Source: Janibacter sp. HTCC2649 (lineage in GTDB: Bacteria > Actinomycetota > Actinomycetes > Actinomycetales > Dermatophilaceae). Taken from it: 64,000 nucleotides of DNA. Below the pieces are notes generated by a model that did not search any database, was not told the origin of the DNA, and worked only from the letters and a program-made list of their open reading frames with translations. A program made the position numbers and the translations under genes. The stretch covers positions 620,001 to 684,000 of the forward strand of contig NZ_CH672413.1 of NCBI RefSeq assembly GCF_000152705.1, in the 5' to 3' direction. Positions 1 through 64,000 of the stretch are shown piece by piece; the stretch's first letter is position 1, and every line of letters starts with the position of its first letter.

Positions 1-71
1 GAACGCAGGTCGTTCACGGTGCCTTCAAGACGGCGCGTGGCATCGCGTTCGGACGGAGTGAACTCGGTCAT
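1..71 (-). CDS. N-terminus of a probable proteasomal ATPase (ARC/Mpa), cut by window edge
   Basis: Only the first 23 codons are present, reading MTEFTPSERDATRRLEG and onward. The start is secure: ATG at 71 is preceded by a perfect AGGAGG (82 down to 77) at 5 nt spacing. The product is not recognisable from this much sequence. In many actinobacteria the gene after trmI on the same strand is the proteasome-associated AAA ATPase (Mpa/ARC), whose N-terminus is a charged helix like this one, so that is the leading guess from context. It lies 34 nt after the trmI stop, in the same direction, and is probably co-transcribed. Confidence 0.45.
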   Translation of the reverse strand, partial: MTEFTPSERDATRRLEGTVNDLR

Positions 72-76
72 CGGGG

Positions 77-82
77 CCTCCT
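77..82 (-). promoter_or_regulatory. Consensus ribosome binding site of the truncated left-edge gene
   Basis: AGGAGG on the minus strand, 5 nt from the ATG at 71. It is one of the few full consensus sites in a window where many genes have none, and it fixes the start of the truncated gene. Confidence 0.8.
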
Positions 83-105
83 GAAGCTCTGCTGGCCCCT
101 CAACG

Positions 106-1107
106 CTAACCCGTGATGCTGCGACGGACCTTGCGGACTCGCTTGTCGGACGGAACACGTTCGCCGATGGCCTCCGAGGTCCACTCCTCATCAGTCGAAC
201 CGGGCAGGCCCTCGATGGGGTTGCCCTCGGCATCTTCGGTGCCCTCGTAGCCCTTGCCGGGGCGGCGCTTGCGCAGTGGCGGGGTGACTCCGGGCGCCAG
301 TCGACGCGTGGTGATGAGGAAGCCCGTGTGGCCGTGCATGCGGTGCTCGGGGCGGACGGCGAGGCCCTCCAGGTGCCATCCGCGCACGAGCGACTCCCAC
401 GCCGAGGGCTCGGTCCAGTTGCCGGCGTCACGCATGGCTTCGGCGACCTTGGACAGCTGCGTGGCGGTGGCGACGTAGCAGATGAGCACACCACCGGGCG
501 CGAGCGCCTCACCGACGACGTCGAGGCACTCCCAGGGGGCGAGCATGTCGAGGACGACGCGGTCGACGGTTCCGGGCTCGACGTTCTGGGGCAGGGCCTC
601 GACGAGGTCGCCGACCGTGACGGTCCACGCCGGGTGGTCCTCACCGAAATAGGTGCGGGCGTTGGCCATGGCGATGGCGGCGAAGTCCTCGCGGCGCTCG
701 AAGGAGTGGAGCTTGCCCGTCTCGCCCACGGCCCGCAGCAGTGACATCGACAGTGCGCCCGAGCCGACACCGGCCTCGACGACGACGGCACCGGGGAAGA
801 TGTCGGCGAAGGTGACGATCTGGCCGGCGTCCTTGGGATAGACCACGGCGGCGCCGCGCGGCATGGACATGACGTAGTCGGAGAGCAGCGGCCGCAGCGC
901 GAGGTACTGGAAGCCGGCAGTGTTGCTCACGGTCGAGCCGTCGGGCGAGCCGATGAGGTCGTCGTGCTGCAGGTAGCCGCGGTGGGTGTGGAACTGCTTG
1001 CCGGGCGCCAGCGTGATGGTGTGGAGCCGCCCCTTGGCGTCGGTGAGCTGCACCCGCTCACCTTCGGCAAAGGGTCCACGTCGCAGGTCAGAACCGGTCG
1101 CACTCAT
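106..1107 (-). CDS. trmI: tRNA (adenine-N1-)-methyltransferase TrmI
   Basis: 333 aa. Methylates N1 of adenosine 58 in the T-loop of tRNA using S-adenosylmethionine; the actinobacterial enzyme is a tetramer (M. tuberculosis Rv2118c type). An N-terminal beta domain covers residues 1-80, followed by a Rossmann fold with the SAM loop VEAGVGSGALS at about 110-120 and a VVLDMLAPWE strand that lines the active site. The C-terminal 40 residues are a basic, low-complexity tail. The gene runs between a site-2 protease and a probable proteasomal ATPase, the usual actinobacterial neighbourhood. There is no ribosome binding site; a TAGACT box sits 8 nt upstream, suggesting a leaderless or very short leader mRNA. 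Confidence 0.93.
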   Translation of the reverse strand: MSATGSDLRRGPFAEGERVQLTDAKGRLHTITLAPGKQFHTHRGYLQHDDLIGSPDGSTVSNTAGFQYLALRPLLSDYVMSMPRGAAVVYPKDAGQIVTFADIFPGAVVVEAGVGSGALSMSLLRAVGETGKLHSFERREDFAAIAMANARTYFGEDHPAWTVTVGDLVEALPQNVEPGTVDRVVLDMLAPWECLDVVGEALAPGGVLICYVATATQLSKVAEAMRDAGNWTEPSAWESLVRGWHLEGLAVRPEHRMHGHTGFLITTRRLAPGVTPPLRKRRPGKGYEGTEDAEGNPIEGLPGSTDEEWTSEAIGERVPSDKRVRKVRRSITG

Positions 1108-1121
1108 GAGGGTGGAGTCTA
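1108..1121 (-). promoter_or_regulatory. -10 box of trmI, overlapping the upstream gene's stop codon
   Basis: TAGACT (1121 down to 1116), 8 nt before the trmI ATG. Its first three bases are the TAG stop codon of the site-2 protease gene. Confidence 0.5.
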
Positions 1122-2228
1122 GTTGGCGGCGATGGCCGCGTTGACCGCCTCGACGGTGACGAGCCCGAGGACCCGACCACCCTCGACAGCCACGACGACG
1201 TTGCTCGTGGATTCCTGGATCGCGGTGACGACGGCGGTGAGGTCATCCTGTGGCCTGGTGTCGGCGACCCATCGTTCGGGTTGCACCCTGGCAAGGGCGG
1301 AGGCGGGCGTGCTGGCCCATCGTTCGCGCGGCACGGTCTGGGCGTCCTGCGGGAGGACCAGCGAGGTGGGGCGCCCGGATTCGTCGACGACGACGGCGAG
1401 GCCTCCGGTGGCGGCGGCCGCCTCGAGCAGGTCGCTGCCGCGCAGCACCGGAACCGGGCGCACGACCTGCGCCACGGTGCCCCGGGCGAGCATTTGCCTC
1501 GCCTGGCCGGTGCGGATGGCGCCGGTGGCTCCCTGCCACATGAAGACGCAGATGAGCCCCATCCAGATGATGGAGGTCAGCGACGGTTGGCTGCCTTCGA
1601 CCAGTGGGCGCACGACGAACCATCCGATGACGCCGAGGGTCACGACCCGGCCGGTCCAGCCGGCGGCGATGAGGCCCTTCTCGCGTCGCCCGGTGAGCTT
1701 CCACACCAGGGCGTCGACGAGCTGTCCTCCGTCGAGGGGCAGGCCGGGGAGCAGGTTGAAGCCCGCGAGCAGCAGGTTGACGAACGCGATGCCGAAGAGG
1801 ATCCGGCTCGGCACGTCCGCACTGACGGCGAGCGACGCGATCCACGCGACGAGGGCCAGTGCCCCGTTGGCGACCGGGCCGACGACGGCGATCGCCGCCG
1901 CCCTTCCGGGCGTCGAAAGACGTGCGTCGTATGCCGTGTGCCCACCCCAGAGGTCGGCCACCACTCGGTGGACCGGGAACCCGAGTGCACGGGCCATGCC
2001 GGCGTGGGCGCCCTCGTGCACGAGGACCGAGACGAGGAGCGAGATCGCATAGGCCACACCGACGACGTAGGCCACGGCGCCGAGCTCGGGCGCACCACTG
2101 CCGACGATGTAGGTGATGACGGCGGCCAACAGGAGCCAGCTCGCGCCGATCTGCACAGGGACACCGCCGATGCGGGCGATGACGAAGCCGGAGGACCCGG
2201 AGGACGATGTCTCATTGGGTGCGGCCAC
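1119..2228 (-). CDS. Site-2 protease family membrane metalloprotease with C-terminal CBS domains
   Basis: 369 aa. Intramembrane zinc protease of family M50. The zinc motif HEGAH is at 71-75 and the third-ligand motif PLDGGQ at about 164-169, each within a hydrophobic segment; four to six membrane spans cover residues 25-235. A CBS-domain pair occupies about 250-369 and probably senses a nucleotide. This is the SpoIVFB/Rv2625-like class, not the RseP class, since there is no PDZ domain. The physiological substrate cannot be read from the sequence. The start is GTG at 2228, 6 nt after TAGGGT with no ribosome binding site, so the mRNA is probably leaderless. It diverges from metH with 37 bp between start codons. 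Confidence 0.88.
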
Positions 2229-2240
2229 GCCGCGACCCTA
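2229..2240 (-). promoter_or_regulatory. -10 box and leaderless start of the site-2 protease
   Basis: TAGGGT (2240 down to 2235) is 6 nt from GTG at 2228. It lies back to back with the metH promoter in a 37-bp gap. Confidence 0.6.
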
Positions 2241-2252
2241 CAAGCACGACGG

Positions 2253-2265
2253 CATACTGGGGCAG
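2253..2265 (+). promoter_or_regulatory. Probable -10 box of metH
   Basis: CATACT (2253-2258) is 7 nt before GTG 2266. The box is built from a copy of the dispersed octamer CGGCATAC (2250-2257). There is no room for a cobalamin or SAM riboswitch. Confidence 0.45.
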
Positions 2266-6096
<3,831 letters not shown>

Positions 6097-6102
6097 GCCG
6101 AC

Positions 6103-6143
6103 GATCGCGCCCTGAGGTCAGGCGTCGAGGTCTGGGCGCGATC
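6103..6143. terminator. Bidirectional hairpin between metH and the MarR gene
   Basis: A perfect 10-bp inverted repeat, GATCGCGCCC (6103-6112) and GGGCGCGATC (6134-6143), with a 21-nt loop, lies between convergent genes. There is no U-run, as is usual in high-GC actinobacteria. The loop and the marR 3' end share a near-perfect 15-bp direct repeat, TCAGGCGTCGASGTC (6118-6132 and 6142-6156). Confidence 0.6.
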
Positions 6144-6651
6144 AGGCGTCGACGTCGTCCAGGTGGGCGATGACGCCCTCGAGCAGGCGGGCGAGCTCGC
6201 CTCGCTCGTCGGCGCTCAGCCCGCGCAGGACGTCGCTCTCGACGACGTCGGACTCACGGATCGACTGGGTGAACACCTGCCATCCGTCCGGTGTGAGTGA
6301 GACCAGGGTGCGGGTGCGGTTGTCCGCGTCGGGCCGGCGCTGGACGTAGCCACGCTCGGACATCTTGTCGAGCCGATGCGTCATGGATGACGGCGCAACG
6401 CTGGTGAGCTCGGCGAGCTGGCTCGGCGTGAGGCACTCCTCACCGGCCTTGGCGAGGGCTGCGACGACGGCCCACTCCCCCTGGGTGAGATCGAGGTCCG
6501 CGAGCTGGCGGGCGTACCACTGGTCGAGCTTCTTGGTCACGCCGTAGACCGCTGTGATGACCCGTTGGACCGACTCCTCGCCACCTGCTGCGACGTAGGC
6601 CGCCACGGCATCTCGGTGCTGTTGCGCGGCCGATCGTTGGCGTTTGGGCAT
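6142..6651 (-). CDS. MarR-family transcriptional regulator
   Basis: 169 aa. A winged-helix dimer of the MarR family: the recognition region contains LTPSQLAELTSVAPSSMTHR at about 74-95, followed by the wing with DNRTRTLVSLT. It is divergent from an MFS exporter gene, and the space between them holds three tandem palindromes, so it most likely represses the exporter and itself until a ligand binds. ATG 6651 gives a family-typical N-terminus; a GTG at 6666 adds five residues and cannot be excluded. The ligand is unknown. Confidence 0.88.
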   Translation of the reverse strand: MPKRQRSAAQQHRDAVAAYVAAGGEESVQRVITAVYGVTKKLDQWYARQLADLDLTQGEWAVVAALAKAGEECLTPSQLAELTSVAPSSMTHRLDKMSERGYVQRRPDADNRTRTLVSLTPDGWQVFTQSIRESDVVESDVLRGLSADERGELARLLEGVIAHLDDVDA

Positions 6652-6688
6652 AACCGAGTGTCGCACGGCGTTCTTCGTTTGCTAATAT

Positions 6689-6729
6689 TTCGATATCGAA
6701 CGTTCGACCTCGAACTTTTCGACCTCGAA
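6689..6729. promoter_or_regulatory. Three tandem palindromic operators between marR and the MFS gene
   Basis: TTCGATATCGAA (6689-6700), TTCGACCTCGAA (6703-6714) and TTCGACCTCGAA (6718-6729) share arms TTCGA/TCGAA around a 2-bp core and are spaced 14 and 15 bp. Perfect arms, tandem phasing and position point to binding sites for the adjacent MarR regulator. A TAATAT candidate -10 box (6683-6688) abuts the first site. Confidence 0.75.
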
Positions 6730-6783
6730 ACCCTCCGGACCACGATCGGTCCTCTCCCAACACCTGAAGGGTGTGATTTCGTC

Positions 6784-8046
6784 ATGCGCGCCAAGCTCCT
6801 CATCCTCGCGTCGTCCATCGGGATGCTCGGTTGGGGTGCGGTCCTGCCGTATCAGTACGCGTATGCCGCCGACACCCGCGGGTGGGGTGCGCTCGTCGCC
6901 GCTGCGGCATCGTCCCTCTTCTCGGTCGGGGCGCTCGTGGCTGCGCCGATCGCCGGTCGGCTGAGCGACCGCTTCAACCCGGTCGCCGTCGCGGTGCTCG
7001 CCCAGCTCCTCGGCGCCGTGGGCGTGGGTTCGCTCGTGTTCGCCGACTCGGCCGCCGTCTTCCTCGGCGGAATGTTCGTCTTCGGCCTCGGCCTGACCGC
7101 AGCCGTTCCGGCCAAGCAGGTCCTCGTGCTGCGCTGGGTCGACAGCAACGACCGCCGCCGCACCTTCGCCTACAAGTTCACGGGCGAGGCTCTCGGCATG
7201 GCTGCCGGTGCCTACGTGGCCGGGCACCTCGTCGATCTGCGCGCACCTCAGGGGCTGGACGTCGGATTCCTCACTGCCGCAGCCGGTTTCGCGATCTCGT
7301 CGCTCATCATCGGTCTCGCCGGACGAGGCGCCATCAGCCACGAGGGCAGCGACCTCACCGCCTCCTCCGAGCTCCAGCCCACGAGTCCGATCGAGTCGAT
7401 GCGGGCCATCTTCGCCACGCCCGCGCTGCGGTGGACCGCCGTCATCACGGTGGCGCTCGCCCTCGGCTTCTACGCCCAGTTCGAGTCGGGCCTGCCCGCC
7501 TATGCGCTCACGACCCTCGATGTCGACACGTCCACCGTCGGGACGGCTGCGGCAGTCAACGCACTCGTCATCGTCGTGCTGCAGGTCATCGTGGTGCGCC
7601 TCACGGCGAAGCGGAGCGCGCCGACACTGCTCATGGCGGTCGGTGGGATCTGGGTCCTGTCCTGGCTGGTGCTCTCGACCGCACAGTTCGCTCCCGGGGT
7701 CGCCTCAGCACTGTTCGTGACGACCTATGGCATCTTCGCCGTCGGCGAGACGATGTACAGCCCGGTCCTCAGCCCGCTCACTGCCTCCCTCGCACCGCGC
7801 GGGATGGTCGGCCAGACCCTGGGGACGTTCGCTGCACTGCAGACGACCTTCTCGGCGCTCGGACCGCTCGTCGCCGGAGTCCTCCTCGGTGCCGGCCTCA
7901 CAACCGGCTTCCTCGGCCTCCACATCGCGATCAGCGCGCTTGCGGTGTATGCCGCGTGGCGCCTTCGCGTAGCCCTGCGCCGCTCGGTGGCCGTACCCAC
8001 AACGACGGTGCCGGTGGGCTCGGACGACCAGGTCCTTGCCGCCTGA
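6784..8046 (+). CDS. MFS transporter, probable drug or metabolite exporter
   Basis: 420 aa, about 12 membrane segments. The loop between helices 2 and 3 has the MFS signature GRLSDRFNP at about 58-66, and helices 4-5 carry an RWVDSNDRRR cytoplasmic patch. The N-terminus at ATG 6784 begins directly with the first membrane helix (AKLLILASSIGMLGWG). The substrate cannot be inferred. Control by the divergent MarR regulator and its operator array is the strongest functional clue and suggests efflux of a small toxic compound. The leader from the operator region is about 55-90 nt. Confidence 0.88.
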   Translation: MRAKLLILASSIGMLGWGAVLPYQYAYAADTRGWGALVAAAASSLFSVGALVAAPIAGRLSDRFNPVAVAVLAQLLGAVGVGSLVFADSAAVFLGGMFVFGLGLTAAVPAKQVLVLRWVDSNDRRRTFAYKFTGEALGMAAGAYVAGHLVDLRAPQGLDVGFLTAAAGFAISSLIIGLAGRGAISHEGSDLTASSELQPTSPIESMRAIFATPALRWTAVITVALALGFYAQFESGLPAYALTTLDVDTSTVGTAAAVNALVIVVLQVIVVRLTAKRSAPTLLMAVGGIWVLSWLVLSTAQFAPGVASALFVTTYGIFAVGETMYSPVLSPLTASLAPRGMVGQTLGTFAALQTTFSALGPLVAGVLLGAGLTTGFLGLHIAISALAVYAAWRLRVALRRSVAVPTTTVPVGSDDQVLAA

Positions 8047-8053
8047 CCATCGT

Positions 8054-8114
8054 CGACTTCGTGCCCGCGACGGACGGCGAGCGCCAGCGAGTTGTCGTCT
8101 CGGGCACGAAGTCG
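8054..8114. terminator. Long inverted repeat after the MFS gene
   Basis: CGACTTCGTGCCCG (8054-8067) and CGGGCACGAAGTCG (8101-8114) are perfect 14-bp arms with a 33-nt loop. It is probably the MFS transcript terminator. The loop is long, so a protein site or a mobile palindromic repeat is also possible. Confidence 0.5.
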
Positions 8115-8163
8115 CGGTTGGGGGCTGGGAGGTGAGGCGTGTAGGGGTGTCGGCGCGACGGCA

Positions 8164-8176
8164 TACCGTGTCGTCC
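8164..8176 (+). promoter_or_regulatory. -10 box and leaderless start of the RecB-like gene
   Basis: TACCGT (8164-8169), 7 nt before ATG 8177, no ribosome binding site. It overlaps a copy of the dispersed octamer CGGCATAC (8159-8166). Confidence 0.5.
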
Positions 8177-9022
8177 ATGACTCCCGCACTGTCTCCGAGC
8201 CGCGCAGCGGACTTCAAGCAGTGCCCCCTGCTGTTTCGCTTCCGGACCATCGACAAGCTCGATGGCCCGCCCTCTCCCGCAGCAGCTCGCGGAACCTTGG
8301 TCCATGAGGTCCTCGAGCACCTCTTCGAGCTGCCCGCGGCCGAGCGCACCCCGGAGGCCGCGCTGGCGCTGCTGCAGCCACGCTGGGCGAGCCTCGTCGA
8401 GGAGCGCCCCGAGCTGGCCACGATGATCGAGGACGACGAGACCCTCACCGAGGACGGGTGGTTCACCGCTGCCGGCGCCCTCGTCGAGCGGTGGTTCACC
8501 CTCGAGAACCCCCAGTGGCTGGAGCCGGCCGAGCGTGAGCTCTATGTCGAGACCGAGGTCGACGGCCTCACCCTGCGTGGCTACGTCGACCGCCTCGACA
8601 TCGCGCCGGACGGGTCGATGCGGGTCGTCGACTACAAGACCGGCCGGTCGCCGCGGGAGGCGTTCGAGGGTAAGGCCCTGTTCCAGATGAAGTTCTACGC
8701 CCTGGTGCTGTGGCGCCAGCGCGGCGTCATACCCAAGCTGCTCCAGCTCGTCTACCTGGGCAACGGCGAGATCGTGCGCTACGAACCCGACGAACACGAC
8801 CTGCTCGGGCTCGAGCGCAACGTGCAGGCCGTGTGGCAGGCGATCGTGCGCGCCAGCGAGACGGGCGACTGGCGCCCGCGCGCGTCCAAGCTGTGCGACT
8901 GGTGCGACTTCAAGGAGTTCTGCCCCGAGTGGGGTGGCACTCCCCCGCCACTACCCGCCGACGCCGGCCGCATCGTCCTCGACCCGAGCGTCACCGGCGA
9001 GGCGCTCGTCGGCGACGACTGA
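8177..9022 (+). CDS. RecB-family PD-(D/E)XK nuclease with predicted 4Fe-4S cluster
   Basis: 281 aa. A stand-alone nuclease of the Cas4/AddB C-terminal type. The core has His43 (LVHEVLEH), Asp138 (GYVDRLD), and Asp152-x-Lys154 (VVDYKTGRS), the catalytic PD-(D/E)XK set. Four cysteines flank it: Cys16 (FKQCP) and Cys240, Cys243 and Cys249 (KLCDWCDFKEFCPEW), the arrangement that holds an Fe-S cluster in Cas4 and AddB. No helicase domain or CRISPR locus is nearby. It matches the conserved actinobacterial family of M. tuberculosis Rv2119, which also lies near trmI. It probably acts in DNA repair or end processing. It overlaps the convergent HAD gene by 72 bp. Confidence 0.88.
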   Translation: MTPALSPSRAADFKQCPLLFRFRTIDKLDGPPSPAAARGTLVHEVLEHLFELPAAERTPEAALALLQPRWASLVEERPELATMIEDDETLTEDGWFTAAGALVERWFTLENPQWLEPAERELYVETEVDGLTLRGYVDRLDIAPDGSMRVVDYKTGRSPREAFEGKALFQMKFYALVLWRQRGVIPKLLQLVYLGNGEIVRYEPDEHDLLGLERNVQAVWQAIVRASETGDWRPRASKLCDWCDFKEFCPEWGGTPPPLPADAGRIVLDPSVTGEALVGDD

Positions 9023-9658
9023 GACGAGATCCTGCGGGGTGAGACCTCGCAGGCTCGGCAGCTGGACGGCGCCCCGGGTGATCGGCACCGGCACGACGTG
9101 AGGGACGGCGATCGTCGGCACGCCCGCGGCAACCGCAGAACGCACCCCCGTCGGCGAGTCCTCGATCGCGATGCACTCGCGCGCCTCGACACCGAGCATG
9201 CGCGCGGCTGCGTGATAGGGCTCGGGGTGCGGCTTGCCGTGCTCAACCTCGTCGCCGGTGATCAACACGGTGAACGTGCCCTCCGGCAGTGCCTCCACGA
9301 CGGCAACCGCCAGCGAGCGCCACGACATCGTGACCAGCGCATTGGGCACTCCGGCCTCGACGAGGGACGCGAGCAGCTCGCGGGCACCGGGACGCCACGG
9401 CACGTGCTCGCGCACCTGTGCGGTGACGCGCACGAGCAGCTCCTCGATGATCCGCTCGGGCTCCCAGGTGATCGGTGAGTTGTCGCGGATGAACACCGCG
9501 CTCACCATGAGGTCGTTGCCGACCAGCTGGTGCGCGTACTCGTCGGACCAGACGCCCCCGTGCTCCTCGACGATGTCGTGCTCTGCCGCAATCCAGTAGG
9601 GCTCGGTGTCGACGAGCGTCCCGTCCATGTCCCAGAGAACCGCCGCAGGCAACGTCAT
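8951..9658 (-). CDS. HAD-family hydrolase (beta-phosphoglucomutase-like phosphatase)
   Basis: 235 aa. The nucleophile motif LWDMDGTLVDTE places Asp10 and Asp12 at the N-terminus; motif II is ALVTMSWRS, the motif III lysine lies in HGKPHPEPY, and the acidic motif is CIAIEDSPTGVRSA. The alpha-helical C1 cap at about 20-90 puts it in the phosphatase/phosphoglucomutase subfamily. The substrate is unknown. ATG 9658 follows TACACT by 6 nt without a ribosome binding site. Its last 24 codons overlap the convergent nuclease gene, and those codons (after LTPQDLVSV) look like a weakly conserved extension. Confidence 0.9.
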   Translation of the reverse strand: MTLPAAVLWDMDGTLVDTEPYWIAAEHDIVEEHGGVWSDEYAHQLVGNDLMVSAVFIRDNSPITWEPERIIEELLVRVTAQVREHVPWRPGARELLASLVEAGVPNALVTMSWRSLAVAVVEALPEGTFTVLITGDEVEHGKPHPEPYHAAARMLGVEARECIAIEDSPTGVRSAVAAGVPTIAVPHVVPVPITRGAVQLPSLRGLTPQDLVSVVADERLAGDARVEDDAAGVGG

Positions 9659-9670
9659 GCGCCGAGTGTA
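9659..9670 (-). promoter_or_regulatory. -10 box and leaderless start of the HAD gene
   Basis: TACACT (9670 down to 9665), 6 nt from ATG 9658. It is divergent from the PAC2 promoter TAGGGT only 5 bp away. Confidence 0.55.
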
Positions 9671-9674
9671 CGAA

Positions 9675-9706
9675 TAGGGTGGAGTCGTACCTACGAGGAG
9701 GACGCG
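9675..9706 (+). promoter_or_regulatory. Promoter and ribosome binding site of the PAC2 gene
   Basis: TAGGGT (9675-9680) is followed about 15 nt later by GAGGAGG (9695-9701), which ends 5 nt before a TTG codon at 9707. The strong binding site settles the rare TTG start. Confidence 0.65.
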
Positions 9707-10552
9707 TTGATCGAGCTGGACGACCTGCCCGAACTGGAGAATGCCGTGTTGATCGCGGCCTTCGAGGGCTGGAACGACGCCGGTGAAGCAGCCAGTGGTG
9801 TCATCGAGCACCTGGCCCAGCTCTGGGACGCCGAGCCGGTGGCAGCACTGGACCCCGAGGACTACTACGACTTCCAGGTGAACCGGCCCCGCGTCGTCTC
9901 CGAGGGTGGTCAACGACGGATCAGCTGGCGCACGACACGCATCCTCGTGGCGACCAACACCTCGCTCGGGCGCGATGTGATCCTCGTCCAGGGGGTCGAG
10001 CCGTCCTTCCGCTGGCGGTCCTTCGCCATCGAGATCATGGAGCTTGCCCAGGCCGCCGACGTCACGACAGTCATCACGCTCGGCGCGCTCCTCGCCGATG
10101 TCGCGCACACTCGCCCCATCCAGGTCACCGTGACGTCGGACAGCGAGGACACGCGTCACCGTCACGACCTCGAGGCCAGCACCTACGAGGGTCCGACCGG
10201 CATCGTCGGTGTCATCTCGGACGCGGCCATCCAGGTGGGGATCAGCTCCATCTCGGTGTGGGCCGCCGTTCCGCACTACGCCCACCACACGCCCTCGCCC
10301 AAGGCCACCCGCGCCATCGTGTCCCGGCTCGAGGAGCTCCTCGACGGAACCATCGATCACGAAGGCCTCGACGACGACGCCCGAGCCTGGGAGAACGGCC
10401 TCGACGCCCTCGCCTCCGAGGACTCAGAGGTGGCTGAGTACGTCGAGTCGCTCGAGGAGGCCCAGGACACGGCTGAGCTCCCCGAGGCCAGCGGAGACGC
10501 CATTGCCAAGGAGTTCGAGCGCTACCTGCGCAAACGCGGCACCGACGACTGA
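9707..10552 (+). CDS. PAC2-family protein, proteasome-assembly-chaperone fold
   Basis: 281 aa, starting at TTG. The family (Pfam PAC2, M. tuberculosis Rv2125 type) resembles the eukaryotic proteasome assembly chaperone PSMG2. Conserved features include AAFEGWNDAGEAAS at the N-terminus, the YYDFQVNRP motif, and TLGALLADVAHTRP in the centre. Its biochemical role in bacteria is not established, though its distribution follows proteasome-bearing actinobacteria and a probable proteasomal ATPase lies at the window edge. The C-terminal 60 residues are acidic and probably flexible. It ends convergently to mshC. Confidence 0.88.
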   Translation: MIELDDLPELENAVLIAAFEGWNDAGEAASGVIEHLAQLWDAEPVAALDPEDYYDFQVNRPRVVSEGGQRRISWRTTRILVATNTSLGRDVILVQGVEPSFRWRSFAIEIMELAQAADVTTVITLGALLADVAHTRPIQVTVTSDSEDTRHRHDLEASTYEGPTGIVGVISDAAIQVGISSISVWAAVPHYAHHTPSPKATRAIVSRLEELLDGTIDHEGLDDDARAWENGLDALASEDSEVAEYVESLEEAQDTAELPEASGDAIAKEFERYLRKRGTDD

Positions 10553-10742
10553 CAAGGCCCCATGGCGTTGCACGGGAGGTGCGTCCGACCGGAGGACTGC
10601 GCGCGTGGACAGCGTGAGGCGACGTGACCCGGGAACGTCGCGCGCGTGCCGGAGGTCGGCTGGCGCCTCACGCGCAACGCGAGGGGCCGCCTCAGGCGAG
10701 CCCAGCGCCTCGCGCGCAAAGCGGGTCCGCGGCCGGGGGCGG
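10553..10742. other. Intergenic region with GC-rich repeats between PAC2 and mshC
   Basis: No gene is visible. It holds two imperfect 19-bp direct repeats of type GCGCCTCRCGCGCAAMGCG (10663-10681 and 10705-10723) and several CGCG-rich stretches able to fold, consistent with a transcription-termination zone for the convergent genes. Confidence 0.4.
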
Positions 10743-11987
10743 TCAGACGCGGATGCCGAGGAGGGCGTCGAGGGCGCGGCCGAGCACGCCGGGCGCGGCT
10801 TGCTCGTCGCCGCCGGTCGACAGCGTCTTGTCGGCCCAGACGTCGATGGCAGCGAGGGCGCGAGGTGCGTCAAGGTCGTCGGAGAGGGCGGCGCGGATCG
10901 CGGCCACGGTCTCGTCCGCTGAGGGCGCGGTGTTGACCGACAGGGCTTCACGCCAGTGCTCGAGGCGGGTCTGGGCCACGGTGAGCAGCTCGGGGGTGTA
11001 GTCCCAGTCGGAGCGGTAGTGCTCGGCGAGCAGGACGAGGCGGATGGCCATGGGGTCGACTCCGTCCGCGCGAAGCTTGGAGACGAGGACGAGGTTGCCG
11101 CGCGACTTGCTCATCTTGTGGCCATCGAGACCGACCATGCCGGCGTGGGCGTGGAGCCGGGCGTAGTCGTCGACGCCGATGGCGCTCGCCTGGGCGACGG
11201 TCATCTCGTGGTGCGGGAAGATCAGGTCAGAACCGCCGCCGTTGACGTCGATCGGGACGCCGAGGCGGTCAAGGGCGATGGCCGTGCACTCGACGTGCCA
11301 ACCGGGCCGACCGGCCGGCAGGCCCTCGAACTCCCACGAGGGCTCACCGTCACGAGCAGCGCGCCACAGCAACGGGTCGAGGACGTCGCGCTTGCCCGGA
11401 CGGTCGGGGTCACCTCCGCGCTCGGCGAACACGGTCAGCATCTGCTCGCGCGTCCAACCGGACACCTTGCCGAAGCCGGAGACGTGAGAGAGGTCGACGT
11501 AGAGGTCGGGCCCCTCGGCCTCGTCGTTGGGCAGCTCGTAGGCCGCGCCACTCTCGATCGTGCGCCGCACCAGGTCGGCGATGACGGGCAGGGCCTCGAC
11601 GACACCGATGTAGTCCTGGGGCGGGATGACCTGCAGGGCCGTCATGTCCTCGCGGTAGAGGTCCGCCTCGGCGACGGCCAGGTCGCGCCAGTCGATGCCG
11701 TCACGCTTGGCGCGCTCGAGCAGCGGGTCGTCCACGTCGGTGACGTTCTGCGTGTAGTGCACCTCGTGGCCGTTGTCGCGCAGGACGCGACCGACAAGGT
11801 CGAAGGCGACGTAGGTCGCGGCGTGCCCGAGGTGGGTCGCGTCGTAGGGGGTGATGCCGCAGACGTAGAGCCGGGCGACCTCCCCGGGGACGACCTCGCG
11901 CAGCTCACCGGAACTGGTGTCGTGCAGGCGAAGGGCCAGCCCGTCTCCGGGGATGGCGGGCAGGAACGGAGGCGGCCACGAGATCAC
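10743..11987 (-). CDS. mshC: Mycothiol ligase MshC (cysteine:1-D-myo-inositol 2-amino-2-deoxy-alpha-D-glucopyranoside ligase)
   Basis: 414 aa. Joins cysteine to GlcN-inositol with ATP, the penultimate step of mycothiol synthesis. It is a class I aminoacyl-tRNA synthetase relative with HLGH at 52-55 and KMSKS at 291-295; Cys43 in YVCGITPYD and the WHVECTA segment provide zinc ligands. I assign MshC rather than CysS because the anticodon-binding C-terminus is short and the neighbours SCO1664 and DUF3090 are the conserved mshC companions. The GTG start at 11987 is 6 nt after TAGGCT and has no ribosome binding site, so mshC can be made from its own leaderless transcript as well as from the upstream operon. 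Confidence 0.95.
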   Translation of the reverse strand: MISWPPPFLPAIPGDGLALRLHDTSSGELREVVPGEVARLYVCGITPYDATHLGHAATYVAFDLVGRVLRDNGHEVHYTQNVTDVDDPLLERAKRDGIDWRDLAVAEADLYREDMTALQVIPPQDYIGVVEALPVIADLVRRTIESGAAYELPNDEAEGPDLYVDLSHVSGFGKVSGWTREQMLTVFAERGGDPDRPGKRDVLDPLLWRAARDGEPSWEFEGLPAGRPGWHVECTAIALDRLGVPIDVNGGGSDLIFPHHEMTVAQASAIGVDDYARLHAHAGMVGLDGHKMSKSRGNLVLVSKLRADGVDPMAIRLVLLAEHYRSDWDYTPELLTVAQTRLEHWREALSVNTAPSADETVAAIRAALSDDLDAPRALAAIDVWADKTLSTGGDEQAAPGVLGRALDALLGIRV

Positions 11988-11999
11988 GGAGGAAGCCTA
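11988..11999 (-). promoter_or_regulatory. -10 box and leaderless start of mshC
   Basis: TAGGCT (11999 down to 11994), 6 nt before GTG 11987, just after the SCO1664 stop codon. Confidence 0.55.
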
Positions 12000-12010
12000 C
12001 GGCGCAGGGG

Positions 12011-12802
12011 TCACATCGCTGGCCACGGGATGGCCGGCCACCCCGGCAGCGGCAGTGGATGCCGCCGGTCCACGAGCAGGTGATCGGCCCGGGCACGCAG
12101 GGCGGCGACCTCGTCGGCAGTGAGCAGGGCAGAGAGACGCTGCGCGAGATCACCCTCCGACAGGGCGTCACGGACGCGTTCGAGCCGCGTGAGGTCCTCG
12201 TTGGCGAGCGGTTCGCCGGCCCAACCCCACAGGACGGTCCGCAGCTTGGGCTCGACCCCGAGGCTCACCCCGTGGTCGACGCCCCAGACGGTCCCGTTGA
12301 TGCGCAGGAGGTGTCCGCCCTTGCGGTCGGAGTTGTTGATGAGCGCGTCGAAGACAGCAGCGGTGCGCACGCCGGGCTCGACCGCGTGAGCGACGACGAC
12401 CTCCTCGCCCTCGGGCGTCTCGCCACGGAGCACCTCACGCCACCCCTCGGGGACCTCGCCCGGGGCGACGACGTCAACGACGAGGTCCGGTGCTGTGTGC
12501 GGCTCCCCGACCCACTGTTGCGTGGCCGCCAGACCCCACGGGCCCTCGTGCAGGACGGTCGGCGGAACGACACCGAAGCCTCCGGCTTCACTGATCAGGT
12601 ATGCCGCCCGCTCCCTTCCAGCCAACGTCCCGTCCGGGTAGTCCCAGAGGGGGCGTTCGAGGGCGACGGGTTTGTGGATCGCGAGCCGTGAGTCCTCGTC
12701 GAGGGTCACCCGCACGAGGACGGCGCCGTTGGAGGACTCGACGATCCGCCCGAGCGGCTCGACCTCTCCGGACTCGAGCAGCAGCTCGACCTCGGTGACC
12801 AC
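12011..12802 (-). CDS. SCO1664-family protein, PI3/4-kinase- or HipA-like fold
   Basis: 263 aa. Actinobacterial family found beside DUF3090 and mshC. The fold signature is that of the PI3/4-kinase and HipA group: a possible ATP lysine, Lys44 (AIHKPVALE), a catalytic loop NNSDRKGGH at 156-164, and a metal motif VDHG at 175-178. The substrate is unknown. GTG 12802 lies 3 nt after the DUF3090 stop, so the two are translationally coupled. A second, distantly similar kinase with its own small partner is at 24393. Its link to mycothiol or to the phosphomutase is known only from gene order. Confidence 0.85.
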   Translation of the reverse strand: MVTEVELLLESGEVEPLGRIVESSNGAVLVRVTLDEDSRLAIHKPVALERPLWDYPDGTLAGRERAAYLISEAGGFGVVPPTVLHEGPWGLAATQQWVGEPHTAPDLVVDVVAPGEVPEGWREVLRGETPEGEEVVVAHAVEPGVRTAAVFDALINNSDRKGGHLLRINGTVWGVDHGVSLGVEPKLRTVLWGWAGEPLANEDLTRLERVRDALSEGDLAQRLSALLTADEVAALRARADHLLVDRRHPLPLPGWPAIPWPAM

Positions 12803-12805
12803 GAT

Positions 12806-13315
12806 CTAGCGCTTGTAGCCGTTGGACCGGGGGCAGATGTGCCCCTCGGGGTCGAGCGGCTGACCGCAGAAGGGGCACGGCGGTCGGCCGGCCTGGACGA
12901 TGGCCTGGCACCGCTTCGCGAAGGCGCGCGCAGTCGTCGGGTCGAGGACGACCCGGACGGTGTCGCTCGGCAGAGCCTCCTCAGGGTCGCTGTCATGGCA
13001 CTCGATGACGATGCTCGCACGGTCCTCGTCCCAGGCAAGGCTCACGGTGTCGACGCGGAACTCGTCCTCGATCGGAGTCTCAAGGGCGTCGGTGTCGACG
13101 AGGTGCTCGGCCACTGACGCTGCACCGGCAAGGCCGCCCATGGTGTCGAGCAGGTCCGAGATCCGATCGGCGAGGATGCTCACCTGGACCTTCTCGATCG
13201 ACACCGAGACGAGTCGGCCTCCCCCACGTGCCTGCAGGAAGAACGTGCGGCCACCGGGAGGGCCGACGGTGCCGGCGACAAAGCGCTCAGGCGGGTCGAA
13301 GTCACTGATCGCCAT
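12806..13315 (-). CDS. DUF3090 domain protein with C-terminal zinc ribbon
   Basis: 169 aa. Conserved actinobacterial family of unknown function, typically next to SCO1664. The N-terminus (SDFDPPERFVAGTVGPPG) is the family signature, and the C-terminus has CPFCGQPLDPEGHICP, a short zinc-ribbon-like cluster. It forms a probable operon with SCO1664 and then mshC. The ATG at 13315 is preceded by TAGTCT at 6 nt, so this is the operon's first, leaderless gene. The TAG of that box is also the stop codon of cbiO. Confidence 0.88.
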   Translation of the reverse strand: MAISDFDPPERFVAGTVGPPGGRTFFLQARGGGRLVSVSIEKVQVSILADRISDLLDTMGGLAGAASVAEHLVDTDALETPIEDEFRVDTVSLAWDEDRASIVIECHDSDPEEALPSDTVRVVLDPTTARAFAKRCQAIVQAGRPPCPFCGQPLDPEGHICPRSNGYKR

Positions 13316-13327
13316 GCGCGCAGACTA
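13316..13327 (-). promoter_or_regulatory. -10 box of the DUF3090-SCO1664-mshC operon, overlapping cbiO stop
   Basis: TAGTCT (13327 down to 13322), 6 nt before ATG 13315. Its TAG is the cbiO stop codon. Confidence 0.6.
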
Positions 13328-14056
13328 ACCCGAGAAGCCCCACGGCAGCTCCAGGCGGTGCTGCGCGAGCAGGGCTTTGTCGTCGAGGATCGCTCGGGTG
13401 ACGCCGTCGGCGGCGACGATCCCGTCGGAGAGGATGACCGATCGCTCACACAGCTGCAGTGCGAACGCGAGATCGTGCGTGACCATGAGGACGGTGACGT
13501 CGAGCGACTGGATCAGCTCGCCGAGCTCGCGCCGCGAGGTGGGGTCGAGGTTGGACGAGGGCTCGTCGAGGACGAGGATCTCGGGCTCCATCGCGAGGAC
13601 GGTCGCGATGGCCACGCGTCGGCGTTGACCGTAGGACAGGTGGTGCGGCGCCCGGTCGGCGAACTCCAGCATGCCGACAGCCGTGAGGGCGGCGGTGATG
13701 CGACTCTCCAGCTCTGGGCCGCGGAGCCCGAGGTTGGCCGGCCCGAAGGCGACGTCGTCGCGCACCGTGGGCATGAAGAGCTGGTCGTCCGGGTCCTGGA
13801 AGACGATGCCCACCCGGCGACGGATCTCGAGGTGGTTCTCACGGACGACGGGCAACCCCGAGACGCTGACACTGCCCGCACCAGCCTCGAGGATCCCGTT
13901 GAGGTGGAGCACGAGGGTTGTCTTGCCGGCGCCGTTGGGTCCGAGCAGAGCGACACGTTCGCCGCGATGCACGTGGAGGTCGACGCCGAAGAGCGCCTGA
14001 TGGCCGTCGGGATAGGCAAAGGCCAGGCCGCGGATGTCGAGAACGGGAGTGCTCAC
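13325..14056 (-). CDS. cbiO: Energy-coupling ATPase of a cobalt/nickel importer
   Basis: 243 aa. Group I ECF transporter ATPase powering CbiMNQ. Walker A is LLGPNGAGKTT (about 38-48), the Q-loop is FQDPDDQLF, the signature is LSYGQRRR (140-147), Walker B is LVLDEPSSNLDP (161-172) and the switch histidine is in MVTHDLAF. The FQDPDDQLF sequence is typical of CbiO/EcfA rather than of general ABC ATPases. It overlaps cbiQ by 4 bp and is the last gene of cbiM-N-Q-O. Confidence 0.94.
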   Translation of the reverse strand: MSTPVLDIRGLAFAYPDGHQALFGVDLHVHRGERVALLGPNGAGKTTLVLHLNGILEAGAGSVSVSGLPVVRENHLEIRRRVGIVFQDPDDQLFMPTVRDDVAFGPANLGLRGPELESRITAALTAVGMLEFADRAPHHLSYGQRRRVAIATVLAMEPEILVLDEPSSNLDPTSRRELGELIQSLDVTVLMVTHDLAFALQLCERSVILSDGIVAADGVTRAILDDKALLAQHRLELPWGFSG

Positions 14057-14814
14057 AGGACGTGCACCGTGATGAGTGCGACGAGGGCGAGGGTCGCGGG
14101 CACGAGGCCACGCGACCAGTCACCTCGATGAGCGTGCAGTGGATCGGTCACCGGCATCCGTCCGTTGTAGCCGCGAGACATCATTGCGAGGTGCACGCGC
14201 TCGCCGCGCTCGTAGCTGCGGATGAACAGGGCCCCTGCACTCGAGGCGATGACCGGCCACGAGCGCACCGACCGCGCCGTGAAGGCCCGTGACTCCCTGG
14301 CGACCTTCATGCGCTGGGCCTGCGATCCGACAACACCGAGGTATCGCACCATGAACGCGAGAATCTGGACGAGGCGGTCCGGTAGCCGGAGGTGCTGCAG
14401 GGCGCGCACGAGGTCACGGCTGGACGTCGTCGTCGCGAACGCCACGGCCATGAGCACGCTCGTCGTCGCGGTGAGGAGCAGGGCGATGCTGGCCTCGACC
14501 CCGTCGCGCGACACGGTGAAGGGGCCGACCTCCATCGCCGGACCGGTCGCCACGAAGGGCAGGACGAGAGCGAAGACGACGAAGGGCGTCTCGACGACGA
14601 GGCGGGCCGCCACATGACGCAGCGGAACCCTCGTCGTGACGACCACCGCTGCCGCGACTGCCAGCATCACCAGGCGCGCCACGTGGGCATCGCGCGGCAG
14701 CGCCACGACCAACAGCACGAAGGTCACCAGGCCAACGAGCTTGACGTGGGCGGGTAGCCGGTGGACGACGGAGTCCCCGTCGACGTGGAGGTGAGGGCCG
14801 AGCTCGGCGCCCAT
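14053..14814 (-). CDS. cbiQ: Transmembrane component of the cobalt/nickel ECF importer
   Basis: 253 aa, about five to six membrane helices. Family-typical coupling motifs appear as ARESRAFTARSV and RSYERGERVHLAMMSRGY, the two Ala-Arg-Gly-type cytoplasmic helices that dock on CbiO. It joins the ATPase to CbiM. Its stop overlaps the cbiO start by 4 bp, and it starts 1 nt after the CbiN-like gene, so the four genes are read as a unit. Confidence 0.92.
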   Translation of the reverse strand: MGAELGPHLHVDGDSVVHRLPAHVKLVGLVTFVLLVVALPRDAHVARLVMLAVAAAVVVTTRVPLRHVAARLVVETPFVVFALVLPFVATGPAMEVGPFTVSRDGVEASIALLLTATTSVLMAVAFATTTSSRDLVRALQHLRLPDRLVQILAFMVRYLGVVGSQAQRMKVARESRAFTARSVRSWPVIASSAGALFIRSYERGERVHLAMMSRGYNGRMPVTDPLHAHRGDWSRGLVPATLALVALITVHVL

Positions 14815-14815
14815 C

Positions 14816-15145
14816 TCAGTCGTCGTCGCGTGAGCCGCGGCGACGGAGCAAATACATGAGCCCGAAGGAGATCAGTGCCACGACGACGACACCGACAAGG
14901 CCGGCCAGTCCCCCGGACAGACGAGCGTTGTCGACGCCCGCCGTGCCGTAGCCGGCGAAGGGTGAGCCATCGGACGCGTGCCGTCCTGCGGAGTCGATGA
15001 AGCCGAGCCGCTTGGCAACGAACTCGAGACCATCGGGATGGCCAGAGGCCCACAGGGAGACGACGCCAGCGAGCACCAAGCAGATGACCAGACCCGTGAC
15101 GACGAGGCGCGTGGTTGAGATCCGGCGTCGGGACGCGAGGCTCAT
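14816..15145 (-). CDS. cbiN: CbiN-like PDGLE-domain accessory subunit
   Basis: 109 aa. Two membrane helices (about 12-32 and 80-102) bracket an extracellular loop beginning SGHPDGLEFVAKRLG, the PDGLE motif of the CbiN/CbiL class that helps load metal into CbiM. Its ATG overlaps the cbiM stop by 4 bp. It is shorter than the usual fused CbiMN or NikN proteins but complete. The symbol reflects role and context rather than strong similarity. Confidence 0.85.
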   Translation of the reverse strand: MSLASRRRISTTRLVVTGLVICLVLAGVVSLWASGHPDGLEFVAKRLGFIDSAGRHASDGSPFAGYGTAGVDNARLSGGLAGLVGVVVVALISFGLMYLLRRRGSRDDD

Positions 15146-15834
15146 GCGTGCGCCTCCGTCCGGATCTCGAGCTGTCGGGTCTCGACCAGCCCACGTGCTC
15201 CGTGGACGAGGTCGGGCCGGGTGGCGATGATGCTCCCGACGGCCAGCAGGGTGATGACGCCCTCGCCAAGGCCGATGACGGTGTGCCAGCCCACCATCGC
15301 CGTGACGAGCTCACCGAGCGGGATCGGCGCGCGCCCGCCCACGGCATACAGGGCCGTGAAGGCCAGCGCAGCGACGGGAACCGAGACGAAGGCCGCCCCA
15401 CCCGCAAGGGCAGGAACGGCCTTGAGCCCGTAGCCGCGCGCGACGCGACGCAGGCCGACGAAGACGAGCCACCCGGTCCACACCCCGACGAGCGCCATGA
15501 GAGTGACGTTGGTTCCGAGAGCCGTGATGCCGCCGTCGGCGAAAAGCAGGGCCTGCACCGCAAGAACGACGGTCAGGCAGAGCGTTGCCGTCCACGGACC
15601 CACGAGGACCGCGGCGAGGGTTCCGCCGAGGAGATGGCCCGAGGTGCCCGCTCCTACGGGGAAGTTGAGCATCTGGGCCGCGAAGACGAAGACCGCGACG
15701 AGACCGGCCAGGGGCGCTGTGCGGTCATCCAGCTCGCGGCGGGCCCGGCTCAGGGCCAGGGAGACGCCAGCAACCGCAACCACGGCAGTGCCGATCGAGG
15801 TGGGTGCGTCGAGGAACCCATCAGGAACGTGCAT
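15142..15834 (-). CDS. cbiM: Substrate-binding membrane component of the cobalt/nickel importer
   Basis: 230 aa, about seven helices. The mature N-terminus MHVPDGFLD is the hallmark: the amino group, His2 and a later His (SGHLLGG at about 70) bind Co2+ or Ni2+. This fixes the start at ATG 15834; upstream codons are non-coding. First gene of cbiM-N-Q-O. The upstream inverted repeat resembles a Nur/Zur-type metalloregulator site, arguing for nickel (or cobalt) control. The imported cobalt would serve the MetH cofactor; no urease or nickel superoxide dismutase lies in this window. Confidence 0.93.
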   Translation of the reverse strand: MHVPDGFLDAPTSIGTAVVAVAGVSLALSRARRELDDRTAPLAGLVAVFVFAAQMLNFPVGAGTSGHLLGGTLAAVLVGPWTATLCLTVVLAVQALLFADGGITALGTNVTLMALVGVWTGWLVFVGLRRVARGYGLKAVPALAGGAAFVSVPVAALAFTALYAVGGRAPIPLGELVTAMVGWHTVIGLGEGVITLLAVGSIIATRPDLVHGARGLVETRQLEIRTEAHA

Positions 15835-15882
15835 GCCGAGAAGCCTTCCGAAGTCGCCGAGCACGATCGTGAACGACCGTGC

Positions 15883-15913
15883 TTGTTGCACATTGTTTGC
15901 AACAACGACTCTA
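15883..15913 (-). promoter_or_regulatory. Nur-like metal regulator box over the cbiM promoter
   Basis: Perfect arms TTGTTGCA (15883-15890) and TGCAACAA (15898-15905) surround 7 bp. Read as TTGCAC-N5-TTGCAA it matches the Streptomyces Nur consensus TTGCAA-N5-TTGCAA at 11 of 12 positions. The -10 candidate TAGAGT (15913 down to 15908) lies just upstream, so the box covers the predicted transcription start, a repressor position. The TAG is also the stop codon of the phosphomutase gene. Confidence 0.65.
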
Positions 15914-16609
15914 GCCCGTTCCTCCGCCGATGGTGGCGTCACCTGCCGGGACAACCGCCGCGGACTTCTGGTGCGGCCGAATGGCGCCACCGGAGGAGTT
16001 CACGGCCATGACCATCGACCGTTCCCCCGTACGGCGGATGACCGAGACGGAAGCAGGGTCGACGTGCACCCGCTGCAGGCCACCCAGGCCCGCACCCATG
16101 GCATCGGCAATGACGGCCTTGATGGGGTCGCCATGGCTCACCGCGACCCAGATGGCATCAGGCCCGCGCTCGGCCTCGACCTCGGCGTCGATGCGGTTCA
16201 CGACCGCCACGATGCGGGCCGCCATCTCGGAAAGGGACTCTGCGGCATACACGTCGCTGTCCGGGAAACGGGCGGACGCCGGGTCGTCCTGCACGGTGCG
16301 CCACAGCGGCTCTGACGTGAGCTCGGCAATCGGGCGGCCGGTCCACGCACCGTAGTGGCACTCCCCCAGGTCGTCGACGATCTCGGCGGTCGCGTCCGGC
16401 AGCAGCAGGCCGGCAGTCTCGCGGCAGCGCTGAAGGGGGCTGGTGACGAGTCGCGCAACCTCCGTGCCGGCGTCGGCCAGACGGGCGGCGAGGCGGCCCA
16501 CGTCGGTGCGCCCACGGTCAGTGAGACCAACACCCTCGCTCCAGCCCGCGAGGACGGAGTCGGCGTTGGCCGTTGAGTGCCCGTGTCGAACGAGCAGGAG
16601 CAGTGCCAC
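15911..16609 (-). CDS. Histidine phosphatase, MSMEG_4193-type putative phosphomutase
   Basis: About 232 aa. Phosphoglycerate-mutase superfamily: the phospho-accepting histidine is in LLVRHGHST near the N-terminus, the second arginine in SPLQRCRETA, the acid/base glutamate in GECHYGAW, and the final histidine in WVAVSHGDPIKAV. In actinobacteria this family usually precedes DUF3090 and SCO1664; here a cobalt/nickel operon sits between them. GTG 16609 puts the catalytic motif close to the N-terminus as in relatives; GTG 16618 or TTG 16630 are possible. The substrate is unknown. Confidence 0.88.
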   Translation of the reverse strand: MALLLLVRHGHSTANADSVLAGWSEGVGLTDRGRTDVGRLAARLADAGTEVARLVTSPLQRCRETAGLLLPDATAEIVDDLGECHYGAWTGRPIAELTSEPLWRTVQDDPASARFPDSDVYAAESLSEMAARIVAVVNRIDAEVEAERGPDAIWVAVSHGDPIKAVIADAMGAGLGGLQRVHVDPASVSVIRRTGERSMVMAVNSSGGAIRPHQKSAAVVPAGDATIGGGTG

Positions 16610-16629
16610 GGCGCCCACTGTAGGCAACA

Positions 16630-17622
16630 ATGACGCGCGTGATCATCGACAAGGCGTTGTATCGGGACGGCAAGCGCGGATCGTGCGGCGATCTGAGCGA
16701 TGAACTCGACATCCTGCGGGCTGCCGGGTCGAGTACCGACTTCCTCTGGATCGGCCTCAAGGACCCGACGATGGCCGAGCTCGAGCACGTCAATGACGAG
16801 CTTGGTCTCGGTCTGCACCCCCTCGCGATCGAGGATGCCGTCAGCGGAAGGCAACGCGCGAAGATCGAGCTCTACGGTCGCAACGTGTTTGTCGTCCTCA
16901 AGACCTTGAGCTACGTCGAGGCCACGTCCGACATCGAGACCGGCGCGCTCATGGTCCATGTCGGACAGCACTTCGTCCTGACGATTCGCCGGGGCGAGCT
17001 CAGCCCTCTTGCGGGAGTTCGCAAAGGGCTCGAGGACGACCCGGCCAAGCTCGCCCTCGGGCCGATGGCGGCCCTGCACGCCGTCATGGACCGCGTCGTC
17101 GACCAGTACACCGAGATCGACGTCGAGGTCGCCCGAGACGTCGACGAGATCGAGGAGGCGGTCTTCTCCGAGGGCCTCGTCTCGTCGGACACGATCTATC
17201 GGCTCAAGCGCGAGGTCCTGGAGTTCCGCCGAGCCATCACTCCGCTCATCACACCGCTGCGCATGCTGCACACCAGCCCGCGCTCACCGGTCCCCGACGA
17301 CGAGCTCCGCCTGCTCTTTCGCGACGTCGACGACCACCTTCACTTCGTGGCGGACCGGATCGAGTCCTATGACGGGCTGCTCACGTCAGTCCTCAGCGCC
17401 AACCTCGCCAAGATCTCGGTGCAGCAGAACTCGGACATGCGCAAGATCTCGGCGTGGGTCGCCATCGCCGCGGTGCCCACGATGATCGCCGGCATCTACG
17501 GGATGAACTTCGACAACATGCCCGAACTCCGTTGGCACTACGGCTATTTCATCGTCGTTGGCGTCATGGTGGCTGCATGCGCGACCCTCTTCGCCACGTT
17601 CAAGAAGGTGAAGTGGCTCTGA
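16630..17622 (+). CDS. corA: CorA-family magnesium/cobalt channel
   Basis: 330 aa. A large N-terminal cytoplasmic domain is followed by two membrane helices; the selectivity motif YGMNF is at the end of the first helix (about 293-297), followed by the acidic loop DNMPELRWHYGY. Family length is 315-350. It works as a pentameric Mg2+ (and Co2+) channel in the membrane. ATG 16630 gives the listed start; a GTG at 16639 lies 7 nt after AACAAT and may be the true leaderless start, losing three residues. Being between two metal/phosphate genes suggests no operon; it is divergent from the phosphomutase. Confidence 0.93.
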   Translation: MTRVIIDKALYRDGKRGSCGDLSDELDILRAAGSSTDFLWIGLKDPTMAELEHVNDELGLGLHPLAIEDAVSGRQRAKIELYGRNVFVVLKTLSYVEATSDIETGALMVHVGQHFVLTIRRGELSPLAGVRKGLEDDPAKLALGPMAALHAVMDRVVDQYTEIDVEVARDVDEIEEAVFSEGLVSSDTIYRLKREVLEFRRAITPLITPLRMLHTSPRSPVPDDELRLLFRDVDDHLHFVADRIESYDGLLTSVLSANLAKISVQQNSDMRKISAWVAIAAVPTMIAGIYGMNFDNMPELRWHYGYFIVVGVMVAACATLFATFKKVKWL

Positions 17623-17641
17623 GGTCCGCGCCGTTCGTGGG

Positions 17642-18523
17642 TCAGGTCGCGGTGATCCAGCCGGCGCCGAGGGCCAGGATCATGAAGGACCCCAGCACGA
17701 CGCGGTAGGCGATGAACGACATGAGCGAGTTGCTCTGCACGAACTTCAACAGCCAGGCGATGGACGCGTAGGCCACGACGAATGCCACGACGATGCCGGT
17801 GATGATCGGGCCGATGCCGAGGGTCTCGAGTGCGTCGAGGTTGCCGAGGGTCTCGTAGAGCCCCGCTCCCGTCAGCGCCGGGATCGCGAGGAAGAAGGAG
17901 AGCTCCGTCGACGTGACCCGGTCGATGCCCCGCATGAGGCCCGCCGAGATCGTCGCACCCGAGCGTGAGACACCGGGGATGAGCGAGAAGCACTGCACGA
18001 GACCGATGATCAGGCCGTCCTTGATGGTCAGGGCGTCCTCACCGCGAGCCACACCCGACTTCGCGAGGACGTCGTGCCGTCGCTCGGCGACCCACATGAC
18101 CGCGCTCCAGGCGATGAGCGCCGCGGCGACCACCCACAGGTTGCGCAGCGGACCCGAGATGAGGTCCTTGAACAACAGCGCTGCGATCACGACGGGGATG
18201 GAGCCGACGATGACCGCCCACGCCAGCTGGTAGTCGTGGTGCTCGCGCGCCTGCGCGCTGCGCAGTCCACCCACCCAGGCGAGAAGGAGACGCAGGATCT
18301 TCTTGCCGAAGTAGGTGAACGTCGCCGCGATCGCGCCGATCTGGATCAGGGCCGTGTATGCCGTGATCGCATCTGCGTCGACCGGCAGACCGAGGAGCTT
18401 CTCGGCAATCGTGAGGTGGCCCGTGGACGAGACCGGGAGGTACTCGGTGAGACCCTCGACGATGCCGAGGACGACGGACTGGAAGTAGCTGAGTTCAACA
18501 GAGACGTCGATGGTGGGGATCAC
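17642..18523 (-). CDS. uppP: Undecaprenyl-diphosphatase
   Basis: 293 aa, about eight helices. Recycles the lipid carrier undecaprenyl diphosphate to the monophosphate for peptidoglycan and glycan export. Both catalytic signatures are present: EGLTEYLPVSSTGH (23-36) and PGVSRSGAT. The start overlaps the stop of the LLM oxidoreductase gene by 4 bp (GTGA), so the two are coupled. The same uppP near mshC/phosphomutase arrangement is known in mycobacteria (Rv2136c region). Confidence 0.95.
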   Translation of the reverse strand: MIPTIDVSVELSYFQSVVLGIVEGLTEYLPVSSTGHLTIAEKLLGLPVDADAITAYTALIQIGAIAATFTYFGKKILRLLLAWVGGLRSAQAREHHDYQLAWAVIVGSIPVVIAALLFKDLISGPLRNLWVVAAALIAWSAVMWVAERRHDVLAKSGVARGEDALTIKDGLIIGLVQCFSLIPGVSRSGATISAGLMRGIDRVTSTELSFFLAIPALTGAGLYETLGNLDALETLGIGPIITGIVVAFVVAYASIAWLLKFVQSNSLMSFIAYRVVLGSFMILALGAGWITAT

Positions 18524-19593
18524 GGAGCGGGAACTTCCTCAGGAGTGGACGGGACGAGCTCGGACATGACCCGCAGGGTCTCGAGGCGTTCCTCGATGGT
18601 CAGGGCGAACGGCGCGACGCCGAGTGTCGTGACACCCGCCTCGGCGTAGCGACCGATGCGCTCGGCGATGCGGGCCGGCGGACCGATGAGCGAGGTGGCG
18701 TCGATGAAGTCGAAGGGCACGGCTTCTGCCGCATCCCGGTGCTGACCGGCCAGAAAGAGCTCCTGGACACGCGCAGCCTCTTCCTCGAAGCCCATGCGGC
18801 AGGCGAGCTGGTTGTAGAAGTTCTTCTCCTTCGAGCCCATGCCGCCGATGTAGAGAGCGGAGTATGCCGCGACGGCCGCAGCCCCCGCTTCGACTTCGTC
18901 GGTGACGACGACTGGCACGGTGGGCACGATGTCGAACCCGTCGAGCGGGTTCTCCTCGGTGCCCCTGCCGGCCGCGCGACGGCCGGTCGCGATCGACTCG
19001 ACGATGTCACCGGAGTGTTCGGGCGAGAAGAAGATGGCGAGCCAACCGTCGGCGATCTCGCCGGTGAGCTCGAGGTTCTTGGGGCCGACCGCTGCAAGGT
19101 AGATCGGCAGGTTCTTCTGCGTGGGCGCGATCGTCAGTTTGAGAGCCTTGCCGGGACCATCCGGAAGCGGCAACGTGAAGTGCTCGCCGGCATACTCCAC
19201 GCGTTGGCGCGACAGCGCCTGCCGCACGATCTCGACGTACTCACGGGTGCGACCCAGGGGCTTCGTGAACCGGACTCCGTGCCAGCCCTCACTGACCTGA
19301 GGGCCCGAGACACCGAGGCCGAGGCGAAAACGCCCTCCGGACAGGTGATCCAGCGTCGCGGCGGTCATCGCCGTCATGGCGGGGGTACGGGCCGGGATCT
19401 GCATCACGGCCGAGCCGAGCCCGATCTGCTCGGTCTTCGCGCCGATCCACGCCAGGAAGCTCACCGCGTCGCTTCCATAGGCCTCGGCAACCCACGCCGA
19501 GTCGTAACCGAGCCGATCTGCCTCGGCCGCGAGCGTGAGCATGTCGTGGCTCGTCGAGAGGCCCATGTAGCCGAGATTCACTCCGAGTCGCAT
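18520..19593 (-). CDS. LLM-class (F420-dependent type) oxidoreductase
   Basis: 357 aa. Luciferase-like TIM barrel with features of the F420 family: GVNLGYMG at the N-terminus, LGSAVMQIPARTPAMTAMTA, and the GRFRLGLGVSGPQVSEGWHG segment that contacts the deazaflavin phosphate. The substrate is unknown. ATG 19593 is chosen because it opens with the first barrel strand and lies 7 nt after TACGGT. It runs into uppP with a 4-bp overlap. A second LLM protein is at 33615. Confidence 0.9.
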   Translation of the reverse strand: MRLGVNLGYMGLSTSHDMLTLAAEADRLGYDSAWVAEAYGSDAVSFLAWIGAKTEQIGLGSAVMQIPARTPAMTAMTAATLDHLSGGRFRLGLGVSGPQVSEGWHGVRFTKPLGRTREYVEIVRQALSRQRVEYAGEHFTLPLPDGPGKALKLTIAPTQKNLPIYLAAVGPKNLELTGEIADGWLAIFFSPEHSGDIVESIATGRRAAGRGTEENPLDGFDIVPTVPVVVTDEVEAGAAAVAAYSALYIGGMGSKEKNFYNQLACRMGFEEEAARVQELFLAGQHRDAAEAVPFDFIDATSLIGPPARIAERIGRYAEAGVTTLGVAPFALTIEERLETLRVMSELVPSTPEEVPAP

Positions 19594-19606
19594 GCCGTCA
19601 ACCGTA
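19594..19606 (-). promoter_or_regulatory. -10 box and leaderless start of the LLM-uppP operon
   Basis: TACGGT (19606 down to 19601), 7 nt before ATG 19593. Confidence 0.5.
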
Positions 19607-19641
19607 GTGGCGCAGCGCGGCTCGACCGTCACCGAGGTGGG

Positions 19642-20034
19642 TCAGCGACGGCGCGTGTCGCCGTTGCGGCTGCCGATGGGCGTGGCGCCGCCGTCGTCGT
19701 CGGAGGCGTCGGACTCTTCCGACTCGTCATCGAAGTCCTCGTCGTCCAGGCCCGAGTAGACGCCGTCGTCATCGTCATCGTCTTCGTCGAGGTCGTCGTC
19801 CCCGTCGTCGTCGTCCTCGTCGTCACTGTCATCGCCGGTGTAGACGTCGAGGGGCGTCATCTCACCAAAGGCCTCGTAGAGCGCGTTGTCGTAGGTCTCG
19901 AACGCGTCGAGCAGGTCGTCGTAGGCCGCTGCGACCGTTGGGTCGTCCTCACCGCGACGACCGGAGCACGCTTCCAGGTGACGTTCGAAGGCGGAGACGA
20001 GGAGGGAAAGGGTGGCACGCGGGTCGGCGCTCAT
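19642..20034 (-). CDS. Asp/Glu-rich acidic protein of unknown function
   Basis: 130 aa. Residues 1-65 form a helical, moderately conserved domain (AFERHLEAC, AAAYDDLLDAFETYDNALYEA), followed by a tail made largely of Asp and Glu with a short basic end (GDTRRR). Relatives in actinobacteria are sometimes labelled primosomal protein, without evidence that I know of. The acidic run may act as a nucleic-acid mimic or a calcium sink; this is speculation. TACCGT lies 8 nt upstream of the ATG. Confidence 0.75.
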   Translation of the reverse strand: MSADPRATLSLLVSAFERHLEACSGRRGEDDPTVAAAYDDLLDAFETYDNALYEAFGEMTPLDVYTGDDSDDEDDDDGDDDLDEDDDDDDGVYSGLDDEDFDDESEESDASDDDGGATPIGSRNGDTRRR

Positions 20035-20048
20035 AGTTCAGAACGGTA
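20035..20048 (-). promoter_or_regulatory. -10 box of the acidic-protein gene
   Basis: TACCGT (20048 down to 20043), 8 nt before ATG 20034. It is divergent from the DUF5703 promoter. Confidence 0.4.
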
Positions 20049-20061
20049 GCGCCTCGTGAAG

Positions 20062-20073
20062 CACAATGGGTCG
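20062..20073 (+). promoter_or_regulatory. -10 box and leaderless start of the DUF5703 gene
   Basis: CACAAT (20062-20067), 6 nt before ATG 20074; no ribosome binding site. Confidence 0.45.
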
Positions 20074-20259
20074 ATGGTCGAATACGAGTATCGGGTCCTG
20101 TCGTTCGGGCGCGACACCCGCCGCGGTGACATCCGACGCGCCCTCACCGAGCACGCCGAGTACGGGCACTGGGAGTTGCACCGCACGCGCATCTACATCG
20201 GCGGTGTGACGCGAACATGGTTGCGGCGCAGGATCATTCGCGCTCGACGCGTCTCCTGA
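20074..20259 (+). CDS. DUF5703 family small basic protein
   Basis: 61 aa. Conserved actinobacterial family of unknown function. The N-terminus VEYEYRVLSFGRDTRRGDIR and the motif YGHWELHRTRIYIGG are the family signature; the C-terminus is very basic (RTWLRRRIIRARR). It is divergent from the acidic protein gene. ATG 20074 is preferred over 20056 because it follows the family start and a -10-like CACAAT. It ends in a hairpin shared with the M20 peptidase gene. Confidence 0.82.
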   Translation: MVEYEYRVLSFGRDTRRGDIRRALTEHAEYGHWELHRTRIYIGGVTRTWLRRRIIRARRVS

Positions 20260-20286
20260 ACGGAGGTCGGCAAGGCCGCCGTTCAG
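20256..20286. terminator. Bidirectional hairpin between DUF5703 and M20 genes
   Basis: CTGAACGG (20256-20263) and CCGTTCAG (20279-20286), perfect 8-bp arms, 15-nt loop. The left arm includes the DUF5703 stop codon. Confidence 0.55.
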
Positions 20287-20298
20287 CTCGGCAGGCGG

Positions 20299-21627
20299 TC
20301 AGCTGGTCTCGATGAGGCGCTGCAGAACCCGGGCCCCGAAGCGGAGCGATTCGGTGGGCACGCGCTCGTTGATTCCGTGGAACATCGGTGCGAAATCGAG
20401 ATCTGCCGGGAGTCGCAGCGGAGCAAAGCCGTAGCCCGTGATCCCGAGCAGTGACAACGCCTTGTTGTCGGTGCCGCCGGACAGGCAGTAGGGCAGCACC
20501 TCGGCCTCGGGATCCTCGGCCTTGAGGGCAGCGACCATGGCCTCCACGAGCGGGCCCTCGAAGGGCGAGTCCAGGGCGATGTCGCGGTGCAGGACCTCGA
20601 TCGTCACGTGCTCGCCGACGAGGTCCTTGACGGTCTGCATGAGCTCGTCCTCGTGACCGGGCAGGAAGCGACAGTCGACGTTGGCGCTCGCGTGTTGCGG
20701 AATGACGTTGTGCTTGTAGCCGGCGTCGAGCATCGTCACGTTGCTCGTGTCCTGGAGCGTGCCGCGGACGAAGCCCTGAGCGCCGCCGAGGTGCTCGAGC
20801 AGCTCCTCGGCGTCCTCGTCGGAGTAGCTCACGCCGGTGAGTTCGCTCAGACCGTCGAGCAGGGTGCGCACTGACGGGATGTACTCGCGGGGCCACTTGT
20901 GCGCGGCCAGGCGACTGATCGCCTCGGCGAGGCGGGCAATGGGGTTCTCGTCATTGGGGACCGAGCCGTGACCGGCGCGTCCGGTCGCGGTGAGCCGGAT
21001 CCAGGCGATCCCCTTCTCTGCAGTCTGCAGGAGGTAGGCACGGGTCTCGCCGCCGTCGGCCGTGGGCACGGTGACGCTGTAGCCGCCGACCTCACTGATC
21101 GCCTCCGAGACACCCTCGAAGAGGTCCGGACGGGTGTCGATGAGGAAGTGGGACCCCCTGAGTCCCCCCGCCTCCTCGTCGGCGAAGAACGCGATGACGA
21201 GGTCGCGCGGCGGCACGATGCCCTCGCGGGCGATGTGCCGGACGCAGGCGATGATCATCGCGTCCATGTCCTTCATGTCGACGGCGCCGCGACCCCAGAT
21301 GCACCCGTCCTTCTCGAGGCCGGAGAACGGATCGACCTCCCAGTCCTTGGCATCGGCCGGCACCACGTCGAGGTGACCATGGATGCAGAGCGCCCCGCGT
21401 TCGCGATCCTTGCCGGGGATGCGCACGACGACGGAGGCCCGACCCGGGTCGGACTCGATGATCTCGGGGTCCAGGCCGACCTCGCGGAAGAGCCCGGCAA
21501 CGTGGTCCGCGGCAGCCCGCTCCCCCGGCCCGGAGCCGTCTCCGTAGTTCGACGTGTCGATGCGGATGAGGTCCTGACAGATGCCGACGACCTCGTCCTC
21601 CGGGCGGCTGTTCGCGGTCTGCGTCAT
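20299..21627 (-). CDS. M20-family metallopeptidase (dipeptidase-like)
   Basis: 442 aa. Di-zinc hydrolase. The first metal motif is CIHGHLDVVP (about 100-109), the bridging Asp is in GAVDMKDM, the general base is in FADEEAGG, and later ligands fall in the WIRLTATGRAGHGS and GGTDN segments. A dimerisation lid separates the two catalytic halves. It probably cleaves dipeptides or N-acyl amino acids in the cytoplasm; the exact substrate is unknown. ATG 21627 follows TATGGT by 7 nt and a GGAAGG stretch. Confidence 0.92.
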   Translation of the reverse strand: MTQTANSRPEDEVVGICQDLIRIDTSNYGDGSGPGERAAADHVAGLFREVGLDPEIIESDPGRASVVVRIPGKDRERGALCIHGHLDVVPADAKDWEVDPFSGLEKDGCIWGRGAVDMKDMDAMIIACVRHIAREGIVPPRDLVIAFFADEEAGGLRGSHFLIDTRPDLFEGVSEAISEVGGYSVTVPTADGGETRAYLLQTAEKGIAWIRLTATGRAGHGSVPNDENPIARLAEAISRLAAHKWPREYIPSVRTLLDGLSELTGVSYSDEDAEELLEHLGGAQGFVRGTLQDTSNVTMLDAGYKHNVIPQHASANVDCRFLPGHEDELMQTVKDLVGEHVTIEVLHRDIALDSPFEGPLVEAMVAALKAEDPEAEVLPYCLSGGTDNKALSLLGITGYGFAPLRLPADLDFAPMFHGINERVPTESLRFGARVLQRLIETS

Positions 21628-21640
21628 GCCTTCCACCATA
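21628..21640 (-). promoter_or_regulatory. -10 box of the M20 peptidase gene
   Basis: TATGGT (21640 down to 21635), 7 nt before ATG 21627. GGAAGG lies in the same 7 nt, so either a leaderless or a binding-site start is possible. Confidence 0.45.
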
Positions 21641-21679
21641 GGACGCAGACCCGATTTCTCGATGGGCCGGTATGCCGTG

Positions 21680-21731
21680 TAAAGTTCCGGCACGTTGCAG
21701 ACACCGCGTTTTGGGGTGCTGCGAACACCCT
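21680..21731 (+). promoter_or_regulatory. Probable tRNA-Leu promoter and 5' leader
   Basis: TAAAGT (21680-21685) is a fair -10 box. The leader contains a GGGTG/CACCC hairpin just before the tRNA. A dispersed octamer GTATGCCG is at 21670-21677, just upstream of the -10. Confidence 0.4.
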
Positions 21732-21816
21732 GTCCGGGTGGCGGAAATGGCAGACGCGCTAGCTTGAGGTGCTAGTCCTCGTATAGAGGGTGGGGGTTCA
21801 AGTCCCCCCTCGGACA
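21732..21816 (+). tRNA. tRNA-Leu (anticodon GAG)
   Basis: 85 nt with a class II long variable arm. The acceptor stem GTCCGGG pairs with CTCGGAC (one G-U), the anticodon stem CTAGC/GCTAG holds loop TTGAGGT with anticodon GAG at 21776-21778, and the T-arm contains GGTTCAAGTCC. The CCA end is not encoded. It reads CUC and CUU leucine codons. Confidence 0.97.
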
Positions 21817-21822
21817 CAGACT

Positions 21823-21867
21823 GCGCCCCGAGTCCTTGCAGGTCAAGGACTCGGGGCGCTTCTCTTT
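21823..21867 (+). terminator. Intrinsic terminator of tRNA-Leu
   Basis: Perfect 16-bp stem GCGCCCCGAGTCCTTG (21823-21838) / CAAGGACTCGGGGCGC (21844-21859) with a 5-nt loop, then TTCTCTTT. The strongest classical terminator in the window. Confidence 0.92.
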
Positions 21868-21905
21868 GCCCTCGTGGCGTCAGCCGGGGGTTCGCCAGCG
21901 GCACA

Positions 21906-22805
21906 TCAGGGCGTGCGCTGGCCCACTGACCGTGGCTGGTCCGCGTTCTTGAGGACCCCGCGGTTGCGCACCACCATCCCGAACACGGCGGCGATGGGGA
22001 ACATCAGCACGCCATAGACCGCGGACGGGACCGACATCTGCGCATTGCCAATCACGGTGAGGGCCATGGCGATCGCCAGGGTGCTGTTGTGGATCCCGAT
22101 CTCAAAACCGCACGCCACCGCCTGGTCCTCCGTGAGTCCCAGTCGACGCGGGACGACGTAGCCGACGCTGAGCGAGATGAGGCAGAAGACGGCGGCGATG
22201 AGGCCGACCTCGGCGAGGTAGGTGGAGATGTTCTCCTTCTCGGTGTACATCGCACCGACGACGACGAGGAGCAGCATCACGGCCGACGCGGTGCGCACGG
22301 GACGGTCCATGCGGTTGGCGAACTCGGGCGAGCGACGCCGGACGAACATCCCGATGAGGACGGGGATGAGGACGATCGCGAAGACCTGCAGCAGTTTGTC
22401 GAACTGGAGCCCGATCTTGGACGACCTGTCGACGAAGTGGTCGATGGCCCAGCCACTCACCAGTGGCAGGGTGACGATCGCGATGACCGAGTTGATGGCC
22501 GTCAGGGTGATGTTGAGGGCCACGTCGCCACGGAACAGGTGGCTGTAGAGGTTGGCCGTCGTACCACCGGGTGAGGCTGCCAGGATCATGAACCCGACCG
22601 CGAGCAGCGGCGCAAGGTCGAACAGCTTGACGAGGCCGAAGGCCACCAGGGGAAGGACCAACAGCTGGCAGACGAGCGCGATCCCCACAGCCTTGGGGCT
22701 CTGCCGCACGCGGCGAAAGTCATCGGGGGTCAGTGAGAGGCCGAGTCCGAACATGATGACGGCCAGGGGGATCGGCAGGCCGACCGTGAGAAGCGCGGAA
22801 TCCAT
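21906..22805 (-). CDS. Bile acid:sodium symporter (BASS) family transporter
   Basis: 299 aa, about ten helices. Typical BASS features are the LTPDDFRRVRQSP segment after helix 1, ILAASPGGTTANLYSHLFRGDVALN in helix 4 (sodium and substrate site), and CGFEIGIHNSTLAIAMA in the crossing helix. Bacterial relatives import organic anions with Na+; bile acid is a family name, not a prediction. ATG 22805 lies 6 nt after TACGGT, no ribosome binding site. Confidence 0.92.
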   Translation of the reverse strand: MDSALLTVGLPIPLAVIMFGLGLSLTPDDFRRVRQSPKAVGIALVCQLLVLPLVAFGLVKLFDLAPLLAVGFMILAASPGGTTANLYSHLFRGDVALNITLTAINSVIAIVTLPLVSGWAIDHFVDRSSKIGLQFDKLLQVFAIVLIPVLIGMFVRRRSPEFANRMDRPVRTASAVMLLLVVVGAMYTEKENISTYLAEVGLIAAVFCLISLSVGYVVPRRLGLTEDQAVACGFEIGIHNSTLAIAMALTVIGNAQMSVPSAVYGVLMFPIAAVFGMVVRNRGVLKNADQPRSVGQRTP

Positions 22806-22817
22806 GGGCGGACCGTA
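22806..22817 (-). promoter_or_regulatory. -10 box and leaderless start of the BASS gene
   Basis: TACGGT (22817 down to 22812), 6 nt before ATG 22805. Confidence 0.5.
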
Positions 22818-22834
22818 CCGTCACCAGGCGTGGG

Positions 22835-24337
22835 TCAGGGGTTGAACGCGTCGGCGGCATCTCCCAGATCGCCGAGCGGGCCCTCGAGCTGAGCAGCTCC
22901 GGTCTCGGTGAGCTTGTTCTCCTGCCGGGCCTTGTCGAGCTCGCCCTCGATCTCGCCGACGAGGGAGTTCACCTTCGCTGCATCCTTGGCCTTCACGGCC
23001 TTGTCGATGTCGCGCAACTTGCTCTGGATCGTCTTGGCCACGTCCGCGTCCAGGTCGTCAGCCGACAGGGCGCTCACTGCGTCGCTCATGGCGGCGCTCG
23101 CATCCGTGACGGGGGTGGCCGTGTCGGACGGTGTGACCGAGGGAGTCACCGAAGGGGTCGGCGTCTCCGTCTTGGTCTCCGTGACCGTCGGGGTCGGACT
23201 GGCTGTCGTGGGCGTCGGCGTCGTGGACTCGATCGTGGGCGTCGTGCTCGGCGTCGACGAGGTCGACGACGTCGGCGTGTCCGCAGTGCCATCGTCCCGG
23301 TTCTGGAGGTACCAGATGCCGGCAGCCGCGAGGGCGACGGCGAGCAGCAGGAGCCAGATCCAGGCACGCGATCGACGCGGCTCGGGTTCCCAGGCCGGCT
23401 CATAGGCCTGCTCGTATGCCGGTTCGCTCCACTGTTCCTGGCGCGGCACCACTGCGGTCGGCGCCGCAACAGCGGCGGGAGGCAGGACCTCGGTCAGGGC
23501 CGGCGCCGTGTGGGAGCGCAGCAACTGGGCGACCTCGGTCCCTGACTGCGGACGCACCGTGGGGTCCTTGGCGAGCAGCGCCGTGATGAGACCGGCGAGG
23601 TCAGCAGGGGTTTCGGGTCGGGCGTCCCTCACGTCCGCGGGCAGGTCGTGCGCGTGCTTCATGAGGATCGCGACGGGGGTCGGTGCCGTGAACGGCGGTG
23701 AACCGGTCAGCAACGTCGTGAGAACGCAGCCCAGGGCATAGAGGTCGGCTCGCGCATCGACGCGCTGTCCCATCGCCTGCTCGGGCGCGAGGTACTCGGC
23801 CGTGCCAACGATCGTGTCGGTCATGGTCAGCTGGTGGTGGCCCAACGCTTCGTCGACGAGCTGGGTGATGCCGAAGTCCAACACCTTGACGGTGCCGTCC
23901 GCGGCATACGAGATGTTTCCGGGCTTGATGTCACGGTGGACGATTCCGGCGTCGTGCGCGGCCTGGAGCGCTCCGGCCACTTCGTAGCCGATGGTGCGGA
24001 CCGCGTCGATGGGCAGCGGACCGAAGTCGCGCACCTCTTCGGCGAGCGTCGGTCCCGGGAGGAGTTCCATGACGAGGTAGGCCGTCTGGTCCTCGACGCC
24101 GGTGTCGTAGACGGTGACGATGTGCGGGTGGTTGAGCATCGCCGTGGCGCGGGCCTCGCGGCGGAAGCGCTCACCAGCGTTGTCGCTGTCGGGACCGGTG
24201 AGGTCGAGCGTCTTGACCGCCACTTCGCGACCGAGCATCTCGTCGTCGGCGCGCCAGACGACAGCCATGCCGCCTCGCCCCAGAGGGGCACCAAGTCGAT
24301 AGCGACCGCCGAGCAGCCGCCCTTGCGTCGTGCTCAT
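22835..24337 (-). CDS. Transmembrane Ser/Thr protein kinase with Thr/Pro stalk and helical outer domain
   Basis: 500 aa. Hanks-type kinase: glycine loop LGRGGMAVVW, ATP lysine 42, HRDIKPGN with catalytic Asp136, DFG at 154-156, and a TMTDTIVGTAEYLAPE activation loop. A single membrane helix (about 326-344) is followed by a Thr/Ser/Pro-rich stalk (350-420) and a helical C-terminal region with KLRDIDKAVKAKDAAKVNSL. There are no PASTA repeats, unlike PknB, so the extracellular part must sense something other than muropeptides or serve as a spacer. Substrates are unknown. The start has a GAGGAG ribosome binding site. Confidence 0.93.
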   Translation of the reverse strand: MSTTQGRLLGGRYRLGAPLGRGGMAVVWRADDEMLGREVAVKTLDLTGPDSDNAGERFRREARATAMLNHPHIVTVYDTGVEDQTAYLVMELLPGPTLAEEVRDFGPLPIDAVRTIGYEVAGALQAAHDAGIVHRDIKPGNISYAADGTVKVLDFGITQLVDEALGHHQLTMTDTIVGTAEYLAPEQAMGQRVDARADLYALGCVLTTLLTGSPPFTAPTPVAILMKHAHDLPADVRDARPETPADLAGLITALLAKDPTVRPQSGTEVAQLLRSHTAPALTEVLPPAAVAAPTAVVPRQEQWSEPAYEQAYEPAWEPEPRRSRAWIWLLLLAVALAAAGIWYLQNRDDGTADTPTSSTSSTPSTTPTIESTTPTPTTASPTPTVTETKTETPTPSVTPSVTPSDTATPVTDASAAMSDAVSALSADDLDADVAKTIQSKLRDIDKAVKAKDAAKVNSLVGEIEGELDKARQENKLTETGAAQLEGPLGDLGDAADAFNP

Positions 24338-24380
24338 GCATCTCCTCGCGTGGACGTCCGTTCGACCCTAGTCCCTCCCG

Positions 24381-24392
24381 TAGCCTGTGAAC
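24381..24392 (+). promoter_or_regulatory. -10 box and leaderless start of the HipA-like gene
   Basis: TAGCCT (24381-24386), 6 nt before GTG 24393; this favours 24393 over the GTG at 24387. Confidence 0.55.
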
Positions 24393-25157
24393 GTGCTGCC
24401 CCACATCACTGCGACGAGGTTCGTCACCCCACTGCGCGAGGGTGGCTCCCTCCCCGGGCTGGTCGAGGCCTCGGACGACGGCACGTACGTCGTGAAGTTC
24501 CGCGGAGCCGGCCAGGGACTCAAGGTCCTCGTGGCCGAGGTGATTGTCGGCGAGCTCGCTCGACGGCTCGGCGTCCGCGTTCCCGAGATGGCCGTCATCG
24601 ACATGCCCGCAGCCATCGCGCGCTACGAGGCCGACGAAGAGGTCCAGGACCTGCTCAACGCCAGTCCGGGCGACAACCTGGCCGTCGACTTCCTGCCGGG
24701 TTCCTTCGGCTACGACGGTTCGCGACCGCCGAGCGCTGACGAGGCCGCCGACATCGTCTGGCTCGACGCGTTCACCGCCAACGTCGACCGCACGTGGTCC
24801 AACCCCAACCTGCTCGTCTGGAACCGGGAGGTGTGGGCCATCGACCACGGCGCGGCGATCTGGTTCCACCACTCCTGGCCCAGCCGTGGGGCCGATGCCG
24901 GCCGGTTCGCCACCCAGCCCTTCGACACCTCCGAGCACGTCCTGCGTGACGTTGCCGGCGACCTGGCTGCGGCCCACTCCCGGGCCAGCGCCATCGTCAC
25001 CCCCGATCTCCTGACCGAGGTCGTCGCGTTCGTGCCCGACGAATGGCTCGAGTCGGCACCCGGTCTCGATGACCCGGCAATGGTGCGCGCGGCATACGTC
25101 GACCACCTCACTCGACGACTCGAGAACGCGAGCTCCTGGTGGGAGGCGACCCGATGA
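24393..25157 (+). CDS. HipA-like kinase, paired with DUF3037
   Basis: 254 aa. Kinase of the HipA/PI3-4K-like group: probable ATP lysine Lys35 (YVVKFRG), a catalytic loop NVDRTWSNPN (130-139) and a metal motif AIDHG (149-153). It lacks the N-terminal HipA subdomain 1, and no HipB-like antitoxin is adjacent. Its stop overlaps the DUF3037 start (ATGA), as in other actinobacteria where the two families occur together. Whether the pair is a toxin-antitoxin module, a phage defence pair or housekeeping is not known. The core resembles the SCO1664 protein at 12011. Confidence 0.85.
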   Translation: MLPHITATRFVTPLREGGSLPGLVEASDDGTYVVKFRGAGQGLKVLVAEVIVGELARRLGVRVPEMAVIDMPAAIARYEADEEVQDLLNASPGDNLAVDFLPGSFGYDGSRPPSADEAADIVWLDAFTANVDRTWSNPNLLVWNREVWAIDHGAAIWFHHSWPSRGADAGRFATQPFDTSEHVLRDVAGDLAAAHSRASAIVTPDLLTEVVAFVPDEWLESAPGLDDPAMVRAAYVDHLTRRLENASSWWEATR

Positions 25158-25531
25158 GTCACCCCTATCAGTACGTCGTCCTCAAATGCGTGCCCCGCGT
25201 CGACCGTGGTGAGTGCCTCAACGTGGGAGTCGTGCTCTTCTCCCAGTCCGCCGGCTTCCTCCAGGCTGCCTGCCACGTCGACGCCGAGCGGCTCCGCTGC
25301 TTTGCGCCCGATCTCGACATCGACGCCGTCATCGCCTCCCTCGCGGTCGTCGACGACGTGTGCGTTGGCACCGACGGTGGAGGGCGTCCCCAGCTCGCGA
25401 CGCCGGGCAAGCGCTTCGGCTGGCTCAGTGCACCGCGCAGCACCGTCCTCCAGCCCTCCGGCGTGCACGGTGGCACCGCCGAGGAACCGGCGGCCGAGCT
25501 TCAGGCCCTGCTCGACCGCCTCGTCCGCTGA
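25154..25531 (+). CDS. DUF3037 family protein
   Basis: 125 aa. The start PYQYVVLKCVPRVDRGECLNVGVVLF is the family signature; the middle contains ERLRCFAPDLDIDAV. It overlaps the HipA-like kinase by 4 bp, so the two are made together. Function unknown; a regulator, substrate or antitoxin of the kinase is the simplest inference from the coupling. Confidence 0.85.
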   Translation: MSHPYQYVVLKCVPRVDRGECLNVGVVLFSQSAGFLQAACHVDAERLRCFAPDLDIDAVIASLAVVDDVCVGTDGGGRPQLATPGKRFGWLSAPRSTVLQPSGVHGGTAEEPAAELQALLDRLVR

Positions 25532-25536
25532 TGAAC

Positions 25537-25547
25537 CACAATCGCGT
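25537..25547 (+). promoter_or_regulatory. Possible -10 box of the NUDIX gene
   Basis: CACAAT (25537-25542), 5 nt before ATG 25548; slightly short spacing. The start codon itself lies inside a dispersed octamer GTATGCCG (25546-25553). Confidence 0.35.
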
Positions 25548-26015
25548 ATGCCGGTGAGCCACTCCCCGTTCGCGCTCGTTCCAGCGTCCTACGTCTACCT
25601 GTTGCGGGACAACGAGGTTCTGCTCCAGTGCCGCGCCAACACCGGATACATGGACGGCCACTGGGTCGCCGGGGCCGCGGGTCACATCGAGCGCGGCGAG
25701 ACGGCGAGTGAGGCCGCGGTGCGTGAGGCGTCCGAGGAACTCGGCATCGGACTACGACCCGAGCACCTCACTCTGATCACCGTGATGCACCGGACCGACG
25801 GCACGGACAGCCCCATTGAGCAGCGCATCGATTGGTTCTGGTCGGCGCGCACGTGGAACGGCGAACCGCGGATCTGCGAACCGACGAAGTGCGCAGATAT
25901 CCGTTGGCACGCCTTCGACGCCCTGCCCGAGCCGATCCCCGACTACGAGCGCGCGGTCATCGAGAGCCTCGCGGGCAATCCGCTCCCCCTCACGACGACC
26001 CACGGGTTCCACTAG
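25548..26015 (+). CDS. NUDIX hydrolase
   Basis: 155 aa. A full Nudix box spans residues 45-67 (GHIERGETASEAAVREASEELGI pattern, fitting GX5EX7REUXEEXGU), with an SYVYLLRDNEVLLQ strand before it. Pyrophosphohydrolase of a nucleoside-diphosphate-linked compound; the bulky VMHRTDGTDSPIEQRIDWFW strand suggests a nucleotide or nucleotide sugar, unproven. It follows DUF3037 by 16 nt and may also have its own leaderless start. Confidence 0.9.
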   Translation: MPVSHSPFALVPASYVYLLRDNEVLLQCRANTGYMDGHWVAGAAGHIERGETASEAAVREASEELGIGLRPEHLTLITVMHRTDGTDSPIEQRIDWFWSARTWNGEPRICEPTKCADIRWHAFDALPEPIPDYERAVIESLAGNPLPLTTTHGFH

Positions 26016-26030
26016 CCATCACGCGGCACA

Positions 26031-26098
26031 GTCCATCCACGTCGTTCCCGCTGGGACATGGCGCCGGGGCAGCATGCGCCGTCGCCAACGACATGGAC
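26031..26098. terminator. Interrupted inverted repeat between NUDIX and SpoU genes
   Basis: GTCCAT (26031-26036) plus GTCGTT (26041-26046) pair with AACGAC (26087-26092) plus ATGGAC (26093-26098), two 6-bp helices separated by a 4-nt bulge. A perfect 12-bp palindrome GAACTGCAGTTC follows at 26105-26116. Likely terminator zone for convergent genes. Confidence 0.4.
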
Positions 26099-26119
26099 GG
26101 GCGCGAACTGCAGTTCTGG

Positions 26120-26929
26120 TCAGCGGGGGCGCAGGGCCCAGGCCGCAACGGCACCTGCCGCGGCCACGTTGAGTGAGTCCACTCCCCCGGCCATTGGGAT
26201 CTTCACGACGACGTCGGCGCCCTCTACGGTGCGCCGGCTGAGCCCGTCGCCCTCGGTCCCCAGGACCAGCGCCAGTCGCTCCGGTGGGTTCGCAGCGAGC
26301 TCGTCAAGGCCCACCGCATCGTCGGACAGTGCGAGGGCTGCGACGGTGAACCCGCTGTCCCGCAACAGGTTGATGCCCCGCGGCCACGGGTCGATGCGAG
26401 TCCACGGGACCTGGAAGACGGTGCCCATCGACACCCGGATGGCCCGTCGGTAGAGCGGGTCAGCGCAGCGCGGGGTGACAAGGACGGCGTCCATGCCGAG
26501 AGCCGCGGCGCTGCGGAAGACCGCGCCGACATTGGTGTGGTCGACGACGTCCTCGATCACGAGGACGCGACGCGCGTCGGCGACGACCTCCTCCACGGAC
26601 TTGAGCTCGGGGCGCTGCATTGATGCCAAGGTGCCTCGGTGGAGGTGGAATCCGGTGAAGCCTTCGATGACGTCGTGGTCGGCGACGAAGACGGGTATGC
26701 CGTCCTGCTCGGCTTGCGCCACCAGGTCACCGAGGTCGGTGAGCCAGCGCTCTGCCATGAGGTACGACCGCGGTCGGTGTCCTGCCGCCAGCGCGCGCCG
26801 GATGACCTTCTCGGACTCGGCGATGTAGAGGCCGCGTTCGGGTTCGGTGCGCCGACGGAGGGCCACGTCGGTGAGCGAGACGTAGTCGGCGACGCGTTCG
26901 TCGGTGGGGTCAGTGATCCGAATGGGCAC
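26120..26929 (-). CDS. TrmH/SpoU-family RNA 2'-O-methyltransferase
   Basis: 269 aa. SPOUT enzyme with an N-terminal RNA-binding extension (RGLYIAESEKVIRRALAAGH) and a knotted C-terminal domain: motif 1 EDVVDHTNVGAVFRSA, motif 2 LVLGTEGDGLS, motif 3 IPMAGGVDSLNVAAAGAVAA. Methylates a ribose in tRNA or rRNA; the target is not predictable from sequence. GTG 26929 lies 6 nt after TAACCT. Confidence 0.92.
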   Translation of the reverse strand: MPIRITDPTDERVADYVSLTDVALRRRTEPERGLYIAESEKVIRRALAAGHRPRSYLMAERWLTDLGDLVAQAEQDGIPVFVADHDVIEGFTGFHLHRGTLASMQRPELKSVEEVVADARRVLVIEDVVDHTNVGAVFRSAAALGMDAVLVTPRCADPLYRRAIRVSMGTVFQVPWTRIDPWPRGINLLRDSGFTVAALALSDDAVGLDELAANPPERLALVLGTEGDGLSRRTVEGADVVVKIPMAGGVDSLNVAAAGAVAAWALRPR

Positions 26930-26941
26930 GAGGTGAGGTTA
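26930..26941 (-). promoter_or_regulatory. -10 box and leaderless start of the SpoU methyltransferase
   Basis: TAACCT (26941 down to 26936), 6 nt before GTG 26929. Confidence 0.5.
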
Positions 26942-26988
26942 GGAGGTGCGGGCCCAGAACACGAATGCATCACCAGGGCGGGGTGGGA

Positions 26989-27777
26989 TCAGGAGAACCA
27001 GAGCATCCGCACGATCGCGACCACACCGATGACGATGATGACTGCTCGCAGGACCTGCGGCGGGAGACGGCGACCCACTCGGGCGCCGAGGACACCACCG
27101 AGCAGGGATCCTGCAGCGATCAGTCCGGCCACACCCCAGTGCACCTCTTGGGGCGCCACGAGGATGAAGGTCAGGGCAGCAACGGAGTTGACGATGGTGG
27201 CCAGGACGTTCTTGATGCCGTTGAGACTCTGCAGGGACTCGCTCGTGAGGGTCGTGAGGACGCCCATGAGGATGACGCCCTGCGCTGCTCCGAAGTAGCC
27301 GCCGTAGATCGCACCGGCGAACACGCAGAACATGAGCAGGGCCGAGCGCCGCCGCGAGTGTTCACCCAGGGCCGGCGGAGCCGCCGAGCCGCGCCGGGCC
27401 GTGGTCCACGCCGTCAGCCGAGGGCCGAAGGCGACGAGGAGGACACCCAGCCCGATGAGGACGGGCACGATGGCCCTGAACGCCGCAGGATCGAGGACGA
27501 GGAGCAGGACGGCTCCGGTGATCCCCCCGATGAGCGACATCGGGGCCCACCGCAGCAGGGTGCCCTTCGCGCCCCGGAGCTCGTGCCGGTAGCCCCACGA
27601 TCCTGTGAGGCCACCGGCCACGAGCCCGATGGTGTTGGACACGTTCGCCATCACCGGGGCGTACCCGAAGAAGAGCAGCGTCGGGAACGTCACCAGCGTC
27701 CCGGAACCGACGACCGTGTTGATGGTGCCGGCGACGACGCCGGCCGTAAAGATGAGCGCTGCCTCGGCGGCGCCCAC
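26989..27777 (-). CDS. TauE/SafE-family anion exporter
   Basis: 262 aa, about eight helices in two inverted repeats. Repeat signatures are FTAGVVAGTINTVVGSGTLV near the N-terminus and GAIYGGYFGAAQGVILMGVL in the second half. Exports sulfite, sulfoacetate or related anions in characterised members; the substrate here is unknown. GTG 27777 begins 1 nt after the SPFH stop (TGAGGTG), so it is the third gene of nfeD-SPFH-tauE. Confidence 0.9.
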   Translation of the reverse strand: MGAAEAALIFTAGVVAGTINTVVGSGTLVTFPTLLFFGYAPVMANVSNTIGLVAGGLTGSWGYRHELRGAKGTLLRWAPMSLIGGITGAVLLLVLDPAAFRAIVPVLIGLGVLLVAFGPRLTAWTTARRGSAAPPALGEHSRRRSALLMFCVFAGAIYGGYFGAAQGVILMGVLTTLTSESLQSLNGIKNVLATIVNSVAALTFILVAPQEVHWGVAGLIAAGSLLGGVLGARVGRRLPPQVLRAVIIVIGVVAIVRMLWFS

Positions 27778-27778
27778 C

Positions 27779-28933
27779 TCAGCTCTCGCGCGGCGGGGTG
27801 GGGTCGACCGGCGGGGCTGCGGGCGGGGTGGGGTCGACCGGCGGGATCCGCGGGGGAACGGCGTCAGCGGGCGGCGTCAGCGGCGGCTGCTGCCGGGCCG
27901 GGGGCTTCGCGTGGTCCGAGGCCTCGCGGGAGGCCTCGCCCGCTTCGCCCCGGGCTTCGGCGAGGGCCTGGGCCGGGTCGGCCAGGACGGTGTCGTCGAA
28001 GACCGTCTTCAGCTCTTCGGACGGCTCCCACGGCTCGGCGTCGTCGTCGTTGAAGCTGCCGCCGCCTTCGCCACGACCGAGCATGCCGCCGATGCCCTTG
28101 AGGGCGTCGGTGAGTTCGCTCGGGATGATCCACATCTTGTTGGAGTCACCGCGGGCGATCTGCGGCAGCACCTGGAGGTACTGGTAGGCGAGCAGCTTCT
28201 GGGTCGGCTTGCCGCGGTGGATGGCGTCGAAGACCTGCTGGATGGCGCGGGCCTGACCCTGGGCCTCGAGGACCCGGGCCTGGGCCGAACCCTCGGCGCG
28301 CAGGATCTGGCTCTGCTTCTCACCTTCGGCGGTGAGGATGTTGGACTGCTTCGCGCCCTCGGCCGTGAGAATGATGGCGCGGCGCTCTCGCTCGGCCTTC
28401 ATCTGCTTCTCCATGGACTCCTGGATCGACATGGGCGGGTCGATCGCCTTGAGCTCGACTCGGTTGACGCGGATTCCCCACTTGCCGGTGGCCTCATCGA
28501 GGACACCACGCAGCTGCGCGTTGATCTGGTCACGGCTCGTCAGGGTCTGCTCGAGGTCGAGCGAACCGATGACGTTGCGGAGCGTGGTGACGGTGAGCTG
28601 CTCGATGCCCTGGATGAAGTTCGCGATCTCATAGACGGCGGACTTGGCATCGATGACGGAGTAGTAGATGACCGTGTCGATGTTGACGACGAGGTTGTCG
28701 CTCGTGATCACCGGCTGCGGCGGGAACGAGACGACCTGCTCACGCAGGTCGATGTTGGCGCGCACCTTGTCGACGAACGGGACAAGGAAATGTATGCCGC
28801 CCTCGAGGGTCGCGTGGTAGCGCCCGAGGCGCTCGATGATCAGGGCGGTCTGCTGCGGCACGATCCGCACCGTGCGGACGATGACGATGACTGCGAAGAG
28901 CAGCAGCAGGCCCAGGATGATGAGTTGAATCAT
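27779..28933 (-). CDS. SPFH/band-7 membrane scaffold protein (QmcA/stomatin-like)
   Basis: 384 aa. One N-terminal membrane helix (2-20), an SPFH domain (about 25-180) with IVPQQTALIIERLGRY, a coiled-coil rich in Ala/Glu (AEGAKQSNILTAEGEKQ, 190-250) and a C-terminal disordered Pro/Asp tail. SPFH proteins oligomerise into membrane rings with NfeD partners and protect or compartment the membrane. It is co-transcribed with nfeD (16 nt upstream) and tauE. The tail carries a tandem PPVDPTPP repeat. Confidence 0.93.
   Translation of the reverse strand: MIQLIILGLLLLFAVIVIVRTVRIVPQQTALIIERLGRYHATLEGGIHFLVPFVDKVRANIDLREQVVSFPPQPVITSDNLVVNIDTVIYYSVIDAKSAVYEIANFIQGIEQLTVTTLRNVIGSLDLEQTLTSRDQINAQLRGVLDEATGKWGIRVNRVELKAIDPPMSIQESMEKQMKAERERRAIILTAEGAKQSNILTAEGEKQSQILRAEGSAQARVLEAQGQARAIQQVFDAIHRGKPTQKLLAYQYLQVLPQIARGDSNKMWIIPSELTDALKGIGGMLGRGEGGGSFNDDDAEPWEPSEELKTVFDDTVLADPAQALAEARGEAGEASREASDHAKPPARQQPPLTPPADAVPPRIPPVDPTPPAAPPVDPTPPRES
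27792..27845. repeat. Two 24-bp perfect direct repeats in the SPFH 3' end
   Basis: Identical 24-bp copies at 27792-27815 and 27822-27845, period 30 bp, encoding a repeated Pro/Asp/Thr decapeptide in the disordered tail of the SPFH protein. Copy number is likely to vary between strains. Confidence 0.8.
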
Positions 28934-28949
28934 GAGTTCCCCTTAACGA

Positions 28950-29402
28950 TCAGTGGCGGTCGGCGGCGACGATGGCCGTCGCTCCGTGAATGGCGATGAC
29001 ACGGGCGTCGTCACCGGGGCGCAAGGGCTCAGAACCCTCGGCGACCCGGGCCGACCACGTCTCCCCTGCGAGCTTGATGCGCCCGTCGGTGTCGGTGACG
29101 GTCTGGATGACTCGGGCCTCACGACCCACGAGGCCGGAGGCCCCGATGGTGTTGTCGTGCTCCCCCTCGGTGAACTTGCGCTTGACGATCGGACGCACCA
29201 CGAAGAGCAGCAGCGCGGCGACGAGCACCGCGACGATGACCTGGACCGCGATGTTTCCGCCGAGTCCTGCAGCGAGTCCACCGGCGAGCGCGCCGCCGGC
29301 AAGCATGACAAAGACGAAGTCGACCGTGGCCGCCTCGATCGCGGCCAGGATCAGCGCCACCCCCACCCAGGCAACCCACGGATAATCAGTGAGCCAGTCC
29401 AT
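28950..29402 (-). CDS. NfeD-family membrane protein
   Basis: 150 aa. Three membrane helices (about 10-75) are followed by an OB-fold (about 85-148: GLVGREARVIQ, GRIKLAGETWSARV). NfeD proteins partner SPFH proteins, and here it precedes the SPFH gene by 16 nt. This is the short NfeD1b class without the ClpP-like protease domain. The start has a good AAGGGGAG site. Confidence 0.92.
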   Translation of the reverse strand: MDWLTDYPWVAWVGVALILAAIEAATVDFVFVMLAGGALAGGLAAGLGGNIAVQVIVAVLVAALLLFVVRPIVKRKFTEGEHDNTIGASGLVGREARVIQTVTDTDGRIKLAGETWSARVAEGSEPLRPGDDARVIAIHGATAIVAADRH

Positions 29403-29529
29403 GACACTCCCCTTTCGTGCCGTCGTCTTCGACGGCCTCTGTCAGGTCAACGAACCCATGAAGCACAACGATCCCATGGAGCACATCTCAACCACGGCAA
29501 GTGGTCGGAAACAATGAGGTGCCCACCGC
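29403..29529. other. Intergenic region upstream of nfeD with 18-bp tandem repeats
   Basis: No gene seen. Two adjacent 18-bp units (29449-29466 and 29467-29484) match at 16 of 18 positions (AACGAWCCCATGRAGCAC). They lie about 50-80 bp upstream of nfeD, where an activator or repressor could bind. Confidence 0.45.
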
Positions 29530-30312
29530 TCAGCGGGACCACGCGGCATACCGGGAACCGCGCTTCTCCAGCTGGAGGTCGAGCCCGAACGTGGCACTGA
29601 GGTTCTCGGCGGTGAGGGTGATCTCGATGGGTCCCTGCGCGACGACGCGGCCGTCGCGGAGCAGGAGGACGTCGGTGAAGTTCGGCGGGATCTCCTCGAC
29701 GTGGTGCGTGACGAGGATGAGGGCCGGTGCCGTGACGTCGCCGGCGATGACGCCCAGGCGAGCGACGAGGTCTTCGCGACCGCCGAGGTCGAGACCCGCA
29801 GCGGGCTCGTCGAGCAGCATGAGCTCGGGGTCGGTCATGAGTGCCCGGGCGATCTGCACGCGCTTGCGCTCCCCCTCGGACAGCGTGCCGTAGGTGCGGT
29901 CGGCCAGATGCGCGGCACCGAGGGCGGCGAGCAGCTCACCGGCTCGGGCGTGGTCGAGCCGGTCATAGGTCTCGCGCCAGCGGCCGACGACACCGTAGGA
30001 CGCGGTGACCACGACATCGCCCACCCGCTCGTCTCCCGGGATGCGTTCGGCAAGTGATGCGGACGCCAACCCGATGCGCGGACGCAGCTCGAAGACGTCG
30101 ACCGCGCCAAGGACCTCTCCGAGGATCCCCGCGACCCCACGGGTGGGGTGCATCCGGCCCGAGGCCAGCTGCAGGAGCGTCGTCTTGCCCGCTCCGTTGG
30201 GTCCGAGGACGACCCAGCGCTGGCCCTCCTCGACCTCCCAGTCGATCTCGTCGAGCAGTGTCGCGCCCCCGCGGACGACAGTCACACCGGCCATCGCCAG
30301 CACATCACTCAT
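29530..30312 (-). CDS. ABC transporter ATP-binding protein
   Basis: 260 aa. Walker A is VLGPNGAGKTT (about 34-44), the signature LSEGERKRVQ is unusual for having LSEGE, Walker B is LMLLDEPAAGLD and the switch His is in LILVTHHVEE. No permease gene is adjacent, so it may be a soluble ABC protein or use a distant partner. Family resembles the ModF-like/YheS-type ATPases of actinobacteria. ATG 30312 lies 7 nt after TAGGGT. Confidence 0.88.
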   Translation of the reverse strand: MSDVLAMAGVTVVRGGATLLDEIDWEVEEGQRWVVLGPNGAGKTTLLQLASGRMHPTRGVAGILGEVLGAVDVFELRPRIGLASASLAERIPGDERVGDVVVTASYGVVGRWRETYDRLDHARAGELLAALGAAHLADRTYGTLSEGERKRVQIARALMTDPELMLLDEPAAGLDLGGREDLVARLGVIAGDVTAPALILVTHHVEEIPPNFTDVLLLRDGRVVAQGPIEITLTAENLSATFGLDLQLEKRGSRYAAWSR

Positions 30313-30325
30313 GACGGGAACCCTA
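30313..30325 (-). promoter_or_regulatory. -10 box and leaderless start of the ABC ATPase
   Basis: TAGGGT (30325 down to 30320), 7 nt before ATG 30312. It is divergent from a second leaderless gene 42 bp away. Confidence 0.5.
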
Positions 30326-30342
30326 GTTGAACGGTGCGTGCC

Positions 30343-30354
30343 TACGATGACGGC
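30343..30354 (+). promoter_or_regulatory. -10 box and leaderless start of the hypothetical gene at 30355
   Basis: TACGAT (30343-30348), 6 nt before ATG 30355. Confidence 0.5.
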
Positions 30355-31119
30355 ATGCCCGAGCTGCCCGCATCTGTTCGGATCGCGCTGTGGGTCACGT
30401 CCGCGTGGACCACGGGCGAGTCCCTCGAGAGCGCCATCGAGTCGGCCCTGCCCGACATCGACGCCGTCGGATCGGGGATCCACACTCTCGACCTGTGGCA
30501 CGACCTGGGCGAACGCACCGTTCTCGTGGCCCTGCCCACGAGCGGTGACACCACCAGCCTTCCGAGGTGCCAAGCCGAGGCGCGCGAAGCCGCTGTCGAG
30601 GCCGAGGAGTGCCTCATTGCTCCCGGGCTCGGCGCACTTCTCGTCCCGACCCTGTCGACGTTCGGCGCGCCGGGGGCGACCGGACCCGACACGGGCACGC
30701 GACTGGACTGGACGGCATACGACTGCGATCCCGTCCCCACCCACCGGGTCGAGGCACTCGACCCGCGCGAGTCCATCCGGATGCTCACGACGACAGTCCT
30801 CGAGATGACCGATCAGCTCGACGCGCTCGGAGGCCAGCCCTTTGACGCCGTCTCAGCCCGAGAGGCGATGCCGCGCCCGGGTGCCTGGGCCCTGCCCGAT
30901 GAACTCCCGGGTCAGGCGCTGCGCGCCATCACCTTCGCGGCAGCGATCAGCACGGCGGCTGCCGCCGGACTCGACGGACCTCAGGACGGGCCGGATGGGT
31001 GGACCCAGCAGCGGCGACTCGACCTGCTGCGAGACCTTCGGCGCGTGGCCGAACGAGCTCTCGTGGATGCGGCGAACGCTGGCGTCGCCGCTGTCGCTCA
31101 CCCCAGGACGTCGCGATAG
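30355..31119 (+). CDS. Conserved hypothetical protein, soluble
   Basis: 254 aa with no motif that I recognise. Alternating strands at the N-terminus (SVRIALWVTSAW, RTVLVALPT), an acidic middle and a helical C-terminus (RRLDLLRDLRRVAERALVDAAN). No signal peptide or membrane helix. Codon usage matches the neighbours. It diverges from an ABC ATPase and its last 22 bp overlap the convergent glgA gene, a compact arrangement that argues for a real, long-resident gene. Confidence 0.7.
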   Translation: MPELPASVRIALWVTSAWTTGESLESAIESALPDIDAVGSGIHTLDLWHDLGERTVLVALPTSGDTTSLPRCQAEAREAAVEAEECLIAPGLGALLVPTLSTFGAPGATGPDTGTRLDWTAYDCDPVPTHRVEALDPRESIRMLTTTVLEMTDQLDALGGQPFDAVSAREAMPRPGAWALPDELPGQALRAITFAAAISTAAAAGLDGPQDGPDGWTQQRRLDLLRDLRRVAERALVDAANAGVAAVAHPRTSR

Positions 31120-32288
31120 ACCGCGAGGGTCTCATCACCAATTCGCGCCCAGGAGAACGACTCCACGGCCCGAGCGCGCCCTGCCTTCCCGAACCGAGCT
31201 GCTCGCTCGGGGTCTGACACGGCGGCGTTGAGGGCGCTGGCGAGGTCAGCGACGAACCTGTCGGGGTCAACCGGGGTGCCGGAGCCGTCCTGCACCTGGT
31301 CGATGGGGACGAGCCAGCCGGTCTCACCGTCGACGACGACCTCGGGGATGCCCCCGGTCGCCGTGGCGACGACGGGGAGGTCGCACGCCATGGCCTCGAG
31401 GTTGACGATGCCGAGAGGTTCATAGACCGATGGGCAGACGAACACCGTCGCGGCAGAGAGCAGTGCGATGACTTCGGCCCGCGGCAGCATCTCGGGCACC
31501 CACACCACGCCGTCGCGGGTCGTGCGAAGGTCATCGATCAGCTGCTCGACCTCTGCCTTGATCTCGGGGGTGTCCGGCGCGCCCGCGAGGAGCACGATCT
31601 GCACCTCGGGCGGCAGCTCGGCAACAGCCCTCAGCAGATAGGGCAGGCCCTTCTGGCGGGTGATCCGTCCGACGAAGATGACGCTCGGACGATCGGGGTC
31701 CACGCCGTGCCGACGGACCGTGTCGGGGTCCTCCGCGCGCTTCCACAGCTCACTGTCGATCCCGTTGTGCACGACCTTGACCTTGGCCGGGTCGATGGAG
31801 GGATAGCTGCGCAGGACGTCCTTGCGCATCCCGTGGCTCACCGCGATCACCGCAGCAGCGCCTTCGTATGCCGTTCGCTCGATCCACGAGGACAGGCGGT
31901 AACCGCCACCCAGCTGCTCGGCCTTCCACGGACGCATCGGCTCGAGGCTGTGGGCGCTGACGACATGCGGCACACCCTCGAGGAGCGAGGCCGTGTGCCC
32001 GGCGAAGTTGGCGTACCAGGTGTGGGAGTGCACGAGATCGGTCCCACCGCACTCGGCCGCGATGGCGAGGTCCACGCCCATCGTCACGAGCGCAGGGTTC
32101 GCTCCCGCAAGAGCCGGCAGGTCGGCATACCCCGTCGTCCCCTCCTCGTCACGAGGAGGGCCGAAGGCCCGGACCCGAACATCGATGTCACCGCGTTCTC
32201 GCAGGGCCCGGGTCAGCTCGGCAACGTGCACCCCCGCCCCGCCGTAGATAGTCGGGGGGTACTCCTTGCTGAGGATGTCGACGCGCAC
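31098..32288 (-). CDS. glgA: Glycogen synthase (GT4, GlgA/GlgM type)
   Basis: 396 aa. GT-B glycosyltransferase family 4: N-terminal SKEYPPTIYGGAGVHV (donor loop), acceptor-side HSHTWYANFAG, and the E-x7-E motif in YEPLGIVNLEAMACD. This actinobacterial family, divergent from glgC as in mycobacteria (Rv1212c/Rv1213), makes alpha-glucan precursors; some members form maltose-1-phosphate from ADP-glucose (GlgM) rather than extend glycogen. The sequence alone does not decide between the two. GTG 32288 is 6 nt after TAGGGT. Confidence 0.93.
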   Translation of the reverse strand: MRVDILSKEYPPTIYGGAGVHVAELTRALRERGDIDVRVRAFGPPRDEEGTTGYADLPALAGANPALVTMGVDLAIAAECGGTDLVHSHTWYANFAGHTASLLEGVPHVVSAHSLEPMRPWKAEQLGGGYRLSSWIERTAYEGAAAVIAVSHGMRKDVLRSYPSIDPAKVKVVHNGIDSELWKRAEDPDTVRRHGVDPDRPSVIFVGRITRQKGLPYLLRAVAELPPEVQIVLLAGAPDTPEIKAEVEQLIDDLRTTRDGVVWVPEMLPRAEVIALLSAATVFVCPSVYEPLGIVNLEAMACDLPVVATATGGIPEVVVDGETGWLVPIDQVQDGSGTPVDPDRFVADLASALNAAVSDPERAARFGKAGRARAVESFSWARIGDETLAVYRDVLG

Positions 32289-32300
32289 GTGACGACCCTA
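32289..32300 (-). promoter_or_regulatory. -10 box and leaderless start of glgA
   Basis: TAGGGT (32300 down to 32295), 6 nt before GTG 32288. Confidence 0.55.
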
Positions 32301-32337
32301 GCGCCGACGAACCGTTGTTGAGACGCCGATCACATCC

Positions 32338-32364
32338 GTGGACGAGGTCCACTAGGTTGGCGTC
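32338..32364 (+). promoter_or_regulatory. glgC promoter with palindrome against the -10 box
   Basis: GTGGAC (32338-32343) and GTCCAC (32347-32352) form a perfect 15-bp inverted repeat ending at the base before TAGGTT (32353-32358), itself 6 nt from ATG 32365. A repressor bound here would block RNA polymerase; possible shared operator with divergent glgA. Confidence 0.5.
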
Positions 32365-33618
32365 ATGGCATACCGCAGCGGTGGACCCAAGGTTCTCGTC
32401 ATCGTCCTTGCAGGTGGAGAGGGCAAGCGACTCATGCCTCTCACCGCCGACAGGGCCAAGCCAGCAGTGCCGTTCGGCGGCATCTATCGGCTCATCGACT
32501 TCGCCCTGAGCAATGTCGTGAACTCCGGCTATCTCAAGATCGTCGTGCTGACGCAGTACAAGTCGCACAGCCTCGACCGGCACGTCACCAAGACGTGGCG
32601 CATGTCGACGATGCTGGGCAACTACGTCGCCCCGATCCCGGCCCAGCAGCGCGTGGACAAGTCCTGGTACCAGGGCAGCGCGGACGCGATCTTCCAGAGC
32701 ATGAACACGATCACCGACGAGAAGCCCGACATCGTCGTCGTCGTGGGCGCCGACCACGTCTACCGCATGGACTTCTCGCAGATGGTCGACCAGCACATCG
32801 AGTCCGGCGCGGGAGTCACCGTGGCCGCGATCCGCCAGCCGATCGGGATGTCCGACCAGTTCGGCGTCATCGAGGTCGAGGCCGACGACCACACGCGCAT
32901 CAAGGCCTTCCGCGAGAAGCCCACGGACCCCGATGGCCTGCCCGACTCCCCCGACGAGATCCTCGCGTCGATGGGCAACTACGTGTTCGACGCGGACGTG
33001 CTCCAGGACGCCGTCACCCGCGACTCCGAGGATCCCGACAGCACCCACGACATGGGTGGCGACATCGTGCCGGCGCTCGTCAAGCAGGGCGCCGCCTACA
33101 CCTATGACTTCAAGAAGAACGTCATCCCGGGTGGGACGGACCGTGACAAGGGCTACTGGCGCGACGTCGGGACGCTCGACTCCTACTTCGACGCCCACAT
33201 GGACCTCATCTCGATCCACCCGATCTTCAACCTCTACAACTTCGACTGGCCGTTGTTCACGAGCTATGGCCCCTACCCGCCGGCGAAGTTCGTCCACGGG
33301 GCGTCCGGCCGGTTCGGCGAGGCCCTGAACTCGATGGTCTCCCCCGGCGTCATCATCAGTGGCGCCCGGGTCTCGTCCTCGATCGTCTCCCCCGACGTCC
33401 GCGTCCACAGTTATTCGGAGGTCGACGACTCCGTGCTCCTGGACGGCGTCGACGTCGGTCGCAACTGCCGGGTGCGTCGGGCCATCATCGACAAGAACGT
33501 CCACCTCCCCGAGAACACCTCGATCGGCTTCGACGCGGAGCACGACCGGGCGCGTGGTTTCACCGTCACCGAGTCCGGCATCACCATCGTCGGCAAGGGA
33601 ACGGTGCTCGAGTCGTGA
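32365..33618 (+). CDS. glgC: Glucose-1-phosphate adenylyltransferase
   Basis: 417 aa. Makes ADP-glucose from ATP and glucose-1-phosphate, committing carbon to glycogen. N-terminal nucleotidyl motif [23 protein letters not shown] (about 13-35), catalytic-site segment [12 protein letters not shown], substrate motif FREKPTDPD, and a left-handed beta-helix C-terminus ([20 protein letters not shown]). Full length. The start is leaderless in appearance. Its stop overlaps the next gene (GTGA), which ties an F420-type oxidoreductase to glgC transcription. Confidence 0.97.
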
Positions 33619-34430
33619 GCGCAGCGCGCATCGGCGTACAGATCCAGCCGCAGCACGCGGCATACGCCGACATCCGGCGCACGTGCGCGACGTTGGAAGA
33701 AATGGGCGTTGACGTCCTCTTCAACTGGGATCACTTCTATCCCTTGAACGGTGACCCCGACGGGGCCCACTTCGAGTGCTGGTCGATGCTCGCCGCCTGG
33801 GCCGAGGCGACCGAGCGCGTCGAGATCGGCGCCCTCGTCACGTGCAACTCCTATCGCAACCCGCAGCTGCTCGCCGACATGGCTCGCACCGTCGACCACA
33901 TCTCGGCGCGAGGCGGCGAGGGCCGGCTCATTCTCGGCATCGGGTCAGGGTGGTTCGAGCGCGACTACGACGAGTACGGCTACGAATTCGGTTCTGCCGG
34001 TGGACGATTGAACGCCCTCGACCGAGACCTGCCGCTCATCAAGGAGCGCTGGGGCAAGCTCAACCCCGCACCCACGCGTCAGATTCCGGTGCTCGTCGGT
34101 GGCGGCGGAGAACGCAAGACATTGCGCATCGTCGCTGAGCAGGCCGACATCTGGCACGGCTTCGGCGACCCCGAGACGATCGGCCACAAGCACGCCGTCC
34201 TCGACGAGTGGTGCGCCCGCGTGGGTCGCGACCCGTCCTCGATCACCCGCTCCGCCGGAGTCAGCCCGACGCCGGGCCGGCTTCCCGAGGACGTCAAGGA
34301 CTACGCCGCAGGCGCGCAGGCCCTGTATGCCGTGGGCACCCGTTTGTTCACCACCGGACTGAACGGTCCGGACCACGACCTCGGTCCGGTCCGTGATCTG
34401 CTCGCGTGGCGTGATGCGGTGAACTCCTAG
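33615..34430 (+). CDS. LLM-class (F420-dependent type) oxidoreductase
   Basis: 271 aa. Luciferase-like barrel. [15 protein letters not shown] at the N-terminus, [13 protein letters not shown], and [24 protein letters not shown] are typical of the short actinobacterial F420 family (TIGR03560-like). The substrate is unknown. GTG 33615 overlaps the glgC stop by 4 bp. Its TAG stop at 34428-34430 is also the first half of the serB -10 box. Confidence 0.9.
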
Positions 34431-34439
34431 CCTGTGCCA
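34428..34439 (+). promoter_or_regulatory. -10 box of serB, overlapping the LLM stop codon
   Basis: TAGCCT (34428-34433), 6 nt before GTG 34440. TAG is the stop of the preceding gene. Confidence 0.55.
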
Positions 34440-35690
34440 GTGACCACCCATCTGGCCCCTGACGGGCAGGAGCCCAAACTCCCGTCGACCCTGCTCGTGA
34501 CGCTGACCGGCGAGGACCGACCGGGCGTGACCAGCACGTTGTTCGACGCCATCGCACCCACGGGGGCTGTCGTCCTCGACCTGGAGCAGGTGGTCGTTCG
34601 TGGCCAGCTCACCCTCGCGGTCCTGCTGGCCCCCGGTGGCACGGCGAAGGCGTTGCGCGACGTCGTGACCGCCGTCGGCGAGGAGCTCGGACTGGCCGTC
34701 AGCGTGGCCAAGGGGCGCGGTGACAACCGCCGCCGCCCCACCGGACGGGCGGCCGTCGTCGTCCTCGGAGCACCCCTGCGCGCCCACTCCGTCGCGGCCA
34801 TCTCACGCTCGGTCGCGGCGCACGGCGCGAACATCGACCGCATCCGACGTCTCTCGCGCTATCCCGTGACCACCCTCGAGCTCGACGTCAGTGGCGCCGA
34901 CCTCGACGCGCTGCGACGAGAGCTTGCCCTGGTCGCGGCCAAGGAGCAGGTCGACATCGCCGTGTCCCCCGCCGGGCTCGCCCGCCGTGGGCGGCGCCTG
35001 GTCGTCATGGATGTCGACTCGACCCTCATCCAGGACGAAGTCATCGAGATGCTCGCCCACCACGCCGGTCGAGAGGCCGAGGTGGCCGCGGTGACCGAGC
35101 GGGCGATGGCCGGTGAGCTCGACTTCGCCGACAGCCTGCACGCCCGCGTCGCGACCCTGGCCGGACTCGACGAGTCCGTCCTCGAGGAGGTGCGGGCCGC
35201 GGTGCGCCTCACCCCCGGGGCGCGCACGCTCGTCCGGACCCTCAAGCGCCTCGGGTTCACCGTGGCCCTGGTCTCCGGCGGCTTCATCGAGATCGTCCAG
35301 CCCATCGCCGACGAACTCGGCATCGACCACGCCCGGGCCAACCGCCTCGAGGTCGTTGACGGAAAGCTCACCGGTCGAGTGCTCGGAGCGGTCGTGGACC
35401 GAGAGGGCAAAGCCAGCGCCCTGCGCGAGTTCGCAGAGGCCGCCGGTCTCCCGCTGGCGCGCACCGTCGCCATCGGGGATGGTGCCAACGACCTCGATAT
35501 GCTGGCGACAGCCGGGCTCGGGATCGCGTTCAATGCCAAGCCGGTTGTGCGTGAGCAGGCTGACACCGCAGTCAACGTGCCCTATCTTGACGCAGTACTC
35601 CACCTTCTCGGGATCACCCGGGAGGAGATCGAGGAGGCCGACGACGCTGACGGCACACCGACACCCGCGCCTGCCGTCGAGCACGGCTGA
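34440..35690 (+). CDS. serB: Phosphoserine phosphatase with two N-terminal ACT domains
   Basis: 416 aa. Last step of serine synthesis. Two ACT domains: LLVTLTGEDRPGVTSTLF (about 18-35) and VVVLGAPLRAHSVAAISRS, which probably bind serine as feedback inhibitor, as in SerB2. The HAD core has VVMDVDSTLIQDE with Asp191 nucleophile and Asp193, SGGFIEIV, and GDGANDLDML. GTG 34440 is preferred over GTG 34434 because of the -10 spacing. It feeds serine to PssA and MshC (through cysteine) in the same window. Confidence 0.95.
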   Translation: MTTHLAPDGQEPKLPSTLLVTLTGEDRPGVTSTLFDAIAPTGAVVLDLEQVVVRGQLTLAVLLAPGGTAKALRDVVTAVGEELGLAVSVAKGRGDNRRRPTGRAAVVVLGAPLRAHSVAAISRSVAAHGANIDRIRRLSRYPVTTLELDVSGADLDALRRELALVAAKEQVDIAVSPAGLARRGRRLVVMDVDSTLIQDEVIEMLAHHAGREAEVAAVTERAMAGELDFADSLHARVATLAGLDESVLEEVRAAVRLTPGARTLVRTLKRLGFTVALVSGGFIEIVQPIADELGIDHARANRLEVVDGKLTGRVLGAVVDREGKASALREFAEAAGLPLARTVAIGDGANDLDMLATAGLGIAFNAKPVVREQADTAVNVPYLDAVLHLLGITREEIEEADDADGTPTPAPAVEHG

Positions 35691-35697
35691 CACCTCC

Positions 35698-35709
35698 TAG
35701 GCTGGTCCA
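35698..35709 (+). promoter_or_regulatory. -10 box and leaderless start of cyanophycinase
   Basis: TAGGCT (35698-35703), 6 nt before ATG 35710. Confidence 0.55.
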
Positions 35710-36567
35710 ATGCCCCGCTACCCGTCCACCACCCCGACGCTGTTCATCATCGGCGGCGCCGAAGACCGCGTCGGCCGGGCAGCACTGCTGCGTCGGTTCG
35801 TCCGAATCAGCGGTGGTCGACGCGCGCGCCTCGTCGTGATCCCCACCGCCTCGTCCTTCCAGGACGAGGTCGTCGCCTCCTATCGCGAGGTGTTCACCCG
35901 CTTTGGCGTCGAGGACGTCGACGTCGTCAACCCGCAGTCCCGCCAGGAGGCCCACGACCCCCACGCCGTGGCCCTGCTCGACCAGGCCACCGGCATCTTC
36001 ATGAGCGGCGGTTCCCAGCTCCGCCTCTCGCAGTACTTCCCGGGCACGCCGCTCGGTGATGCGCTGCACCGCGCCCACGCTCGCGGTGCCGTCGTCGCGG
36101 GCACGTCGGCCGGTGCCTCGATCATGAGCGAGTTCATGATCTCCATGGGTGACGAAGGCATCACGCCAGTCCAGCGCGCCAGCCAGGTCAGCGCCGGCAT
36201 CGGCCTCGTCAAGGGTGTCATCGTCGACCAGCACTTCGCCCAGCGAGCCCGCTACGGACGCCTGCTGTCCGTCGTCGCCGCCTCGCCCAGCCTGCTCGGC
36301 ATCGGCATCGACGAGGACACCGCCATCGAGGTCACCGACGGCTCGCGCTTCACGGTGCACGGCCGCGGAGGCGTCATCGTCATGAACTGCCGCGACATCA
36401 CCACCGACGCACCGGACGCCCGCCGCGGGGCCCCCCTCCTCGTGTCGGGCGCCGTCATCCACACTCTTCCCGCAGGCGCCACCTTCGACCTGATGTCGGC
36501 CACCCTCGTCGACTTCGTCGAGCAGCACGGCGACGTCGGCGTCACTCTCGCCACAGCGAAGTCCTGA
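35710..36567 (+). CDS. cphB: Cyanophycinase
   Basis: 285 aa. Serine peptidase S51 that cuts cyanophycin (poly-Asp with Arg side chains) to beta-Asp-Arg dipeptides. The nucleophile elbow is AGTSAGAS with Ser133; FIIGGAEDR and MSGGSQLRLSQYF are family motifs, and QHFAQRARYGRLL supplies the substrate arginine pocket region. It has no signal peptide, so it acts in the cytoplasm on stored granules. It lies 52 nt before cphA in the same direction. Confidence 0.95.
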   Translation: MPRYPSTTPTLFIIGGAEDRVGRAALLRRFVRISGGRRARLVVIPTASSFQDEVVASYREVFTRFGVEDVDVVNPQSRQEAHDPHAVALLDQATGIFMSGGSQLRLSQYFPGTPLGDALHRAHARGAVVAGTSAGASIMSEFMISMGDEGITPVQRASQVSAGIGLVKGVIVDQHFAQRARYGRLLSVVAASPSLLGIGIDEDTAIEVTDGSRFTVHGRGGVIVMNCRDITTDAPDARRGAPLLVSGAVIHTLPAGATFDLMSATLVDFVEQHGDVGVTLATAKS

Positions 36568-36619
36568 CCAGCTCCACCCGCAGCACCCCGCTCCGCCCCT
36601 GCCAGCACCGAGGAGTCCG

Positions 36620-39538
36620 ATGACCGAGGACCGCCCCACCCCCACCGGCCCCGCCGTACCTGAGCTCACGATCGTCGAGTCGCGGATCTATCGCGGCGGC
36701 AACATCTGGTCCTACGATCCGGCGATCCACCTCATCGTGGACCTCGGCATCCTCGAGCAGTACCCCACGGACCTCCTCGAGGGCTTCACTGACCAGCTCC
36801 TCGAGCTGCTGCCCGGGCTCGAGAACCACACCTGCTCCCGTGGCGTCAAGGGCGGGTTCATCCAGCGGCTTCGCGAAGGCACGTGGCTCGGACACGTGAG
36901 TGAGCACGTCGCCCTCCAGCTCCAGCAGGAGGCGGGACACGACCAGCGGCGTGGCAAGACGCGCATGGTCAAGGAGCACCCCGGCCGCTACAACGTCGTC
37001 TACGGCTACACGGACGAAGGCGTGGGACTGGCCGCGGGCAAGCTCGCCGTGCGACTCGTCAACCACCTCGTCCGGGCCGAGGAGGACTTCGACTTCAACA
37101 CCGCCCTCGAGGCGTTCCTGCGCCGCGCCGAGCGCACGGGCTTCGGACCGTCGACGGCCGCGATCCTCGAAGAAGCCGTCAGCCGCGACATCCCCTACAT
37201 CCGTCTCAACAGCGGCAGCCTCGTCCAGCTCGGTCAGGGCGTCCACGCGCAACGCATCCGCGCCACGATGACGTCCAAGACCGGCGCGCTCGCCGTCGAC
37301 ATCGCCGGCGACAAGGACATGACCACCAGGCTGCTGGGCTCCGCCGGGCTCCCCGTGCCGAAGCAGGAGACCGTGCGTGGTCCCGAGGATGCCGTCGCTG
37401 CAGCGCGCCGAATCGGATTCCCGGTCGTGCTCAAGCCGCTGGACGGCAACCACGGACGGGGGGTGTGCCTCGACCTCACGACCGATGACGAGGTGCGCGA
37501 AGCCTTCGTCGTCGCTCGTGGGGAGTCCCGGCGCGGCAACGTCATCGTCGAGTCCCACATCACCGGCAAGGACTACCGCTGCCTCATCGTCGGTGGCCGG
37601 ATGCAGGCCATCGCCGAGCGCGTCCCGGCACACGTCGTCGGCGACGGAGAGCACACCGTCACCGAGCTCGTCGAGATCACCAACGCCGACCCGCGGCGAG
37701 GAGTGGGCCACGAGAAGGTCCTCACCCGCATCAAGGTCGACCAGACCGCGGAGTCGCTCGTTCGCGACCAGGGCTTCGCGATGGGCGACGTCCCGCCCCA
37801 GGGCACCATGGTCAAGCTCGCCCTCACCGGCAACATGTCGACGGGTGGCATCTCGGTCGACCGGACCTTTGACGCACACCCGGACAACGTGGAGATCGCC
37901 GAGGAGGCGGCCCGCATGGTCGGGCTCGACGTCGCCGGCATCGACTTCATCTGTCCCGACATCGCCTCCCCCGTGCGAGAGACCGGCGGCGCGATCTGCG
38001 AGGTCAACGCGGCACCCGGATTCCGGATGCACACCCACCCCACCGTCGGCGAGCCGCAGTTCATCGCAAAGCCCGTCGTCGACCTGCTCTTCGCGCCGGG
38101 CTCGCCATCGCGTGTGCCGATCGTGGCGGTCACCGGGACCAACGGCAAGACGACCACGTCGCGCATGATCGCGCACATCATGAAGGGTGTCGGGCGCAAG
38201 GTCGGCATGACGTCGACCGACGGCATCGTCGTCGACGAGCGGCTCGTCTTCAAGGCCGACGCCTCTGGGCCCAAGTCTGCCCGCATGGTTCTCCAGAACC
38301 CCCGCGTCGACTTCGCGGTGATGGAGGTCGCCCGCGGCGGCATCCTGCGCGAGGGCCTGGGCTACGACCGCAACGACGTCGCCGTGGTCACGAACGTGGC
38401 GCCCGACCACCTCGGACTGCGCGGGATCAACACTGTCGAGCAGCTGGCCGACGTCAAGGCCGTCATCGTGGAAGCGGTGCCCCGCAACGGTTTTGCCGTG
38501 CTGAACGCCGATGACCCGCTGGTGCGCAAGATGCGCAAGCGCTGCTCGGGGTCCATCGTGTGGTTCACGATGTCGCCTCCCGGGTCGGCCGTGCGGGAGT
38601 TCGTCGACGACCACTGCCGTCGCGGTGGCCGAGCGATCGTGCTGGAGCCGTCCGACAAGGGCGACATGATCGTCATCCGGCACGGCCGTCGCGCGATGCA
38701 GCTCGCCTGGACCCACCTTCTGCCGGCCACGTTCGGCGGCACGGCGATGTTCAACGTGGCCAATGCCATGGCCGCCGCCGGCGCGGCGTTCGCAGTCGGC
38801 ACGGGGCTGCACGAGATCCGTCAGGGACTGCGCACCTTCTCGACGAGCTACTACCTCTCCCCCGGCCGCATGAACCAGGTCAACGTCAACAACATCGACG
38901 TCATCGTGGACTACTGCCACAACGCTCCGGGCATGAAGGTGCTCGGCGACTTCGTCGAGCGCTACGCCGACGCGAAGGCCGGGTCGAGCGAACTCGGCAA
39001 GATCTCGCGTCTCGCCGTCATCGCCACCGCGGGTGACCGGCGCGACGAGGACATGCGCGAGCTGGGCTCGATCGCCGCGCACCACTTCGACGTCATGGTC
39101 GTCCGCGAGGACGAGCGACTGCGTGGTCGCAAGCCCGGTGAGACGGCAGGTCTTGTTGCTGAGGGCGCCAAGGCTGCCATGGCCGACGGAGCTCGCTGCC
39201 GCCAGGTCGAGGTCGTCACCGAGGAGCTGTCGGCCGTGCGCCACGTCATGGCTCGCGCCAACCCCGGTGACATCGTCGTCGTCTGTGTCGACCAGCACGG
39301 TGTGGTCATGAACGAGCTCGAGACCATGACCAAGCAGGCCCAGCCGGGAACGCACACGGCCGACTCCCTCGCCGACCCCGACCTCGACCCCACGACCCTG
39401 TCGGCCGAGGCTCAGGTCAGCGGTGAGGAAGCCACCGACCAGGACCTCGCCGAGCACGACGCCGACACCGGTGGCGAGCCCGACTCCGAGACCGACCCCG
39501 ACGCGGACCCGGAGGAGCCCGCTCAGCCCAGCAGCTGA
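36620..39538 (+). CDS. cphA: Cyanophycin synthetase
   Basis: 972 aa. Builds multi-L-arginyl-poly-L-aspartate with ATP. Three parts: an N-domain (1-160, RIYRGGNIWSYDP), an ATP-grasp domain that adds Asp (about 200-480; KPLDGNHGRG, EVNAAPGFRMH), and a Mur-ligase domain that adds Arg (about 495-890; GTNGKTTTSRMI at about 504). A 65-residue acidic tail, rich in Asp and Pro, follows and is not part of the standard enzyme. The start has GAGGAG. Granules would store nitrogen; the neighbouring CAT-type permease could supply arginine. Confidence 0.96.
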   Translation: MTEDRPTPTGPAVPELTIVESRIYRGGNIWSYDPAIHLIVDLGILEQYPTDLLEGFTDQLLELLPGLENHTCSRGVKGGFIQRLREGTWLGHVSEHVALQLQQEAGHDQRRGKTRMVKEHPGRYNVVYGYTDEGVGLAAGKLAVRLVNHLVRAEEDFDFNTALEAFLRRAERTGFGPSTAAILEEAVSRDIPYIRLNSGSLVQLGQGVHAQRIRATMTSKTGALAVDIAGDKDMTTRLLGSAGLPVPKQETVRGPEDAVAAARRIGFPVVLKPLDGNHGRGVCLDLTTDDEVREAFVVARGESRRGNVIVESHITGKDYRCLIVGGRMQAIAERVPAHVVGDGEHTVTELVEITNADPRRGVGHEKVLTRIKVDQTAESLVRDQGFAMGDVPPQGTMVKLALTGNMSTGGISVDRTFDAHPDNVEIAEEAARMVGLDVAGIDFICPDIASPVRETGGAICEVNAAPGFRMHTHPTVGEPQFIAKPVVDLLFAPGSPSRVPIVAVTGTNGKTTTSRMIAHIMKGVGRKVGMTSTDGIVVDERLVFKADASGPKSARMVLQNPRVDFAVMEVARGGILREGLGYDRNDVAVVTNVAPDHLGLRGINTVEQLADVKAVIVEAVPRNGFAVLNADDPLVRKMRKRCSGSIVWFTMSPPGSAVREFVDDHCRRGGRAIVLEPSDKGDMIVIRHGRRAMQLAWTHLLPATFGGTAMFNVANAMAAAGAAFAVGTGLHEIRQGLRTFSTSYYLSPGRMNQVNVNNIDVIVDYCHNAPGMKVLGDFVERYADAKAGSSELGKISRLAVIATAGDRRDEDMRELGSIAAHHFDVMVVREDERLRGRKPGETAGLVAEGAKAAMADGARCRQVEVVTEELSAVRHVMARANPGDIVVVCVDQHGVVMNELETMTKQAQPGTHTADSLADPDLDPTTLSAEAQVSGEEATDQDLAEHDADTGGEPDSETDPDADPEEPAQPSS

Positions 39539-39542
39539 GCCC

Positions 39543-40433
39543 TCAGGGGACGACGATCACCGGCACGGGTGAGTGCCGGACGATCTTCGTGGCGCTCGAG
39601 CCCAGGAAGAGCCGTTCGAGACGGCCTTCCCGGGACGAGCCGACCACGAGCACGTCGTCACGCTCCCAGCCGACCGCGTCGAGAGCGGCTGTCCAGGACC
39701 GTCCGGCGCCGACGACCGTCGTGAGGGCCTCGGGCGCAGTTCCGGTCGCTTTGAGGCCCTCGACGGCGTCGACCTGCGCCCGTCCCGCCTGTTCGAGCCA
39801 CGCATGGAGGACCGCGTCCTCTGCGGCCACACCCACCTCCGGCGGATACATCGTGCGGCCCCGCACGGCGAAGGTGGCCACCCGCAGCTCGGCGCCGACC
39901 TCGGTGCAGATGATGGCCGTCCGCTCCAGGGTGGAGAGTGAGGACTCGTCACCACGGAAGGCACACGTCACCCGCCTGACTCGAGCCGCCTCCGACTGGT
40001 GGTAGCCCCGCGTCGCCAGGGCCACCGGCACCCGTGAGGAGTGGAGCAGGCGGCTCGCGATTGAGCCGACGTTGACCTGCCCGTGCCCGGCATCGGATCG
40101 GGACCCGATGACGATCATGTCGGCGCCTGCCTCCGCGACGGCGTCGAGCAGACCGGTCGCCACCGACCGGGAGGACGTCCATCGCGTCGTCGTCTCGAGG
40201 TCGGGGCAGATCTCGGCGACGAGTTTCTCGGCCTCGCGAACGGCGGCGTCACCCTGCTCCGAGGACCACCGGGCAAAGTCGCGGTCCGCAGCACCCGCGA
40301 TCGGCGTCGGCCATGACGCCGGGACGACCGAGAGGATTTCCAGCGGCACGCCCGACGAGCGCGCGAGCGTCGCCGCGAGCTCCAGCCCCGACAGGTCGTC
40401 GGCTCCCCCGCGGAAGCCCACGAGCAACGTCAC
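39543..40433 (-). CDS. Universal stress protein, tandem Usp domains
   Basis: 296 aa with two Usp folds. The second keeps the ATP-binding pattern GSSREGRLERLFLGSS (about 268-283); the first has GSRSDAGHGQVNVGS, a slightly altered version. It overlaps the amino-acid permease stop/start by 4 bp and is its downstream partner, so it may modulate the transporter, as shown for some Usp-transporter pairs. Convergent with cphA, ending 4 bp away. Confidence 0.9.
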   Translation of the reverse strand: MTLLVGFRGGADDLSGLELAATLARSSGVPLEILSVVPASWPTPIAGAADRDFARWSSEQGDAAVREAEKLVAEICPDLETTTRWTSSRSVATGLLDAVAEAGADMIVIGSRSDAGHGQVNVGSIASRLLHSSRVPVALATRGYHQSEAARVRRVTCAFRGDESSLSTLERTAIICTEVGAELRVATFAVRGRTMYPPEVGVAAEDAVLHAWLEQAGRAQVDAVEGLKATGTAPEALTTVVGAGRSWTAALDAVGWERDDVLVVGSSREGRLERLFLGSSATKIVRHSPVPVIVVP

Positions 40434-41890
40434 GACTCCTCCACGTCAAGCGAACCGAGCCGGGAGTGCTTGCGTCCCCAGAAGAAGTAGAACGCCAGCA
40501 CGATGGCCAGCCAGACCGCGAAGACGATCCAGGTGATGGCGGCCAGCCCGGAGAGCACGTAGACGCACGCAACGATCGTGATGATCGGCGTCACCGGGTA
40601 CCCCGGGATCTTGAAGGGCCGGTGCAGATCCGGGCGGGTACGCCGCAGGACGATGACACCGAGCGCCACCACGGAGAACGCCATGAGCGTGCCGATCGAC
40701 ACCGTGTCCCAGAGGTAGTCCGAGGGGACGAAGCCAGCGATGAGGGCCACGACCGTGCCGACGACCACCGTGTTGAAGACTGGCGTCAGGGTCTTGGGGC
40801 TCACCTCGGCAAACTTGTCGGGGAGCATTCGGTCCCGACCCATCGCGAAGAGGATGCGGGTCTGCCCATAGAGCGTCACCAGTGTCACGGAGAAGATCGA
40901 GATCACCGCTCCGGCGGCAAGGATCGTCCCGGCCACGGCGTTCCCGGTGATGTTCTCGAGGATCACGGCGAGTCCAGCACTCTGCTGCTCGTCACTGGAG
41001 AACTCTTCGAGGGGCTGTGCACCGATACCTGCCAGCGCAACCAGTACATAGACCGAGATGACGATGACCAACGCGGCCATGAGGGCACGCGGCAGAGCCT
41101 TCTGGGGATCCTTCACCTCCTCGCCCGCTGTCGACACGGCATCAAGTCCGATGAAGGAGAAGAAGATCGTGCCCGCGGCCGCGCTGATTCCCGCCGAGCC
41201 TGACGCCCAGAAGTTGTCGAAGCGGTCGACCTGGAAGGCCGTGAGGCCGATGACGACGAACAGCACGAGGACCGCGAGCTTGATGAGCACCATGATCGTG
41301 TTGATCCGCGCGGACTCACTCGCTCCGCGCATGAGGAGCAGTGTACACATCACGACGAGGATGACGGCCGGCAGGTTGAGGATGCCGGTGGTGTTCTCCT
41401 CAAACGGAATCGGGCTGTAGGACAGGGCGTCAGGGAACTGCACACCAACGGTTTGCTCGAGGAACTCGTTGAGATAGCCGCTCCACCCGACCGCGACCGC
41501 CGAGGCCGCGACGCCGTACTCGAGGAGGACACATGCGGCGATGACCATCGCGACCAGTTCGCCAAGCGCGTGGTACGCATACGAGTAGGTCGATCCGCTG
41601 ACCGGGATCGCACTCGCCATCTCCGCGTAGCAGAGCGCCGAGAGACCAGCAGCCACACCCGCGATGATGAACGAGATGATGACCGCGGGCCCCGCGTCCG
41701 GCACGGCCTCCTGGAGCACGAAGAAGATGCCCGTGCCCACCGTGGCGCCGACACCGAACATCGTCAGCGCAAAGGTGCCGATCGTGCGCTCCAGCTCCGG
41801 GCCGGCGTGGTGGTGCTCCGGATGGTTCGGATCCGTCGCGAGGGCGATCGGCTTCTTGCGGGTGAGCTGCTGCGACAACGAGATGGCCAT
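40430..41890 (-). CDS. APC-family amino-acid permease (cationic amino-acid transporter type)
   Basis: 486 aa, about 12 helices. The N-terminal consensus GVGATVGTGIFFVLQE and the segment ALCYAEMASAIPVSGSTYSYAYHALGE are those of the CAT (APC) group, whose members take up arginine and lysine. ATG 41890 has a GGGGAG site. The specificity is inferred; the nearby cyanophycin genes make arginine a sensible guess. Upstream is a Mur-ligase fusion gene in the same direction; downstream, a Usp gene overlapping by 4 bp. Confidence 0.9.
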   Translation of the reverse strand: MAISLSQQLTRKKPIALATDPNHPEHHHAGPELERTIGTFALTMFGVGATVGTGIFFVLQEAVPDAGPAVIISFIIAGVAAGLSALCYAEMASAIPVSGSTYSYAYHALGELVAMVIAACVLLEYGVAASAVAVGWSGYLNEFLEQTVGVQFPDALSYSPIPFEENTTGILNLPAVILVVMCTLLLMRGASESARINTIMVLIKLAVLVLFVVIGLTAFQVDRFDNFWASGSAGISAAAGTIFFSFIGLDAVSTAGEEVKDPQKALPRALMAALVIVISVYVLVALAGIGAQPLEEFSSDEQQSAGLAVILENITGNAVAGTILAAGAVISIFSVTLVTLYGQTRILFAMGRDRMLPDKFAEVSPKTLTPVFNTVVVGTVVALIAGFVPSDYLWDTVSIGTLMAFSVVALGVIVLRRTRPDLHRPFKIPGYPVTPIITIVACVYVLSGLAAITWIVFAVWLAIVLAFYFFWGRKHSRLGSLDVEES

Positions 41891-41935
41891 GGGGCACTCC
41901 CCTGCTCGGCGGGACACGCGAATTCCGTGCTCGCG

Positions 41936-41941
41936 AACCTA
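41936..41941 (-). promoter_or_regulatory. Probable -10 box of the permease-usp operon
   Basis: TAGGTT (41941 down to 41936). It implies a leader of about 39 nt with GGGGAG, unlike the leaderless genes. Confidence 0.4.
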
Positions 41942-41982
41942 GACCCACTCGCCCCTCTGCGGCCAGACCTCGGGCAATTGGC

Positions 41983-44196
41983 TCAGTCGCTGGACTGCGC
42001 CGGACGAGCCAGTTCTTCGGCGTATGCCGTGAGCGAACGTCGGTAGCGCAGGACGTCCTCGTCCATGCTCCCGTGCGCCACGGCTGCCAACAGGCTGCCG
42101 AGGGCCTCGTCGGATCGTCCCGCGGAGTGCAGCGCGAGGGCCCGGAAGCCGGCGATGCCGATGGACTCGGGGCGGTCAACGGCCAGGTCGTCGAGGAGCG
42201 CGACAGCCTCGTCGTGCCCACCCACGTTGCGCAGCGATGACGCCATCTGGATGACTGCCCGGTGCCGAAACGGCTCTCGCAGACCTCCGCTCAGCGCTTC
42301 GCGGTAGAGCTCGATGGCCCGGTCCGGCTGTCCTGCGGAGTCGAAGGTCCCGCCGTACTCGTAGGCGATACGAGCGTCGTCGGGATACGCGGCATACAGC
42401 GCCGTGCCGGTGGCGATGCGGCGTTCGGCGTCCTCGTCCTCCCAGAGGGCCGTGATGGCCTCCTCGGCCTCGTGCTCACCGCGGGCCAGGATGACCTTGC
42501 GCCGGATGCTTGCCGTCGTGTCGGCGACGGCACCGATCTCGGCGAGCCAGTCGTAGATCGCCTGGCGTTCCGAGTGGCACATGATCGCGACCACGTCGCC
42601 GTCGTGGGCCACTTCGACCAGGGCCCTCAGACCGGTCAGCTCGGTTTCGTACGAGTCGATGTCGGCAACCCCGGCGCGCTGGAGGCCGATGCGCAGGTGC
42701 GCCTCGAGGTCCTCCATGCTGCGGCCGCGCAGGTAGTGCGCCTTGTGTGCCGCGACGATGTGGTCGGCGCGGTGACCGGCGATCTCGCCGAGGTTCTCCA
42801 GGATCTCGTCTGTGCGGTCGCCGCCGGCACCGAGTCCGAGGTGAATGCGCGAACCGGGCTGGCGCAGGCCCTCGGCGACGTCCATGAGAGCCTCGAGCCC
42901 GGCCTCGTTGTGGGCGAGGTCGACGACCACGGTGCACGTGCCGCCGAGCCCGCCGGGAGCCGAGTAGGTGTTCATGCGACCGGGGTTCAACGCGGCATCG
43001 GGCCGGAAGGTGCGCAGCCCCTCGATGACCGCGGCACGATCGATTCCGAGCGCCAGCGCCGCTGCCGTGGCCGCCAGGACGTTGGTGACGTTGTGGCGCG
43101 ACAGACCACTGATCGTCATGGGGACGTCGACGACGGACACCAGCCGGTCCGGGACGCCGGAGTCGGTCAGCACGGTGACGCGGTCGTCGAGCACCGTGAT
43201 GGCGCGACCACCGGCTCCGAGTGCCTCACGGATGGCCGGGGAGTTTGCGTCGAGCGAGAAGACCCAGGGCTTGGCGGGCGACCCGGTGCGCATCGCCCAG
43301 ACACGGGGGTCGTCGCCGTTGAGCACGGTCCATCCGTCGGGGCGGGTCGCCCGCGTGATGATGGCCTTGACCTCGGCGAGCTGGTCGACGGTGTCGACGC
43401 CTTGGAGGCCGAGATGGTCTGCCGTCACGTTCGTCACGACCGACACGTCGTTGTGAGAGACGCCCAGCCCCTTGAGGAGCATGCCGCCGCGGGCCGTCTC
43501 GAGGATGCCGATCTCGACACCGGGCGCGCCGAGGACGCCACGTGCACCAGCAGGGCCGGAGAAGTCGCCGGGCTCGATCATCGTCCCGTGGTCGACGACA
43601 CCGTCGGTCGAGCTCCAGGCAGTGTGCTTCCCGGACGTCATCGCGATGTGGGCGAGCAGGCGGGTGGTCGAGGTCTTGCCGTTGGTCCCGGTGATGGAGG
43701 CCACGGGGATGCGGGGCGTGACGATGCGGGCAGGTGGGCCATCGGGCGCCTCGCGCACCAGGACAGCCTGCTCATCGACGACGTCGCGCCCCTCGAGCCA
43801 CGCCGCGAGAACCGGCGCGACCGACTCGCCCAGGGCCTGGGCCGGTCCGCGTCGGCGCCACACGAACGACACGACGACGACCGAACGGTCCCCACCCGAG
43901 CGGGACTTCACGCCGAGCCGGCCCGTCCCGGAACCCACCGACACGCGACGCACGGCCCGCTCGGCCAGTCGGGCGATGACCCGCTGGCGTTGCTCGGTGC
44001 CGGGCGACCCGGCCTGGATGGCGCCGAGGCCAGCCGTGCGGGCGACGCGACGGACCGTGTCCTTGTCGGCCTCGAGGTATGCCGTGAGGTCGAGCGTGAC
44101 TTTGACGGCTGGCTTCGGGAAGTAGAGGTTGGGTCCCTCGAGGACCCTGACCTCGGTGGCGGTCACGGCAGGGCTGGTGTGAAGGTCGCTGGTCAC
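41983..44196 (-). CDS. Mur-ligase domain protein fused to TPR repeats, cyanophycin-synthetase-like
   Basis: 737 aa. N-domain (1-160) begins EVRVLEGPNLYFPKPAVKVTL, comparable in position to the cyanophycin synthetase N-domain. A Mur-ligase ATPase follows: GTNGKTSTTRLLAHI (about 169), ETARGGMLLKGLG, TNVTADHLGLQG, LNGDDPRVW, ending near 560. There is no ATP-grasp domain. Residues about 573-735 form tetratricopeptide-type helices (RIAYEYGGTFDSAGQPDRAIELYREAL and following). Related Mur-ligase proteins beside cphA exist, but the TPR tail is unusual. A primer- or dipeptide-ligase for cyanophycin metabolism is my inference. GTG 44196, leaderless. Confidence 0.85.
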   Translation of the reverse strand: MTSDLHTSPAVTATEVRVLEGPNLYFPKPAVKVTLDLTAYLEADKDTVRRVARTAGLGAIQAGSPGTEQRQRVIARLAERAVRRVSVGSGTGRLGVKSRSGGDRSVVVVSFVWRRRGPAQALGESVAPVLAAWLEGRDVVDEQAVLVREAPDGPPARIVTPRIPVASITGTNGKTSTTRLLAHIAMTSGKHTAWSSTDGVVDHGTMIEPGDFSGPAGARGVLGAPGVEIGILETARGGMLLKGLGVSHNDVSVVTNVTADHLGLQGVDTVDQLAEVKAIITRATRPDGWTVLNGDDPRVWAMRTGSPAKPWVFSLDANSPAIREALGAGGRAITVLDDRVTVLTDSGVPDRLVSVVDVPMTISGLSRHNVTNVLAATAAALALGIDRAAVIEGLRTFRPDAALNPGRMNTYSAPGGLGGTCTVVVDLAHNEAGLEALMDVAEGLRQPGSRIHLGLGAGGDRTDEILENLGEIAGHRADHIVAAHKAHYLRGRSMEDLEAHLRIGLQRAGVADIDSYETELTGLRALVEVAHDGDVVAIMCHSERQAIYDWLAEIGAVADTTASIRRKVILARGEHEAEEAITALWEDEDAERRIATGTALYAAYPDDARIAYEYGGTFDSAGQPDRAIELYREALSGGLREPFRHRAVIQMASSLRNVGGHDEAVALLDDLAVDRPESIGIAGFRALALHSAGRSDEALGSLLAAVAHGSMDEDVLRYRRSLTAYAEELARPAQSSD

Positions 44197-44208
44197 CAGC
44201 AGAGCCTA
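44197..44208 (-). promoter_or_regulatory. -10 box and leaderless start of the Mur-ligase-TPR gene
   Basis: TAGGCT (44208 down to 44203), 6 nt before GTG 44196. Confidence 0.55.
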
Positions 44209-44224
44209 GTTGGAGCGGGGAGGA

Positions 44225-44983
44225 TCAGAAGCCCATCGCGTGCACGCCACCGTCGACGTGGACGATCTCGCCCGTCGTCGCCGGGAACCAGTCGGACAGC
44301 AGCGCCGCACAGGCCTTGGCTGCAGGAACGGCGTCGTTGACGTCCCAGCCCAACGGCGCGCGCTGGCCCCAGGACTCCTCGAAGGTCTGGAAGCCCGGGA
44401 TGGACTTCGCGGCCGTCGTGCGGATGGGGCCGGCAGCGACGAGGTTGCACCGCACGCCCTTGGGCCCGAGATCGCGCGCGAGGTAGCGGTTGGTCGACTC
44501 GAACGCGGCCTTCGCCACGCCCATCCAGTCGTAGACGGGCCAGGCGAACTTCGCGTCGAAGGTGAGGCCGACGACGGACGAGCCGGGCGTCATCAAGGGC
44601 AACGCAGCGACAGCCAGGGACTTGAGTGAGTAGGCCGAGGCGTGCATCGCGACCGAGACGTCCTCGAAGGTCCCCTCGAGGAAGTTGAAGGCGCCCTGGG
44701 GTGCGAACCCGATCGAGTGCAGGACTCCGTCGAGGTGGTCGACGTGCTCGCCGAGGCGCTCCGCCAACGTGTCGAGGTGTTCGGCGTCGGTGACGTCGAG
44801 CTCGACGACGGGCGGCGTCGTCGGCAGGCGCTTGGCGATGGTCGTCGTGATCTTCATCGTCCGCCCGAAGGAGGTGAGCACGACCTCGGCGCCCTGCTCC
44901 TGTGCCAGCTTGGCGACGTGGAAGGCGATCGAGGAGTCCATGAGGACCCCCGTGATGAGCAGCTTCTTGCCCTCGAGCAGCAT
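44225..44983 (-). CDS. fabI: Enoyl-ACP reductase (NADH), FabI/InhA type
   Basis: 252 aa. Last reductive step of fatty-acid elongation. SDR fold with atypical glycine loop TGVLMDSSIAFHVAK, the InhA-like VLHSIGFAPQ (88-97), and catalytic Tyr151 and Lys158 (VYDWMGVAKAA). Complete length. Downstream of fabG by 55 nt, same strand, the order of mycobacterial mabA-inhA. Confidence 0.96.
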   Translation of the reverse strand: MLLEGKKLLITGVLMDSSIAFHVAKLAQEQGAEVVLTSFGRTMKITTTIAKRLPTTPPVVELDVTDAEHLDTLAERLGEHVDHLDGVLHSIGFAPQGAFNFLEGTFEDVSVAMHASAYSLKSLAVAALPLMTPGSSVVGLTFDAKFAWPVYDWMGVAKAAFESTNRYLARDLGPKGVRCNLVAAGPIRTTAAKSIPGFQTFEESWGQRAPLGWDVNDAVPAAKACAALLSDWFPATTGEIVHVDGGVHAMGF

Positions 44984-45038
44984 CGGCGTCGTTCTCCTTC
45001 AGGATGTGGTCTACAGGGTGTGTGGGTGAAGTCTGGTG

Positions 45039-45752
45039 TCAGTGGCCCATGCCGAGGCCGCCATCGACGGGAATGACCGCGCCGGTGATGTAGCCCGCGT
45101 CGTCGGACGCGAGGAAGCGGACGACGGCGGCCACCTCTGCGGGCTGGGCAAAACGACCAGCAGGTATGCCGGCCTTGTAGGACTTCTGCGTGTCGTCCGG
45201 CAGCGCTGCGGTCATGTCGGTCTCGATGAACCCGGGCGCCACGACGTTGGCCGTGATGCCACGGCCGCCGAGCTCGCGGGTCACCGATCGCGCGAGGCCC
45301 ACCAGTCCCGCCTTGCTGGCGGCGTAGTTGGCCTGTCCCGGCCCTCCGTAGAGCCCGACGACGCTGGAGATGAGGATGATCCGGCCACCACGGGCCTTGA
45401 TCATCCCGGTGCTCGCGCGCCGGACGCAGCGGAACGTCCCGGCAAGGTTGGTGTCGATGACCGCGTCGAAGTCCTCGTCACTCATGCGCATGAGGAGGCC
45501 GTCCTTGGTGATGCCGGCGTTGGCCACGAGCACCTGGACGGGTCCTCCGAAGATCTCCTCCGCCGCACTGAAGGCCGCGTTGACCGACTCGGTGTCGGTG
45601 ACGTCACACGTCACGGCGGTCAGACCGTCCGGGGCGTCGCCGCTGCGGCTGGTCACGACGACGGTGTCGCCGGCCTCGACGAAGGCGGTGGCGATGGCCT
45701 GACCGATACCCTTGTTGCCACCGGTGACAAGGACGTTGCGTGCTGCGCTCAT
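45039..45752 (-). CDS. fabG: 3-oxoacyl-ACP reductase FabG (MabA-like)
   Basis: 237 aa. NADPH-dependent SDR: TGGNKGIGQAIA cofactor loop (10-21), NAG at 78-80, and catalytic Ser130, Tyr143 and Lys147 (ANYAASKAG). Reduces 3-oxoacyl-ACP; partner of the adjacent fabI. ATG 45752 has TAGCGT 8 nt upstream and no clear ribosome binding site. Confidence 0.96.
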   Translation of the reverse strand: MSAARNVLVTGGNKGIGQAIATAFVEAGDTVVVTSRSGDAPDGLTAVTCDVTDTESVNAAFSAAEEIFGGPVQVLVANAGITKDGLLMRMSDEDFDAVIDTNLAGTFRCVRRASTGMIKARGGRIILISSVVGLYGGPGQANYAASKAGLVGLARSVTRELGGRGITANVVAPGFIETDMTAALPDDTQKSYKAGIPAGRFAQPAEVAAVVRFLASDDAGYITGAVIPVDGGLGMGH

Positions 45753-45766
45753 GGCGCACGACGCTA
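45753..45766 (-). promoter_or_regulatory. -10 box of fabG-fabI
   Basis: TAGCGT (45766 down to 45761), 8 nt before ATG 45752. Confidence 0.4.
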
Positions 45767-45827
45767 GTGGACTACCGCCCGGTAGCTCGCATCCTCGGGG
45801 CCGTGCCTCGTCCTCAGGATGCGGACG

Positions 45828-45839
45828 TAGAGTGGCGTG
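45828..45839 (+). promoter_or_regulatory. -10 box and leaderless start of DUF3099 gene
   Basis: TAGAGT (45828-45833), 6 nt before GTG 45840; favours 45840 over GTG 45837. Confidence 0.55.
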
Positions 45840-46136
45840 GTGAGCACGAACCGGCGAGGCGAGCCGACGGTGCAGTCCGTGACGAGTGCACGGTCCGCCG
45901 CCGATGACGACATCAACGCGAGGATGAAGCACTACCTCGTGACGATGGGAGTTCGCACGGGGTGCTTCGTGCTCGCGTTCGTCACCCAGGGGTGGATCCG
46001 CTGGACCTGCGTGGGGCTGGCCGTTGTCCTGCCCTACGTCGCGGTGGTGTTCGCCAATGCGCGTGCGCCGCGCGTGGCCGGTCGGGTCTCCGCCGTCACC
46101 CCGCAGGACCCCCACCGGCGACAGCTCGACCAGTGA
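45840..46136 (+). CDS. DUF3099 family membrane protein
   Basis: 98 aa. Two membrane helices (about 38-57 and 58-75) after a short polar N-terminus containing VTSARSAADDDINARMKHY, the family signature. Unknown function, restricted to actinobacteria. Overlaps the next small gene by 4 bp (GTGA). Confidence 0.85.
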   Translation: MSTNRRGEPTVQSVTSARSAADDDINARMKHYLVTMGVRTGCFVLAFVTQGWIRWTCVGLAVVLPYVAVVFANARAPRVAGRVSAVTPQDPHRRQLDQ

Positions 46137-46381
46137 GCGGTCTCTTCGGGCTTGAGCCTTCGAAGACGCAGGGCCCCGAGATGATCTGCAGTGCCAAGGG
46201 CTGTCGCGAGCAGGCGACGTGGGGGTTGCTCTGGAACAACCCCAAGCTGCACACCGCCGAGCGACGCAAGGTGTGGCTCGGCTGCGACGAGCACCGCGTC
46301 ACCCTGGGTGACTTCCTGTCGATGCGGGGCTTCCTTCGTGACACAGTCCCCGTCGACGAGATTCCCGCCGACGCAGGCTGA
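46133..46381 (+). CDS. Small Cys/His-rich conserved protein
   Basis: 82 aa. Candidate zinc-binding pattern CSAKGC then GCDEHR (Cys-x4-Cys, Cys-x2-His). Conserved in actinobacteria; databases sometimes mislabel relatives as acetone carboxylase, for which there is no support in this short sequence. Coupled to DUF3099 by overlapping start and stop. Ends in the hairpin shared with moaA. Confidence 0.75.
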   Translation: MSGLFGLEPSKTQGPEMICSAKGCREQATWGLLWNNPKLHTAERRKVWLGCDEHRVTLGDFLSMRGFLRDTVPVDEIPADAG

Positions 46382-46393
46382 GGACCCTCAGCC
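46376..46393. terminator. Compact bidirectional hairpin over two stop codons
   Basis: GGCTGAGG (46376-46383) and CCTCAGCC (46386-46393) are perfect arms 2 nt apart (7-bp stem, 4-nt loop in practice). Each arm carries the TGA stop of one of the two convergent genes. Confidence 0.55.
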
Positions 46394-47398
46394 GCCGATG
46401 GCGCTCATGGGCCGGATCGGCTGTACGAAGTCGGCCGTGCCGATGCCGTGCCCCTTGGCCTTGCGCCACATCTCGCCCGTGATGAGGGCCGCGAGGTCGT
46501 CGTCGCTGGCACCATCACGCATGGGCGCGCGCAGGTCGGTCTCACGCTGGGAGAAGAGGCAGTTGCGCACCTGGCCGTCCGCCGTGAGTCGAGTGCGGTC
46601 ACACGCTCCGCAGAACGGAGCCGTCACGCTGGCGATGATGCCCACGGTGGCGGGTCCGCCATCGACGAGGAACCGCTCGGCAGGCGCACTCCCCCGCTCT
46701 GACACCGGCAGCGGCGTGATCGTGAAGCGCTCCGAGAGTCGGGTCCGGATCTCGTCGGAGCCGATCATCGTTGACGCGTCCCAGCCGTGCTGCGCATCGA
46801 GCGGCATCTGCTCGATGAACCGCAGCTCGTACCCACGCTCGAGACACCACGCCAGGAGGTCGGCCACGGAGTGGTCGTTGATGCCCCGCATCGCCACCGC
46901 GTTGACCTTGACGGGCACCAGCCCGGCTTCGCGGGCCGCCTCGAGTCCGGCCTCGACGTCCTTCAACCGGTCGCGCCGGGTCAGGTCGGCGAACTCCTTG
47001 GGGTCGACCGTGTCCAGGCTGATGTTGACCCGGTCGAGACCGGCAGCGGCCAGTGGTCCGGCAAGCCGATCCAGCCCAATGCCGTTGGTGGTCATGGCGA
47101 TGCGCGGCCGCGGCGTGAGGGCGGCGATGCGGCCCACAAGGTCGGTCAGGGACCGGCGGAGCAGAGGCTCGCCACCGGTGAGACGCACCTGCTCGACGCC
47201 CAGTGCGACGAAGATCGACACGAGCCGGATCAGCTCGTCGTCGGTCAGCATCTCGGGCTTCGCGAGCCAGGGCAGGCCCTCGGCCGGCATGCAGTAGCGG
47301 CACCGCAGGTTGCAGCGGTCCGTCACCGACACCCGTAGGTCACGTGCCACCCGACCGTGTTGGTCGAGCAGTTGGGCGGCGATCGGGGCGGTGGACAT
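46388..47398 (-). CDS. moaA: GTP 3',8-cyclase MoaA
   Basis: 336 aa. Radical-SAM enzyme starting molybdenum-cofactor synthesis. SAM cluster: Cys29, Cys33 and Cys36 (DRCNLRCRYCMP); substrate cluster: Cys263, Cys266 and Cys280 (FCGACDRTR and RNCLF). It ends in the essential Gly-Gly. No other moa gene is in the window. Its clusters depend on Fe-S assembly such as the suf operon here. ATG 47398 lies 6 nt after TACCCT. Confidence 0.96.
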   Translation of the reverse strand: MSTAPIAAQLLDQHGRVARDLRVSVTDRCNLRCRYCMPAEGLPWLAKPEMLTDDELIRLVSIFVALGVEQVRLTGGEPLLRRSLTDLVGRIAALTPRPRIAMTTNGIGLDRLAGPLAAAGLDRVNISLDTVDPKEFADLTRRDRLKDVEAGLEAAREAGLVPVKVNAVAMRGINDHSVADLLAWCLERGYELRFIEQMPLDAQHGWDASTMIGSDEIRTRLSERFTITPLPVSERGSAPAERFLVDGGPATVGIIASVTAPFCGACDRTRLTADGQVRNCLFSQRETDLRAPMRDGASDDDLAALITGEMWRKAKGHGIGTADFVQPIRPMSAIGG

Positions 47399-47410
47399 GA
47401 CCTCAGGGTA
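47399..47410 (-). promoter_or_regulatory. -10 box and leaderless start of moaA
   Basis: TACCCT (47410 down to 47405), 6 nt before ATG 47398. Its TAC comes from a dispersed octamer (47408-47415). The divergent surf1 promoter begins 8 bp away. Confidence 0.5.
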
Positions 47411-47417
47411 TGCCGGG

Positions 47418-47430
47418 TAGCGTGACGAGC
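47418..47430 (+). promoter_or_regulatory. -10 box and leaderless start of surf1
   Basis: TAGCGT (47418-47423), 7 nt before GTG 47431. It lies downstream of the ATG at 47410, so the shorter product is favoured. Confidence 0.5.
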
Positions 47431-48216
47431 GTGTTTCGGCGTCTGTTCACCCCCCGTTGGATGGGTGCTCTCGCCCTCGCCATCCTCTACGCCTTCCTCG
47501 GCTACCACCTGGGTCACTGGCAGTACGGCCGCTACGAGTTCAAGGCGGAGCGCAATGCTCTCCTCAACGCCCACTACCGCGCCGCTCCCGTTCCGGCCAC
47601 GGATGTCCTGTCCCACCGGCCGGTGAACCGGGCCAAGGACGACTGGACGAGGGTCACCGCGTCCGGCACGTATGCCGGTGAGCAGCTGCTCGTGCGCAAC
47701 CGACCGAACAACAGTGTCTTCGGCTATGAGGTGTTGGCTCCCCTGCGACTGGCCGACGGCACCACCGTGGTGGTCGACCGCGGCTGGGTGCAGAACTCCG
47801 ACCGCGGAGCGGCTGTGGTCCCGGACGTCCCACCGGCGCCACAGGGCGAGGTCACGGTCGTCGGTTGGGTCCGCCCCCTCGAGAACACCGACAGCAAGAA
47901 GTTGCCGTCCGGTCAGGTGGCGAGCATCAGCCTTCCCGACGTCGAGAAGGCGTGGCGCACGCAGGTCCTGGATGGCTATGTCGTCCTCGACGCCGAACAG
48001 GTCGCTGACGGAGCGTCACCAGCACGCCCGGCGCCCCTTGCCGATCCCGACCGCAGCCTGGGGCCACATCAGGCCTACGCGTTCCAGTGGTGGATGTCCA
48101 TGCCCGTCGGGCTGTTCCTCATCTGGCTCGGACTGCGACGGGAGCTGCGCGATGAGCAGCCGGAGCGCCCCGCCAAACCCAAGAAGGTCCGCATCTGGGA
48201 CGAAGAGGACTACTGA
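47431..48216 (+). CDS. SURF1-family cytochrome oxidase assembly protein
   Basis: 261 aa from GTG 47431 (an ATG at 47410 adds seven residues). Two membrane helices, near the N-terminus (MGALALAILYAFLGYHLG) and the C-terminus (WWMSMPVGLFLIWLGL), flank a periplasmic domain with GWVQNSDRG. SURF1 helps insert heme a into cytochrome aa3 oxidase. The oxidase genes are not in the window. Confidence 0.92.
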   Translation: MFRRLFTPRWMGALALAILYAFLGYHLGHWQYGRYEFKAERNALLNAHYRAAPVPATDVLSHRPVNRAKDDWTRVTASGTYAGEQLLVRNRPNNSVFGYEVLAPLRLADGTTVVVDRGWVQNSDRGAAVVPDVPPAPQGEVTVVGWVRPLENTDSKKLPSGQVASISLPDVEKAWRTQVLDGYVVLDAEQVADGASPARPAPLADPDRSLGPHQAYAFQWWMSMPVGLFLIWLGLRRELRDEQPERPAKPKKVRIWDEEDY

Positions 48217-48262
48217 TCCCCTCGACGACTCGCAGTGAAGCCCTGGTCACCTGACCCGACCG

Positions 48263-49009
48263 TCAGAGGGCGTCCGCGACGACGACGTAGTTCGCGACGC
48301 GATGTCCATCGCTGCGATAGCCGAGCTCGTCGTCGCAGGTGATGAGGACGATTCGCCGCTTCGAGGTGTTCTGTCCCCAGACGTCGGCGTCATGGGTCAG
48401 GGCTGACTTCTTCACGACGGCTGCGCGGGTGACGACATAGGTGCGTGACATCGACCCAGACGTGACAACCACCTCGTTGCCCACCCGGACTGACGAGAGG
48501 CGTGAGAAGACGTCCGGGTCACCCGACGAGACGACGTGCCCAGCGATGACGGCCGTCCCGACCTTGCCCGGTTGCACCCGACCAAAACCGCGCACCCAGC
48601 GGGCCTGGCCCGCCGGCGGGCTGATCACGCCCGACGCATCCACGCCGACCGACCGCAGGGAGGTGCGGAGGTTGATGGCAGCAACGCTCAGACGCAGGCC
48701 CGCGGTGGCCGGTGTCGACACGCTGGGACTCGCGCCCTGCACCGCCTTACGGACGGCTCGCGTGGGTGTCGGCGACGGGACAGGGACCGGGACCTCGGGC
48801 TGGGAAGGGCTGACCGACGGAGTCGTCTGGGATCGACTCGCCTCGGAATGACTGGGCGAGGCAGAGCTGGCAGACGCCGATGGCGCAAGTGCGGAGCGCA
48901 GCGCGGCCGGCGCGGCCTCCTCCCCCGCCCGGCCCAGGCCGAGCGAGAGGAGGAGCGCGCCGACGAAGATGGCGACGAGACCCCCGACGTGCAAGGGGCT
49001 TCGTGGCAT
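48263..49009 (-). CDS. Class F sortase
   Basis: 248 aa. N-terminal signal-anchor (about 8-27), Ser/Pro-rich stalk (40-100), and a sortase beta-barrel with catalytic His158 (IAGHVVSSG), Cys225 (VLITCDD) and Arg237. Anchors proteins to the cell wall. It starts at the last base of the stop codon of the surface-protein gene just upstream (TGATG), which makes that protein its likely substrate. Confidence 0.92.
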   Translation of the reverse strand: MPRSPLHVGGLVAIFVGALLLSLGLGRAGEEAAPAALRSALAPSASASSASPSHSEASRSQTTPSVSPSQPEVPVPVPSPTPTRAVRKAVQGASPSVSTPATAGLRLSVAAINLRTSLRSVGVDASGVISPPAGQARWVRGFGRVQPGKVGTAVIAGHVVSSGDPDVFSRLSSVRVGNEVVVTSGSMSRTYVVTRAAVVKKSALTHDADVWGQNTSKRRIVLITCDDELGYRSDGHRVANYVVVADAL

Positions 49010-49623
49010 CAGGAGTGGCTACCCCGGCGACGCGCGGCGGCCACAGACGCAGCAGCACCGGCCAGGAGCAGCGCGGCGCCACCACCGAGGAGGGCGGGGT
49101 TGGGGCCGGCCGGGTCGACGAGGTCGGTCTCGACGACCGGACCCGTGGGACCCGAAGGCGTGGAGGTTCCGGTCGGGGTCGACGTCGGGGTCATGGTCGA
49201 GGTCGATGTCGGGGTCGATGTCGGGGTCACGGTCGGCGTCGGGGTCGAGGTGGAGCCGGGGGCCATGCAGTCGGCCTTGGTCACCTTCTCCAGCGCGACA
49301 CCCTCGCCATTGGTCTCCCAGTTGTCGTCCCAGTTCAAACCGTCGAAGCTCACCGTCTCCTCAGTGTTCTCGGAGACGTACTCAAACGGCGGAATGACGT
49401 CCTGTTTGCCCTGGTGCTCGCTGTGTCCGTTCTCCTCGACGATCGAGGAGGCGTCCACCTTGATGACGACGAACTCGTTGCTCGTCGAGCTGGTCGCGTG
49501 GCAGATCGTGATGTTCTTGTTCGGGTCAGCGTGTGCCGCACCGGTGAAGGCGATGCCGGACGCGCCGACCAGCGCCAATCCGAAAGCCGCACTGGTGAAC
49601 CGTCGTGTCGTGTGCCGAGCCAT
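49009..49623 (-). CDS. Secreted cell-surface protein with Thr/Pro stalk, likely sortase substrate
   Basis: 204 aa. Signal peptide (1-32, cleavage after GAAHA), an exported domain with ITICHATSSTSNEFVVIKV and HSEHQGKQDVIPPF (the ICHATSS-type motif of actinobacterial surface proteins), a Thr/Pro/Ser stalk of repeats (about 125-160), then a hydrophobic helix and RRRGSHS, a wall-sorting-type C-terminus. No LPXTG is present; the possible recognition zone is DLVDPAGPNP. Paired with the class F sortase downstream by overlapping stop and start. Confidence 0.85.
   Translation of the reverse strand: MARHTTRRFTSAAFGLALVGASGIAFTGAAHADPNKNITICHATSSTSNEFVVIKVDASSIVEENGHSEHQGKQDVIPPFEYVSENTEETVSFDGLNWDDNWETNGEGVALEKVTKADCMAPGSTSTPTPTVTPTSTPTSTSTMTPTSTPTGTSTPSGPTGPVVETDLVDPAGPNPALLGGGAALLLAGAAASVAAARRRGSHS
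49173..49259. repeat. Short tandem repeats coding the Thr/Pro stalk
   Basis: Degenerate 12-bp units of type GTCGGGGTCGAT repeat across this stretch and encode TPTST-like units of the surface-protein stalk. Such tracts commonly vary in length. Confidence 0.65.
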
Positions 49624-49761
49624 GAGCCGTGTCCCTCCGAGGAGTCCGTGGGACGCACGAGTCGTGCCTTCCCCACTGTCCATGCTTGGGATGCATCACG
49701 CACAGAACCGCGGAACTGCCGGAAGTTGGCCCAAAGGGATTACCACCTGCGCGCCAAGGGA

Positions 49762-51648
49762 CTAGACGTGGGGCGCCGGAGTGACCTTCGTGTCATCGGC
49801 GAACTGGGTCGTGTAGAGGTCGCTGTAGAGACCTCCGCGCGCGAGCAGCTCCAGGTGCGTCCCCCGTTCGACGATTCGGCCGCCGTCGAGCACGAGGATG
49901 ACGTCGGCATGGCGGACCGTGGAGAGTCGGTGGGCAATGACCAGCGCGGTCCGGCCCTCGAGCGCGGCGTCGAGTGCTCGCTGCACCGCCACCTCGCTCT
50001 CGCTGTCCAGGTGGGCGGTGGCCTCGTCGAGGACGACGAGCCGGGGACCCTTGAGGAGCAGGCGCGCAATCGCGATGCGCTGCTTCTCCCCGCCGCTGAG
50101 GCGGTGCCCGCGGTCCCCCACGACCGTGTCGAGCCCGGAGGGCAGTCGGTCGACGAGGTCCCAGATGCGGGCCGCGCGCAACGCCGCCTCGATGTCGGCA
50201 TCGGTGGCCGACGGGGCGGCATACAGGAGGTTCGTCCGGATCGTGTCGTGGAAGAGGTGAGCCTCCTGCGTGACCACGCTGACGGTGTCGCGCAGCGACT
50301 CCAGGCTCACCGTCCGCAGGTCGGCACCGTTGATGCGCACGGCACCGCTCGTCGGGTCGTAGAGGCGAGCGACGAGTGAGGTCAGGGTCGACTTGCCGGC
50401 ACCGCTGGGTCCAACGAGTGCGACCAGTTGACCGGGCTCGATCGTCGCGTCGATGTCCTCGAGCACGACGTCACCGGCTTCGCGGTCGCCGGTGGCGGTG
50501 GACTCGAGGGAGCTGAGCGACACGGCGTCGGCGGCCGGATAGGAGAAACCGACATGGTCGAGGTCGAGGCGCACCGGTCCAGCGGGAACGACTGTGGCGT
50601 CGGGCGCCTCGGCCACGAGGGGCTCGAGGTCGATGATCTCGAAGACACGCTCGAACGACACGAGCGCGGTCATGACGTCGACCCGAGCGTTGGAGATCGT
50701 CGTCAACGGACCGTAGAGACGGGCCAGCAGCGCGGTGAGGGCAAGGAGCGTCCCGACCGAGAGCGTCCCGTTGACCGCCAGGACCCCACCGAAGCCGTAG
50801 ACGAGCGCTGTCGCCAGCGCAGCGACCAGGGTGAGGCCGACGAAGAAGATCGATCGGTTGACCGCGATCTTCACGCCCACGTCCCTGACGCTGCTCGCGC
50901 GCTGGGCGTATTCGCGGTTCTCGACCTTGGGGTTGCCGTAGATCTTGACGAGCAGTGCGCCGGCGACGTTGAACCGTTCGGTCATGCGCGTGCCGAGGTC
51001 GGCGTTGAACCCCATCTGGTCGTGGGCGAGGCCAGCCAGCCGACCACCCATCGTGCGCGCCGGGATGAGGAAGAGCGGCACGAGGACGAGCGAGGCCAGG
51101 GTGAGCTGCCACGACAGGAACCCCATGACACCAATGATCAGGACGAGTGAGACGGCATTGCTCACCACGCTCGACAGCACCGAGGTGAAGGCCTGCTGGG
51201 CCCCGATCACGTCGTTGTTGAGGCGCGAGACGAGCGCGCCGGTCTGGGCGCGGGTGAAGAAGGCAATGGGCTGACGCAGCACGTGGGAGAACACTTGGGT
51301 GCGCAGGTCGACGATGAGCCCCTCGCCGATCCGGGCCGACAGCCACCGCGACAGCAGGGTGACCACGGCGCTCACGACCGCCAGCGCGGCCACGAGGAGG
51401 GCGAGGCGGATGACGAGGCTCGAGTCCTTGGGCATGATGCCGTCGTCGATGAGGCTCTTGAGGATCAGCGGTGTGGACACGATGAGCAGTGCGTCCACGA
51501 CCACCAGCAGGAGGAACCACACGATGATCCGGCGATAGGGACGCGCATACGACAGCACGCGTCGCGCCGTCCCCGGCGCGAGCTCCTTGGACTTGACGCT
51601 CGCGTCCTTGCTCAGGCTCTGGATTGCCTGCCAACCGGCCATGCTCAT
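49762..51648 (-). CDS. ABC exporter half-transporter (multidrug or lipid type)
   Basis: 628 aa. Six-helix membrane domain (about 38-320) fused to a nucleotide-binding domain (355-620). Walker A is GPSGAGKST (413-421), Q-loop VTQEAHLFHD, signature LSGGE (517-521), Walker B LVVLDEATAHLD, switch His in VIAHRLSTVRHAD. A 20-residue insertion rich in Ser, Thr and Glu interrupts the first part of the nucleotide domain (about 372-394). It likely works as a homodimer. Substrate unknown. Confidence 0.93.
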   Translation of the reverse strand: MSMAGWQAIQSLSKDASVKSKELAPGTARRVLSYARPYRRIIVWFLLLVVVDALLIVSTPLILKSLIDDGIMPKDSSLVIRLALLVAALAVVSAVVTLLSRWLSARIGEGLIVDLRTQVFSHVLRQPIAFFTRAQTGALVSRLNNDVIGAQQAFTSVLSSVVSNAVSLVLIIGVMGFLSWQLTLASLVLVPLFLIPARTMGGRLAGLAHDQMGFNADLGTRMTERFNVAGALLVKIYGNPKVENREYAQRASSVRDVGVKIAVNRSIFFVGLTLVAALATALVYGFGGVLAVNGTLSVGTLLALTALLARLYGPLTTISNARVDVMTALVSFERVFEIIDLEPLVAEAPDATVVPAGPVRLDLDHVGFSYPAADAVSLSSLESTATGDREAGDVVLEDIDATIEPGQLVALVGPSGAGKSTLTSLVARLYDPTSGAVRINGADLRTVSLESLRDTVSVVTQEAHLFHDTIRTNLLYAAPSATDADIEAALRAARIWDLVDRLPSGLDTVVGDRGHRLSGGEKQRIAIARLLLKGPRLVVLDEATAHLDSESEVAVQRALDAALEGRTALVIAHRLSTVRHADVILVLDGGRIVERGTHLELLARGGLYSDLYTTQFADDTKVTPAPHV

Positions 51649-51677
51649 GGTGTGTGGTTCCCGACCTCGTCGAACGT

Positions 51678-51721
51678 GTTCATGTGAACGATCCTCAATC
51701 CTCAGGTGCGCTTGAGGTCAA
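51678..51721 (-). promoter_or_regulatory. Promoter region of the ABC exporter with inverted repeat
   Basis: TTGACC (51721 down to 51716) is a good -35 box; the -10 is weak (TTGAGGAT region). Immediately after lies GTTCA-TG-TGAAC (51678-51689), and the overlapping GAAC-GT-GTTC (51672-51681), placed where a repressor would act. Confidence 0.4.
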
Positions 51722-51813
51722 ACCAGCGTCACTGCGCCCGCATTCCGTGGACTTCGGTGCGACCCACCTCGACGTTACGGCGCGGCACCGACAGCCGTCG
51801 CCCATCCCGCGAG

Positions 51814-53412
51814 TCAGGCGAGGTTGACGAGGTCCTTGTAGTCAGGACCCCACAGGTCCTCGACACCGTCGGGCAGCAACAGGATCCGCTCGGGCTCGAG
51901 GGCATCGACGGCACCCTCGTCGTGCGTCACGAGGACGACGGCACCCTTGTAGGTCTTGAGAGCGCCGAGGATCTCGGCGCGTGATGCCGGGTCGAGGTTG
52001 TTGGTGGGCTCGTCGAGGAGCAGCACGTTGGCCGACGACACGACGAGCAGGGCGAGCGACAGACGGGTCTTCTCACCACCGGAGAGAACTCCGGCCGGCT
52101 TGTCGACGTCATCACCGGTGAAGAGGAACGAGCCCAGCGTCTTGCGGACGTCCGTCTCGCCGAGCTCCGGTGCGGCCGACTTCATGTTGTCGAGCACGGA
52201 CCGGTCGACGTCGAGGTTCTCGTGCTCCTGGGCGTAGTAGCCGATCTTGAGACCGTGGCCGGGCTCGACCTGTCCGGTGTCCGGAGCGTCGACGCCGGCG
52301 AGCATGCGCAGCAGCGTCGTCTTCCCCGCACCATTGAGGCCCAGGACGACGACCCGAGAACCTCGGTCGATCGCGAGGTCGACGTCGGTGAAGATCTCGA
52401 GCGACCCGTAGGAGCGGGACAACCCACTCGCTCGCAGTGGCGTCTTGCCGCACGGCGACGGGTCCGGGAAGCGCAGCTTGGCGACGCGGTCACTCACGCG
52501 CTCGGTCTCGAGCCCCGACAGCAGGCGCTCGGCTCGGCGCGCCATGTTCTGGGCGGCAACCGTCTTGGTGGCCTTGGCGCGCATCTTGTCGGCCTGCGCC
52601 ATGAGGACGCCGGCCTTCTTCTCGGCGTTGGCCCGCTCGCGCTTGCGCCGACGCTCGTCGGTCTCACGCTGCTGGAGGTAGGCCTTCCAGCCGAGGTTGT
52701 AGATGTCGAGCTCGGCCCGGTTGGCGTCGAGGTGGAAGACCTTGTTGACCACGGCCTCGAGGAGGTCGACATCGTGCGAGATGACGATGAGCCCACCCTT
52801 GTAGCCCTTGAGGTGGTCACGCAGCCAGACGATGGAGTCGGCGTCGAGGTGGTTCGTCGGCTCGTCCAGGAGCAGGGTCTCGGCGCCGGAGAAGAGGATG
52901 CGCGACAGCTCGATGCGGCGACGCTGACCACCGGACAGGGTGGCGAGGGTCTGCTCGAGATGGCGCTCCTCGAGCGCAAGAGCGGAGGCGATGGACGCGG
53001 CCTCGGACTCAGCGGCATACCCTCCGGCCGCGTGGAACTCACCCTCGAGCCGACCGTAGCGACGCATGGCCTGCTCGAGCTTCTCGCCCGTCTGCTCGGC
53101 CATGGCCACCTCGGCGGCGCGCAGCTCGCGCACGATGCGGTCGAGGCCACGGGCGGACAGGATGCGGTCACGACCCGTGACGTGGAGATCGCCCGTGCGC
53201 GGGTCCTGCGGCAGGTAGCCGACCTCGCCCGTGCTCTGCACCGACCCGGCCGCCGGTTGACCCGAACCCGCGAGGACCTTGGTCAGCGTGGTCTTGCCGG
53301 CACCGTTGCGACCGACGAGGCCGATGCGGTCACCCGCCTGCACTCGGAAGGAGACGTTGTCCAGCAGGAGACGGGACCCCGCGCGCAGCTCGATCGCAGC
53401 GGCAGTGAGCAC
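51814..53412 (-). CDS. ABC-F family ATPase (ribosome-associated)
   Basis: 532 aa, two ABC domains without membrane segments. First: GRNGAGKTTL (about 34-43), LSGGQRRRIEL, LLLDEPTNHLDAD; second: VLGLNGAGKTTLL, LSGGEKTRLSL, LLLDEPTNNLDPA. The linker (about 235-300) is Arg/Lys/Ala-rich. ABC-F proteins act on ribosome E-site to relieve stalling or protect from antibiotics; which applies here cannot be told. GTG 53412 is preceded by an AAGGA site. Confidence 0.93.
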   Translation of the reverse strand: MLTAAAIELRAGSRLLLDNVSFRVQAGDRIGLVGRNGAGKTTLTKVLAGSGQPAAGSVQSTGEVGYLPQDPRTGDLHVTGRDRILSARGLDRIVRELRAAEVAMAEQTGEKLEQAMRRYGRLEGEFHAAGGYAAESEAASIASALALEERHLEQTLATLSGGQRRRIELSRILFSGAETLLLDEPTNHLDADSIVWLRDHLKGYKGGLIVISHDVDLLEAVVNKVFHLDANRAELDIYNLGWKAYLQQRETDERRRKRERANAEKKAGVLMAQADKMRAKATKTVAAQNMARRAERLLSGLETERVSDRVAKLRFPDPSPCGKTPLRASGLSRSYGSLEIFTDVDLAIDRGSRVVVLGLNGAGKTTLLRMLAGVDAPDTGQVEPGHGLKIGYYAQEHENLDVDRSVLDNMKSAAPELGETDVRKTLGSFLFTGDDVDKPAGVLSGGEKTRLSLALLVVSSANVLLLDEPTNNLDPASRAEILGALKTYKGAVVLVTHDEGAVDALEPERILLLPDGVEDLWGPDYKDLVNLA

Positions 53413-53488
53413 AGGGAAGTCCTTAATCGGGGGAAACTGAGGTGGATCATGAGGCGCACCGCTGACGCACCGCGGGCCTTTCGACGTT

Positions 53489-53516
53489 TAGTCTAGGTGG
53501 GCCGTGCTCCGCACGG
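53489..53516 (+). promoter_or_regulatory. Probable promoter and leader hairpin of the zinc peptidase gene
   Basis: TAGTCT (53489-53494) as -10 box; then CCGTGC-TCC-GCACGG hairpin (53502-53516) at the likely 5' end of the mRNA; GGGAGG before ATG 53543. Confidence 0.4.
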
Positions 53517-53542
53517 AAAACGCGATACATGGGAGGCCTTGG

Positions 53543-54451
53543 ATGAGCTTCAACGACGGCGCCGGTCTGGACACCTCACAGGTGGAGTCCGGAGGCGGTG
53601 GCGGAGGTGCCCCGGGAGGCATCGCCGTCGGCGGTGGCATCGGCGGCATCATCCTGCTCATCATCGGTTTGATCTTCGGCATCGACACGTCCGGCATGTC
53701 CCCCGACACGTCGGGCAGCAGCCAGGAGCAGGTCGACGGCACGTCCGGAAGCAGTGCCGACTTCGACAAGTGCAAGACGGGCGCCGACGCGAACGCCGAC
53801 GTCCAGTGTCGCGTCGTGGGCACGGTGAACTCGGTGAACGCCTTCTGGGCCGCCGAGCTCCCCCGCTACCAGAAGCAGTGGCAGTTGACGAAGACCGTGA
53901 TCTACACCGGCTCGACGCAGTCGCAGTGCGGCACGGCCAGCAACCAGGTCGGCCCGTTCTACTGCCCCCTCGACCAGAAGGTCTACATCGACGCCGACTT
54001 CTTCGCGATCCTCACCAAGCAGTTCGGGGCTGACAGTGGCGCCCTCGCGCAGGAGTATGTCGTCGCCCACGAGTACGGCCACGCCCTCCAGGACCAGCTC
54101 GGCCTCCTCGGTCGCGCGCAGCAGGACCCGCAGGGCCCCAACAGCGGCGGCGTGCGCATCGAGCTCATGGCCGACTGCCTCGCTGGTGTCTGGGCCAAGA
54201 ACGCCTCGACCACCAACGACGCGAGCGGCAAGCCCTTCCTCAAGGCGCTCACCGACACCGACATCAAGAGCGCCCTCTCCGCGGCCTCGGCAGTCGGCGA
54301 CGACCGCATCCAGGAGAAGACGCAGGGGCAGGTCAACCCCGAGTCGTGGACCCATGGTTCGGCCGAGGCGCGCCAGCGCTGGTTCCTCCAGGGCTACACC
54401 AAGGGCGACATCAACTCGTGCAACACCTTCAACGTCGACACGGTCTCCTGA
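53543..54451 (+). CDS. Neutral zinc metallopeptidase (YpfJ-type), membrane-anchored
   Basis: 302 aa. Gly-rich N-terminus, one membrane helix (about 27-46), short stalk, then an outer domain with HEYGH at 176-180 (VVAHEYGHALQDQLG) and a later acidic ligand region ELMADCLAGVW. Family PF04228; biological target unknown. ATG 53543 follows a GGGAGG site. Cysteines at 77, 89, 129 and 141 may form two disulfides outside the cell. Confidence 0.92.
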   Translation: MSFNDGAGLDTSQVESGGGGGGAPGGIAVGGGIGGIILLIIGLIFGIDTSGMSPDTSGSSQEQVDGTSGSSADFDKCKTGADANADVQCRVVGTVNSVNAFWAAELPRYQKQWQLTKTVIYTGSTQSQCGTASNQVGPFYCPLDQKVYIDADFFAILTKQFGADSGALAQEYVVAHEYGHALQDQLGLLGRAQQDPQGPNSGGVRIELMADCLAGVWAKNASTTNDASGKPFLKALTDTDIKSALSAASAVGDDRIQEKTQGQVNPESWTHGSAEARQRWFLQGYTKGDINSCNTFNVDTVS

Positions 54452-54471
54452 ACCGCACCTGACGCAGGCAC

Positions 54472-54508
54472 GCTCACCCCGGGCGCATCACTGCGACCCG
54501 GGGTGAGC
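54472..54508. terminator. Strong bidirectional hairpin between the zinc peptidase and the gene at 54488
   Basis: GCTCACCCCGGG (54472-54483) and CCCGGGGTGAGC (54497-54508), perfect 12-bp arms, 13-nt loop, then CTTTGTCC on the plus strand. The stop codon of the convergent gene is in the loop. Confidence 0.8.
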
Positions 54509-54847
54509 TTTGTCCAGTTCCTGAAGCAACCGATGGGCGGCGAGCTCGACCTTCTTGTGCCGCCACTCCGACGCCCGATAGACGCAGGCGATCAGCGCAC
54601 TCCGGTGCACCTTGGTGAAGTCTCCATAGACAAACGCGTGACGCGCCTTGGTCTCGTCGTTCGCGTCCTTCGTGAGACCGAGGTGCCACACCGCGTAGTC
54701 GTCCCATTCGTGCTCCTGCAGGAACGCGTTCTGCGCGTCGGCGTCGGGTTGGACGTCTCCCCAGTCACTGTCGAGGACGACCTTGCCGGCCTCGATGAGC
54801 TCACGGCAGTGCTTCACCGCAGCCTTGTTCACGCTGTAGCTGGCCAT
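54488..54847 (-). CDS. Conserved hypothetical protein (actinobacterial, cytoplasmic)
   Basis: 119 aa. Widely conserved in actinobacteria: YSVNKAAVKHCRELI at the N-terminus, VLDSDWGDVQPDADAQN, YAVWHLGLTKDANDETKAR and CVYRASEWRHKKVELAAH. The many charged and aromatic residues suggest a small soluble enzyme or binding protein; no catalytic motif is obvious. GGGGAG site before ATG. Not overlapping with the suf operon's last gene, 36 nt upstream. Confidence 0.8.
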   Translation of the reverse strand: MASYSVNKAAVKHCRELIEAGKVVLDSDWGDVQPDADAQNAFLQEHEWDDYAVWHLGLTKDANDETKARHAFVYGDFTKVHRSALIACVYRASEWRHKKVELAAHRLLQELDKAHPGSQ

Positions 54848-54883
54848 CTCCCCATCATGGCCCCGTCACGCCGTTGAGTCGCG

Positions 54884-55417
54884 TCACGCGCCGTCGTCGA
54901 TGCGGATCTCGACCGACCGCGCTCGCTTGAGGACCTCGTCGAGCACGGCTCGCCGGGGGTCGCCGATGTCGTGGAACTCGCGACGCGGCAGCTTCTCCAG
55001 GAACGACATCCGTGCATCCTCGAGGACTTCGCCCACCAAGGTCTTGTCCCCACCGACAACCAAACCTTGGGGTATGCCGGCCGGCACGATCCGCAGGAAG
55101 TGTTCCGTCACAGCCCGGACGAGTTCGTCGGCCTGGTTGCCCCGGCGTCGGGCGAACCGCTGCTGTGACCACCCACCCGCCGCGGTGCGCGACTGGACGT
55201 GACGCGTCCCGACCTTGTGCGCGACGAGAGCGGACCCCTCGACGAGCGCGACGGCATACCCACCCCTGCGGATCAGGACCACGGCGAGCGGTGAGTGCTC
55301 GAAATGCGCAATCCCGACGATCCGCTGGGGACCGTCGGGATTGGCGGCGTCGAAGCGCTCGCGCCAGGCGGGATACCGCTCGGGCGAGACTTCAACAACA
55401 CGACCAGCGAGGCTCAA
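54884..55417 (-). CDS. acVLRF1-type peptidyl-tRNA hydrolase (Vms1-like release factor)
   Basis: 177 aa. The segment GGWSQQRFARRRGNQADEL (81-99) matches the GGxSxxR...NQ catalytic loop of Vms1/ANKZF1-like release factors and the actinobacterial acVLRF1 family. These cleave peptidyl-tRNA on stalled 50S subunits. The TTG at 55417 is the first start after the sufT stop (9 nt away) that precedes the conserved N-terminal strand GRVVEVSPERYPAW; it has only a weak ribosome site. Last gene of the suf operon. Confidence 0.85.
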   Translation of the reverse strand: MSLAGRVVEVSPERYPAWRERFDAANPDGPQRIVGIAHFEHSPLAVVLIRRGGYAVALVEGSALVAHKVGTRHVQSRTAAGGWSQQRFARRRGNQADELVRAVTEHFLRIVPAGIPQGLVVGGDKTLVGEVLEDARMSFLEKLPRREFHDIGDPRRAVLDEVLKRARSVEIRIDDGA

Positions 55418-55425
55418 CGCCTGGG

Positions 55426-55755
55426 TCAGATGTTGAAGCCGAGGGCGCGGAGCTGGTCGCGACCGTCGTCGGTGATCTTGTCCGGTCCCCACGGCGGCAT
55501 CCAGACCCAGTTGACGCGGTAGGACGAGACGAGTCCCTCGAGGGACTGCTGCGTCTGGTCCTCGATGACGTCGGTCAACGGGCAGGCCGCGGACGTCAGG
55601 GTCATGTCGATGACGGCGTGGTTCTGGCCGTCCACCGTGATGCCGTAGACGAGGCCGAGATCGACGACGTTGATCCCGAGCTCGGGGTCGACGACGTCGC
55701 GCATGGCCTCCTCGACGTCGGCCACGTTGACCGGTGCGTTGGTGGTCTCACTCAT
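55426..55755 (-). CDS. sufT: Fe-S carrier/assembly factor SufT (DUF59/PaaD-like)
   Basis: 109 aa. DUF59 fold: EEAMRDVVDPELGINVVDLGLVYG, TLTSAACPLTDVIEDQ, and WVWMPPWGPDKITDDGR. Helps mature Fe-S proteins under demand. Overlaps sufU by 4 bp. Confidence 0.93.
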   Translation of the reverse strand: MSETTNAPVNVADVEEAMRDVVDPELGINVVDLGLVYGITVDGQNHAVIDMTLTSAACPLTDVIEDQTQQSLEGLVSSYRVNWVWMPPWGPDKITDDGRDQLRALGFNI

Positions 55756-56254
55756 GACGTTCCTTCCACGATCTTCAAGGGTTCGATCTCGGGCTCAGTG
55801 GTGGTCACAGTGGCATTTCCACGACCACTCTGGTGCAACGCGTCGGTGAACGCCATCCATCCAAGGAGGGCGCACTTGACGCGTGCGGGGTACTTGCCGA
55901 CGCCAGCGAGGGCAACGCCGTCGCCGATGACGTCCTCGTCGCCGGGGTCCTCGCCCTTGGACGTGAGCATCGCCTTCATGGCCTCGAAGGTCACGAGGAC
56001 CTCGCTCAGCGGGCGACCGATGCTCTCCTCAGCGAGGATGGACGTCGAAGCCATGCTGATCGAGCAGCCGAGGGCGTCGTAGGAGATGTCTTCGACGAGG
56101 GGGCCGTCGGCGGTGTCGACGACATGGATCCGCATCGTCACCTCGTCGCCACACGTCGGGTTGACGTGGTGCACCTCGGCCTCGAACGGCTCGCGCAGCC
56201 CCGCGTGCTGCGGGCGCTTCGAGTGCTCGAGGATGAGTTCCTGGAAAAGGTCCA

Positions 56255-56255
<1 letters not shown>
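55752..56255 (-). CDS. sufU: Zinc-dependent sulfurtransferase SufU
   Basis: 167 aa. Receives sulfur from SufS. Conserved Cys35 (NPTCGDEV, with Asp37), Cys64 (ALGCSISMAS) and Cys128 (VKCALLGW), the zinc/thiol triad, plus the 18-21-residue insert typical of SufU over IscU. The C-terminus (TVTTTEPEIEPLKIVEGTS) is a short tail. ATG 56255 shares a base with the sufS stop (TGATG). Confidence 0.95.
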
Positions 56256-57553
<1,298 letters not shown>

Positions 57554-58339
57554 TCAGGCAGTGGTGATGGTCGCGGGGGCCGTCTGGAAGCGGTCGTAGC
57601 CCTCGGCCTCGAGGCGGTCGGCGAGCTCGGATCCACCCTGCTCGGCGATCTTGCCGTCGACGAAGACGTGCACGAAGTCGGGCTTGATGTAGCGCAGGAT
57701 CCGCGTGTAGTGCGTGATCAGGAGGACGCCGGAACCAGTGGACTCCTTGGCGCGGTTGACGCCCTCGGAGACGATGCGCAGGGCGTCGACGTCGAGGCCG
57801 GAGTCGGTCTCGTCGAGGATGGCGATCTTGGGCTTGAGGAGCTCCATCTGGAGGATCTCGTGGCGCTTCTTCTCGCCACCGGAGAAGCCTTCGTTGACCC
57901 CGCGCTCGGAGACGGCGGGGTCCATCTTGAGGTCGGCCATCGACGACTTGAGCTCCTTGACCCAGGTGCGGAGCTTGGGAGCCTCACCATCGATCGCGGT
58001 CTTGGCGGTGCGCAGGAAGTTGCTCACGGTCACGCCGGGGACCTCGACGGGGTACTGCATCGCGAGGAAGAGGCCGGCGCGGGCGCGCTCGTCGACGCTC
58101 ATCGCGAGGACGTCCTCACCATCGAGGGTGACGGTGCCGCTGGTCACGGTGTACTTGGGGTGACCGGCGATGGAGTAGGCGAGGGTCGACTTGCCCGAGC
58201 CGTTGGGGCCCATGATCGCGTGGGTCTCGCCCGAGTTGATGGTCAGGGTGACGCCGCGGAGGATCTCCTTGGTGCCCTGATCGGTGTCCACGGTGACGTG
58301 GAGGTCGGTGATTGCCAGAGAGTGATTCTGTGTGCTCAT
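57554..58339 (-). CDS. sufC: Fe-S scaffold ATPase SufC
   Basis: 261 aa. ABC ATPase of the SufBCD scaffold: Walker [11 protein letters not shown] (43-52), signature FSGGEKKR, Walker [13 protein letters not shown], switch His in [11 protein letters not shown]. Start ATG 58339 precedes the first strand; 15 nt after the Rieske gene. Confidence 0.96.
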
Positions 58340-58354
58340 TCGTTGCAACTCTTC

Positions 58355-58711
58355 TCAGTTCTGGGAGAGGGCGACGTAGACGTCATCACCCTCGATCTTG
58401 ACGGTGTGGACGGCGATGGGGACCAGCGCCGGGGGGCCGGACGGCTGCCCGGTGCGGATGTCGAAGCGCGAGCCGTGGAGCCAGCACTCGAGGGTGCAGC
58501 CGTCGAGCTCTCCCTCGGACAGGGAGACGTTGGCGTGACTGCAGGTGTCGTCGACCGCGTGGACGTTGCCGTCCTCGGTGCGGACGATGGCGACCGTGCG
58601 GCCGTGGATGTCGGCCGCGGCCGCACCAACGGCCGGCAGCTCGTCGAGTGCGCACACCCTGACGAATTCGGACTCCGCCGTCGCTGTGCTGGATCCGGTG
58701 ACCTCGCTCAC
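58355..58711 (-). CDS. Rieske-type ferredoxin within the suf operon
   Basis: 118 aa. Rieske 2Fe-2S ligands Cys57-x-His59 (TCSHAN) and Cys76-x2-His79 (ECWLHG). Related proteins sit between sufD and sufC in Streptomyces and other actinobacteria but not in mycobacteria. It may deliver electrons to the scaffold or be an early client. Overlaps sufD by 4 bp. Confidence 0.93.
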   Translation of the reverse strand: MSEVTGSSTATAESEFVRVCALDELPAVGAAAADIHGRTVAIVRTEDGNVHAVDDTCSHANVSLSEGELDGCTLECWLHGSRFDIRTGQPSGPPALVPIAVHTVKIEGDDVYVALSQN

Positions 58712-59886
58712 GCGGTGGCCTCCAGCTCGCGGTCGATCGCCTCCATGAGGTGGTCCTCGATCTCGGGAACACCGATGCGGCCGACGATCGAGGCGAAGAA
58801 GCCACGGACGACGAGACGGCGCGCGGTGTCCTCGTCGATGCCACGAGCCTGCAGGTAGAACAGCTGCTGGTCGTCGAACCGCCCTGTGGCGGAAGCGTGC
58901 CCAGCACCGGCGATCTCGCCGGTCTCGATCTCGAGGTTGGGCACGGAGTCGGCACGGGCACCGTCGGTGAGGATGAGGTTGCGGTTGAGCTCGTAGGTGT
59001 CGGTGCCCTCGGCGCTGGCGCGGATGAGAACGTCACCGACCCAGACCGTGTGAGCACTGTCGCCCTGGAGCGCGCCCTTGTACTCGACGTTGGACTTGCA
59101 GTGCGGCGCCTCGTGGTCGACGAAGAGACGGTGCTCCTGGTGCTGACCGGCGTCGGCGAAGTAGACGCCGAGCGCTTCGAACGAACCGCCGGGACCGGCA
59201 TACGAGGCATTGGTGTTGAGCCGCACGATGCCGCCACCGAGGGTGACCGCGATATGACGGACCTTCGCGTCGCGACCCACGACGACGTCGTGCTGCCCGA
59301 GGTGGAGGGCGCTGTCGGCCCACTCCTGGACGGTCACGACGGTGACGTCCGCGCCATCGCCGACGACGACGGAGAGCAGCTCGGAGTACTGGGCGTCGCC
59401 CTCGTGACGCAGGACGATCGTCGCCCGGGCGAACTTGCCGACGCGGATGACCGTGTGCGCGTGCGACAGGCCGCCCTCACCGGTGAGGATGAGGCGCACC
59501 GGCTCGGTCAGCTCGGCCTCGGCCGGGACGTCGAGGACAGTGATCGACTCGGCCTGAGCCGTCGCGATGACGGCGGCCCGGTCGGCTGGCTTGGGTGCGC
59601 CGCTCCCCTGCCACTCGTCACGCGAGAGCGAGGAGACGGTCACGCCGTCGGGCAGTGACTCCTCGCGCCGCAGCGCCGTGCCGGCCGTCTCGGCGAACAG
59701 TGCCTGGAGACGGTCGACTGGCGTGAAACGCCACTCCTCCTCGCGACCGGACGGGACCGCGAAGTCCGCGACGGCATACGAGGTCGTCCGCTCTGCGCGC
59801 GACTGGTCGGGCACAAAGGCGGAAACTGCATCGGAGTGCGCCGCTGAACCGTCAACGGCGGGGACTTTCTGGGCCAGCAGGCTCAA
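58708..59886 (-). CDS. sufD: Fe-S scaffold protein SufD
   Basis: 392 aa. Right-handed beta-helix partner of SufB. The C-terminal signature [28 protein letters not shown] is present, with the SufC-binding end [14 protein letters not shown]. Overlaps sufB and the Rieske gene by 4 bp each, giving tight coupling. Confidence 0.95.
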
Positions 59887-61301
59887 CCCACTGCTCCTTC
59901 CATCTGGAGCTCAATGAGGCGGTTGAGCTCGAGGGCGTACTCCATGGGCAGTTCCTTGGCGATGGGCTCGACGAAGCCGCGGACGATCATCGCCATGGCC
60001 TCGGTTTCGGACATGCCTCGGGACATGAGGTAGAACATCTGGTCCTCGGACACCTTGGAGACCGTGGCCTCGTGACCCATCGTCACGTCGTCCTCGCGGA
60101 TGTCGACGTAGGGGTAGGTGTCGGAGCGGCTGATCGTGTCGACGAGCAGGGCGTCACAGACGACGCTCGACTTGGAGCCGTGCGCGCCTTCCATGATCTG
60201 CACGAGACCGCGGTAGGACGTGCGGCCACCACCACGGGCGACCGACTTCGACACGATCGTCGACGAGGTGTTGGGGGCAGCGTGGACCATCTTGGATCCG
60301 GCGTCCTGGTGCTGACCCTCGCCGGCGAAGGCGACGGAGAGCGTCTCGCCCTTGGCGTGCTCGCCCATGAGGAAGACGGCGGGGTACTTCATCGTCACCT
60401 TGGAGCCGATGTTGCCGTCGATCCACTCCATCGTCGCGCCCTCGGCGCAGGTCGCGCGCTTGGTGACGAGGTTGTAGACGTTGTTGGACCAGTTCTGGAT
60501 CGTCGTGTAGCGCACGCGGGCGTTCTTCTTGACGATGATCTCGACGACGGCAGAGTGCAGCGAGTCGGACTGGTAGATCGGCGCGGTGCAGCCCTCGACG
60601 TAGTGAACGTAGGAGCCCTCGTCCGCGATGATCAGGGTGCGCTCGAACTGGCCCATGTTCTCGGTGTTGATCCGGAAGTAGGCCTGCAGGGGGATGTCGA
60701 CGTGGACGCCCGGCGGGATGTAGATGAACGAGCCACCCGACCAGACGGCCGTGTTGAGCGCCGCGAACTTGTTGTCACCGGCGGGGATGACGCTCGCGAA
60801 GTACTCGCGGAAGAGGTCCTCGTGCTCGCGCAGGCCGGTGTCGGTGTCGACGAAGATGACGCCCTTCTCCTCCAGGTCCTCACGGATCTGGTGGTAGACG
60901 ACCTCGGACTCGTACTGGGCCGCCACGCCAGAGACCAGGCGCTGCTTCTCGGCCTCGGGGATGCCGAGACGGTCGTACGTGTTCTTGATGTCCTCGGGCA
61001 GGTCCTCCCAGGAGGTCGCCTGCTTCTCGGTGGACTTCACGAAGTACTTGATGTTCTGGAAGTCGATGCCGGTGAGGTCACTCCCCCACGTCGGCATGGG
61101 CTTCTTGTGGAACAGGCGCAGGGACTTCATGCGCAGGTCTTCCATCCACTGCGGCTCGCTCTTGCGCCGCGAGATGTCGAGGACGACATCGTCGTTGAGT
61201 CCCCGTCGGGCGTTGGTGCCAGCTGCGTCGCTGTCCGCCCATCCGAAGTCGTAGCGCCCGATGTCTTTGAGACCCGGGTTGAGTTCCTCGATGGTGCTCA
61301 T
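59883..61301 (-). CDS. sufB: Fe-S scaffold protein SufB
   Basis: 472 aa. Main scaffold: [31 protein letters not shown], the core beta-helix, and the C-terminal [22 protein letters not shown] with the [14 protein letters not shown] end. Candidate cluster cysteines include one in EGCTAPIYQ. Second gene of the operon, overlapping sufR by 4 bp (ATGA). Confidence 0.97.
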
Positions 61302-62020
61302 CGCGTGGACCTTCCTGTTGAAAGCTCAGCCTTGGTGGGGACGAACGTCGTGCACACGTGATCTCCGTGCGCGAGTGTTGCGAGTCTTTGGACGTGCACG
61401 CCGAGCAGGCGTGAGAACGCGTCCGTTTCAGCGTCACAGAACTGGGGAAATTCCCGAGCCGCGTGCTGGACCGGGCAGTGACCCTGACAGAGCTGTATGC
61501 CGGTCAGTGGACTTGAGCTGCCCGAATCGCCCACGGGGCGGGCCGAGGCGGCGAAACCGTCGCGCGTCAGCGCGGTGACGAGCGCGTCGACCCGAGCGGC
61601 AGTGTCACTGCCTGCGGCGGCGAGCTCTGCGGCATACCGGACTTCGAGGGCACCGACCCGTGACTCGGCAAAGCGTCGCACGGCTTCGGGGCCGACCTCG
61701 GCCGAGAGGAACCGCAGGGTCTCGGTGGCGAGGTGGTCGTAGTCGGACTCGAGGGCCAGGTGGCCGCCCTCACTGAGGACCCAGGAGCGGGCCGGACGAC
61801 CGCGACCGCGACTCGTCGAGGACGTGGACTCACGCTCATCGATGAGGCCGGACTCGGTGAGGTTCTCGAGGTGACGGCGCACTGCCGGGACGGTCAGCCG
61901 GAGTTCGTCGGCCAGCGCCGTGGCGGTCAAGGGGCCGTGCTCACTGATCGCCTGGAGGACCCGGTCGCGCGTACGCGACTCAAGGACCACAGGCACCGCA
62001 GTGGAGGCCGGGATATTCAC
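61298..62020 (-). CDS. sufR: Iron-sulfur sensing repressor SufR
   Basis: 240 aa. Winged helix (20-80: [24 protein letters not shown], wing GRGRPARSW) and a C-terminal domain with four cysteines (178, 182, 195, 223) able to bind an Fe-S cluster, as in SufR of mycobacteria and Streptomyces. Represses its own operon when cluster supply is sufficient. GTG 62020 lies 7 nt after TAACAT, and between the -35 and -10 boxes is a palindromic stretch, probably its own operator. Confidence 0.94.
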
Positions 62021-62056
62021 AACGACAATGTTACGTAATTGCGCAACCCCCATGAA
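62021..62056 (-). promoter_or_regulatory. suf promoter with SufR-like operator
   Basis: TTCATG (62056 down to 62051), 17 bp, TAACAT (62033 down to 62028), 7 nt, GTG. Between them TTGCGCAA (62039-62046) and TTACGTAA (62031-62038) together make an 18-bp palindrome GTTRCGYAATTRCGYAAC (62030-62047, 14 of 18 bases exact). The operator covers the spacer and -10, fitting autorepression. Confidence 0.65.
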
Positions 62057-62077
62057 ACGAAGGTGAACCTAACCCCG

Positions 62078-62989
62078 TCAGCAGGCCTCGTGGGACGCGT
62101 CGTCGCTGTCGGTCTCTGTATCGGGCAGGAAGACCGACGGCATGCGTTCGCGGCGCGGAGCGACCGCCTCCGGGCCCAGGAACCGCTCACGAAGCGGGGC
62201 CGTGAGAACGCCGAGCGGCGCCTGGAGGATGTAGCCGTACGCGATGACGAGGCCGGTGAGGCCGGCATTGATGACGAGGCCGACGATGATGACCAGCGCG
62301 CCGAGGCCCGTGGTGATCCAGCCGGCGCGGCCCGTGGGGGCCAGCAGGTTCCGGAAGGACCGGAACCGGATCGACGTCACCATGAGCACCGCCGGGACGA
62401 AGCTCACGATGACCGGCACGATGAGCGAGGTGTCGTAGCCCCCGGCCTTGGGCTGGTTGAGGGCGAGGATCGTCGCCATGACGACTGCCGCCGCTGCCGG
62501 GCTGGGGAGCCCGACGAAGTAGCGCTTGTCGGCCGTGGGGTCGACCGTGACGTTGAAGCGCGCGAGGCGGAACGCGGCGCAGCCGAGCCAGAAGAACGCG
62601 GCCAGCCACGAGAGCACGGGATAGTCCGGCAGGGCCCAGGTGTGCACGAGGATCGCCGGCGCGAACCCGAACGCGATGAGGTCCGCGAGCGAGTCCATCT
62701 GCAGGCCGAACGGCGACGTCGCGCCGACGAGGCGAGCGACCCCACCATCGGCGATGTCCATGACGATCGAGACTGCGATGAGCACTGCGGCCCACGTGAA
62801 CTCACCACGGAAGGCGAGGAGCACGGACGAGAGGCCGCTCATCATGTTGACGATCGTGAAGAGGGTCGGGGCGGTGACCCGCAGCCGCTCGCGCTTGCTC
62901 AGCTGGCGCAGCGAGACGACCTCGGCACCGGTTGGGGAGATGAGCCGCCAGCGGTCGAACCGGCGGCGTCGCCCAGCCTCGTCGTTCAT
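62078..62989 (-). CDS. pssA: Phosphatidylserine synthase (CDP-diacylglycerol-serine type)
   Basis: 303 aa, about eight helices. CDP-alcohol phosphotransferase motif DGX2ARX8GX3DX3D is present as DIADGGVARLV...GLQMDSLAD (about 79-103). Makes phosphatidylserine from CDP-diacylglycerol and serine. ATG 62989 overlaps the psd stop by 4 bp. The C-terminal 30 residues are acidic and variable. Confidence 0.94.
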   Translation of the reverse strand: MNDEAGRRRRFDRWRLISPTGAEVVSLRQLSKRERLRVTAPTLFTIVNMMSGLSSVLLAFRGEFTWAAVLIAVSIVMDIADGGVARLVGATSPFGLQMDSLADLIAFGFAPAILVHTWALPDYPVLSWLAAFFWLGCAAFRLARFNVTVDPTADKRYFVGLPSPAAAAVVMATILALNQPKAGGYDTSLIVPVIVSFVPAVLMVTSIRFRSFRNLLAPTGRAGWITTGLGALVIIVGLVINAGLTGLVIAYGYILQAPLGVLTAPLRERFLGPEAVAPRRERMPSVFLPDTETDSDDASHEAC

Positions 62990-63663
62990 CGGGGAGCGTC
63001 CGAGGACGGCCATCGGGCGATGACGGTCTCACCGGCGATGACTCGCTGCCCGACGTGGACGAGGAGTCCGACCTCGGGGGGCACGAAGACGTCCATGCGC
63101 GACCCGAACTTCATCAGGCCGACGCGCTGGCCGGTCGTGACCTCGTCGCCCTTGGCCACACGGGTGACGACGCGACGCGCCATGAGCCCCACGATCTGGC
63201 GGAAGTGGACGACGCGCTTCTGGCCCTCGACCTCGCGCTCGACGACGAGGTCCGTGCGCTCGTTGAGGTGAGCACTTTCGTGCGTGTATGCCGCGAGCCA
63301 CTTGCCGGGTCGGTACGTCACGTCCGTGAGCCGACCGCCGTACGGCGCCCGGTTGATGTGCACGTCGAAGGCCGACAGGAAGATGCTCACCTGCTGCCAC
63401 TCCCCCTCAGGAGCCACGCCGTCCTGGCCGGGCCCGGCGTACATCACCTTGCCGTCGGCGGGCGACACAACGGTGTCGGCGTCGATCGATCCGTGGTCCG
63501 GACCGTCGGGACGACGGTCCGGGTCACGGAAGAACAAGGCGATGGCGGCGGGAAGAACACCGAGGGCGAGTGCCGTTCCGCGCCGTCCGGCGAGGGCCGC
63601 CGCGAGGGCGGGAACGGCTGCAACGGCGGTTGCCGGTGCGGCCTCGCGGTCGATGGTGACCAT
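62986..63663 (-). CDS. psd: Phosphatidylserine decarboxylase
   Basis: 225 aa. Short (proenzyme) PSD class. Self-cleavage at Gly187-Ser188 (KFGSRMDVF) would make the pyruvoyl group; FLSAFDVHINRAP and SPADGKV are conserved. Produces phosphatidylethanolamine from the pssA product. ATG 63663 has an AAGGAG site at 5 nt. Confidence 0.94.
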   Translation of the reverse strand: MVTIDREAAPATAVAAVPALAAALAGRRGTALALGVLPAAIALFFRDPDRRPDGPDHGSIDADTVVSPADGKVMYAGPGQDGVAPEGEWQQVSIFLSAFDVHINRAPYGGRLTDVTYRPGKWLAAYTHESAHLNERTDLVVEREVEGQKRVVHFRQIVGLMARRVVTRVAKGDEVTTGQRVGLMKFGSRMDVFVPPEVGLLVHVGQRVIAGETVIARWPSSDAPR

Positions 63664-63693
63664 GTGACTCCTTGGGTTGAGTGGGGGCCAGCC

Positions 63694-63706
63694 TAGGATG
63701 TGCGCC
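63694..63706 (+). promoter_or_regulatory. -10 box and leaderless start of the right-edge ABC gene
   Basis: TAGGAT (63694-63699), 7 nt before GTG 63707; favours this over the ATG at 63698. Confidence 0.5.
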
Positions 63707-64000
63707 GTGTCTGCAGTCGAGGTCGTCGGTCTGCGCCGCGATGTCGGCGCGGTGCGTGCCGTCGACGACGCGTCGTGGTCAGCACAGTCTGGCGCAGTCA
63801 CGGCCGTCCTCGGTCCGAACGGTGCCGGGAAGACCACGACGATGGAGTGCCTCGAGGGTCTGCAGCGCCCCACGGCGGGTTCTGCTCGTGTCCTCGGGGT
63901 CGACCCCTGGCGGGCACCGGCCGAGCACCGAGCCCGGATCGGCGTGATGCTGCAGGACGGCGGGTTGCCCGTGACGACGACCGCACGACGGCTGCTCCGC
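63707..64000 (+). CDS. ABC transporter ATP-binding protein, cut by window edge
   Basis: First 98 residues. ABC ATPase of the multidrug/lipid DrrA-CcmA class: VTAVLGPNGAGKTTTMECLEG around residues 31-51 with Walker A GPNGAGKTT (36-44), followed by VLGVDPWRAPAEHRARIGVMLQDGG containing the Q-loop. The rest lies beyond the window. In actinobacteria a DrrA-like ABC pair is often divergent from sufR; here pssA-psd lies between them. No permease visible. Confidence 0.9.
   Translation, partial: MSAVEVVGLRRDVGAVRAVDDASWSAQSGAVTAVLGPNGAGKTTTMECLEGLQRPTAGSARVLGVDPWRAPAEHRARIGVMLQDGGLPVTTTARRLLR

Follow-up and report, generated by a model that had tools for sequence, protein, structure and literature searches.

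The gene at 41983-44196 of the Janibacter sp. HTCC2649 window (the whole analysed stretch of 64,000 nucleotides) encodes a stand-alone Mur ligase of the cyanophycin synthetase (CphA) type, in which the predicted N domain and the Mur-ligase (M) domain are kept without the ATP-grasp (G) domain. N-M ligases of this kind constitute a wider family, of which the fusion to a tetratricopeptide (TPR) tail found in Dermatophilaceae is one local form. As judged from its residues, the chances appear even that the protein works in cyanophycin metabolism as an active, ATP-dependent amide ligase and attaches an amino acid other than arginine.

Organization of the locus

The ligase gene is read from the minus strand and begins with GTG (ORF check), with the fabI stop lying 28 bases ahead of its start. 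The features of the region are as follows.

35710..36567, plus strand: cphB, cyanophycinase, 285 aa (TIGR02069, 239.5 bits)
36620..39538, plus strand: cphA, complete CphA1, 972 aa, with N (intact Cx19HxxEH), G and M domains (TIGR02068, 1143.7 bits)
39543..40433, minus strand: universal-stress-like protein, part of the same insertion as the permease (family read from sequence)
40430..41917, minus strand: APC-like amino-acid permease between the two ligases (family read from sequence)
41983..44196, including stop, minus strand: Mur ligase of the N-M (CphA) type, stand-alone, 737 aa, with a TPR tail at its C-terminus
41986..42528, minus strand: its linker and TPR tail, residues 557-737 (TPR_5 at 610-729, Pfam)
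42529..43716, minus strand: its M domain, residues 161-556 (K174, E233, D260, H261, K277, GDR 459-461, YLRGR 488-492)
43717..44166, minus strand: its CphA-type N domain, residues 11-160 (profile comparison and predicted structure)
44225..44983, minus strand: fabI-like gene directly upstream of the ligase, a conserved neighbour in Dermatophilaceae only
45039..45767, minus strand: fabG-like gene upstream of fabI

The convergent order (ligase → ← cphA ← cphB) recurs in Dermatophilaceae, in other Actinomycetota and in Chloroflexi, while Shinella and Ruegeria have all three genes in one direction, as cphB-cphA-ligase. Among the loci compared, the insertion of the permease and the universal-stress-like gene between ligase and cphA (39543-41917) was seen only in the window and in two Knoellia loci (L031, L032).

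Domain layout and integrity of the fusion

Pfam placed Mur_ligase_M at residues 168-380 (E 1.5e-18), Mur_ligase_C at 406-539 (E 6e-11) and TPR_5 (PF12688) at 610-729 (E 8.5e-31; 107.1 bits against a gathering score of 24.2), and the motifs GTNGKT (170-175), DHLGLQG (260-266) and NGDDP (293-297) were located in the M domain. The best NCBIfam model was TIGR02068, cyanophycin synthetase, but this match is partial (residues 161-545 on model positions 477-853 only) and stays below the cut-off (344.8 bits vs 850). The cut-offs of murE (TIGR01085, 87.9 bits vs 257.3) and of MurT of the lipid II-amidating GatD/MurT system (22.2 bits vs 800) were also missed. In the PDB, the nearest sequences were those of CphA1 structures, with alignments confined to the M domain. 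Pfam, the quoted motifs and the TIGR02068 match thus bear out the CphA-type Mur-ligase core that had been claimed by the sequence-only reading. A loose CphA tail or a chance Mur similarity was ruled out by the NCBIfam match, the superposition on CphA1 and the tree described below.

No ATP-grasp family was matched in the ligase by a Pfam scan that gave RimK and other ATP-grasp matches in the adjoining CphA. Neither the G domain of CphA1 nor the ATP-grasp active site of CphA2 was found by Pfam, and the structure alignment to CphA1 skips G, in agreement with the sequence-only reading, where an ATP-grasp domain had been reported missing. The G domain of CphA1 adds Asp to the backbone; lacking it, the N-M ligase would therefore not extend the backbone.

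The fused reading frame is intact in the genomes of relatives and in about 50 Dermatophilaceae contigs or genomes. A frameshift or annotation artefact, which had been named beforehand as a possible refutation, is therefore excluded, and the fusion is genuine. The dN/dS values against congeners (0.11-0.24 for N, 0.06-0.19 for M and 0.12-0.22 for the TPR tail) indicate that all three parts are under purifying selection.

The search for the same domain order across genomes, which had been proposed as a check, confirmed the fusion in Dermatophilaceae, but it also showed that the protein is not defined by its TPR tail, as elsewhere N-M proteins without TPR stand beside cphA. Beyond Dermatophilaceae the ligase ends at about residue 575, and in Dermacoccus most of the tail has been lost, leaving a degenerate remnant. 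TPR_5 occurs in Dermatophilaceae almost solely in this fusion; the nearest stand-alone relatives of the tail that were seen are small TPR proteins of Streptomyces. One of these (168 aa, L203) is 42% identical over the tail, but it stands alone, whereas the tail of the window protein is fused to the ligase. Since the orthologues outside Dermatophilaceae end without TPR, the basic unit is the N-M ligase, and the tail is a later addition in Dermatophilaceae.

The N domain and the predicted structure

A model predicted from an alignment of 32 orthologues reached a mean pLDDT of 90.2 and a pTM of 0.83. Its top match, by Foldseek and VIA-align, was CphA1 (TeCphA1, Z 51.5, 519 residues, rmsd 3.1 Å). 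The fit to the N and M domains of TeCphA1 and SuCphA1 gave Z values of 47-51.5 over about 520 residues, while those with MurC-F were only 28-33. The superposition, which has to be read with the caveat that AlphaFold may have learned CphA, spans CphA1 from its first to its last residue, with N and M fitting as one body and G being skipped. Comparison with profiles of CphA N domains gave P 3.6e-6; the match is remote, and Pfam PF18921, which represents the N domain, did not reach E 0.1 in the ligase. Because N and M superpose together on CphA1, and with the profile comparison in agreement, the first 160 residues are assigned to a predicted CphA N domain, so the CphA-like N-terminal extension of the sequence-only reading was also upheld.

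The motif Cx19HxxEH is the zinc-peptidase motif by which CphA1 makes its primers (PMC9262961). This zinc site is intact in the N domain of the CphA of the window and absent from that of the ligase, where RxxER is aligned with the HxxEH of CphA. In Actinomycetota and Chloroflexota the N domain (43717-44166 in the window) has a mean charge of +8 to +10, strongly basic compared with about 0 in CphA, and it is the opposite in Alphaproteobacteria (about -13). An N domain that is basic and has lost the primer-cutting zinc site, together with a cyanophycinase in the same locus, would suit a ligase that joins or caps the ends of cyanophycin or β-Asp-Arg dipeptides as a primer maker, chain terminator or dipeptide recycler, and CphA2 provides an example of a CphA relative turned to dipeptide repolymerisation (PMC10206079). 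However, CphA2 is described as using a single active site and is related through its ATP-grasp part (8fxh match, residues 154-592), which is absent here, and a primer maker would be superfluous beside a CphA whose intact Cx19HxxEH is tied to primer independence. This end- or dipeptide-directed role is therefore rather unlikely.

The active site and the incoming amino acid

K174, E233, D260, H261 and K277 are invariant in the alignment of 32/32 homologues. In CphA1, K499 (the P-loop Lys), E558 (Mg-binding) and the catalytic D585-H586 are needed or bind Mg-ATP (PMC9427784, PMC9262961), and K174, E233 and D260-H261 of the N-M ligase match these residues, so that the window protein, like CphA1, possesses an M domain with the catalytic residues. 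Alignment and model together show a complete putative Mur-ligase site for ATP and the acyl-phosphate, and catalysis is probably intact because the catalytic residues are invariant and match CphA1. On these grounds the protein would, in all likelihood, be an active ATP-dependent amide ligase. A pseudo-enzyme with a regulatory or structural role, linking CphA tetramers or granules by its N, M and TPR parts, could likewise be pictured from the N-M architecture common with CphA, the TPR tail and the genetic coupling to cphA, but it would hardly account for the invariance of the ATP, Mg and carbamyl-lysine residues in all 32 homologues or for the low dN/dS in M, and we consider it improbable.

The residues that would receive the incoming amino acid differ between the two groups. 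The position +24 from GDR is D in 63 and E in 1 of 64 distinct CphA segments, while in the N-M ligase family it is K in 46, L in 19 and A in 11, with an acid in 5/87. Directly after GDR, 63/64 CphA segments have R, which no family member has at that place. DxxxRGR and GDRR of CphA are replaced by YLRGR and GDR[TSAP], and the C-terminal ‘VD’ of CphA is absent from the family. The DNPR/DNPA motif of MurE is also missing from the window ligase, which has HKAHYLRGR there, while the MurE of the same genome has DDNPR. In S. aureus MurE, Asp-406 (of DNPA) and Glu-460 bind the side-chain amine of lysine, and their mutation lowers the affinity for lysine (PMC3829189). By sequence alignment, on which the matching of MurE to CphA clamp residues rests, Asp-406 corresponds to the +24 position. 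The clamp position is not uniform: a Ktedonobacteria member of the family retains an acid there (KRDPWFLRGR), and some Pseudomonadota CphA proteins vary as well. Since the acid that clamps the cation is lost and basic residues lie around the site, the balance tips slightly towards an incoming amino acid that is neither Arg nor Lys.

The main competitor is a second arginine (or lysine) ligase, that is, a duplicated M half of CphA which speeds or repairs side-chain loading in trans on chains with bare Asp. The retained catalytic residues and RGR motif, the CphA-like N domain and arrangement of N and M and the constant presence of a full CphA alongside in Actinomycetota are all consistent with this proposal. 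The cation-holding positions, however, are changed consistently across three phyla and kept in CphA, which would be unexpected if Arg had stayed the substrate, and we regard such an Arg/Lys ligase as unlikely, if a degree less so than an enzyme acting on chain ends or dipeptides. Among the activities offered by the sequence-only reading, the ligation of another amino acid fits the residue changes best, while re-ligating Asp-Arg and extending primers fit them less well.

Glutamate in cyanophycin is on record (PMC8560796, PMC8050183). In two Chloroflexi and one actinobacterium, an M20 glutamate-carboxypeptidase-like gene lies, in divergent orientation, beside or near the N-M ligase (L085:6769-7944, L165:6537-7703 and L173:5130-6335, all minus strand; assigned by PRK06133, just under the cut-off), and its product may hydrolyse the product of the ligase. 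The recorded glutamate and the nearby M20 gene are hints pointing to Glu and not proof of it.

Distribution and descent of the family

The N-M ligase clade spans Actinomycetota, Chloroflexota and Alphaproteobacteria and usually adjoins cphA; the family was sampled outside Cyanobacteria and Bacillota. A tree built from 48 M domains groups the Actinomycetota and Chloroflexota ligases into a single clade (96/94), which the Shinella and Ruegeria proteins join (91/99) and which stands apart from the CphA of the same organisms. The window protein falls within this clade, carries the YLRGR and GDR[TSAPD] motifs and has cphA in its genome. Because these ligases do not group with the CphA of their own hosts, the tree points to an ancient CphA paralogue rather than to local CphA genes that lost G again and again.

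Several proteins of similar appearance were set apart. CphA derivatives of Deinococcus and Legionella have a similar layout but branch with CphA1 and represent separate reductions. The Legionella adelaidensis plasmid protein (L181:5383-7251) is a 622-aa N-M protein with intact Cx19HxxEH and without G, which branches with CphA1 and adjoins cyanophycinase and isoaspartyl peptidase genes, with no cphA within the stretch. On the Deinococcus plasmids (L178:5068-7242, L180:4723-6804), CphA-like proteins whose ATP-grasp region is shortened or degraded are encoded either next to a full cphA or away from it. The tandem CphA pairs of other Pseudomonadota were also rejected as family members, both genes of those sampled lying in open frames of at least 857 residues (frames, not domain-scanned); in three such genomes (G958, G997, G1031) two CphA-like genes lie nearby in long frames, the second being more divergent (E 1e-57 to 1e-60 in two). 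Two Ktedonobacteria-like Chloroflexota (L169:8448-10064, L176:9076-10692) carry a 538-aa family member (WFLRGR, GDRTD) away from cphA, adjoining proC-like and proS-like genes.

Among 58 relatives of the window genome, 30 carry the N-M ligase, all with a CphA M-domain match, and 28 carry neither (E 1e-20). In 396 Actinomycetota genomes drawn evenly, with CphA scored by TIGR02068, both genes were present in 23, the ligase only in 1, CphA only in none and neither in 372 (Fisher p 2e-36, uncorrected for phylogeny). The same 24 genomes, spread over six families, carry the ligase and a TIGR02068 match; the single ligase-only genome is a 67%-complete MAG in which this match is the ligase itself. The co-occurrence within Actinomycetota is partly shared descent. 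With cphA adjoining, it nevertheless supports the suspected link to cyanophycin, and the N-M ligase very probably works in cyanophycin metabolism.

These data also bear on a role in peptidoglycan precursor synthesis or in another non-cyanophycin pathway, for instance a lipid-linked one suggested by the adjoining fabG-fabI pair. The Mur-ligase fold and the position directly downstream of fabG-fabI in Dermatophilaceae would agree with it, but fabG-fabI adjoin in Dermatophilaceae only, while cphA adjoins in Chloroflexi (L085, L165) and Alphaproteobacteria as well, and the link to fatty-acid synthesis was set aside as local synteny only. Furthermore, sampled Actinomycetota without cphA are also without the ligase gene, further Mur-ligase-domain genes including a MurE are present elsewhere in the genome, and the UDP-MurNAc-binding first domain is absent. 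A peptidoglycan-only activity, the other refutation foreseen by the sequence-only reading, is made unlikely by a gene that 372/396 Actinomycetota do without and that tracks cphA, and non-cyanophycin pathways as a whole are very improbable.

In Pseudomonadota genomes with CphA, a frame of ~590-620 residues was found beside CphA in 4/29, and both of the frames read bear the family motifs. Since the partner ligase is missing in about 25/29 of these genomes and in some Chloroflexota with CphA, the N-M ligase is dispensable for making cyanophycin and is not required everywhere.

Discussion

Returning to the preferred reading, an amide ligase for an amino acid other than arginine, the enzyme would phosphorylate a carboxylate, probably a side-chain or terminal one, of Asp in cyanophycin, un-argininylated poly-Asp or a short primer, and we put it at roughly one chance in two that the acceptor is an Asp carboxylate of this kind. 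The activated carboxylate would then be joined to an amino acid at its amino group, with neutral or acidic ones such as Glu or Asp as first candidates. The N domain, now without the zinc site of an endo-cyanophycinase, probably serves just to hold the chain. In Dermatophilaceae the TPR tail is probably a later-added device for docking to other proteins, unneeded for catalysis; it may dock to granules or to CphA, as the sequence-only reading suggested. In its full form, the proposal is that a dedicated second ligase in three phyla adds a non-cationic amino acid (e.g., Glu or Asp) to aspartate carboxylates, giving modified cyanophycin or capped chains, with TPR tethering the enzyme in Dermatophilaceae; we offer this only tentatively.

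Cyanophycin is described as being built by CphA1 or CphA2 and degraded by cyanophycinase and isoaspartyl dipeptidases, and a genome survey clustered only those genes (PMC10206079). If every sampled CphA-bearing actinobacterium carries a second Mur-type ligase, an overlooked component of this metabolism would be at hand, one that could alter what the polymer is composed of, how long it is or how well it dissolves. The organisms concerned include wastewater polyphosphate accumulators, for which storage of cyanophycin has been proposed (PMC9123174, PMC12978653), and the enzyme, if the proposal is true, would be a ready-made part for side-chain-modified polyaspartates. No paper was found that unites cyanophycin, Mur ligase and tetratricopeptide or describes the family, in a search that left subscription journals mostly outside, so an earlier description is possible; public annotation names the plasmid homologues ‘Mur ligase family protein’.

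Compared with MurE and the other peptidoglycan Mur ligases, the N-M ligase has the same middle and C-terminal Mur domains, P-loop and GDR motif, but it lacks their UDP-MurNAc-binding domain and the DNPR/DNPA motif and is linked to cphA rather than to cell-wall genes. The plasmid protein beside cphA in Shinella and Ruegeria is an N-M protein of the same clade with YLRGR and GDRSD motifs, which differs in the lack of TPR, in its divergent N domain and in sharing operon and strand with cphB-cphA. With CphA1 (TIGR02068; PDB 7LG5, 7LGQ, 7WAE) the N-M ligase of the window has in common the arrangement of N and M and the ATP, Mg and catalytic residues of M, whereas CphA1 has the G domain, the zinc site and DxxxRGR/GDRR, and the N-M ligase is without G, has lost the zinc site and carries YLRGR/GDR[TSAP] and, in the lineage of the window, TPR. 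CphA2, the cyanobacterial dipeptide-repolymerising enzyme (PDB 8FXH), is likewise a specialised, reduced relative of CphA, but it keeps the ATP-grasp part, while the N-M ligase keeps only N and M, a mirror reduction; the family is thus apparently an undescribed CphA paralogue that has been reduced in the opposite way to CphA2.
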